Origin: Opitutia bacterium
GTDB taxonomy: Bacteria; Verrucomicrobiota; Verrucomicrobiia; Opitutales; Opitutaceae
Assembly: GCA_003153035.1 (NCBI GenBank)
Contig: PMBT01000014.1
Location: forward strand, 11,611 to 51,769
Reading direction: 5' to 3'
DNA length: 40,159 nucleotides
The stretch's first letter is position 1. Each line of letters begins with the position of its first letter. Shown here in pieces: positions 1-40,159 of the stretch. Position numbers and translations under genes: made by a program. Under the pieces are notes generated by a model. The model searched no databases and had not been told where the DNA came from. It worked only from the letters and a program-made list of their open reading frames with translations.

Positions 1-195
1 AAGTTCACCACGCTCTTCGGGCTGCTCGCGGTGGAGATCGCGGTGAAGATGGCCGACAACGACCTCAAATATGTCATCGGCACCGCCATCCTGATCGTCG
101 GGCTGGTCTTCGTTTACCGCAGCTTCTACCGCATGCGCATTCCCGACGACCCGGCGGACGACGCTGCCGTCCGGGCGGAGATGCGGGACTTCTGA
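1..195 (+). CDS. C-terminal fragment of a membrane (transporter-like) protein, 5' end outside window
   Basis: Open frame from base 1 to TGA at 193-195: KFTTLFGLLAVEIAVKMADNDLKYVIGTAILIVGLVFVYRSFYRMRIPDDPADDAAVRAEMRDF; one hydrophobic segment. Confidence 0.6.
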   Translation, partial: KFTTLFGLLAVEIAVKMADNDLKYVIGTAILIVGLVFVYRSFYRMRIPDDPADDAAVRAEMRDF

Positions 196-232
196 GCAGC
201 CCCCGGCCGCCTTCCGCCGAATCCACCCGCCC

Positions 233-616
233 ATGCTCGGCTCCCGCCCAATCATTGGTTTTGTTGCGACGACGGACTTCGGCCGGGCCCGGGCCTTCTA
301 TGAGGCCATGCTGGGATTGCGCTTCATTGCGAACGACGGGTTCGCGCTGGTTTTTGAGAGCGGCGGCACGATGATCCGCGTTGTCAAGGTGGGCGGTTTT
401 GTGCCCGCGCCGTACACCATTCTTGGCTGGCAGGTGGCGGCGATGCCGGAAACGGTGACCGCGTTGTCGGAGCGTGGGGTCGTTTTCGAATGCTACCCTG
501 GGCTGGAGCAGGACAAGCTTGCCATCTGGACCGCTCCGGGGGGAGCCCAAGTGGCCTGGTTCAAGGACCCCGACGGGAATCTACTCTCGGTTTCATATCA
601 CGGTCCCGCCGCGTAA
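233..616 (+). CDS. VOC/glyoxalase-family protein
   Basis: 127 aa; FVATTDFGRARAFYEAMLGLRFIANDGFALVFESGG...WFKDPDGNLLSV is typical of the glyoxalase/bleomycin-resistance (VOC) fold. Confidence 0.85.
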   Translation: MLGSRPIIGFVATTDFGRARAFYEAMLGLRFIANDGFALVFESGGTMIRVVKVGGFVPAPYTILGWQVAAMPETVTALSERGVVFECYPGLEQDKLAIWTAPGGAQVAWFKDPDGNLLSVSYHGPAA

Positions 617-1202
617 AACTCATTTGCGCGGACCCTGCTGCGGTGTCCGGCAGAAGGCGCTGCCTGCGGCGCGCCCCGCCGAGCGGCTCCGTCAGCGCCG
701 TTTGGGGATTGGACAACGACAGCGCGTGCCCTCCAATTCCTACCGATTCTCAGCTAGGCTTTGGACGCTTCCTTGTTCAACAACCCAAACTTGTCCGCCT
801 TGGCGTCGGCAGAAAAGTGTCTGGTTGCCCTCGCCAACGTCCGGCCAAGACAAGCGGGCGATCAATGCTGCCGGCCTCCTGCTCTGCACGTCTGCACGGG
901 TGGCAGCAGTCCGCGGAGGTTGCGTCTTTCGAAATGCGCGCAGTGGAAACCAGCCCATCGCGTTGGCCTCGAGGGCGGGGTCCACCCGGGACTGCCCGGC
1001 CGGAAAAAAAGGCCAAGGGCGCCGACGAGTTCAGCGCCGAGCCCGTCACCGCGCGGTTCCTCTCGGCCACTGATGTCGGACCGAACGTACCGGAGCGCTG
1101 CGCGGCGGCCGTCGCGGTTCTGGGGCCAATCATCCCCCGAGGCTGCCGCCAGCCGTCTTGACATCGGCGGTGTGCGGTTTGAACCTCCGGCAGCAGCTTG
1201 TC

Positions 1203-2279
1203 ATGCGGAACATGGTTATGCTTTCCCGGTTCGGCGCGCTTTGTGTCGCCCTGTTGTTTCTCGGCGCCGGGCGCAGCGCGTTGCGGGCCCAACCGGCGGC
1301 TGACGTTCCGCCGCCCAAGTCCGCCAACCCTGAGGACCTCGGCCGCGACGAGTTACTGAAGTCCTACCTGCAACTACGGGAGCAATTGCACACGGCAGAG
1401 GTGGCCATCGTGAACAACCGCCTCGAGAGCGAGGCGACGGCCCGCTCCCAGGCCGCGGCCATCACGGAGAAGCTCGACGCGATCAAAGCGGATTTGGCCG
1501 CCGAGCGCGCGCGTCAGCAACTCGAAGCGTCGCGCGTGGCGGCGGAACGCGAGCGTCAGCAGGCCGAGGCGCAGCATTCGTATCACACGGTCCTCTATGT
1601 CGCGTCGGCAATCGGTGGCGTGGGCTTGCTGGCGATGCTCTTCACGACGCTGTTCCAGTGGCGGTCGGTCAGCCGCATCGCGGAAGTCACGGCCCTGCGC
1701 CTGCAGCTGCCGGACCAGGCCCGGCTGGGGTTTTCGCCCGACGACAACGGCGCTCCTTCGGGCGAGGCGGTGGCACTGTCCAACCAGCGTATGCTATCGG
1801 TGATCCGCCGGATGGAGCAGCGCATTTCCGAGCTCGAACACACCGCGGAGCCTCCGTTGCCGGCCGCATCAGCTGAGCCGGCGGGCGAAACTGATTTTCC
1901 CCAGCGCGCCGCCGCCGCTGACACCGCGGCCAACGATCAAGCCGCGCTGATCACCGCGTTACTGGGCAAGGGCTGGTCGTTATATAACCGGAACCGGGCC
2001 GCCGAGGCAGTGGCCTGCTATGATGAGATTCTGAAGCTCGACGGAAACCATCCCGAAGCGCTGGTCAAAAAGGGTGCGGCGCTGGAGCAGTTGAAGCAGG
2101 ATCATGAGGCCCTCCAGTGTTACGATCGCGCCATCAAGGCCGATCCAAGAATGGCCATCGCCTATCTTTCCAAGGGCAGGGTCTGCAACCGGCTGCAGCG
2201 CTACGACGAAGCGCTGGAATGCTATGAGCATGCCCTGCCGGCGCGAGCCGAGGAAAGTAAGTCGGCCGGCCACGCCTAA
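1203..2279 (+). CDS. TPR-repeat protein with signal peptide, coiled coil and one TM segment
   Basis: The 1158..2279 ORF, most likely starting at 1203 (MRNMVMLSRFGALCVALLFLGAG). TPR-like NRAAEAVACYDEILKLDGNHPEALVKKGAALEQLKQDHEALQCYDRAIKADP; TM YVASAIGGVGLLAMLFTTLFQW. Confidence 0.75.
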   Translation: MRNMVMLSRFGALCVALLFLGAGRSALRAQPAADVPPPKSANPEDLGRDELLKSYLQLREQLHTAEVAIVNNRLESEATARSQAAAITEKLDAIKADLAAERARQQLEASRVAAERERQQAEAQHSYHTVLYVASAIGGVGLLAMLFTTLFQWRSVSRIAEVTALRLQLPDQARLGFSPDDNGAPSGEAVALSNQRMLSVIRRMEQRISELEHTAEPPLPAASAEPAGETDFPQRAAAADTAANDQAALITALLGKGWSLYNRNRAAEAVACYDEILKLDGNHPEALVKKGAALEQLKQDHEALQCYDRAIKADPRMAIAYLSKGRVCNRLQRYDEALECYEHALPARAEESKSAGHA

Positions 2280-2622
2280 ACCGGACTCATGCAGTTGTCG
2301 GAGCGAGCCTGCTCGCGATGACGGAGCGAACATCGCCTGCGAGCAGGCGCCTGCATCGGCGGCGGGTCAGTTTATGTAGGTCGGACTTCATGCCCGACGC
2401 AATGCGCATCGACATCACGCTGTCGGGGATAAACCCCGACCTACCGGCACGGTCCAGTCCTGGCAAACTGACCCACTACCCCGACATCATTCACCGAACA
2501 GTTTGGGTGCTTGCGACCGATCGTACGGGCCGGGCCCGACCTTGGTCGGTGGCTCTTTCCTCGCAAGACAGCGCGGACACAAGGTCCGGCCCTACGTTCT
2601 ACTGCATGAGTCCGGTTTAGGC
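2274..2622. repeat. Composite palindromic element with perfect 22-bp terminal inverted repeats and nested REP-like hairpins
   Basis: gcctaaaccggactcatgcagt (2274-2295) is the exact reverse complement of actgcatgagtccggtttaggc (2601-2622). Inside: REP-like hairpin 2303-2353; inverted repeat gggtcagttt (2364-2373)/aaactgaccc (2465-2474); gtaggtcgg (2376-2384)/ccgacctac (2436-2444); hairpin gtcgggg-ataaa-ccccgac (2422-2440); a further imperfect inverted repeat about 2522-2596. Confidence 0.85.
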
Positions 2623-2682
2623 CGTGTTTTCAAACTCCATGATTCAGACAGCTGTCAAAAAGCGAGCGTCTGACGACCCGCC

Positions 2683-4155
2683 CTAATTAGTGGCAAACCG
2701 TTCGCGTTCCAGGGACAACTGCTGTTTGGCCACATTAATCCGGGCCCCGATCAACTCGCGGTTCTCCTCGCCCTTGGCGGCCAGCTCCTTCTCCAGTTCC
2801 GCGATGCGCTTTTCGTAGGCGCTGATGCGCTCCTGCAGGGGGGTGTGCAACTGCTCCAGCCGCTGCTCCAATTCGTGCATCTCAGCCTCGGCTTTCTGCT
2901 GCACCGAGAGCAATTCCGCCCGCTGGCGGAACAGAGTCTGGAAAATCTTCTCACGCATCCAGCCGAGAGTCCCGGAGCGGATGGCGGCATGGGCCCGCTC
3001 AGCCTTCCCCTCGGCCAACAGGGCCCGGCTGCGCCACTCGTCTTCGCCTGCATCGCCCGGCAAGGCCTTCTGTTCCGATCCGGGCAGGGCCGGGTTCTCC
3101 AGCACCGGAAGCAGCATGGGGGCAGGACGGGTGCGCAGACGCCAGAAAATCAGGATGAGCGCGAGGCCCACGACTCCCAGACCCCCGGCGATCCACAGCG
3201 TCTGTTTTGCGATCTGGCCGGCGACGGACTGTTCCTGCTCGAGTTTGGTTTGCAGGGTGCCGATGAGGCTCTTTTCGCGCAGCACCGCCAGGGCGTTCAG
3301 CGCCTTGCGGTCAATCGTCTGTCCCTTGCGGACGATGACTTGCGCCGCTTCGTACGTGTCGTTCGCCGCGACCCCTTCCAATCGATGGTCGCGCAGAATT
3401 GCGGTCAGGCCCGCGTCGGAGTACGCGCTGACGCGGACGAACGACCCGGCGAACCTGCCCATCTGCTCCTGGCCGGCCGGAAAACGGGTTTCGACCAGGC
3501 GCCGCGCGCGCCAGAGGCTGATCACTTTTCCAGCCGACACCGTCACCCCGGTGTCTTCAAGTTCCAGTGCGGTCGGGCGCTCGCTGGCGCTCTTCACCGA
3601 AATCAGGCGCACGGACTGATTGGCGGGCAACTGACTCTCCGTCTTGTTGCCCACGACGGGCTGGGCCATCACCTCACGCAACGGCCGGAGCAGGCTTTCC
3701 ACAAAGGGTTGATCGCTCACTCCGAGGACCCAGAGGGGCGCCAGCTTGTCGATCGGCAGGTCTTGGGGGGACTCGCGGCCCATTGCCTGGATCACGCTCG
3801 TGCCTGCCGGCGTGTCCAAATCCGCCACGCTGGGGACGCGGCCGCGCACGGCCCCCTGCAGCGCGGCCATGAATTTCGTCCGGGCCGTGGCGATGCTTTG
3901 CCGCAAGTCCTGTTCCGCCTCATCCGCGCTCTGCGGCGTCCGGCGGACGATGAAGGGAACCTGCAGCGCCACCTTCTGTTTCAAGGCTTCCGTGGCGTCG
4001 GGATTCACCACGAGCAACCGGACGGGGGTGATGATATCTTCCCTGGCCACATCGCCCAACTTGTAATCGGGCAGGGCCGCGTGCGCAGAGTGGAGGGGCA
4101 GAACCAAGGCCGCGGCGAGCACGGTGATCGCGGTCCAGGCGCGGGGCGTAATCAT
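2683..4155 (-). CDS. Membrane-anchored protein with 7TMR-HDED (PgpH/YqfF-type) ectodomain-like region and cytoplasmic coiled coil; no HD domain
   Basis: Start at 4155 (MITPRAWTAITVLAAALVLPLHSAHA signal). YKLGDVAREDIITPVRLLVVNPDATEALKQKVALQVPFIVRR and AAQVIVRKGQTIDRKALNALAVL resemble the 7TMR-HDED domain. One TM (LWIAGGLGVVGLALILIFW), then a coiled coil. Confidence 0.65.
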   Translation of the reverse strand: MITPRAWTAITVLAAALVLPLHSAHAALPDYKLGDVAREDIITPVRLLVVNPDATEALKQKVALQVPFIVRRTPQSADEAEQDLRQSIATARTKFMAALQGAVRGRVPSVADLDTPAGTSVIQAMGRESPQDLPIDKLAPLWVLGVSDQPFVESLLRPLREVMAQPVVGNKTESQLPANQSVRLISVKSASERPTALELEDTGVTVSAGKVISLWRARRLVETRFPAGQEQMGRFAGSFVRVSAYSDAGLTAILRDHRLEGVAANDTYEAAQVIVRKGQTIDRKALNALAVLREKSLIGTLQTKLEQEQSVAGQIAKQTLWIAGGLGVVGLALILIFWRLRTRPAPMLLPVLENPALPGSEQKALPGDAGEDEWRSRALLAEGKAERAHAAIRSGTLGWMREKIFQTLFRQRAELLSVQQKAEAEMHELEQRLEQLHTPLQERISAYEKRIAELEKELAAKGEENRELIGARINVAKQQLSLERERFATN

Positions 4156-4795
4156 GGGACAGTTGATTGTTGGCCGACTGAAAAAAGATCGCCTTCCTGC
4201 GCCGAAGGTCACGCGTCGTTCGGCACCTGCCAGAAGCAGCATTTGCACGGTGCGATGGTGTTTGGCCGGATGAGGGAAGTCAAACATTCGGGGATTGGCC
4301 GCGTCCCTGGGGCGGTCCATTCGGCAGGCTCGGTTCAATGATGCTCGCTGCATGCAGATCAGACCCGTTCACCACGGCCCCGGCATCTGCTGACGGGAGG
4401 CTATCCAATCACTTCGTTGGGGAAGACACCAAAATGGTCAGGCCGTGCATTTCACCATTTCCTAGCTCTGCCGGCGCTAACCCAGCCGATTGAACGCTGG
4501 GGCGGAAGGCGGGGCGCGGTTTTGTGGGGCAGCGGGGCCCATGGCGCAGGCTCGGGGCCTCAGTCATCTCGGTTTTCCCGATAGCTTCTTCACGCAATGG
4601 TAGCGAAACGGGCTCTCTGCTGCCTCCGCGTTCTCATGTAAGGTTGGGTTTCTGATGATCGGTCATCGGCACGGTTTCTTTGGGTTTGGTTGCCAGGCGG
4701 GCCCATTCCACGGGCAACCTTCTCGGCGTTCATTTCGAACTATCCTGATACAACGCGGTGCATCACTCAGATCGATCCATTCTGCGACGGAGTAA

Positions 4796-4860
4796 TGCAA
4801 TTGTAGGAGCGAGTTCACTCGCGATTCCACCGGGGATTTCGCCTGCAGGCAGGCTCCTCC
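4796..4860. repeat. REP-like palindromic element
   Basis: atgcaattgtaggagcgagttcactcgcgat...gcctgcaggcaggctcctcc; inner stem gcgagt-tc-actcgc, outer aggagc/gctcct. Confidence 0.6.
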
Positions 4861-5009
4861 AACGTCCATCAAACGGTTGAAAACAGCGCGAGCGAGATCG
4901 TGGTCCGATTGCATGGATCCCTCCGTGTCTCCGTGGTAACCAGCAATCCCCGGCAGACTTGCAGCCCGGTCCGGAGCCGATTGCTCCGACTGCAGCGGCC
5001 GGCCGGCCG

Positions 5010-5921
5010 CTACTTGAGTGTATCGTCGCACTGCCATTCGGGCCAGTTCTCGCGCACGTAGCGCTGCCCCTCCTCGATGATCGCTCGGATCAGCGGCGTG
5101 GGGGCGCCGCGCCAGAACGCCGCCACCTCGAGCGGAGCAAAGCCTTCCAGCGGCAGCACGCGAACGCCGGCGGGTTTTGCCGCGAGCGCGAACTGCACGC
5201 TCAAGCCGATCCCGTCGCCGTTCGCGACGTACCAGGTGATCATGTCCATCGAGCTGGCCTCGATCGCCGTCGGCCAGTCGACCTTGAGGCGCTGCAGACC
5301 CTTTTGAAAAAGCCGCGTGATGGGCTCGAAGGACGGCATGGTAATCAGGGGCTGCTTCATGGGCTTCTGGGCCCAGAGCTCGGCGGCGGACTTGAGTTTG
5401 GATTTTCGCGGCACCAGCAGGACGAGGGGCAGGCGCATCAACCGCAGGCAGCGGATCACCGGCTGGGGGCGGGATTCCATGGCGGTCACGGCCAGGTCGA
5501 TCTGTCGGTCCAGCACCCACGCCAGCAGCTCCGGATCGTAACCGGAACGCAGTGAGAGGCGGATCTGAGGGTGCTGGGCGCGCAAACGCTCGATCACGGC
5601 CGGCAGGTGATCGCGCAGCACAAACTCCGAGGCCCCGATCCGGATGGAAGGGACGGACGGTTTGTATTGTTTGCGCAGGCGCGCACCCACCGGAGCGAGA
5701 TTTTCGAAAAAAGGACGGACAAATGCGTAGAGCTCTTCGCCTGCAGGTGTCAGCCGGAACGGGCTGCGCTCAAACAGCCTGGTGCCGAGGTCCTCCTCGA
5801 GCAGCAGGATCTGGCTGCTGAGGGCCGGCTGCTGGATGCCATACGGCATGCGCTGGACCGCGCGGCTGATCCCGCCGCTCCGGGCCACATAATAGAACAG
5901 CTCCAGATGATGGATGTTCAC
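5010..5921 (-). CDS. LysR-family transcriptional regulator (LysR1)
   Basis: 303 aa; N-terminal HTH MNIHHLELFYYVARSGGISRAVQRMPYGIQQPALSSQILLLEEDLGTRLFERSPFRLTPAGEELY and a LysR-substrate-type effector domain. Confidence 0.93.
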   Translation of the reverse strand: MNIHHLELFYYVARSGGISRAVQRMPYGIQQPALSSQILLLEEDLGTRLFERSPFRLTPAGEELYAFVRPFFENLAPVGARLRKQYKPSVPSIRIGASEFVLRDHLPAVIERLRAQHPQIRLSLRSGYDPELLAWVLDRQIDLAVTAMESRPQPVIRCLRLMRLPLVLLVPRKSKLKSAAELWAQKPMKQPLITMPSFEPITRLFQKGLQRLKVDWPTAIEASSMDMITWYVANGDGIGLSVQFALAAKPAGVRVLPLEGFAPLEVAAFWRGAPTPLIRAIIEEGQRYVRENWPEWQCDDTLK

Positions 5922-6032
5922 AGGGGTTGGACAGGATTAACGGCGCGGTTTTCCGATGGCAACGCCCTTCCGTGAGCCCACCAGCGGCCCCCTTTTCAGT
6001 TGAACCGTGGCCCGTCTCCAAGAACACGGGCC

Positions 6033-6099
6033 ATTGGCTGGCTCAATGGCTTCCGAGGAATTTATCAATTCACGGGCTTTCTCCAAAGTCGGGTATTCT
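6033..6099 (+). promoter_or_regulatory. Element A: tandem T-N11-A boxes plus -10-like hexamer
   Basis: Box1 ATTG-GCTGGCT-CAAT (6033-6047); box2 gagg-aatttat-CAAT (6055-6069), starts 22 bp apart; TATTCT at 6094-6099. Confidence 0.7.
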
Positions 6100-6146
6100 C
6101 GACGCGATCGCTTCAAGCACCGTCAACTCCTCGGTCTAATCTCGCC

Positions 6147-6290
6147 ATGGTCACCTGCGTCATTATCCTCGCGCTGCTTTCGCTGCTCACCGCCACTGAC
6201 CCCGCGCCCGGCGAGTCTCGGCCCAACGATGATATTCCTCGCCGCGGCGTCCGCGTAGCCATACCCACCATCCACGCACCAGCCCCATGA
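6147..6290 (+). CDS. Micro-protein (47 aa), paralogous to the ORF at 15948
   Basis: MVTCVIILALLSLLTATDPAPGESRPNDDIPRRGVRVAIPTIHAPAP; stop overlaps the next start as ATGA (6287-6290); similar to 15948-16097 with mostly synonymous differences. Confidence 0.6.
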   Translation: MVTCVIILALLSLLTATDPAPGESRPNDDIPRRGVRVAIPTIHAPAP

Positions 6291-7084
6291 ACCTCATGAC
6301 CCCCCGTGCTCATCCTGCGCCGCCTCTGGCGGTGGCCCACCTGCTGCTTGGCGCCAGCGTGTTTTTATCCGGCTGCGTCTCCACCAAGTACAAGATGGCG
6401 CCGGAAAATGCGCCTCCACCCAGGCTGCTCAATCTTGCTGCGGCGCAACCGCCGCTCAAGGTGGCGTTGAACATGGTCATCATCTACCGGGGTCCCGGAT
6501 CGTGGAAACGGGTGGCATTCTGGGACGAGTATGTTGTCACCATCTCCAATCAGGGCGACCGACCGCTGACCATCGCGTCCGCAGCGCTGACCGATTTCGC
6601 CGGCACCAGCCACGCTCCCGGCACCGACCTCTGGGCTTTAGAGAAGGAAAGTCAGACGCTGGAGCAGAAATACCGCGCCGCTGGCGTCGCCTTCCTGCGC
6701 GATGCCGGGGCGGGCGTGGTCATTGTGGGCGGCGTTGGGGGTGGTGCGGTGGCCGCCGCGGGCGGCGTGATGGCGGCAGGCGCCGGCGCGGCAGCCAGCG
6801 CGGCGGTCGGAGTCGCGCTGCCGATCTATTTTCTCGGTGTGTGGGCCGTCAACAGTGACAACAAGGCTGGCATCGCGGCCGAGTTCACCCGCCGGCGCCT
6901 GGCTCCGCCGCTGACGCTCGCACCCGGCGAGACGCGCATCGGCAGCCTTTTCTTCCCAATGACCCCCAGTCCCCGCGCGCTCACCTTGCGCTGGTTGAGC
7001 GGTCCGTCTGGAGATGAACTCACGCTCCCGCTCGATTTTCTGCAAGGACTGCACCTGAAGGCCCCGGCCTCGGCTGGCAAGTAA
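6287..7084 (+). CDS. Putative lipoprotein, paralog family member 1
   Basis: 265 aa; lipobox FLSGC; family motif GSWKRVAFWDEYVVTISNQGDRPLTIASAALTD and C-terminal EFTRRRLAPPLTLAPGETRIGSLFFPMTPSPRALTLRWL. Confidence 0.85.
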   Translation: MNLMTPRAHPAPPLAVAHLLLGASVFLSGCVSTKYKMAPENAPPPRLLNLAAAQPPLKVALNMVIIYRGPGSWKRVAFWDEYVVTISNQGDRPLTIASAALTDFAGTSHAPGTDLWALEKESQTLEQKYRAAGVAFLRDAGAGVVIVGGVGGGAVAAAGGVMAAGAGAAASAAVGVALPIYFLGVWAVNSDNKAGIAAEFTRRRLAPPLTLAPGETRIGSLFFPMTPSPRALTLRWLSGPSGDELTLPLDFLQGLHLKAPASAGK

Positions 7085-7120
7085 GGCGCCTGCTCTCAAC
7101 CTTTAGCCCAACGAAAGCAC

Positions 7121-7876
7121 ATGAGAACAACAACCCTCGTTGCCTTTTTGCTCAGCGCCGGCGCGCTGTTGTCCAGCGGCGCCTCCACCAATGACCAGAC
7201 GGCGCAAGGAGACACGCCTCCACTCGTGCCGGTCAATCTGGCCACTGTGCAACCTCCGGCGGCTATGGTGTTGCACACGATCATCACCTACGACAGTCCG
7301 GGCTCGTGGAAGCGGGAAGCTCTTTGGGATGAATATGTCGTCACCATCTCCAACCAGGGCGGCCAGCCCCTGACCATCGCCTCCGCGACGCTGACTGATT
7401 CTGCCGGCACCAGCCACGCCGCCGGCGTCGAGATGCAGACCTTGGAAAAGCGCAGCACAACTCTCGAGCAGAAATACCTCGCCACCGACCTGGCCTTCGC
7501 GCGCGATGCCGGACCGGCTGCGGTCACCGTGGGCGGCGGGGTTCGCCTCGTTGCTGCCACCGGTGGCGCTTTGGGCGATGGCATTGCCTTGGCAGTCGCA
7601 GCGGCTGTAGTCCCGGTACCGGCTTTTTACGTCAGGAAAATCGTCAGCCTCAACAAGGTCTATTTCGCGAGCGAGTTCGGGCAGCGTCGCCTCGCGCTGC
7701 CGCTGACCATCGCACCCGGGGGGGCGCGCGTCGGCAGCCTTTTCTTCCCGATGATCCCCAATCCCCGCGCACTTACCCTGCACTGGTTGAGCGGCACATC
7801 CGGCGGGGAACTCATGCTTCCGTTGGATTCCGTGCATGGACTCCACGTCAGGGCACCGGTGCCCGCCGGCAAATAA
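7121..7876 (+). CDS. Secreted paralog of the 6287 lipoprotein (family member 2), lipobox Cys lost
   Basis: 251 aa; GSWKREALWDEYVVTISNQGGQPLTIASATLTDSAGTSHA and EFGQRRLALPLTIAPGGARVGSLFFPMIPNPRALTLHWL align with member 1; the signal ends LLSSGASTND rather than FLSGCVSTKY. Confidence 0.85.
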   Translation: MRTTTLVAFLLSAGALLSSGASTNDQTAQGDTPPLVPVNLATVQPPAAMVLHTIITYDSPGSWKREALWDEYVVTISNQGGQPLTIASATLTDSAGTSHAAGVEMQTLEKRSTTLEQKYLATDLAFARDAGPAAVTVGGGVRLVAATGGALGDGIALAVAAAVVPVPAFYVRKIVSLNKVYFASEFGQRRLALPLTIAPGGARVGSLFFPMIPNPRALTLHWLSGTSGGELMLPLDSVHGLHVRAPVPAGK

Positions 7877-7892
7877 CACGCCTCGCCGTCCG

Positions 7893-8795
7893 CTACTCGA
7901 GCGTGTCGTCACACTGCCACTGGGGCCAGGCCTGGCGGATGTACCGCTGGCCCTCCTCCAGCACCGCCCGGATCAGGGGCGTCGGCTGCCCGTGCCACAA
8001 GGCGGCCATCTCGATCGGTTCGAACCCCTCCAGTGGCAGGATGCGCACCTGGGGGTGGCGGGACACGCCGGGCAGGTTCACGTTGACGCCGACGCCATAA
8101 CCGTTGGCGACATATTGGGTGACGATGTCGAGGGAACTGGCCTCGATGGCCGGCGTCCAATCGATCCGCCGGCGCTGCAGGCCCTTCTTGAACAGCCGGC
8201 TGATGTTCTCGATCGCCGGCAGGGTGATCAACGACTCTTCGATCCGGCTTTGCCCCCACAACTCTTCCGCCGAACGGTACCGGGATTTCTTGTGCACAAG
8301 CAGCACGAGCGGGACGCGCATCAGCCGCAGACAACGCAGCCGGGCCGGCGGGCGGCCGTCGAGCGGGGTGATGGCGAGATCAATCTGTCGGTCCTGCAGC
8401 CACGCCTCCAGCTGGGGTGTGAAGCCGGACTGGAGGCTCAGCCGGACGCCCGGATGCTTCCGGCCCAGCAACTGCATGACGGCCGGCAGGTACTCGCGCA
8501 GCACCAGTTCGGGCGCGCCGATCCGGATCTGGGGTGTTGAGGTCTTGCGAAGCTTTGTTCCGAGCGCCTCGAGGTTTTCGAAGAACGGCTGGACATAAGC
8601 GAACAGCTCCTCCCCTTCGGCGGTGAGCCGGAACGGACTGCGCTCAAACAGCTTTGTGCCGAGGTCCTCCTCAAGCAGCAAGATTTGACTGCTAACAGCG
8701 GGTTGCTGGATGCCGTAGGGAATATGGCGCACGGCGCGGCTGATGCCTCCGTTTTTCGCGACATAATAAAACAGCTCCAGATGATGAACATTCAT
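7893..8795 (-). CDS. LysR-family transcriptional regulator (LysR2), paralog of LysR1
   Basis: The 331-aa ORF reaches 8888, but homology with LysR1 begins at MNVHHLELFYYVAKNGGISRAVRHIPYGIQQPAVSSQILLLEEDLGTKLFERSPFRLT, so the start is 8795 (or 8798). Confidence 0.92.
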   Translation of the reverse strand: MNVHHLELFYYVAKNGGISRAVRHIPYGIQQPAVSSQILLLEEDLGTKLFERSPFRLTAEGEELFAYVQPFFENLEALGTKLRKTSTPQIRIGAPELVLREYLPAVMQLLGRKHPGVRLSLQSGFTPQLEAWLQDRQIDLAITPLDGRPPARLRCLRLMRVPLVLLVHKKSRYRSAEELWGQSRIEESLITLPAIENISRLFKKGLQRRRIDWTPAIEASSLDIVTQYVANGYGVGVNVNLPGVSRHPQVRILPLEGFEPIEMAALWHGQPTPLIRAVLEEGQRYIRQAWPQWQCDDTLE

Positions 8796-8852
8796 CATGT
8801 GTGGCAGCGTACCGGGCGCCGACCTGGACGCAATGTCCATCCGGCGGTCGCC

Positions 8853-8919
8853 ATTGGCCCCGGTGATAACCGGCATCAAGTTTATCAATTAACGGATTCT
8901 CCATGGAATCGACTACGAT
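8853..8919 (+). promoter_or_regulatory. Element B: tandem T-N11-A boxes plus -10-like hexamer
   Basis: Box1 ATTG-GCCCCGG-TGAT (8853-8867); box2 ATCA-AGTTTAT-CAAT (8875-8889); TACGAT at 8914-8919. Confidence 0.7.
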
Positions 8920-9089
8920 CGGTGCCGCGCCAGGCTGCGTCTCCCTCCGCTCCTTCTTGCGCCCAAGCCCTTGATTTCTCCATTCCACTGCGTCCTCGTT
9001 TTTCTCGCCCGGTGACGGCATGGTCCTTTTAATATCCCAATCTCGCATCTTTCTACCAGAATCCCTTCCCGATTCCCGCCGCTGATCCT

Positions 9090-10136
9090 ATGCAGCCCGA
9101 AGAATATTGCCTGGTGCCGCTGAGCCGAATTCATGCAGTTGGACCGCGTCTGCCTTCGAAGCATTCAGGCCAGACTGCACGGCTCTGGCTGCGCGGCCGC
9201 CCCGCCGCCCCGGCCGTCAAAGTGCTGCTGGCTGGGCTCCTGGCCGGGCTGGCCACCGGCTGTTCAATCAACCAGATGGTGGCCAACAAAGTCGGAGATG
9301 CGCTGGCCGGCGGGGGCGGCGTGTTTGCCTCCGACAACGATCCCCAGCTCGTCAAGGATGCGGTCCCGTTCAGCCTGAAGCTGATGGAGAGCCTGCTGGC
9401 GGAGAGCCCACGCCACCGCGGCTTGCTCTTCGCCACCTCCAGCGGGTTCACGCAATACGCCTACGCGTTCGTCCAGCAGGACGCCGATGAACTGGAGGGA
9501 CAGAACGTGGAGGCGGCGCAGGCCATGCGAATCCGGGCGCGCCGGCTCTACTTGCGCGCACGCGATTACGCCCTGCGCGGCCTGGACGCGGCGCATCCGG
9601 GTTTCAGCGGCGAGCTGCGGACGACGCCCCGGGCGGCGGGACGGCTGCTGCAAAAACCCGACGTGCCCATGGCGTACTGGGCGGCGGCCTCCTGGGGCGC
9701 GGCCATTTCCCTGGGTAAGGACGATCCGGCGCTCATCGCGGAGATTCCCCAGGTGGAGACGCTGATCGACCGCGCTCTGGAGCTCAACGAAAGCTGGGAC
9801 CATGGTTCCATCCACACCTTCCTCATCACCTACGAAATGAGCCGCTCGGGGATCAAGGGCGACCCGGCCGAGCGCGCGCGGCGCCATTTCGACCGGGCGC
9901 TGGAACTGTCGGGCGGCCGGCAGGCCGGACCGTTCGTCGCGCTGGCCGAGGCAGTCTGCGTCGAGAAGCAGGATGCCGCGCAATTCGAGCAGCTGCTAAA
10001 CCGGGCCCTCGCGGTGGATCCGGATGCAGCGCCGGAATTCCGCCTCGCCAACCTCGTCATGCAGCGGCGGGCACGCTGGCTGCTGTCAAAAAAGGACGAC
10101 CTCTTCCTCAGCCCGGCAAAGCCGGCCGGCAACTGA
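9090..10136 (+). CDS. TRAP transporter TatT-component family lipoprotein
   Basis: 348 aa; lipobox-like LLAGLATGCS; SINQMVANKVGDALAGGGGVFASDNDPQLVKDAVPFSLKLMESLLAESPRHRGLLFATSSGFTQYAYAFVQ resembles TatT; followed directly by dctP- and dctQM-type genes. Confidence 0.88.
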   Translation: MQPEEYCLVPLSRIHAVGPRLPSKHSGQTARLWLRGRPAAPAVKVLLAGLLAGLATGCSINQMVANKVGDALAGGGGVFASDNDPQLVKDAVPFSLKLMESLLAESPRHRGLLFATSSGFTQYAYAFVQQDADELEGQNVEAAQAMRIRARRLYLRARDYALRGLDAAHPGFSGELRTTPRAAGRLLQKPDVPMAYWAAASWGAAISLGKDDPALIAEIPQVETLIDRALELNESWDHGSIHTFLITYEMSRSGIKGDPAERARRHFDRALELSGGRQAGPFVALAEAVCVEKQDAAQFEQLLNRALAVDPDAAPEFRLANLVMQRRARWLLSKKDDLFLSPAKPAGN

Positions 10137-10144
10137 CTCCCTTT

Positions 10145-11170
10145 ATGTTCCCGTTTTCCCCGAAACTTCGTCGCCGGCTGGCCGCCCCGGTCCTGCTGGC
10201 CGCCCTCCTGGCCACTGGCGCGCAGGCTGCGCCCAAGCTCAAACTCGGCACCCTTGTGCCCGTCGGCACGTCCGCCTACAAGGCGCTCATGATGATGGGC
10301 GAGGCTTGGCGCAAGGATTCGGCCGGCGCGGTGGATCTCAATATCTTCGCCGGCGGCAAGCTCGGCGGCGAAGCGGAGATGGTGGGCCTGATGAAAGTGA
10401 ATTCCCTCCAGGCCGCGCTGCTCACCGTCGTCGGCGTCTCCGAGATCGAACCCGCGGTCACCGGCCTCCAATATATCCCGATGGGCTTCCGCAACCTTGA
10501 CGAGGTCGACTACGTGGGCGAAAAGCTCCGCCCCTTTCTCGAGCAACGGATGGCTGCCAAGGGCTTCGTGGTCCTCTTCTGGACCGACGCCGGCTGGGTC
10601 CGGTTCTTCTCCAATCAACCCGTCACCCATCCCGCCGACCTGCGGAAGCTCAAGCTTTTCACCTGGTCGGGCAGCCCGGAGCAGGTGGGTCTCTACAACT
10701 CCGTAGGCTTTGACTCGGTGCCGCTCGAAACGGTCGACATCGTCCCGGGTTTGCAGACCAAGTTGATCGACGCCGTGCCGACGATTCCGTTCTTTGCCAT
10801 GGCCAGCCAGATGGATTCACGCGCCCCCTACATGCTTGAACTCAACTGGGCGCCGCTCGTCGGAGCGCTCGTGGTGCGCGCCGAAACGTGGAACAAGCTT
10901 CCCAGCGACACCCGCGCGGCGCTGCTCAAGTCCGCCGAGACCGCCGGCCGCGAGATCAAGGCCATCAGCCGCCGCGAAATGGACGAGTCGGTGGCCGCGA
11001 TGGTCAAGCGCGGACTGAAGGTCACCCCGGTCACGCCCGAGATCGAGGCGGAATGGCGGGCGCTCGCGGAGGCGGTGTATCCAAAAATTCGCGGCGAGCT
11101 CGTCCCGGCGGACATTTTCGACGAAACCATGCGGGCGCTCGCCGCGTACCGCGCGGCGCAGAAGAAATAG
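10145..11170 (+). CDS. dctP: TRAP transporter substrate-binding protein (DctP family)
   Basis: 341 aa; signal peptide; LKLGTLVPVGTSAYKALMMMGEAWRKDSAGAVDLNIFAGGKLGGEAEMVGLMKVNSLQAALLT; genomic context. Confidence 0.9.
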   Translation: MFPFSPKLRRRLAAPVLLAALLATGAQAAPKLKLGTLVPVGTSAYKALMMMGEAWRKDSAGAVDLNIFAGGKLGGEAEMVGLMKVNSLQAALLTVVGVSEIEPAVTGLQYIPMGFRNLDEVDYVGEKLRPFLEQRMAAKGFVVLFWTDAGWVRFFSNQPVTHPADLRKLKLFTWSGSPEQVGLYNSVGFDSVPLETVDIVPGLQTKLIDAVPTIPFFAMASQMDSRAPYMLELNWAPLVGALVVRAETWNKLPSDTRAALLKSAETAGREIKAISRREMDESVAAMVKRGLKVTPVTPEIEAEWRALAEAVYPKIRGELVPADIFDETMRALAAYRAAQKK

Positions 11171-11189
11171 GCGGAGCCGGTCCCGACCC

Positions 11190-13091
11190 ATGAATCCTCC
11201 AGCTGCCCAGGGGCCCGGGATCGCTCTGACCGAGCCGCCCAACCTGCCCGGCTGGCTCCGGAGCCTGCGACGTGGCGAGAACCTCCTGGTAGTCGCAGCC
11301 CTGGCGTTGATGACCATCCTGCCGGTCACCGAGGTCGTCCTCCGCTTTTTCTTCCGCACGGGCATTTCGGCCTCGGCGACGATTGTGCAGCATCTCGTGC
11401 TCGCCGTCGGCATGCTGGGCGGCGCCGTGGCCGCGCGCGAAAACCGCCTGCTCGCGCTCTCCGCGGCGGCCCAGTGGTTCAAGGGCAGCCTGCTCACGCT
11501 CTCCCATGTGATCGGCTATGGGTTCGCCGCGGCGGTGAGCGCCCTGCTATGTGCGGCCAGCTGGCAATTCGTGGTCTCGCAGAAATCACTCGGCAAGATC
11601 CTCTTTCATTTTCTGGGCCTCGGCCTGCCCGCCTGGGTTGTGCAGCTGCTGCTGGTGATCGGTTTCGGCCTGGTGGCCGTCCGGCTCATCCTGAACGCCT
11701 CCGCCTGCTGGCGCTGGCGGGTGGCCACGCTGGCGCTGGCCGTCGCCTTTATTGCCGTGATCCAATGGGCGCCGGTCGACCCGCAGGACCTGCGCTGGCC
11801 GGCAATGATCGTGCTGCTGATCGCCGTCGCGATGGGCGCCCCGGTCTTCACGGCGCTGGGCGGCGCGGCACTCATCCTCCTTTGGACTGGGGGCGAGCCG
11901 GTCTCGCCGGTGCCGCTGAAGCATTACCAACTCACGGTGAACCCGACCCTGCCGAGCATCCCGCTGTTCACGCTGGCCGGATATTTTCTCGCCGAAGGCG
12001 CGGCGGCCAAGCGCCTCGTGCGGGTGTTCCAGGCGCTGTTCGGCGGCCTGCGCGGCGGCCCGGCGATCGTCACGACGCTGGTCTGCGCTTTCTTCACCTC
12101 GTTCACGGGCGCATCGGGCGCCACGATCCTCGCGCTTGGGGGCGTTTTGATGCCGGTCCTGCTCGCGGCCCGCTACTCGGAGCGCTCCTCGCTCGGCCTG
12201 CTGACCGGTGCCGGTTCGCTCGGCATGCTCTTCCCACCCTGCCTGCCGCCGATTCTCTACGCCATCATCGCCAGCACCGGCGGACAGGTGAGTGTGAGCA
12301 TCGAGGAGATGTTTCAAGGGGGGTTCCTGCCCGGCGTGCTGCTGGTCGGCATGACGTGTTGGTGGGGCATTCGCGAGGGTCCGCGCCGCGGCGAGGCGGG
12401 GCGGCAGCCGTTCAATGCCCGCGAGGCCCGGGCCGCGGCCTGGGCGGCCAAGTGGGAGCTGCTGGTGCCGGTGGTGGCGTTGACAGCGTTGTTCAGCGGA
12501 TACGCTACCCCGGTCGAGGCGGCGGCGATCACGGCGCTCTATACCTTCCTTATCAACGTCGTGATTCACCGCGACCTCCACCTATTCCGCGATGTGCCGC
12601 GGGTCATGACCGAATGCGGGTTGCTCGTCGGCGGCGTGCTGCTAATCCTGGGGGTGGCCCTCGGTTTCACCTACTACCTTGTTGATGCGCAGATCCCCGA
12701 CCAGGCGGTCGCATGGGCCACGGCCACGATCCACTCGAAATGGGTTTTCCTCCTCGGGCTCAACGTCGTGCTGCTCGTGATTGGCGGACTCGTGGAGATC
12801 TATGCGGCGATCGTGGTGGTGGTCCCGCTGCTGGTGCCGCTGGGGATCGCCTTCGGGATCAATCCCATCCATCTCGGGATCATCTTCCTGGCCAACATGG
12901 AGCTCGGCTTCCTGGCCCCGCCGGTCGGGCTGAACCTCCTGCTCGCCTCGTACCGGTTCAACAAACCGATGAGCCAGGTCACCCGCGCGGCGCTGCCCAT
13001 GCTCGCCGTCATGGTGATCGGCGTGCTCCTGATCACCTATGTGCCGTGGCTGACGACCTGGCTGCCGGGGTTGTTCCACCACGTCCGGTGA
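11190..13091 (+). CDS. dctQM: TRAP transporter permease, fused small (DctQ) and large (DctM) subunits
   Basis: 633 aa, many TM segments; DctM-like TNPTLPSIPLFTLAGYFLAEGAAAKRLVRVFQALFGGLRGGPAIVTTLVCAFFTSFTGASGATILALGGVLMP. Confidence 0.9.
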   Translation: MNPPAAQGPGIALTEPPNLPGWLRSLRRGENLLVVAALALMTILPVTEVVLRFFFRTGISASATIVQHLVLAVGMLGGAVAARENRLLALSAAAQWFKGSLLTLSHVIGYGFAAAVSALLCAASWQFVVSQKSLGKILFHFLGLGLPAWVVQLLLVIGFGLVAVRLILNASACWRWRVATLALAVAFIAVIQWAPVDPQDLRWPAMIVLLIAVAMGAPVFTALGGAALILLWTGGEPVSPVPLKHYQLTVNPTLPSIPLFTLAGYFLAEGAAAKRLVRVFQALFGGLRGGPAIVTTLVCAFFTSFTGASGATILALGGVLMPVLLAARYSERSSLGLLTGAGSLGMLFPPCLPPILYAIIASTGGQVSVSIEEMFQGGFLPGVLLVGMTCWWGIREGPRRGEAGRQPFNAREARAAAWAAKWELLVPVVALTALFSGYATPVEAAAITALYTFLINVVIHRDLHLFRDVPRVMTECGLLVGGVLLILGVALGFTYYLVDAQIPDQAVAWATATIHSKWVFLLGLNVVLLVIGGLVEIYAAIVVVVPLLVPLGIAFGINPIHLGIIFLANMELGFLAPPVGLNLLLASYRFNKPMSQVTRAALPMLAVMVIGVLLITYVPWLTTWLPGLFHHVR

Positions 13092-13296
13092 CGAGGTTCG
13101 TTGCCGCCGCCGTTTGCGCTTCGTCGCGGCGCGCGTCGACTTTGCTGGAGGGCGGTGCGCCGTCGCCGGCAATGTCCGATTCTCTGGCCCGGACGCCGCC
13201 GGGCCCTCCACATTCGACTGCGGCCCAGCCGCGCGGGGACACATCCAAACTGCCCTGCCTGTTGCCGGGAGGCCGCGCGTGATCCGGCGGCCGACC

Positions 13297-13363
13297 ATTG
13301 GCCCGCGCAATAGATCCCATTGAATTTATCAATTAGGGAATTCGTCCCGACATTGGATAGACT
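13297..13363 (+). promoter_or_regulatory. Element C: tandem T-N11-A boxes plus -10-like hexamer
   Basis: Box1 ATTG-GCCCGCG-CAAT (13297-13311); box2 ATTG-AATTTAT-CAAT (13319-13333), both perfect; TAGACT at 13358-13363. Confidence 0.75.
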
Positions 13364-13547
13364 CGGCGCGTACTGACCCCACCCCGCAGGCCTCGAGCCG
13401 AGGCGCCTTATCAGAACGAAATCCGTCCATGCACCGCTTTTCCTGAAACATCCGCTTGATCGATCAAGCGGACGCATCTCCGCCAACGCCGGCTGGTGAC
13501 GGACCGGCGCGGTGGCACGAATCCCCGCCACAAAAGGACATCCTATC

Positions 13548-14738
13548 ATGAGTACCTTGAAAATATACGAAACCATGCGCCCTTCGGCATGGCCTTGGAT
13601 ATTCCGCGCAAGCGCCGGGGCGTTTGCTCCCCTCGCGTGCCTCCTCCTGTTGACCACCCTGCTGGCGTCGGCCCTGCCGGCCCGGGCGGGTGAAAAGTGT
13701 GCCGATGGCAAGCGCGACTTCAAGACGATGACCGCCAACCTGTACATCGGCACAGGTACGGAAACCATCACGAATTTGAATCCAGCTGATCCAAACTACG
13801 TCGATGAACTGCTCGCGGCCGTGACGGGTACCTACTACGAGCTCCTGGCCTCGCAACCGCCTCTTCGCCTCCAGGCCCTAGCGGACCGCATCGCCGCCCG
13901 CCAGCCGGATATGGTGGCCGTGGAAGAGGCGACGCTGCTCCGGGTGCACGGTAACATCGCCCTGAGCGGCACGACGCCCGCAACTGAGGTCGTGTATGAT
14001 TATCTGCAGATCCTCGTGGATTCCCTCAAGGCGCGCGGGGCGCATTACGCAGTCGTTTCTACTTCCCAGGAGTGGGATGTCGAGATGCCGATGTATATTC
14101 TCGGACCTGACGGGGTGCCGACCGGTGTCGACGACGTGCGTCAGACCGATCGCGAGGCGATCCTGGTCCGAACCGATCTGCCTCCCGGTCAGTTGCGCGT
14201 GTCGCATCCCCAAAGCGGCAATTTCGTCAACGTGAGCTTCCAGGGTTTTCCGGTGACGCGGGGCTGGTGCTCGGTGGATGTTTGCTTCCATGGTGAGAAT
14301 TTCCGCTACCTCTGCACGCACCTGGAGGAGGAAACCTGGCCGGATATCCAGGTGGCGCAGGCGAAAGAACTCCTCGCCGGCCCGGCGAAGACCTGCCTGC
14401 CCGTTGTGCTGGTCGGGGATTTCAACTCCGATCCCCTGCACCGCGACCGCCCGAAGGGCCAGCCCACTGCCTACCCCAAGTTCCTCGCCGCGGGCTTCTG
14501 GGACACCTGGGCGCTCCTGCATCCGTTCCATCCGGCCGGGGGCTTAACCTGGGGCCATGACGAGTTTCTGGCTGACCCGAGCGTGGCGTTCGACCGGCGC
14601 ATTGACTTCGTGTTCTTCCGGGGATTCGGCTTCGTCCCGCTGAAGGCCGAGCCGATCGACATTTCCCTGGGCCGGACGGAGCCACCGCTGTGGTCGTCCG
14701 ATCACGCGGCGCTCGCGGCCGAGTTGCGTATCAAGTAG
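13548..14738 (+). CDS. Secreted endonuclease/exonuclease/phosphatase (EEP/DNase I-like) family protein
   Basis: ORF 13512..14738; start at 13548 gives a signal peptide (LACLLLLTTLLASALPARAG). EEP motifs: MTANLYIG, PDMVAVEEA, YLCTHLEEE, VVLVGDFNSDP, WSSDHAAL. Confidence 0.85.
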   Translation: MSTLKIYETMRPSAWPWIFRASAGAFAPLACLLLLTTLLASALPARAGEKCADGKRDFKTMTANLYIGTGTETITNLNPADPNYVDELLAAVTGTYYELLASQPPLRLQALADRIAARQPDMVAVEEATLLRVHGNIALSGTTPATEVVYDYLQILVDSLKARGAHYAVVSTSQEWDVEMPMYILGPDGVPTGVDDVRQTDREAILVRTDLPPGQLRVSHPQSGNFVNVSFQGFPVTRGWCSVDVCFHGENFRYLCTHLEEETWPDIQVAQAKELLAGPAKTCLPVVLVGDFNSDPLHRDRPKGQPTAYPKFLAAGFWDTWALLHPFHPAGGLTWGHDEFLADPSVAFDRRIDFVFFRGFGFVPLKAEPIDISLGRTEPPLWSSDHAALAAELRIK

Positions 14739-14935
14739 GCGCCGCTCGCCTCCTGTAATAAAGAGCCCGGATATAACCGGGACTAGATCTGCAGTCTCGG
14801 TTGCGCGGTGGCTGGAGTGATCCACCTCGCGCAACCGGGCTGCGTTCGACCGGTCGATGTTCATGATCCCTCACAACGGCACGCCCAGCGATTCGTCCTA
14901 ACCGCCCCAATATTCTAAGGAACGCGGTCCGAGCC

Positions 14936-15835
14936 GTGAATGCCGTACCTGATGTCATCGCTGGATTGTGCTTCATGGTCAAAGCGCTCGGAGAGGCGCG
15001 GCGCCGTCCGCGTGTCACCGTTCCGATCGGCACGGTCTGTTTCTCGTTGGTCCTGCTCTGCTGCGGCTGCGCTTCTCCCCGTCAACGCACCAGTCCGCCC
15101 GCCAACCCGGCCGAGGTCGCGGTCCATCTGTCCGCCGCGGCTACGCCCAACCCGACTGGCGCCGCGCCCGCGCTCGAGCTGACCCTTCAGACCGTGGTCA
15201 TCCTGCAGGAAGCGGGCCCGATGGGGCGCAACTCCTACTGGGACGAATACGTCACCACCATCACCGTCCACGGCACCGTGCCGGTCACCGTCGAGGCTGC
15301 TGAGTTGATCGACGGCCAGGGGAAGTCCGTTGTTCCCGGCGACAACCCCTGGGGGCTCGCCAACCGCCGCAAGCCATGGTTCGAGCAAACCGACAGTCAC
15401 GGAGTGACCAGCGCTGGCCGGATCGGCTTTGGCGCAGTGGCCGTTGGCGCCGTGGGTCCGCCCCTGGTGGCGGTTGGACTGTACGCGCCCTATCTACTGA
15501 CTTGGGGATCGTACGGGGTAGCCGCCGCGGTGCTTGCGCCCCTCTACGCCGTCAAAGCGGCCGAATTCAACGCCAAGGGTCGGAAGCAGGTTGAGGCCGA
15601 CTTCAACCAACGACGCCTGGCGTTGCCGGTGCCGGTCGCCCCCGGCCAGGTGCTGCAGGGCAGTTGGTATTTTCCCGTCACGCCGGCCCCCCGGCAGCTC
15701 GTCGTGCGTTATCGGTCAGCCGGTGGCGCCGGCGAAGTGACGCTCGCGCTGCCGCCGCTGGCAAAACTGCACGTTAAACCTCATGCCAAGAGTCCTCCGG
15801 ACGCTCCGTCAATTTCGACCGTTGCATCACCTTGA
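14936..15835 (+). CDS. Putative lipoprotein, paralog family member 3
   Basis: 299 aa; LLCCGCASP lipobox-like; YWDEYVTTITVHGTVPVTVEAAELIDGQGKSVVPGDNPWGL and DFNQRRLALPVPVAPGQVLQGSWYFPVTPAPRQLVVRY align with members 1 and 2. Confidence 0.8.
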   Translation: MNAVPDVIAGLCFMVKALGEARRRPRVTVPIGTVCFSLVLLCCGCASPRQRTSPPANPAEVAVHLSAAATPNPTGAAPALELTLQTVVILQEAGPMGRNSYWDEYVTTITVHGTVPVTVEAAELIDGQGKSVVPGDNPWGLANRRKPWFEQTDSHGVTSAGRIGFGAVAVGAVGPPLVAVGLYAPYLLTWGSYGVAAAVLAPLYAVKAAEFNAKGRKQVEADFNQRRLALPVPVAPGQVLQGSWYFPVTPAPRQLVVRYRSAGGAGEVTLALPPLAKLHVKPHAKSPPDAPSISTVASP

Positions 15836-15947
15836 TTCAACGGCCGGCAGTGTATCCGGCATCCCCGGACTATCGCCGTGTCATAACAATGATCCCTTTG
15901 GGAGCGTATTTTCGCATGGATGAATGGAGTCGAACCTCCGCTCAGCC

Positions 15948-16097
15948 ATGAATGAATGCATCATCGTCCTCGCACTGCTCTCCCTGCTCATCGCCACGGA
16001 TCCTGCGCCCGGGAAGCCCGACATTCCGCGTTTACCCGTCCGCCCAAACCTGCCCGGCAAGATCAAAGGCCGAGAACTGAAGGAAACCCCAGGATGA
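15948..16097 (+). CDS. Micro-protein (49 aa), paralogous to the ORF at 6147
   Basis: MNECIIVLALLSLLIATDPAPGKPDIPRLPVRPNLPGKIKGRELKETPG; stop overlaps the next start as ATGA (16094-16097). Confidence 0.6.
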   Translation: MNECIIVLALLSLLIATDPAPGKPDIPRLPVRPNLPGKIKGRELKETPG

Positions 16098-16522
16098 AAA
16101 CGCTAACTTCATTCGCCAACTTCTCCCCGATTCCCGGCTTCCGCTCCATCATTGCGCTGCTGCTCGGAATGAGCGTCCTGTTCTCCGGCTGCGTCACCAT
16201 GAAAAGCGTGCCGGTGCCGGCACCGGGTCAGTCGGCAGAGGCGGTCGTCGTGAAAGTCGGCGACAAGGTCGAGGTGCAGACCAGGACCGGCGAGAAATAC
16301 GCTTTCACGATCACCGTCATCGAATCAGACACGCTGGTCGGCAAGACTTCCTCCTCTGCGCAGGAGGTCCGGGTGAAGTTTCAAGACATGGCGAGCTTGC
16401 AGGTGGCGAAAGTGGATCCGGCTCGCACCGCCCTGGCTGGCGTCGGGGGCATCGTAATTGTGGTCGGAGTGGCCTTTCTGTTGTTCCTCGCGAGCGGCGG
16501 CATTCACCTTAACACGATGTGA
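16094..16522 (+). CDS. Putative small lipoprotein with C-terminal hydrophobic segment
   Basis: 142 aa from MKTLTSFANF; lipobox LFSGC; VVVKVGDKVEVQTRTGEKYAFTITVIESDTLVGK; C-terminal GVGGIVIVVGVAFLLFLASGG. Confidence 0.7.
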   Translation: MKTLTSFANFSPIPGFRSIIALLLGMSVLFSGCVTMKSVPVPAPGQSAEAVVVKVGDKVEVQTRTGEKYAFTITVIESDTLVGKTSSSAQEVRVKFQDMASLQVAKVDPARTALAGVGGIVIVVGVAFLLFLASGGIHLNTM

Positions 16523-16640
16523 GCCTCCCGTTCATGGGCTGGGCCGACCCAGCACTCCAACCAAGCCGGCGGGGTCTGGTTCGGATTGTTCCTCACGGGA
16601 GTCGGGGTGAAAAGCGCGGCCCGCCGCCAAGCCGGGTGTC

Positions 16641-16707
16641 ATTGGCCCGCGCAATGACCGGCATTAGATTTATCAATTAACCGGTGCGCTCGCGGATCAG
16701 GTAGACT
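16641..16707 (+). promoter_or_regulatory. Element D: tandem T-N11-A boxes plus -10-like hexamer
   Basis: Box1 ATTG-GCCCGCG-CAAT (16641-16655); box2 ATTA-GATTTAT-CAAT (16663-16677); TAGACT at 16702-16707. Confidence 0.75.
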
Positions 16708-16732
16708 CGGCCCCGTTGATCCCCATCCGACC

Positions 16733-17308
16733 ATGAGCATTCTGCTGAGCCGCACCTCTCTGCATTCGCATGCCAACGCCGCCGCTCTTGGCGCAGCCGC
16801 GCTTGCTCTGAGCGGATGCGTCACCCGCGGCTACAAGCTCGCGCCCAAGAATACGCCCGCGCCGGTGGCGCTTCATTTGGAGGCGGCGCAACCACCGGTC
16901 GGGGCGGCCGTGCACCAGGTCGTCGTGTATCAAGGACCCCGCTCGTGGAAGCGCGAAGCCTTTCGGGACGAGTATGTCGTGAGTGCAACGAACCGGGGTC
17001 CGGCACCACTTACGATCGATTCCGTCGTCTTGCACGATCAACAAGGCGCTCCGATCAATCCCGGGGTCGATCCCTGGGCGCTCGAACGGCTGAGCAAGAA
17101 GTGGTGGGAGACCAATGGCGCGCGGCAGACCGGGACCTATGTTGTCCTCGGGGCGGGCACCGTTGTCGGCGCCGGGATGGCCGTGGCCTCGGCTTACAGC
17201 GGGCTCTGGGGCGCTTCCGTCAGCGCCGGCGCTCGCCACCCCCACCGAAAGCCCCCGCCAGCCTTGAACCGCCTGCAGGACCTTTTCCGCCATGAACCGG
17301 TTTTCTGA
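16733..17308 (+). CDS. Putative lipoprotein, paralog family member 4, C-terminally truncated
   Basis: 191 aa; LALSGCVTRGYKLAPKNTPAPVALHLEAAQPP and RSWKREAFRDEYVVSATNRGPAPLTIDSVVLHD match the family; the conserved C-terminal module is missing. Confidence 0.7.
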   Translation: MSILLSRTSLHSHANAAALGAAALALSGCVTRGYKLAPKNTPAPVALHLEAAQPPVGAAVHQVVVYQGPRSWKREAFRDEYVVSATNRGPAPLTIDSVVLHDQQGAPINPGVDPWALERLSKKWWETNGARQTGTYVVLGAGTVVGAGMAVASAYSGLWGASVSAGARHPHRKPPPALNRLQDLFRHEPVF

Positions 17309-17398
17309 AGAACCGCCCCTTGCCTGCCGCCGCGTTTTGCCTTTTCAGTCTCTCTTGCCGCGGCCACCATCCAAGCCTTCGCCCCGCCAGTCATCCCC

Positions 17399-18853
17399 AT
17401 GACATCCGCCGCCTTGCGTCCGGCCAACCCGCCCCTTGGCCGTGATCAGCCCTATCCCGGCGCCCGCAGCGCCCTCGTGTTGCTGCTGCTCATTAACCTG
17501 TTCAATTATATCGACCGCTACGTGCTCGCTGCGGTTGTGCCTTGGATCAAGGAATCCTTTTTCGGCGCAAACGGGGTCGTGATGGACGGCGGCGAGACGC
17601 TCACGGCGGTGCTGCAATGGTCCCAAAGGCACCTCGGCTTCAAGCCGGAGAATGCGCTGATCGGAATCCTCGGCACCGCCTTCATGGTCATCTACATGAT
17701 CGGGGCACCGGTTTTCGGCCGGCTGGCCGAGAGATGGTCACGGTGGATGCTGGTGGGAATAGGTGTGGTGCTCTGGAGTCTGGCGAGCGGCGCCTCCGGC
17801 CTGGCCGCGACCTTCTTGATGCTCCTGCTGACCCGCTGCTTCGTCGGCATCGGCGAGGCCGCGTACGGACCGGTCGCGCCCTCGATTATTTCCGATTTCT
17901 ATCCGGTGAAGGTCCGCGGGCAGGTTCTGGCGTGGTTTTACATGGCGATCCCCGTGGGCACCGCCCTGGGCTACGTGCTGGGCGAGAAGGTGGCGAAATC
18001 CGGCATCGGTCCCTGGGGGGCGGCGGTCCTCGGCACTAGTCCCGAAAGCTGGCGGTGGGCGTTCTACCTCGTGGTGGTGCCAGGCCTCCTCCTGGGCGCC
18101 CGGTGCTTCTTCCTGCGCGAACCGCCGCGCGGTCAGGCGGATCTGGTTCATGCCGCCGCGCCGGTTGCCGTCCGTTGGCGTGACTATCTGGTGCTGCTGC
18201 GCACTCCCTCCTATGTGTTTTGCACGCTCGGTATGGCCGCGATGACCTTCGCCATCGGTGGCATCGCCTTCTGGATGCCGTTCTACCTGCAGCAACGCCC
18301 GGGCACCGGCGGATCTCCGATCACCACGTTCGGCGCCATCGTCGTCGTTTCGGGGCTGGCCGGGACATTTCTCGGCGGTCTGGCGGGTGATAAGCTGCGT
18401 CAGCGGTTTCCCGGTTCCTATTTTCTCGTTTCCGGCACAGCGATGCTCGTGGGCTTCCCGCTCTTCCTTGCTGTGCTGAAGGCGCCCTTTCCGCTGGGCT
18501 GGGGGCTGATTTTCCTCGCCTGCTTCTGCCTCTTTTTCAACACCGGTCCAACCAACACGATTTTGGCCAATGTTACCCATCCCTCGATGCGCGCCGCCGG
18601 GTTCGCGCTCAACATCTTTGTCATTCACACGCTCGGCGACGTGCTCTCGCCGGTGGTAATCGGTGTGCTGAGCGACAAATACAGCCTGACGGTCGGCTTT
18701 CTGGTGGTGGGCGTGATGTTCCTGGTCGCCGGCGCCCTCTGGTTGCTCGGCTCCCGCCACCTGCAGCGCGACATGGAGCTGGCGCCAATGGCGCTGCCAG
18801 GGATTCCACCGGCGGATCCGGCGAAAACCGCTGCAGGATCCAGCGCGGCGTAG
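17399..18853 (+). CDS. MFS transporter, Spinster-like
   Basis: 484 aa, about 12 TM; LLLINLFNYIDRYVLAAVVPWIKESFF, MIGAPVFGRLAERWSRW, RCFVGIGEAAYGPVAPSIISDFYP. Confidence 0.88.
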   Translation: MTSAALRPANPPLGRDQPYPGARSALVLLLLINLFNYIDRYVLAAVVPWIKESFFGANGVVMDGGETLTAVLQWSQRHLGFKPENALIGILGTAFMVIYMIGAPVFGRLAERWSRWMLVGIGVVLWSLASGASGLAATFLMLLLTRCFVGIGEAAYGPVAPSIISDFYPVKVRGQVLAWFYMAIPVGTALGYVLGEKVAKSGIGPWGAAVLGTSPESWRWAFYLVVVPGLLLGARCFFLREPPRGQADLVHAAAPVAVRWRDYLVLLRTPSYVFCTLGMAAMTFAIGGIAFWMPFYLQQRPGTGGSPITTFGAIVVVSGLAGTFLGGLAGDKLRQRFPGSYFLVSGTAMLVGFPLFLAVLKAPFPLGWGLIFLACFCLFFNTGPTNTILANVTHPSMRAAGFALNIFVIHTLGDVLSPVVIGVLSDKYSLTVGFLVVGVMFLVAGALWLLGSRHLQRDMELAPMALPGIPPADPAKTAAGSSAA

Positions 18854-18862
18854 GTCGGAACC

Positions 18863-18920
18863 ATGCATCTGTAGGAAGCGCGATGGCAAAGCGGAAATCG
18901 CCCGCAAGCGGGCTTCCTAC
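18863..18920. repeat. REP-like palindromic element
   Basis: atgcatctgtaggaagcgcg...gcttcctac: gtaggaagc (18871-18879) is the exact reverse complement of 18912-18920; inner cccgc-aa-gcggg. A 20-bp identity is shared with 22558-22577. Confidence 0.65.
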
Positions 18921-19044
18921 CTCATTCATCGAGCGGTTTGTGTTCCTCTGAGGACGACCATGGTTCTAATGCATGAGTCCGTATCGGTAGGCTGCCGCCC
19001 GTTTTCGCGCGTAGTTCTGTGAGATTTCCGGCGCAGTGTTGTAG

Positions 19045-19066
19045 GGCGGGGTCGCCGAACCCCGCC
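19045..19066. repeat. Intergenic hairpin GGCGGGGT-cgccga-ACCCCGCC
   Basis: Perfect 8-bp stem just upstream of element E. Confidence 0.5.
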
Positions 19067-19095
19067 GTTTCACCAGCTGAAGAGGTCGCGAACCC

Positions 19096-19161
19096 ATCGG
19101 CCCACGCAATGACCGGCATCAGATTTTTCGATTAACGGCTCGCACCGGGAGCGGATATATT
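19096..19161 (+). promoter_or_regulatory. Element E: tandem T-N11-A boxes plus -10-like hexamer
   Basis: Box1 ATCG-GCCCACG-CAAT (19096-19110); box2 ATCA-GATTTTT-CGAT (19118-19132); TATATT at 19156-19161; spacing of the boxes the same as in A-D. Confidence 0.65.
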
Positions 19162-19186
19162 TAGCGCCGAAGTAACCAACCCGACC

Positions 19187-21322
19187 ATGCTGAGATTCGC
19201 CCGCCTCCTGCTCCGCCTGCTCTTCCGTTTCAAGGCATTCAACGAGGCCGTGTTGCAGACGCCCGGCCCGGTGTTGCTGCTCCCCAATCACCTTTCGTGG
19301 TTCGACTGGATCTTCCTCGGCGTGTGCCTGGAATCGGACTGGCGTTTCGTGGCCTCGTCCACGACCGCCCAGTTCTCATTTCTGCATCGCTGGATCATGA
19401 TCAACCGTCGCACCTACCCCATCGATCCGCTCTCGCCGTACGCGGCCAAGCACCTGGCGGGGTACCTGCAGACCGGTGGGCGGCTGGTGCTGTTTCCCGA
19501 GGGCCGCATGTCGCAGACCGGTTCGCTGATGAAGCTCTTCGACGGCGCCGGCTTTCTGCTTCACCGCTCCGATACCCGCGTCATCACCGCCTATCTGCGC
19601 GGCACCCACCGGCTGCCGTTCTCGCGCAACCCGGACCGGAAGCAGCTGTTCTCGCGTGTCACGGTCCATTTCGGCGCAGTGCTGACCCCACCGAAACTCC
19701 CGCACCTCCCGACGGCGGAGGCGCGGAATCGGCTCAGCGACTGGCTGCGCGACCGGATGCTGGAGCAGCAGTTCGAGACGGAAATGTTGTTCGGCCCGTC
19801 CACCGTGCCCGCCGCCATTGTCGAAACCGTGCGGCGGCGGCCCAGTCACCGTGCGCTCGGGGATCTCACGGGAATCCTCACCGGCCGGCGGTTCCTCCAG
19901 GCCGCCGCACTGCTGGCGAACCAATGGCGGAAGCTCCTTCCAGCGCAGACGACCCGCGTCGGCGTTCTCCTGCCGAATGTCACCGCCGCCCCGGTGACAC
20001 TGCTCAGCCTGTGGTCTCTGGGCAAGGTGCCGGCCCTGCTCAACTTCACCTCAGGACCCGCGACGATGCTGGCGTGCGCTCAACTGGCCGGACTGCAGTA
20101 TGTCATCACCTCGCGCGCATTCGTGGACAAGGCCCGGTTGAAGCTGGAGCCGCTCACTGCCGCCGGCCTTCGGTTGATCTACCTCGAAGACGTCCGCCGG
20201 ACCATCGGCAGGGCGCGCAAGCTGGCGGTGTTCGGCGGGTTGATGCGGCTGCCGAGGCCGCCCGGCCGCGACCCGCAGGCCACCGCCGTCGTGCTTTTTA
20301 CGAGCGGCTCCGAGGGCACGCCCAAGGGAGTCGAGCTGACCCATGCCAATCTGCTTGCGAATGTCCGGCAAATGCTCGCGGTTTGCGATCTGCAGGATGA
20401 CGACCGCATGTTCAATGCCCTGCCCCTCTTCCACAGCTTCGGCTTGACCGCTGGTCTGCTCCTGCCGCTCGTGCGCGGCTTTGGTACGTTCCTGTACCCC
20501 TCGCCCCTGCACTACCGTGTCATCCCGATGCTGGTCTACCTGCAGGACAGTACCCTGCTGCTCGCGACCAACACGTTTCTCAACCTCTACGCCCGCCGCG
20601 CGCATCCCTACGATTTCCACACCCTGCGCTACCTTTTCGCCGGCGCGGAAAAGGTGCAGGAGGCCACAGCGACGGCCTGGGCGCGGCAGTTCGGCGTGCG
20701 GGTCCTCGAGGGTTATGGTGCGACCGAGTGCAGTCCCGTCATTGCCGCCAACACGCCGCTGCGTCCGAAGCACGGCGCGGCCGGCCGGCTCTTGCCGGGC
20801 ATCGAGTTCCGGCTCGACGCGGTCCCGGGCGTGACCGAGGGCGGAAGGCTGCTGGTGCGCGGGCCGAACGTGATGAAGGGCTACCTCAATGCCGAGGCCA
20901 ACGCCCGCTTCCAAGCCCTCGGGGGCTGGTACGACACGGGAGACATCGCCACAGTGGATGAAGAGCGGTTTGTCCACATCCAGGGACGGCTGAAACGCTT
21001 CGCGAAGATCAGCGGCGAGATGGTTAGTCTGGGCGCGGTCGAGGATGCCCTGGCCGGCGCGTTTCCGCATTACGGGCTGCGCTGCCAGGTCGCGGTTATC
21101 GCCCATCCCGACGCCGACAAGGGTGAGAAACTCGTCGCGATCAGCAACGAACCCCGCCTGAAACTCGACGAAATTCGCGCGGTGCTTCGTGCCAAGGGCC
21201 TGCCCAACCTGGGGCTGCCGCGCGAGCTGCGCTTCGTGCGCGCCATCCCCAAGCTCGGCACGGGCAAGGTGGACCACCGCGAGCTGGAACGGATAATCGG
21301 CGCCGGCCAGAATCAACCTTAG
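19187..21322 (+). CDS. aas: Bifunctional acyltransferase / AMP-dependent acyl-ligase (Aas-like)
   Basis: 711 aa; PlsC-type NHLSWFDWIF and FPEGRMSQTG; ANL-type VVLFTSGSEGTPKGVELTHANLLAN, GYGATECSPVIAANTP, YDTGDIATVDEERFVHIQGRLKRFAKISGEMVSL. Confidence 0.9.
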   Translation: MLRFARLLLRLLFRFKAFNEAVLQTPGPVLLLPNHLSWFDWIFLGVCLESDWRFVASSTTAQFSFLHRWIMINRRTYPIDPLSPYAAKHLAGYLQTGGRLVLFPEGRMSQTGSLMKLFDGAGFLLHRSDTRVITAYLRGTHRLPFSRNPDRKQLFSRVTVHFGAVLTPPKLPHLPTAEARNRLSDWLRDRMLEQQFETEMLFGPSTVPAAIVETVRRRPSHRALGDLTGILTGRRFLQAAALLANQWRKLLPAQTTRVGVLLPNVTAAPVTLLSLWSLGKVPALLNFTSGPATMLACAQLAGLQYVITSRAFVDKARLKLEPLTAAGLRLIYLEDVRRTIGRARKLAVFGGLMRLPRPPGRDPQATAVVLFTSGSEGTPKGVELTHANLLANVRQMLAVCDLQDDDRMFNALPLFHSFGLTAGLLLPLVRGFGTFLYPSPLHYRVIPMLVYLQDSTLLLATNTFLNLYARRAHPYDFHTLRYLFAGAEKVQEATATAWARQFGVRVLEGYGATECSPVIAANTPLRPKHGAAGRLLPGIEFRLDAVPGVTEGGRLLVRGPNVMKGYLNAEANARFQALGGWYDTGDIATVDEERFVHIQGRLKRFAKISGEMVSLGAVEDALAGAFPHYGLRCQVAVIAHPDADKGEKLVAISNEPRLKLDEIRAVLRAKGLPNLGLPRELRFVRAIPKLGTGKVDHRELERIIGAGQNQP

Positions 21323-21492
21323 AGTCCGCAGTTGAGGCAAGTCACAGCGGGCACGGAGAGATTGTCGGGAATGCGCCGTCTTTTTCTGATTACCTCACCC
21401 GGCGGGTGAAGGTCTGCATTCCGATTTCTCTATTCCATCTCTCTGTGTGCTCTGTGACGAACTCCTGAATCCATGTTAATGCATGGCGCCGG

Positions 21493-21924
21493 TCACGACT
21501 GTTTTTCCGGCATGATCTCGAGACACACGGAATACTCCTGGTAACCCATCGCCTTCCAGAAGGCGACGCCCGCGGCATTTGCGCACAACACCTCGACCGT
21601 CAGCCGCCGGCCGCGCGGCCAGATCTCCTCGCGGAGCAGCTGCATCACGCGGCGACCCACCGCCTGCCGCCGCCGGCTGCGCACCACGAACAGGTGCCGC
21701 AGGTAGATCTCCTCGGTGAACTCACGGTAAAGCGCGTAAGCCACCAGCTCGCCGTCTTCTTCGAATAGCTTCGCTGTGTAATCGCCGCTGCCGATCCAGC
21801 GCCGCATGCGCGCCGTCAACTCCACCACGTTCATCGGGTTGCGATGCCCTTCGTCCCGGATGAGCTGGTGATTCAGTGAGCCCAGCAACGGATAATCAGC
21901 CGGCTTCGCCTCACGGTAAGTCAT
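21493..21924 (-). CDS. GNAT-family N-acetyltransferase
   Basis: MTYREAKPADYPLLGSLNHQLIRDEG...LRHLFVVRSRRRQAVGRRVMQLLREEIWP...VLCANAAGVAFWKAMGYQEY; likely start 21924 (or 21933) within ORF 21493..22239. Confidence 0.85.
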   Translation of the reverse strand: MTYREAKPADYPLLGSLNHQLIRDEGHRNPMNVVELTARMRRWIGSGDYTAKLFEEDGELVAYALYREFTEEIYLRHLFVVRSRRRQAVGRRVMQLLREEIWPRGRRLTVEVLCANAAGVAFWKAMGYQEYSVCLEIMPEKQS

Positions 21925-22030
21925 GCGCCACATGGTGCCAGGACGACTGCCGCTTGCAGCAGGAAAGTGAGGGCGTTGGGCGCCGGGGACACATCTCCCG
22001 ATTGATGGTAGATTGTGATTCTGATCAAAA

Positions 22031-22096
22031 GTGGCACGGCTCTCCCGAGCCGTGGGCTTTGGGGAATGGAAAACCAATGCCGGAGGCCCATGCCAC
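22031..22096. repeat. Palindromic intergenic element
   Basis: Hairpin CACGGCTC-tccc-GAGCCGTG (22035-22054) inside an outer GTGGCA (22031-22036)/TGCCAC (22091-22096) pair. Confidence 0.55.
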
Positions 22097-22204
22097 CTCG
22101 GGCGACCGGCAACTCGGAGAGGCGCTTGCGCTCCGGCCTTGGCAGCACCCCGGCTCTGCGCGAGACTGTCCGGTGCCGTGACCCTGCTTTTCGCCTTCGC
22201 TCCC

Positions 22205-22549
22205 ATGTTCTTCGCATTTGAGCTCTGGCAGCTCGTCATCGCAGAGCGTTATGTCGGGCTTAAGCAGATCGCGCGGGGCACGGATCCGCGCGAGCTCGGC
22301 CTCGGCGAGGTTACCGCCGCGGTCTGGAGCCTGACGCTGATGGCTTACTGGGGGTGGATGCTGCTAATGCTGTTCCAGCCGTGGGGGCAGTTGCAGGTGC
22401 TGATCCTCATTGGCGTCTCCGGGCTCGGCTTCGCGATCCGGCGCGGTTGCGGACTGAAATGGCTGCTCGTGATTCTGACTTTTGAGGGGTCCATCCGCAT
22501 CGGCATGCTGCTGTCACTCTGCGTGCTCGCGTGGCGCCGGCTGCTGTAG
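22205..22549 (+). CDS. Small integral membrane protein, unknown function
   Basis: C-terminal part of ORF 22031..22549; MFFAFELWQLVIAERYVGLKQIARGTDPRELGLGEVTAAVWSLTLMAYWGWMLLMLFQPW... about 4 TM; exact start uncertain. Confidence 0.5.
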   Translation: MFFAFELWQLVIAERYVGLKQIARGTDPRELGLGEVTAAVWSLTLMAYWGWMLLMLFQPWGQLQVLILIGVSGLGFAIRRGCGLKWLLVILTFEGSIRIGMLLSLCVLAWRRLL

Positions 22550-22557
22550 CCCGCACG

Positions 22558-22586
22558 ATGCATCTGTAGGAAGCGCGCTTGCGCGC
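22558..22586. repeat. REP-like half element
   Basis: atgcatctgtaggaagcgcgcttgcgcgc; 20-bp identity with 18863-18882; stem gcgcgc-tt-gcgcgc. Confidence 0.5.
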
Positions 22587-22687
22587 GATCTGTCCTCCGT
22601 ATCCTCGGCGACAAAGGATGGCTGAGGGAGAATCAGAATCGTCGTGCGCCGCACCGGTCACTGCTGCCCCGCCCGATTAAAGTGACG

Positions 22688-23014
22688 TCAGTATCCCAGG
22701 CGTCGCGTGAACCCCTTGGGTGCCGGCGGACCGAACGACGCGACGAAGAACTTCTGGGCGCCGCTCATGAGCCGGAAGTATTTCTGGTAGTCACCGGCCC
22801 AGGAGTTCGGAACGCAGATCCGTTTCAAGACCCCGTTGCCAACCCGGTCCGGAGCCCCCGAATCCGGGGCGAGCTCCATCAGGAAATTCGGTTGCCGCGT
22901 ATGCACCACGTAGTGTCGGGACGAACCGGGCTCGTCGTGCTCGATCCGCAGGAAGTTGGGAAAATGCATGGCCGCGAGCGACCCGCACCGTAACCATCCC
23001 ATCACCCGCCACAA
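22688..23014 (-). CDS. Hypothetical protein
   Basis: 108 aa; MHFPNFLRIEHDEPGSSRHYVVHTRQPNFLMELAPDSG... balanced composition, not shadowed by a better ORF; no family recognised. Confidence 0.5.
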   Translation of the reverse strand: MWRVMGWLRCGSLAAMHFPNFLRIEHDEPGSSRHYVVHTRQPNFLMELAPDSGAPDRVGNGVLKRICVPNSWAGDYQKYFRLMSGAQKFFVASFGPPAPKGFTRRLGY

Positions 23015-23154
23015 GCCCCAATTTGCCGATCTCCCGCCGGCCCGCGGTCTCCGCGAGGACCATGGGCAAGATGGAGGCGGATTTAGCCTTGAGCAATCGT
23101 GAATCCACCAGCAAAACGGGTGCGTCCCGCTGCTTCTCCCCCCGTTCCCCGCCT

Positions 23155-24693
23155 ATGAAATTCGAAGACGCCCCGCGGTTGCCCAAGCTCCCCTTCATCG
23201 TTGGCGACGTTGCCTTGCTGCTGCTCGCCGGTTTCATCGCTGTTCGCCATCCGAATCCCCTCTCGCCTCTCCCGCTGCTCATCATGACCGGCTGCGTGGG
23301 CGCCGGCTGCCTGGCATTCATCCTTCCGATCGTGATCAACTATGTGCGCGATCAGGAGGAGGTCGCGGGCGCTCTGCGCCGCGAACTGAGCGAGCAATTC
23401 AAGCGGCTGATGGCCGCCTCCGAGCACCTCCAGCATTCCACGGTCCAGCTCAAGACCATCGAGGAGATTGCCACCAAGAACCTGCAGGCGGCCGAGAGGC
23501 TTCCTTACCGCCTGCAGGAAAAAATCGCCGAGTTCAACCAGCAGCTCGCCGAAACGGAAACCGAGGATAAGGAAGCTCTGGAACAGGAGCTGGCGACATT
23601 GCGGTCCACTGAAAACGAGCGCCTCACCACGGCCGCCGATAAGATCGCGAAGGCCGTCGTGGAGTGGACCAGGCTTGAGGCCGGCACGCGCCAACAGCTC
23701 GCGGCCGCCGGCGAACTCCACGAAAAACTCACCGCCGTGCTCGCCGCCATCGACGGCAAGATCGCCGCCATCGCGCCACCTCCGCCGGTTCTTCCGGGCT
23801 CCCGCCCGCCTGTCGAACCTGCGCCGGCCGTGGCCGCTTCGGTCGAACCAGCCAGCGCACCATCCGTCGTCGCGAAAGACGAGCCCTCGCCAGAAGCCGC
23901 ACCCAAGCCGGTGCGCCCACCACGCACTCCGCGAAAGCCCAAGACGGCAGCGCCCTTCGCGCCGGAATCCTCCGGCCCGGCTGTGGCCGTCGAAGTTCTC
24001 GCGCCCGCATCATTTTCGCCGGTCGGTCCTGAACATGTGCCACCGGCCATCGAGACGCCGACGCCAATCGCGGTTCCAGTGGCCGCCAGCACGCCTTCAC
24101 TGGTGACTCCCACGCCAGCGCCGTCCGCTGAACCGATTCCTGCCGCCGCGCCCGTGGTGGTTCATCCGGCTGAGCCGGCCGCCTCGGATTCCGCGGCAGA
24201 CGATTTGACAATGCCGCCGATGCCGAAACCTCCCCGCAAGCCGCGGGCTCCGCGAACCTCCAGGCCCGGCGAACCGGCGCCCGGCACCGGATCCGCGCCC
24301 GCATTTGCCCATCCCTCGTCTCCCGCGCAGCCAGCCGAACTTATTGCTGAACCGGTCACGGACGAGCCGCCGGCCCCCGAGAGTTTCTCGCAGGTTCCCC
24401 CCGAGGAAAACCTGCCCCTCGCGACCCCGTCGGCCGACGGCCGCACGCGCCTGACTGTCACATCTTACATCGGCATCGGCAACAAGCTGTACCTCCGTGG
24501 TGAGGGCCCGGGCCTGAGCGCGACCAAAGGCGTGCCGCTGCAGTTCGTCTCCATCGGGCGCTGGCGCTGGGAAACCGGCGAGGCTACGACCCCCGTGGTC
24601 TGCCGGATTTACAAGAACGACAAACTCGAGGCTCCGATCGGCCCACTCACCCTCGCGCCTGGCACCGAGCAAGAGGTCTCCGCCACGTTCTAG
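23155..24693 (+). CDS. Membrane-anchored coiled-coil protein with long Pro/Ala-rich linker, unknown function
   Basis: Likely start 23155 (MKFEDAPRLPKLPFIVGDVALLLLAGFIAV); second TM; coiled coil; Pro/Ala-rich segment; ordered C-terminal TRLTVTSYIGIGNKLYLRGEGPGLSATKGVPLQFVSIGRWRWETGEATTPVVCRIYKNDK. Confidence 0.7.
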   Translation: MKFEDAPRLPKLPFIVGDVALLLLAGFIAVRHPNPLSPLPLLIMTGCVGAGCLAFILPIVINYVRDQEEVAGALRRELSEQFKRLMAASEHLQHSTVQLKTIEEIATKNLQAAERLPYRLQEKIAEFNQQLAETETEDKEALEQELATLRSTENERLTTAADKIAKAVVEWTRLEAGTRQQLAAAGELHEKLTAVLAAIDGKIAAIAPPPPVLPGSRPPVEPAPAVAASVEPASAPSVVAKDEPSPEAAPKPVRPPRTPRKPKTAAPFAPESSGPAVAVEVLAPASFSPVGPEHVPPAIETPTPIAVPVAASTPSLVTPTPAPSAEPIPAAAPVVVHPAEPAASDSAADDLTMPPMPKPPRKPRAPRTSRPGEPAPGTGSAPAFAHPSSPAQPAELIAEPVTDEPPAPESFSQVPPEENLPLATPSADGRTRLTVTSYIGIGNKLYLRGEGPGLSATKGVPLQFVSIGRWRWETGEATTPVVCRIYKNDKLEAPIGPLTLAPGTEQEVSATF

Positions 24694-24742
24694 CCGCAGA
24701 CCTGGCTTGGCCCTGTCCGCCCGTGCCCCATCGCATCAACTC

Positions 24743-24940
24743 TCAGTAGTGCGGCGGATGTTCGTCACCTGCCGGCGGCGAACCGGGCTCGGCCGCCAGC
24801 TTCTCCGCCACCTCCGCCGCCCGTTTCTTCAGACGGTCGATCTCGGCCGCCATCTCGAGCATGGCCTTGTCCTGCTCCGCCACGTGGCGCTGCAGCCAGG
24901 CGAGCTTTTCTTCAAGGAGGGCCTGACGATCGTCGTTCAT
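24743..24940 (-). CDS. SlyX-like small coiled-coil protein
   Basis: 65 aa from MNDDRQALLEEKLAWLQRHVAEQDKAMLEMAAEIDRLKKRAAEVAEKLAAEPGSPPAGDEHPPHY; the xHPPHY C-terminus is typical of SlyX. Confidence 0.8.
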   Translation of the reverse strand: MNDDRQALLEEKLAWLQRHVAEQDKAMLEMAAEIDRLKKRAAEVAEKLAAEPGSPPAGDEHPPHY

Positions 24941-25576
24941 TGCGATCGCCCAGTTCAGCCAAGTCCGCCCGTGGTGCCAAGCCCATAGCCTGGCTGTAGT
25001 CGAGCGCGACGGAGCCTCATCCAAAAGATTGATAGCAACCTCGCCCGCGGATTGCGCGGATGACACGGATGAAAACCGGCTTATCCGCGCCTATCCGTGG
25101 AATCCGCGGAAAAAGGACTGCGTTGGAGTTTTCGAGTTCTTCTCAGGCCAGAGGGATTTCGAATTACTGTCGTACAGGAAACTCAAAGAGGATTTCCCTG
25201 TGATCTATGTACTACTATAGGTCAAAATCCTCGTGGGCACCGACGAAGTTCGGATCGAGGTCATTGCGCCTCACGCCAAGTGCGCAACGGTCGCAAAGGT
25301 ATACTTGTAGCCAAGGCCGTGAGGCCTTGGGGATAGCGCATCCAAATCCTCTCGGCTTCAGTTACAGTACTGCTCCTACATGACTTTGCTGCTTGGCGAC
25401 CTTTGCGTGAGGAAATGCATTTCCGGATTTGGTTGCGGCTCCGCCGCGCTGGGCTCTTTTGTGGCGAAACTACATTCGGATTCATCCTGATGCGGCGCCC
25501 TGCATCAATCAGATCGATTTCCTCAGTGCGCTCTGTGTCTTAGTGGTAAACAGGATCGGGCTGGGTTTTGCCGGGC

Positions 25577-27859
25577 TCAACACCGCAGACCGCCTCCCGC
25601 GCTCAGCAAATCCCGCAGGGACGCGGGTTCGGTCGCCGGCTGCCGGCACGCGAAGCTCTCGCAGACATACGCCGCTGCGCGGCCGCCGATGGGCGCCATT
25701 TCTGCCAAATAAGGCCGCCGCGCGGCCAGCCAGGCCTGACCTTCGCCACCATCGGCCGCCAGCAACGCCCGTCGCGGACCCAGCTGTTCGTGCACCACCG
25801 CGGCCAGCGCCCGGAAATCATCCGCCTCTGGATCGCCGGCCAGCACGACGGTGCGCGGCGGCTCCCCGGCAAGCTCAAGCGCACCCAGCATCTGCGGCAG
25901 GGTCTGCGGCGCATTCATCCACTGCCCGCGAAACGCCTCCATGCACCGCACTGCCCGATCCCGGAAATTCATCCCGCCGGCGCCGGCACCGCCCAGCATC
26001 GCGTCGAGCCGCAAGAGATTCAGGGCCGCCACCGAGCCTGGCGCGGGCTCCGCGCCGTCGTAATCCTCCTTCAGCCGCGCAATGATCGAGGGGTCGTCCG
26101 CCCGCGAGTTGAAATAGCCGCCAGCATCGGCATCCCAAAAAAGTTCATCCATCTTGGCCTGCAGCTGCTCCGCCCATTGCAGCCACCGGAATTCGAATGA
26201 CGCCTCGTAAAGATCGAGCAGCCCCTGCACCAGATACGCGTAATCTTCGGCAAAACCGCCAACGTCGCTTCGCCCTTCGCGATAATTCCGATAGAGCAGG
26301 CCGGTGTCCTCGTCGTACAATTCCCGCCGGAGGAACTCCGCGGCGCGCACGGCGACCAAGCGGTAACCTGGAATCTCGCTGCTCCCGGCGCGATCATCCC
26401 GCGGGCGGCGGTTCGCACCCTCCAAGACCTGGTGTCCCTTCGCCAGCGCGGAAATCATCAGCCCGTTCCACGCCGCGAGAATCTTGTCGTCGAGGTGCGG
26501 ACGCGGGCGCCCGGACCGCACTTGCTGCAGCCGGTCCAGGGACGCCGACAGGCGATGGTCGGCGTCTTTAAGCTGCAGGCCGAACTGCTGCGCTGTCGCC
26601 GCCAGCGGCTGGCACTGCCGCAGGTGATTCTTCCCGCAAAACTCGCTTTGGGGATCGCTTTCCGCGGGCACGTTGCCGCCCTCCACCACCCCGAAGTGCG
26701 CACAGAAGAGCTCTGCGTCGTCGCCCAACTCGCGTGCGATTTCCTTCCTGGTCCAAACATAGAATGCCCCCTCGGTCTGCTGGCCTTCGACTTTCGACCC
26801 TCGGCTTTCGCCCGGATTCTCCGCTGGAAGCGGGGAATCCGCGTCCTCCGCCGAGTAGAACCCGCCCGCCGGGTCCGTGAGGTCCCGCCGCACGTATTCA
26901 AAGATGCCGCGCGCCACCGCGGCGTAGCGTTCGTCGCCCGTGGCCTGCGCCGCCTCCAGAAAGCTGATCGCGAGCTGTGCCTGGTCGTAGAGCATCTTCT
27001 CGAAGTGCGGCACAAACCACTCCGCGTCCACCGAGTAGCGATGAAAGCCGCCACCGACATGGTCGTGGATTCCGCCTTCTGCCATCTTGCGCAAGGTGAA
27101 CGTCGCCATTTGCGCCGCCTTCGCTCCAGCCGCCGACGCCACCCCGCGGACCGCCACGCGGAACAGGAAGTTGAACAACGCCGCCCGGGGAAACTTCGGC
27201 GCCCCGCTGAATCCGCCCCGCTCGGCGTCGAATGACTCAACCAGTTGGTGGACGCACCGCGCGATGGCCTCAGTCGCGGCGGCCGCCATATCCGGCGCCG
27301 ACTCCTGGCTGCCCCCGGCCGATTCTGCGCGCTGCCCGTAGGTGCGCAGTGCCTCCACCACGCGCGCGCCTTCCGCCTCCAACCTGTCCCGGTCATTGGC
27401 CCACGCCTGGGCGAGCACTCCGAGAAGCGTTGCGAACCCCGGTCGCCCCCAGCGGTCTTCGGGCGGAAAGTAGGTGCCGCCAAAGAACGGCTCGAGGCCG
27501 GGTGTCAGCCACACGCTCATCGGCCACCCGCCGTTCCCGGTGGCGGCTTGCACATACGTCATGTAGACGCGGTCGACATCGGGCCGCTCCTCGCGGTCGA
27601 CTTTCACCGGCACAAAATCGCTGTTGAGCTGCGCGGCGATGGCCCCGTTTTCGAATGACTCGTGCGCCATCACGTGACACCAGTGGCAGGTCGAGTACCC
27701 GATGGAGAGGAAGATGGGCTTCTGCTCGGCCCGCGCCTTGGCGAACGCCTCCTCACCCCACGGAAACCAATCGACCGGATTGCCGGCGTGCTGGCGCAGG
27801 TAGGGCGACTTCTCGCGGGCGAGGCGGTTGGTGCGGCGGGCCGGGGCGGCATCGGACAT
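25577..27859 (-). CDS. DUF255/thioredoxin-domain protein (YyaL/spermatogenesis-associated protein 20 family)
   Basis: [69 protein letters not shown]; (alpha/alpha)6-type C-terminal region. Confidence 0.93.
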
Positions 27860-28081
27860 TGACCCAACGTCCGCGCAAACTCTCAAAACGCAAAACGGAA
27901 TCCCGCGAATGCGGACCTCATTTGGGGAAACCACCCCAAAACCTGAAAAAAGGCCGCCATCGCGAGGAGGCCCACCCTGGGATAATTCCCCCGAGGCGAC
28001 TCCGGTTCAGCTGGCGTTTCTGGCTCATATCTTTGGGCTTACCCTTCCGGCGGGAACCCTTACTCTGGCCGGCCCTCTGTC

Positions 28082-28978
28082 ATGCTTGGCGCCTTTCTCA
28101 CAACCGTTTTCTTCTCCCTGTCGGTGATCTTTGCCAACCGCTCGATCCGCGCGGTCGGCGTCACGCGCGCCAACCTCGGCCGGTTGCTGGTGGCGCTCGT
28201 CTGCCTCGGCGCCTACGCGCATACCCTCGGACGCGGACTCGGCGGCGCCGGTCGCAACTGGTTTTTGCTCAGCGGACTGATCGGCATGGGCCTGGGCGAC
28301 CTGGCCGGTTTCAACGCCCTGCCCTTGCTGGGATCGCGGCTGTCCATTCTCATGGGCCAGTGTCTCGCCGTGCCGATCGCGATCATCGCCGAGCGGCTCT
28401 GGCTAGGCACGCGGCTGACTGCCGGCCAGTTCCTCTGGGGCGGGGTCATTCTCCTCGGCGTGACCCTGGCGTTGATGCCCACGCCCAAATCCCCGCCGCG
28501 CGTGCGGATCCGACCGATCGGCTTCCTCTGGGGGTTTCTTTCCGCCGCCGGCCAGGGCCTCGGGGCCGTGGTCAGCCGGCGCGCCTCCGAGGCCGCCGTG
28601 CAAGCCGGCGAATCAATCGATGGAATTACCGCTGCCTACCAGCGCATCATCGGCGGATTGGCGGTCACCGCAGCATTCTTCGCCCTGCGCGCGCTGGTCC
28701 AGCGCGACCGCGCGCCCGAGACGCCGGCGCCTCCGCCCGCTCGGGATTATCTCTGGATCGTGGTCAACGCACTCTGCGGCGCCGTAATCGGCGTGAGTTG
28801 CTACCAATGGGCGCTCGCGACCACCCCCAGCGGCATTGTGCTGCCGATCGTTGCCACCACGCCGCTGGTCATCATCCCGTTCAGCTATCTGCTCGAGGGC
28901 GAGCGGCCGGCGCGGCGCTCATTGGCGGGTGGGGCCATCGCCGTAGGCGGCGCCGTCGCGCTAGCCCTGGCGCGCTGA
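28082..28978 (+). CDS. EamA/DMT-family transporter
   Basis: 298 aa, about 10 TM; two EamA-like halves; ends with a SYLLEGERPARRSLAGGAIAVGGAVALALAR-type motif. Confidence 0.85.
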   Translation: MLGAFLTTVFFSLSVIFANRSIRAVGVTRANLGRLLVALVCLGAYAHTLGRGLGGAGRNWFLLSGLIGMGLGDLAGFNALPLLGSRLSILMGQCLAVPIAIIAERLWLGTRLTAGQFLWGGVILLGVTLALMPTPKSPPRVRIRPIGFLWGFLSAAGQGLGAVVSRRASEAAVQAGESIDGITAAYQRIIGGLAVTAAFFALRALVQRDRAPETPAPPPARDYLWIVVNALCGAVIGVSCYQWALATTPSGIVLPIVATTPLVIIPFSYLLEGERPARRSLAGGAIAVGGAVALALAR

Positions 28979-28990
28979 GGGAGGTTGCGC

Positions 28991-31345
28991 TCACGGCGAC
29001 CGCCGGAGCAATGGCGGTGCTTCCTCCGGCTGGGTGCCCCACTGCGGATTCGGCTGAGGGCCCATTTCGAATTCCAGCTTTCCGCCCGCGACCATTTCCG
29101 CGTGGTAGATCCAGGCCCGGGTCAACGGCCGGCCGTTGAGGCGGGCGGACTGGATGTAGACGTTGGCCGGCGAATTGTGGTGGGCCTCGATCACAAAGTC
29201 TTTGCCGCTGTAGTAATGACCATCGAGATGAATCACGATCCGTTCGAAGAGCGGGCTGCCCAGATCGTAGTAGGGCTTGACGGAGCAGCCGCCGTCCATC
29301 TCGAACAGTCCCATCGACCAAAGCACGTAGAGGGCGCTGAGCTGGCCTTCATCCTCCTCGCCGATCCAGCCGGCCAGCGGTGAGGTGCTGTAGAATTTCT
29401 CGAGACTCTGGCGGGTGTATTTTTGGGTGAGCCAGGGCTGGCCGGAGTAATTGAACAGAAACGGGGCCTGCAGGTTCGGCTCGTTGGTCAGATCGACGTA
29501 GCCTTTCTCAAAACCTTCCTCGAGCCGCCGGTTGAATTCATCGCGTCCGATGAGCTGGATGAGTCCACCCGGATCCTGGGGCACGAACAGCGTGTAGATC
29601 CACGCGTTGCCCTCGACAAAACCGGGCCCGTTCCAGCCGCCCTCGGTGCCGAAGCGGAAACGGTCGAACGGCTCGACCCAGCGGCCGTCGGCGTGCCGGC
29701 GGCGCGCGTATTTGAGTTGCGGGTCGATGCTATTGCGCCAGCTGCCGGAGCGGCGCAGAAACTCCCGCGCCTCTTCGTCGTGGCCGAGCGCCCGCGCGAA
29801 TTGCCCCGCCGCCCAGTCGTCGTAGGCGTATTCAAAGGTGTTGGAGGTGGGACCGGCCTCATCGGGCACATAACCGTGGTCCAGATAGGCCTGTATGTGG
29901 CGGTCGCCGGCATAGCCGGCGTTGGCGACCGGCATGCCTTGAGTTGTGAGGTCATGCTTGATCGCGCGAAAAGCCCGCTCGGCGTCGAAATCGCGGATGT
30001 TTTTTTGATAGCTGCTCACGATGAGCGACTGCTGATGCTGCGCGACCATCACTGGCGAATACGTGCCATTCACCGGCGCTTCCGGGATCCAGCCGCCGCG
30101 ATCGGCGGCCTCGAGGAAAAAGTGCACCCAGGAACTGGCGACGCCGGGACGGGTGAGCGTCCAGAGCGGGAACAGCGTCCACTGGCAGCCCCAGAGCCCG
30201 TCGCTGCTGTAGATCGCCGCGGCGGGATCGGAGACCTTTTGCACCTTTCGGTTCATGTCGACGTAGGTTCCGTCGACGTCGGTGATCACGCTTTTCGCGG
30301 AATACGCGCGGTAGAGGCAGGTGGAGAAGATCGCGCGCTGCTCCGCCGTCGCCCCCGCAACCTCGACGCCACTGAGCACGCGGCTCCACGTCTCGCGGGC
30401 ACTGCGCACGACCGCGTTGAAATCCCAGCCGAAGGGCCGCAACTCGGTGTCGAGATTGAGGCGCGCCTGGGCCGTGCTGACAAGGGAGATGCCCGTGTGC
30501 ACCTGGATCTGCTCGCCCTCGGCGGTCTGGAAATCGAGCACCACGCCGCAGTGGTCGTGCCCCGTGAACTCGCTGATCTTGCGCTGATAGTGCACGGGGG
30601 TCTGCCAGTCCGTGCCGTAGTTGGTCGACTTGCCGGTGAACGGATCGCATTGCCAGGCGTCGAGCGACGCGAGCGGGCGATCGGTCCGGATCACGAAATA
30701 GACGGTGTATTCCCCGGTGTAATTGTTGGACTGCCGGATGTGCCCGGAGATCTCCCCGGGGCCAGTCTGTGTCGCCCGGGCCTCGTGAATCTGGCAGAGT
30801 TCCTCGGTGGGAAAGGCAAAGTCGAGGAGCAGGTGGGCTTCGGCGGTGGCGGGATAGGTGAGGCGCATGACGCCGCAGCGCATCGTGGCGCTCAGCTCTG
30901 CCTTCACCCGCCAGTCGAGGAGATCGACGGAATAGCTGCCGGGCGCGCCGTGCTCCGTTTCCTTGCGGATGCGCGACCGGTAGCCGGAGGTCCACATCCC
31001 TCCAAACGGTCCGTCCGGGGCGCCCGGAAACACCCGAAAAAGCCCGGGGTTATATTCAATCGGGCCGGTGACCGGCATCAGGCTGACGCCGCTCAGGCAG
31101 AAGGCGTGCAGGTGGCTGAATCCGGAAATGCTGTTGACGGTGTATTCGTAGCCGCCGTTCCAGACGTTGGTCTGGTTGTCGGGACTCAGCTTGACCAGGC
31201 CGAAGGGCAGCGTCGCCCCGGGAAAAAGCATCCAGCGTGAGTTCGACGTGCCAGTGAAGACGTTGACGGCATCAGCGGGTTCCATTGCCGGCGCAACACC
31301 AGCCGCGGCCAAAAAAGCGAGAAGTAGAATGAACCGATGGCGCAT
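28991..31345 (-). CDS. GH92-family alpha-mannosidase, secreted
   Basis: 784 aa; signal peptide; DAVNVFTGTSNSRWMLFPGATLPFGLVKLSPDNQ, NTFEYAYDDWAAGQFARALG, IGEEDEGQLSALYVLWSMGLFEMDGG are GH92-like. Confidence 0.88.
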   Translation of the reverse strand: MRHRFILLLAFLAAAGVAPAMEPADAVNVFTGTSNSRWMLFPGATLPFGLVKLSPDNQTNVWNGGYEYTVNSISGFSHLHAFCLSGVSLMPVTGPIEYNPGLFRVFPGAPDGPFGGMWTSGYRSRIRKETEHGAPGSYSVDLLDWRVKAELSATMRCGVMRLTYPATAEAHLLLDFAFPTEELCQIHEARATQTGPGEISGHIRQSNNYTGEYTVYFVIRTDRPLASLDAWQCDPFTGKSTNYGTDWQTPVHYQRKISEFTGHDHCGVVLDFQTAEGEQIQVHTGISLVSTAQARLNLDTELRPFGWDFNAVVRSARETWSRVLSGVEVAGATAEQRAIFSTCLYRAYSAKSVITDVDGTYVDMNRKVQKVSDPAAAIYSSDGLWGCQWTLFPLWTLTRPGVASSWVHFFLEAADRGGWIPEAPVNGTYSPVMVAQHQQSLIVSSYQKNIRDFDAERAFRAIKHDLTTQGMPVANAGYAGDRHIQAYLDHGYVPDEAGPTSNTFEYAYDDWAAGQFARALGHDEEAREFLRRSGSWRNSIDPQLKYARRRHADGRWVEPFDRFRFGTEGGWNGPGFVEGNAWIYTLFVPQDPGGLIQLIGRDEFNRRLEEGFEKGYVDLTNEPNLQAPFLFNYSGQPWLTQKYTRQSLEKFYSTSPLAGWIGEEDEGQLSALYVLWSMGLFEMDGGCSVKPYYDLGSPLFERIVIHLDGHYYSGKDFVIEAHHNSPANVYIQSARLNGRPLTRAWIYHAEMVAGGKLEFEMGPQPNPQWGTQPEEAPPLLRRSP

Positions 31346-31411
31346 AGGGTCAGTGGTATTCCGTCTTGGATCACCATTCCAAATGGGCGGAGTCCGCTTC
31401 AGGCCGTCAGG

Positions 31412-32998
31412 TCATCCTTTGGCCAGGTTCAACCCTGGCGGCGCGTAGCCGGCGGCGGGATCGTCGAACACCAGCACCCAGTCCGGGCCATAGGGTGGAG
31501 TGACAAACTCCGTCGGCACCGCCGGAATCTCACCGATCAACCTGCCGAGGCCGTTCCGCGGATCGTACCACCAGGCGCGCACCGTTTTCGCGCGCAGCGC
31601 CGCGAAGTTGATTTTCACGCGCTGATCACTGTGCGGCACGTAGACGAACGCGTACGTGCCTTCGCGATCGCGCGACGCGCAAATGTGATCCCCGCCTTTT
31701 CCCGGCTCGGAGAGAATCAGCCCCTGGTCCGGCACCCGGCGGAAAAACGGCCGGCTCTCGATCAGGTCGCGGAGGAAACGTACCTGCGCGGCCCCGGGGC
31801 GGTTCAGCGCATCGCGCCAGTCGCGATCGGCGTGGTTGATCACGTCGTAGCGATCGCCGCACCACTGCCACACCGCGTGGTGTCCGTAGGTCACGCCGCA
31901 GGCGCCGGCAAGCACGCTGCGCCAGCATTGCTTGCGCACATCGTAGTCGCGAAAATACCCCGTCGCCGGATCCCAGCGCGGCCACGGGCTGACCGGATGA
32001 TCCTCGTAGTTCGGCTCGAGATCGAGCGTGGGCTTGGCGGGGGCGAGCTCGTAGTCATGACTGACCCATTCCCACACCGGCTGATCGTGCCCGCCACCGT
32101 GGCCGCTCTGCATGCCGTTGATGTGCAGCCACGGTTCTTGATGCAGGTAATAGGATGTCGTGGCCCCACCGCCTTGCGGGTGGTAGGTGATCACGGCCCG
32201 GCCGCCCGTGCCCTCGAGCAACCCGTTCGCCATCTCGCGCCAGATCGGCGTCCAGTCCTGGTCCCTCGGGAAACCCGCCTGCACTCCGGTGGACTCACTC
32301 CAGTTGTCGGGATGACCGCCGAGCCGGGGCGGACGGTCGCCACCCATGATCCAGATCAGATTCGGGTGGGCCGCGAACCGCGCCCCGAGCCAGCGGCCGT
32401 ACTGCCGCGCGATCGGCAGGTTTTCCGCGGTGAAGATCCGCGGGCCGTCGCCCCACGGAGCGGTCAGCTTGTCACCCCAGCAGGCCACCACCGCCACGTA
32501 GAGGCCCAGCGATTCGGCCTCGGTGAAGAAATCGTCGATGCGCTGAAAGTACGCGGCGCGCGGTCGCAGCGGGTCGGTCCCTTCAAACGGCAGTTCACCC
32601 CACGTGCTCGGGGTGCGGAGTCCGTCGGTTTCCGGCAAGAGCGACACCTGGATCACTGTGAACCCCTGCCGGGCCCGGGTTCGGAGATAGTAAGATGCCT
32701 CTTCGCGCGTGCCGCGGTGCATCACGAGCCAGGCCGTGTCGCCCAACCAGAAGAACGGGCGGCCATCATCGGTCGCCAGATAGTGACCGCCGGAATCGGG
32801 TCGGATCGGGTGCATGGGATTCGCCGGTGCGCGGCCCGGGGTCGCCGCGGCCTGACAGGGTCGTGGGGCCAGCCCGGCGCCGCACAGCACCAAGATGAGG
32901 CCGGCGACCAACTGGCGCCAGGGAGGAATTTGTCGGTTCAAGGGAATGCCCGGGGTATGTCGAGCTCCGAGTTTTCTCCGGCGCCGCGACTGGGGCAA
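31412..32998 (-). CDS. Apiosidase-like (DUF4038/GH140-type) secreted glycoside hydrolase
   Basis: 528 aa; GGHYLATDDGRPFFWLGDTAWLVMHRGTREEASYYLRTRARQGFTVIQVSLLPE; HPNLIWIMGGDRPP; CGVTYGHHAVWQW; C-terminal small beta domain. Confidence 0.8.
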   Translation of the reverse strand: MPQSRRRRKLGARHTPGIPLNRQIPPWRQLVAGLILVLCGAGLAPRPCQAAATPGRAPANPMHPIRPDSGGHYLATDDGRPFFWLGDTAWLVMHRGTREEASYYLRTRARQGFTVIQVSLLPETDGLRTPSTWGELPFEGTDPLRPRAAYFQRIDDFFTEAESLGLYVAVVACWGDKLTAPWGDGPRIFTAENLPIARQYGRWLGARFAAHPNLIWIMGGDRPPRLGGHPDNWSESTGVQAGFPRDQDWTPIWREMANGLLEGTGGRAVITYHPQGGGATTSYYLHQEPWLHINGMQSGHGGGHDQPVWEWVSHDYELAPAKPTLDLEPNYEDHPVSPWPRWDPATGYFRDYDVRKQCWRSVLAGACGVTYGHHAVWQWCGDRYDVINHADRDWRDALNRPGAAQVRFLRDLIESRPFFRRVPDQGLILSEPGKGGDHICASRDREGTYAFVYVPHSDQRVKINFAALRAKTVRAWWYDPRNGLGRLIGEIPAVPTEFVTPPYGPDWVLVFDDPAAGYAPPGLNLAKG

Positions 32999-33146
32999 GC
33001 GCGATCAATCCAGAGCTCCGAGTGCTGAATGGCGAATCCCGCTGCGCTGCCGGGTAGAATTACGCAACCGCCCCATCACTTGCAGCCGCGCCCTTCCCAG
33101 GCGCGGACGGCAGGCTCATTGCCGAGTCGCCTTTCGGGCTGGGCAA

Positions 33147-34520
33147 TCACTTCTTGCCGCTGGTGAAAATGGCCTTCGCGGCCTGTAATGGCGTCTGGGT
33201 GAAGGACGACCGGCGCGGCGCCGGAGCCTGGAGGGTGCGTCCGGCCAGCAAGGCTTCCTGGTAGCTCAGGGTCTTCTCCCTTTGCTGCAGGGTCTCCTCC
33301 TTCTGCTGCAGCCGATCCATGTCCTCCTTCAACGCGAGTCGCTCACCGCTAAAATTCCGCCGCTCGGCTTCCAGCATGTCCATCGCGCGGTCCAGGCGCG
33401 TCCACGCTGCCTCCAGTGTCGCGTCGCGCTGAAACGGATCGCGCGACAGGTGGGGCGCGGCGTTGAGCACGCGGTCGGCCTCAACCTCGGCGGACATCGA
33501 ACGCAACCGCTGTTCGTAAGTGCGCAAATTGGCTTCCTGCTCCCGCAGGAGATCGAGATCATCCTGCAACTGCCGGCGGTCGGCATCCACCCGGGCCTGC
33601 ACTTGGCGCATCTTGACCGCCTCCTCGCGGAGCCGCACGTCCTCGGCGCGCACATCGAGCCGCAGATCCTCCAGCATCTCGCGTTCGCGCGCCAGTGCAT
33701 CGGCCGTCTTGAGGCGCTGCGCCTCCTCGGAGTTCAGGCCTTGGGCGCGTTCCGCGGCCAGCTCGGCGCGTTCCCGGGCCAGCTCCTGGCGGGCCGCGGC
33801 GATGCTGCGGGCCTTCTCATCCACCGCCGTCTGCGCCGCGGTCACCACCTCGCGCTCGCTGCGCAGCTCGGTCAGCTCCTCTTCCTGGCGCACCGCGTCG
33901 GCATGCCTCGCCAGTTGCGCCTTCAACTCCACTTCGAGCGCCGTCTTTTCCTGCGCGAGACGCTCGGCGGTCTTCTTGAAGTCGTCGCGGTCGCGCGCCA
34001 GCCGCACCAGCTCCTCGCGCAGATCACCGGTCGGGAGGATCACATCGGGCGCCAGCGTGATGGGCGGGCTCGACCCTTGCTCCATCCGGGACAGGATGGC
34101 CTCCACCTCGGCCAGTTCCTCCGGCGTCAGGTCAACCGGCGTGGCGATTTCGCCCGGGCGTAGGATCGCGTTGACCCGCTGGATCACGAGCTTCCAGTCG
34201 CCGTCGGGGGCGAGCACATCGGTGACGGCCAGCCGGATTCCCTTGATGACCGCCGGGAGCTCAAGCTGTTTGACCAGCAGGAGCACGGCGACGCTCGGCT
34301 GAAGTTTCTTCAACTCCTCGATCAACCCGAAACTGCTCATCTCCGGCAACGGATCCGCCACCAGCGAGAGATCGAACCATTCCGAACGGGCGGCCTCAAG
34401 GGCCACCTCCGGCTGTCCGCAGGGGCGGACATCATAGCCAGCCCCGGCAAGCAGCAGGGTGAGCGTGCGGCGGGAGTTCGCATCGCCGTGCACAAGCAAG
34501 ATCTTCTTAACGAAATTCAT
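33147..34520 (-). CDS. Degenerate response-regulator receiver domain fused to a long coiled coil
   Basis: Start 34520 (MNFVKKILLVHGDANSRRTLTLLLAGAGYDVRPCGQPEVALEAARSEWFDLSLVADPLPEMSS...). Receiver fold, then a long Glu/Arg/Gln/Leu-rich coiled coil. Confidence 0.75.
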   Translation of the reverse strand: MNFVKKILLVHGDANSRRTLTLLLAGAGYDVRPCGQPEVALEAARSEWFDLSLVADPLPEMSSFGLIEELKKLQPSVAVLLLVKQLELPAVIKGIRLAVTDVLAPDGDWKLVIQRVNAILRPGEIATPVDLTPEELAEVEAILSRMEQGSSPPITLAPDVILPTGDLREELVRLARDRDDFKKTAERLAQEKTALEVELKAQLARHADAVRQEEELTELRSEREVVTAAQTAVDEKARSIAAARQELARERAELAAERAQGLNSEEAQRLKTADALAREREMLEDLRLDVRAEDVRLREEAVKMRQVQARVDADRRQLQDDLDLLREQEANLRTYEQRLRSMSAEVEADRVLNAAPHLSRDPFQRDATLEAAWTRLDRAMDMLEAERRNFSGERLALKEDMDRLQQKEETLQQREKTLSYQEALLAGRTLQAPAPRRSSFTQTPLQAAKAIFTSGKK

Positions 34521-34762
34521 GGCTGGATTGGGTTGAACCGGGCGCGGCCCGAGAGGCGAAACCATGGCACGATCATTGAACGCACCCAAACGCAATTGGA
34601 CGGTGCCCAAAGGATTTACGCCTTTTTATCCCGTGGGAACCTGCAGGATTGCATCCTGCATGATCACTTGTTGGTGACTGGCGATACCGCGCCGGTTTTG
34701 AAAAGAAATTTACCCCGCGAGGCGGTGAGCCGCCTCCCGGGACCGGCCGCGTGAATTCAGCG

Positions 34763-35998
34763 CTAGGTGCGGAACAACACGTCCTCGCGGTTGAACATGC
34801 GCACGCAAAAAGCCAGCGCGACCGTGGCGTAGACGCAGGTCGAGCCGAAGATGAGGGCGAGATAGTGCCAGTGAAAAACGCCCGAGACGAGTTCCTTGCT
34901 AACGAGGGCGAGATTGAGGATCGGCACGAGCGCCAGGCGTGTGTTGAGCTCCACCCCGGGCAGCATGCCCATCATGGCCGGCAGGATGACGACGACGATC
35001 AGCGGAGACACGTAGCTCTGCGCCTCCTTGACGCTTTTGGCAAAAAGCGAAACCGCCATCAGCACAGCGGAGAACAGAACCGCCACCGGCAGCACCATCG
35101 CCAGTACAGTCAGCGTGCCCAGTGGATCGATGGTCGGAAGCATCGGCGCCGCGCCGCTTTTCGCGGCCGCCACCGCCGCGCCCCCGGCCGCGGTTTTGGC
35201 AAACAGCAATCCGCCCAGCATAAACGTGAGCCCCATTGAAAGAAGCGAGAACACCACCGTCCCGAGCGCCGCCGTGAGCACCATCAGGAACTTGCCGAGC
35301 ACGAGATCGGCCCGGCCCACCGGGCTGCACAGGATGGTCTCCATCGTGCCGCGCTCCTTCTCGCCCGCCGTCAGGTCGATGGCCGGATACATCGCCCCGG
35401 TGAAGCAAAGCAGGATGAAGAGATAGGGGATGATGCCACCGATGACGTTGCCGCCCACCTTCTCGGGCGGCGCGACGTTCTCGGTCTTCACCTCGAACGG
35501 TTTGACCAGCGCGGCCGGCAGGCCCCGCCCGGTGAGACGCGCCGTGATGATCTTCTCGCGATAAGTGTTGAAGAACCGGTGCAGTTCGCCCACCGCGAAG
35601 CCGGACCGCAGCTCGCTCTCGTAGTTGAAGATCTTCAGCACCGTGGCGTCGCCGTGCTCCAGCGCCGCGTCAAAGCCCGCCGGAATCTCCACCGCCGCGC
35701 GCAGCTGCTTGTCGGTGATGCGCTGCTTCCAGTCGGCGGTCGCCGGCACCAACCGGATCTTCTGGTCGGCGGTCAGCGCCGCACGCACGACCGGCGAGTC
35801 ATTGCCGCCGAGCACCATCACCGCCGGGACCTCTTCCCGCGCCTTGTTGACCACCATGTAGGACACCACGCCGGCGACCAGCATGATGCCCGGGATCATC
35901 AGCGTCGGCACGACGATCATCGAAATTAGTGTCCGGCGGTCCCGCAGCGAGTCGCGCAGCTCCTTCAAATAAACCGTGACTACATTGGACCGGTTCAT
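34763..35998 (-). CDS. ABC-2 transporter permease (NatB-like)
   Basis: 411 aa; VYLKELRDSLRDRRTLISMIVVPTLMIPGIMLV; YLFILLCFTGAMYPAIDLTAGEKERGTMETILCSPVGRADLVLGKFLMV. Confidence 0.88.
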   Translation of the reverse strand: MNRSNVVTVYLKELRDSLRDRRTLISMIVVPTLMIPGIMLVAGVVSYMVVNKAREEVPAVMVLGGNDSPVVRAALTADQKIRLVPATADWKQRITDKQLRAAVEIPAGFDAALEHGDATVLKIFNYESELRSGFAVGELHRFFNTYREKIITARLTGRGLPAALVKPFEVKTENVAPPEKVGGNVIGGIIPYLFILLCFTGAMYPAIDLTAGEKERGTMETILCSPVGRADLVLGKFLMVLTAALGTVVFSLLSMGLTFMLGGLLFAKTAAGGAAVAAAKSGAAPMLPTIDPLGTLTVLAMVLPVAVLFSAVLMAVSLFAKSVKEAQSYVSPLIVVVILPAMMGMLPGVELNTRLALVPILNLALVSKELVSGVFHWHYLALIFGSTCVYATVALAFCVRMFNREDVLFRT

Positions 35999-36741
35999 GC
36001 GGCCACCTCCTCGCCGCCAATCGCGCGGACGAAAATCTCCTCCATGTCCTGCTCGCCAAACCGCAGTCGGAGATCGGCCAGCGGGCCCTCGGCAACCAGC
36101 CGGCCCTGGTGGATGATGCCGATCACATCGCAGATCTTCTCCACTTCGCTCATGACGTGGGTGGAATAGATCACGGTCTTGCCGCGGGTGCGGCAGTCGC
36201 GGACGAAGCGCACGATGTTGCGCGCGGTCATCACATCGAGCCCGATCGTCGGCTCGTCGAAAATGAGCACCGCGGGGTCGTGCACCACCGTGCGGGCGAT
36301 CGAAGTCTTCTGCTTCATGCCGGTGGAGAATTTGTCCACCCGCCGGTCGAGGAACTCGTGCAGGTCCAGTTCATCGGCCAGCCGGCGGGTGCGCTCCGCG
36401 ACCTCCGCCGCCGTCAGGCCGTTCAGCCGGCCGAAATAGGCGATGGTTTCGCGGGCGGTCAGGCGGCTGTAGAGCGCCGTGCTGGTGGCCAAAAAGCCGA
36501 CGCTGGCCCGCACGCGCTCCGGGTTCGCCACGGTGTCAAATCCGGCCACAGTGGCGGACCCGCCGGTGGGGCGCAGCAGGGTCGCAAGCAGGCGCAGCGT
36601 GGTGGTCTTGCCCGCGCCGTTGGCTCCCAGCAGACCGTAGATCTGGCCGGGGCGGCAGGTGAAGGAGACGTTGTCCACCGCGCGGATTTCGCCGCGTTTC
36701 TTGTCGTGGAAGAATTTGGTGAGGTTGCGGGCTTCAATCAT
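35995..36741 (-). CDS. ABC transporter ATP-binding protein (NatA-like)
   Basis: 248 aa; Walker [15 protein letters not shown], signature [36 protein letters not shown] overlap with the permease. Confidence 0.95.
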
Positions 36742-36754
36742 GGGAATCTTGGGG

Positions 36755-36902
36755 GAAAAGCGGGAAAGCGGAAAGACGGGAAAAGGGGAGAACGGAAAGG
36801 CGGCAAAGCGAATAACGAGATCCAGACGACCCCTCGTCGATCTGTCGATTCTTGCGTGTGGTCGATCTCCGGAACTCTCCGCTTCCCGGTTTCCCGCTTT
36901 TC
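36755..36902. repeat. Purine/pyrimidine-asymmetric inverted-repeat element
   Basis: GAAAAGCGGGAAA (36755-36767) is the exact reverse complement of TTTCCCGCTTTTC (36890-36902); purine-rich interior. Confidence 0.6.
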
Positions 36903-36904
36903 AG

Positions 36905-37639
36905 CTACAGGCTCATTTGTTCGCGGAAGGCCTGGGCCTGCCGCCGCGAGAGCTCGACCTTCAGGCCGCCCTTGAGGTAGACGAGCAGGCCGCCGCTGAA
37001 CCACGGCTCGATCCGCTCGATCCAGGCGAGGTTGATGATCTGCCGGCGGTTGGCCCGGAAGAACGCCCGCGGGTCGAGCCGCTCCTCCATGGCGTTTAGC
37101 GAGCGGAAGAGCTGCGGCTGCGCGTCGCCAAAATGCACCCGGGTATAGTTCCCTTCGCTTTCCATCAGGCGGATCGACTTCACCTCGACAAACCAGCAGC
37201 GCTCGCCCTCGCGCACAAACACCTTGTCCTCGGCTGCCAAATGGCTTGGGCGCTCAAGGGAAGCGGCGGGCCCGGCCGCCGAGCCTTCCGTCCGCGCACG
37301 GGTCTTTTCGAGCGCCGCGGCCAGCCGCACCGGGTCGACCGGCTTCAAAAGATAATCGAGCGCGTTGAACTCGAAGGCTTTCACCGCGAACTCATCGTAG
37401 GCCGTGGTGAAAATCACCTGGGGCAGCGGCGGCTCGAGGGACTCGAGCAGGACAAAGCCGTTGTCACCCGGCATCTGAATGTCGAGGAAGAGCAGGTCGG
37501 GCACCAGCTCGGCGATTCGCATCCGGGCCTCATCAGCATTGGCGGCCTCGCCGATGACGGCGATGTCCGGGTGCTTCGCGAGTAGCCGGCGCAGCTCGTT
37601 GCGCGCGAGACGCTCGTCGTCGATGAGCAGAGTTTTCAT
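36905..37639 (-). CDS. LytTR-family response regulator
   Basis: 244 aa; MKTLLIDDERLARNELRRLL, PDLLFLDIQMPGDNGF, FTTAYDEFAVKAFEFNALDYLLKPV; LytTR IRLMESEGNYTRVHFGD. Confidence 0.95.
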   Translation of the reverse strand: MKTLLIDDERLARNELRRLLAKHPDIAVIGEAANADEARMRIAELVPDLLFLDIQMPGDNGFVLLESLEPPLPQVIFTTAYDEFAVKAFEFNALDYLLKPVDPVRLAAALEKTRARTEGSAAGPAASLERPSHLAAEDKVFVREGERCWFVEVKSIRLMESEGNYTRVHFGDAQPQLFRSLNAMEERLDPRAFFRANRRQIINLAWIERIEPWFSGGLLVYLKGGLKVELSRRQAQAFREQMSL

Positions 37640-37651
37640 GCGGCGGCAGCG

Positions 37652-38818
37652 TCAGCGGCCGGCGACCGCCAGCCCTGCCCGATGGGTGGCGGGAACGGCA
37701 TCGGAGCCGGGGGATGATCCCAGGGGGATGACGACGCCGGCGGTGACGCAGCCCGGCGGACCTTCGCGCAAATCGAGCGTGGCCTGGGCGCCGAAAAGTA
37801 ATTGCAGCCGCTCGGCAGCGTTGCGCAGGCCGACCCCGGTTGAGCCGCCGCCCGCCGCCAGCGTGCCGGGATTCGTGACCTGGAGACGGAGCTGGCCGTG
37901 TTCGCACCGTGCGGTGATCGCGATCTCGCCGCCCTCGCGCCGCGGCGCGATCCCGTACTTGACCGCGTTTTCCACGAGCGTCTGCAGCAGCATGGGCGGA
38001 ATCGAGAGGTTGAGCACTCCCGGTTCGACATCGAGCCGCACCCGCAGGCGCTCCTCGTGCCGCACCTGCTCAAGAGCGAGATAGTCGTTAACGGTGCGCA
38101 GCTCGTCCTCGAAGGGCACCGTCTCAAGCTGGCCCGACTGCAGCGAGTAGCGCAGCAGATTGGCGAGCTGGGTGACGGCCTGGCGGGCCCGGTCGGGGTC
38201 CTCGTCAATCAGCCCACGCAGCGAGTTGAGCGAATTGAAGATGAAATGCGGATTGATCTGCGACTTGAGCGCCCGCAGTTCCGCCTCTTTCACGCTGGTG
38301 GCAAGCCGCAGGCGCTCGATCTCGGAACGGCTGAATCGGTCAAAAAGGTGGTAGAAGAAATAGACGCACAGCCAGCCGACAAACAGGGTGGTGCCTTGAA
38401 TCCAGGTGAAGGCGAACACAACCAAAGGGCTGACCTTCGCCGTCCACGGGAGGTGGATGACGCCATAAATGATGCCATAGGTTAACAGACTCCAAAGGAA
38501 CGAAAGCACCGCGCTGCTCGCGAGCACCCGCGGCACGAGTGGGCGCCAGCCAAGTTGTTTCCAGCCCCACCGGGTGATCAGCGGACGCACATAATGCGTC
38601 AGCAGCAGCCCCACCGCGGTCACCACCGTTAGAACCGTGAGGGTTTCCAGGGAATCGTGCGATCCGTCCTTTTTCGCGAACAACACCGAGAACACCGCCT
38701 GCAGCCCGAAAAAGAAGCCCCAGCCGCCCACCTGGCAGATGACATAGAGCCTTTCTTTCGCGCGCTGCCGCAGGCCGATCTCGGCAACCGGGACGGAATT
38801 GGTGGGAGCGGAATCCAT
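37652..38818 (-). CDS. LytS/YpdA-type sensor histidine kinase
   Basis: Start 38818; several TM; LRALKSQINPHFIFNSLNSLRGLIDEDPDRARQAVTQLANLLRYSL (His_kinase), then HATPase SIPPMLLQTLVENAVKYGI. Confidence 0.93.
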   Translation of the reverse strand: MDSAPTNSVPVAEIGLRQRAKERLYVICQVGGWGFFFGLQAVFSVLFAKKDGSHDSLETLTVLTVVTAVGLLLTHYVRPLITRWGWKQLGWRPLVPRVLASSAVLSFLWSLLTYGIIYGVIHLPWTAKVSPLVVFAFTWIQGTTLFVGWLCVYFFYHLFDRFSRSEIERLRLATSVKEAELRALKSQINPHFIFNSLNSLRGLIDEDPDRARQAVTQLANLLRYSLQSGQLETVPFEDELRTVNDYLALEQVRHEERLRVRLDVEPGVLNLSIPPMLLQTLVENAVKYGIAPRREGGEIAITARCEHGQLRLQVTNPGTLAAGGGSTGVGLRNAAERLQLLFGAQATLDLREGPPGCVTAGVVIPLGSSPGSDAVPATHRAGLAVAGR

Positions 38819-39020
38819 GCGCCTGCACACTACAGCAGGCGGCTACCTCCGCGGCAAACTTTAGACAAACGGTCGGCCCGCGGGACCAGCGGCGGGAACT
38901 CCGGCCGCCCCAGCGTCGCAGACTCCTTCAGCGGGCTCGATCACGCCAGCCCCGGCAAAGCGGCGCGTTAAGGATAACCCGCCCCCCGAGCTGGAGCAGC
39001 GCGAGGTCCCGACGGCCTGG

Positions 39021-39887
39021 TCAGGCGCCGACGGGGTGCCAGGTCGTCTTGAATTCGAGGAAGTCGCGGATCGCGTAGAGACTCTGGGCTTTCTCGGAGA
39101 ACCAGTTGATTTTGTCCTCGGCCTTCCAGAAATGGGTCCGCTTCACGCTTTCGACCGCGCCGAGTGCGAGCGTCCTGCGTTCATCCGCATTGGCCACCGC
39201 ACTGAGGGCGCGCAGGTGGGCGTGGGTGGCAAAGGTGGGCAGCAGTTCCGCGCGCAGGCCGGTGAGCAGGTTGACCACGCCGCCGGGCAGATCGCTCGTG
39301 GCAAGCATCTCGCCCAGCACGATCGCGGGATACGGCTGCGCACCGGAGGCGAGCGCGACCACGGTGTTGCCGCTCACAATCACCGGCGCGAGCAGCGAAA
39401 CCAGCGCGAGCAGCGGCACCTCGTCCGGAGCCAGGACGCCGACAATGCCCATCGGCTCGGTCACGGTGAAATTGAAGTAGGGCGCAGCGACGGGATTCAC
39501 GCTGCCCAGGACCTGCGCGAATTTGTCGGCCCAGCCGGCATAGTAAATGAGCCGATCGATGGTCGCGGTGACTTCCCTGGCCGCGGCGGCCTTCGTGGCG
39601 CCTCCCATCAGGATCGCCGCGGCCATCTCGCCGCGCCGGGCCTCGACCATCTCCCCGAGACGGTAGAGGATCTGTCCACGGTTGTACGGCGTGCGCTTCG
39701 CCCAGCCGGGCCCGGCCTTGGCCGCGGCCTCGACGGCATTGCGCAGGTCCTTCCGGGTGCATTGCGGAACATGGGCGATAAAATTGCCGGCGGGGTCCTT
39801 CAACGGAAACGTGCGCCCGCTTTCCGAGCGGATGAACGCCCCGCCGACGTAGACCTTCGGGGTTTTGGTGATGGGAAGTCTATTCAT
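39021..39887 (-). CDS. Aldehyde dehydrogenase-family protein, short form lacking the C-terminal half
   Basis: 288 aa; KVYVGGAFIRSESGRTFPLKDPAGNFIAHVPQCTRKDLRNAVEAAAKAGPGWAKRTPYNRGQILYRLGEMVE...NFTVTEPMGIVGVLAPDEVPLLALVSLLAPVIVSGNTVVALAS. Confidence 0.85.
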   Translation of the reverse strand: MNRLPITKTPKVYVGGAFIRSESGRTFPLKDPAGNFIAHVPQCTRKDLRNAVEAAAKAGPGWAKRTPYNRGQILYRLGEMVEARRGEMAAAILMGGATKAAAAREVTATIDRLIYYAGWADKFAQVLGSVNPVAAPYFNFTVTEPMGIVGVLAPDEVPLLALVSLLAPVIVSGNTVVALASGAQPYPAIVLGEMLATSDLPGGVVNLLTGLRAELLPTFATHAHLRALSAVANADERRTLALGAVESVKRTHFWKAEDKINWFSEKAQSLYAIRDFLEFKTTWHPVGA

Positions 39888-39900
39888 GAGTTTTTCCTCA

Positions 39901-39961
39901 CCACGAAGAACACGAAGAATCCTCTTGGTGTTTCGCTTTGTGTCCTTCGTGCACTTCGTGG
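39901..39961. repeat. Inverted-repeat intergenic element (CCACGAAG.ACACGAAG type)
   Basis: ccacgaagaacacgaa (39901-39916) pairs with ttcgtgcacttcgtgg (39946-39961), 14 of 16. Confidence 0.6.
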
Positions 39962-40159
39962 TTAAACCAGCCGGCCGTAATCCAGCAGGCCCTGGCGGCC
40001 GCCTTCGCGGCCGAAGCCCGACTCCTTGTAGCCACCAAATGGCGACGCCGGGTCGAACCGGTTGAAGGTGTTGGCCCAGACAACCCCGGCCTTGAGCTCG
40101 GTCGACATTTTCAGGATGCGGGAACCCTTGTCCGTCCAGACGCCGGCGCTGAGGCCGTA
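39962..40159 (-). CDS. Aldehyde dehydrogenase, C-terminal part; gene continues beyond window
   Basis: Minus-strand YGLSAGVWTDKGSRILKMSTELKAGVVWANTFNRFDPASPFGGYKESGFGREGGRQGLLDYGRLV-stop, typical ALDH C-terminus. Confidence 0.9.
   Translation of the reverse strand, partial: YGLSAGVWTDKGSRILKMSTELKAGVVWANTFNRFDPASPFGGYKESGFGREGGRQGLLDYGRLV

Follow-up and report, generated by a model that had tools for sequence, protein, structure and literature searches.

REPINs were defined in PMC3116915, and they and GTAG REPs are moved by RAYTs (PMC3116915; PMC3733652). According to PMC3733652, Opitutus terrae is rich in GTAG repeats, and in A. variabilis and H. neapolitanus REP dimers lie regularly within a larger palindromic repeat; such palindromes were not found there without REPs, and the passage on them assigns no transposase. 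PMC3733652 also describes the Neisseria and Yersinia MITEs (NEMIS and ERIC) as short, gene-adjacent TIR elements with strong hairpins. Insertion sequences (IS) of the IS1380 family (NCBIfam NF033539) and MITEs derived from IS elements represent a different kind of mobile DNA; IS1247, a member of this family, has a 16-bp inverted repeat (IR) and a 5-bp direct repeat (DR) (PMC3281130).

The locus described here lies in a 40,159-nt stretch (the window) of contig PMBT01000014.1 from an Opitutia bacterium and contains a 335-bp element in which two kinds of miniature bacterial mobile DNA that normally occur apart are apparently joined. This element is very probably a non-autonomous MITE of the IS1380 type that carries a REPIN core and two further REPIN-bearing segments. 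It resembles IS1380 IS and IS-derived MITEs in the TIRs and in the CTNAG-type 5-bp duplications that flank its family, but it contains no transposase and its interior is replaced by REPINs. With REPINs moved by RAYTs it has in common inverted REP pairs, a GTAG or GTGG tag and the presence of the same REP types beside RAYT genes in relatives; unlike ordinary REPINs, these pairs are housed in a DDE-type MITE, usually at a constant position, and the shell around them is flanked by target duplications of its own. REP dimers within a larger palindrome recall A. variabilis and H. neapolitanus, but both REPIN-less shells and an autonomous IS1380 element were found here. NEMIS and ERIC are similar as short TIR elements beside genes and, to our knowledge, differ from the window shell in TIRs, targets and hosts. 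The literature searched, which was covered in part, yielded no IS1380-derived MITE family of this kind. The family is new, is assembled from known parts and was found here only in Verrucomicrobiota. The features of the window copy and of a second copy are as follows.

1158-2279, + strand: TPR-repeat protein gene, an open reading frame ending in the left target site
2276-2280, no strand: left target-site copy CTAAA, at the position of the 5-bp CTNAG duplication of other copies
2281-2295, + strand: left TIR CCGGACTCATGCAGT of the probable IS1380-type MITE shell; same ends on IS1380-family elements L324, L337 and L341 and on MITEs in 23/200 family genomes
2297-2354, + strand: original core, a decayed REPIN with REP GTCGGAGCGAGCCTGCTCGCGAT at 2297-2319 and an inverted REP at 2332-2354
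2358-2484, no strand: insert 1, with the REP-C doublet GTAGGTCGG../..CCGACCTAC at 2376-2444
2485-2522, + strand: first part of the shell tail, CATCATTCACCGAACAGTTT..GACCGATC, kept in about 20 copies of the genome
2523-2595, no strand: insert 2, the REP-D doublet GTACGGGCC../..GGCCCTAC, apparently entered without evident duplication
2601-2615, - strand: right TIR ACTGCATGAGTCCGG, exact reverse complement of the left TIR
2616-2620, no strand: right target-site copy TTTAG, inverted rather than direct relative to 2276-2280
18856-18982, + strand: another copy of the shell within the window (127 bp); the first REP of its REPIN core is shortened

A preliminary description of this DNA had reported perfect 22-bp terminal inverted repeats (TIRs), a left arm overlapping the end of the TPR gene and three internal hairpin types, all of which were confirmed. 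The arms at 2274-2295 and 2601-2622 are exact reverse complements lying 305 nt apart in a stretch of 349 bp. With their seven overlapping 16-mers, they are the window's only perfect inverted repeat of at least 16 bp whose arms are no more than 500 nt apart; shuffled sequence gave 0 to 2 inverted-repeat seeds even at 14 bp. Each arm consists of a true TIR of 15 bp (CCGGACTCATGCAGT; 2281-2295 and 2601-2615) and 7 bp of outer target sequence, and the element proper spans 2281-2615. The GCC TAA that ends the TPR open reading frame is located in the left arm, and a converging open reading frame (2683-4353) lies on the other side of the element. The hairpins occupy 2297-2354, 2376-2444 and 2523-2595, the second being enclosed by a 10-bp inverted repeat (GGGTCAGTTT/AAACTGACCC; 2364-2373 and 2465-2474). 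An assembly foldback artefact was excluded by the asymmetric interior and by related elements found at numerous loci across many independent assemblies.

RNA folding of the whole stretch gave a z of -8.7 relative to shuffles. One possible sign of selection for an RNA or terminator structure where the TPR gene ends is this far better folding between two converging genes; another is the reconstructed target, CACGCC-TNA-GGCCGTGTTTT, which, judged by sequence, appears to resemble an intrinsic terminator. Such a reading is quite unlikely, as the TIRs and REPINs themselves account for the stable hairpins, no Rfam family was matched and the same shell occurs beside unrelated genes in many genomes. 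A terminator-like role may be a side effect.

The genome to which the window belongs is a 4.0-Mb, 86%-complete draft in 176 contigs, in which absences are weak evidence. About 25 relatives, typically 133 to 136 bp in length, were detected in this genome with the element and the second window copy as queries. These relatives share a TIR (CCGGAACCATGCAT) followed by an inverted REP pair (GTAGGAAGCGCGC..GCGCGAT / ATCGCCCGC..GCGGGCTTCCTAC), then an asymmetric tail (CATCATTCACCGAACGGTTTGTGTTCCTCTGAGGACGACCACGGTTCTA) and a TIR (TTGCATGAGTCCGG). A recurrence of TGCATGAGTCCG at 18970-18981, also pointed out in the preliminary description, proved to be the right end of the second copy; a further REP-like hairpin, GTAGGGCGGGGTCGCCGAACCCCGCC, is located near this copy at 19041-19066. 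The suggested REP-like interior was likewise substantiated, relatives of both the REPs and the TIRs being present across the genome, genus and family. Several copies in this genome have extra hairpins in the REPIN loop, indicating that nested hairpins are common there. Two hairpin types of other kinds, GTAGCTTCATGCGAAGGCCGAAGC and CCCTCGACCCCGCTCGGGACCCTGAGCTTGTCGAACGGG, were observed in shell REPIN loops (L009, L020, L058 and L083).

Comparison of copies within this genome agreed with the suggestion of a non-autonomous composite with nested hairpin insertions. The core of the window copy aligned with the intact GTAGGAAGC../..GCTTCCTAC cores of other copies, and omission of 2358-2484 and 2523-2595 allowed the window copy to be aligned as an ordinary shell with eight simple copies, from all of which insert 1 is missing. 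On grounds of parsimony, both segments are insertions here rather than deletions in the other copies. The junction of insert 2, ..GACCGATC|GTTCTACTGCATG, is uninterrupted in other copies as GACCACGGTTCTATTGCATG, and from its sequence this segment would fit a clean REP-type insertion without duplication. Insert 1 has the internal 10-bp inverted repeat, and its edges repeat only the 4-bp CATC (2354-2357 and 2485-2488), which was counted against our best explanation. The label of a Russian doll is apt for a copy with its own decayed REPIN and two REPIN-bearing inserts.

The window hairpins have the REPIN structure of two inverted REPs with a GTAG-type tag; the tags are GTAGGTCGG/CCGACCTAC for REP C and GTAC/CTAC for REP D and have decayed to GTCG/CTGC for REP B. 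REPs of the B/A type are present in many copies in the genome, REP D is found at a few other sites and REP C only here, the REP-C doublet of insert 1 being the single one of its kind. Since a TIR-acting transposase would move everything between intact TIRs, and every part of the element lies between them, the whole 335-bp unit with its three hairpins could have moved as one composite. This is improbable given that inserts C and D occur in no other copy, that the full query yielded only partial matches in this genome and that REP C is restricted to this locus. The best explanation, with separate entry of the inserts, draws on relatives in which REP C flanks Y1-transposase (RAYT) genes (congeners L141 and L150) and REP D flanks a RAYT gene (congener L145); RAYT linkage was not found for REP type B. 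No RAYT flanked by the REPs of the shell or inserts was detected in the 86%-complete draft. One contig (L091 1180-1950; G000:C9) carries a RAYT-like gene of 146 aa flanked by GGAGGGCGAGC.. REPs, a separate REP system. This gene was rejected as the source of the shell cores, as its flanking REPs are of another type (GGAGGGCGAG).

The TIR motif was detected in 6/6 genomes of the genus (28 matches; none with a reversed-pattern control) and in 23/200 genomes of the family, representing 12 genera (control, 0). The exact TIR pattern gave 89 stretches across GTDB representative species, all from Verrucomicrobiota and nearly all, judged by their record titles, from Opitutaceae or Opitutia. Among 90 collected copies with usable flanks, 69 were flanked by 5-bp direct repeats of CTNAG (42 perfect and 27 with 4/5 positions), and the middle base was identical on both sides in 43/50. 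These repeats are indicative of DDE transposition. A TNA duplication of the IS5/IS427 type had been considered at first; discovery of the IS1380 partner led to the 5-bp CTNAG duplication being adopted instead. No preference for palindromic targets was observed among the copies. Stop codons were present at 32/49 insertion sites versus 24% of CTNAG sites (with a crude gene model); a stop-codon preference is not claimed, as intergenic sites gave only 9/22 versus 41/128 (p = 0.28).

An autonomous partner was found in L266, where matching TIRs lie 1,493 bp apart around a gene for a 471-aa transposase of the IS1380 family (NCBIfam NF033539, 230 bits against a cut-off of 180; Pfam DDE_Tnp_1_4). Relatives were present in 16/200 family genomes. 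Several of these are complete IS in which both the TIRs and the CTNAG duplications are the same, including one in the genus of the window (L325); flanks of CTGAG/CTGAG, CTTAG/CTTAG and CTAAG/CTAAG were seen, and the TIRs on IS1380 copies were the same as CCGGACTCATGCAGT or one mismatch from it. The 5-bp duplication of IS1247 agrees with that of the shell and IS (PMC3281130). The REPIN-less copies L117 and L203 have a subterminal ACTGCATTGCAGT motif in common with L266, as would be expected of internal-deletion derivatives. In G192 (L321, L344 and L346), eight IS1380 matches were observed, several of which were broken by stops or truncated; the autonomous element has expanded and decayed in this genome.

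As PMC3733652 reports Y1 transposase genes enclosed by TIRs, together with dispersed repeats of such TIRs (TIRYT), and the shell cores are REPs, a TIR-associated Y1 transposase rather than IS1380 might have mobilised the shell. We consider this highly unlikely. Complete IS1380 elements end in the shell TIRs (CCGGACTCATGCAG repeats) and are flanked by CTNAG duplications like those of the shell, and no TIR pair surrounded the gene at the Y1-transposase loci examined. Furthermore, Y1 (HUH) transposition of the IS200/IS605 kind generates no target duplication. The shell would presumably be mobilised in trans by an IS1380 transposase, and the element is probably immobile at present in its own genome, in which no IS1380 transposase was detected at E <= 1e-40 in the 86%-complete draft.

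In the proposed origin, the shell landed in a CTNAG-like site where the TPR gene ends, most likely through an IS1380-family DDE transposase acting on the 15-bp TIRs. This shell would already have carried a REPIN core, like many of its relatives. Two more REPIN-bearing segments would have entered before or after landing, most likely via RAYT (Y1 HUH) transposases, resulting in three hairpin systems within one shell. Mobility of the element, transposase action on it, the order in which events took place and any influence on the TPR gene are inferences. The absence of an intact direct duplication at the window copy (CTAAA/TTTAG) was counted against this explanation, although such footprints decay.

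It had also been suggested that the TPR gene owes its stop codon to the element or its TIR, which was not borne out. The TAA at 2277-2279 lies outside the TIR and within the left target copy, CTAAA, a CTNAG-type target of the kind duplicated around other copies. TPR homologues in G012 and G009 end a few residues from the same place, so that a stop predating the insertion is the simpler reading. The stop either was already part of the target or was restored by the target copy; it is not encoded by the element. No empty site was obtained for the window locus, there being no full-length match to the gene in five congeners. The proposed check for a target-site duplication showed no intact duplication at the window copy, where the two target copies are inverted, and a direct one at the level of the family.

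The outer symmetry at the window copy runs about 10 bp outwards with one indel. A possible reading, which we hold tentatively, is that a quasi-palindrome was corrected by template switching, in which one target copy was overwritten with the reverse complement of its partner to give the inverted flanks (CACG-CCTAAA / TTTAGGCCGTG); the alternative is that the element inserted into a site that was already palindromic. The occurrence of direct flanks in 69/90 copies but inverted flanks here, and the lack of any other preference for palindromic targets, are consistent with this reading, which is compatible with our best explanation. The outer symmetry is accounted for just as well by one palindromic target, for instance the terminator of the gene itself.

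A REPIN-like core, defined as two inverted hairpins tagged with GTAG or GTGG and hence missing copies with decayed tags, was present in 34/92 copies compared to 0.2 expected in shuffles. In the main REPIN-bearing groups, this core lies 52 to 60 nt from one end and 14 to 22 nt from the other. Some groups, such as one of 162 bp (L194/L195/L230), have no evident REPIN. The sequence of the core varies between genomes despite its fixed place near one TIR, and in G137 a RAYT gene (L375) has on either side REPs that match the core REP. One rather doubtful interpretation is that IS1380-MITE shells and REPINs form a stable partnership in Opitutaceae, with the shell as a carrier whose exchangeable REPIN slot beside one TIR would receive, lineage by lineage, the REPs belonging to the resident RAYT, such that unrelated DDE and HUH systems would co-propagate one element. 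The many natural copies that share their ends but differ in their cores would offer a way to determine whether RAYTs alone spread REPINs or whether DDE transposons also carry them as passengers. For the shell, an autonomous partner, a target and a host range are now given, and its presence accounts for palindromic clutter and for contigs that break at the ends of genes in assemblies of Verrucomicrobiota.

A different palindromic element, with ends like CTCTAGAGCGGTTT..AAACCGCTCTAGA and containing a GGAGGGCG REPIN, was observed in L122 and L076 (G000:C48 and C161). Contigs were also found to end inside shell copies (L002, G000:C161:1-71; L157; L162), indicating that such repeats break draft assemblies.
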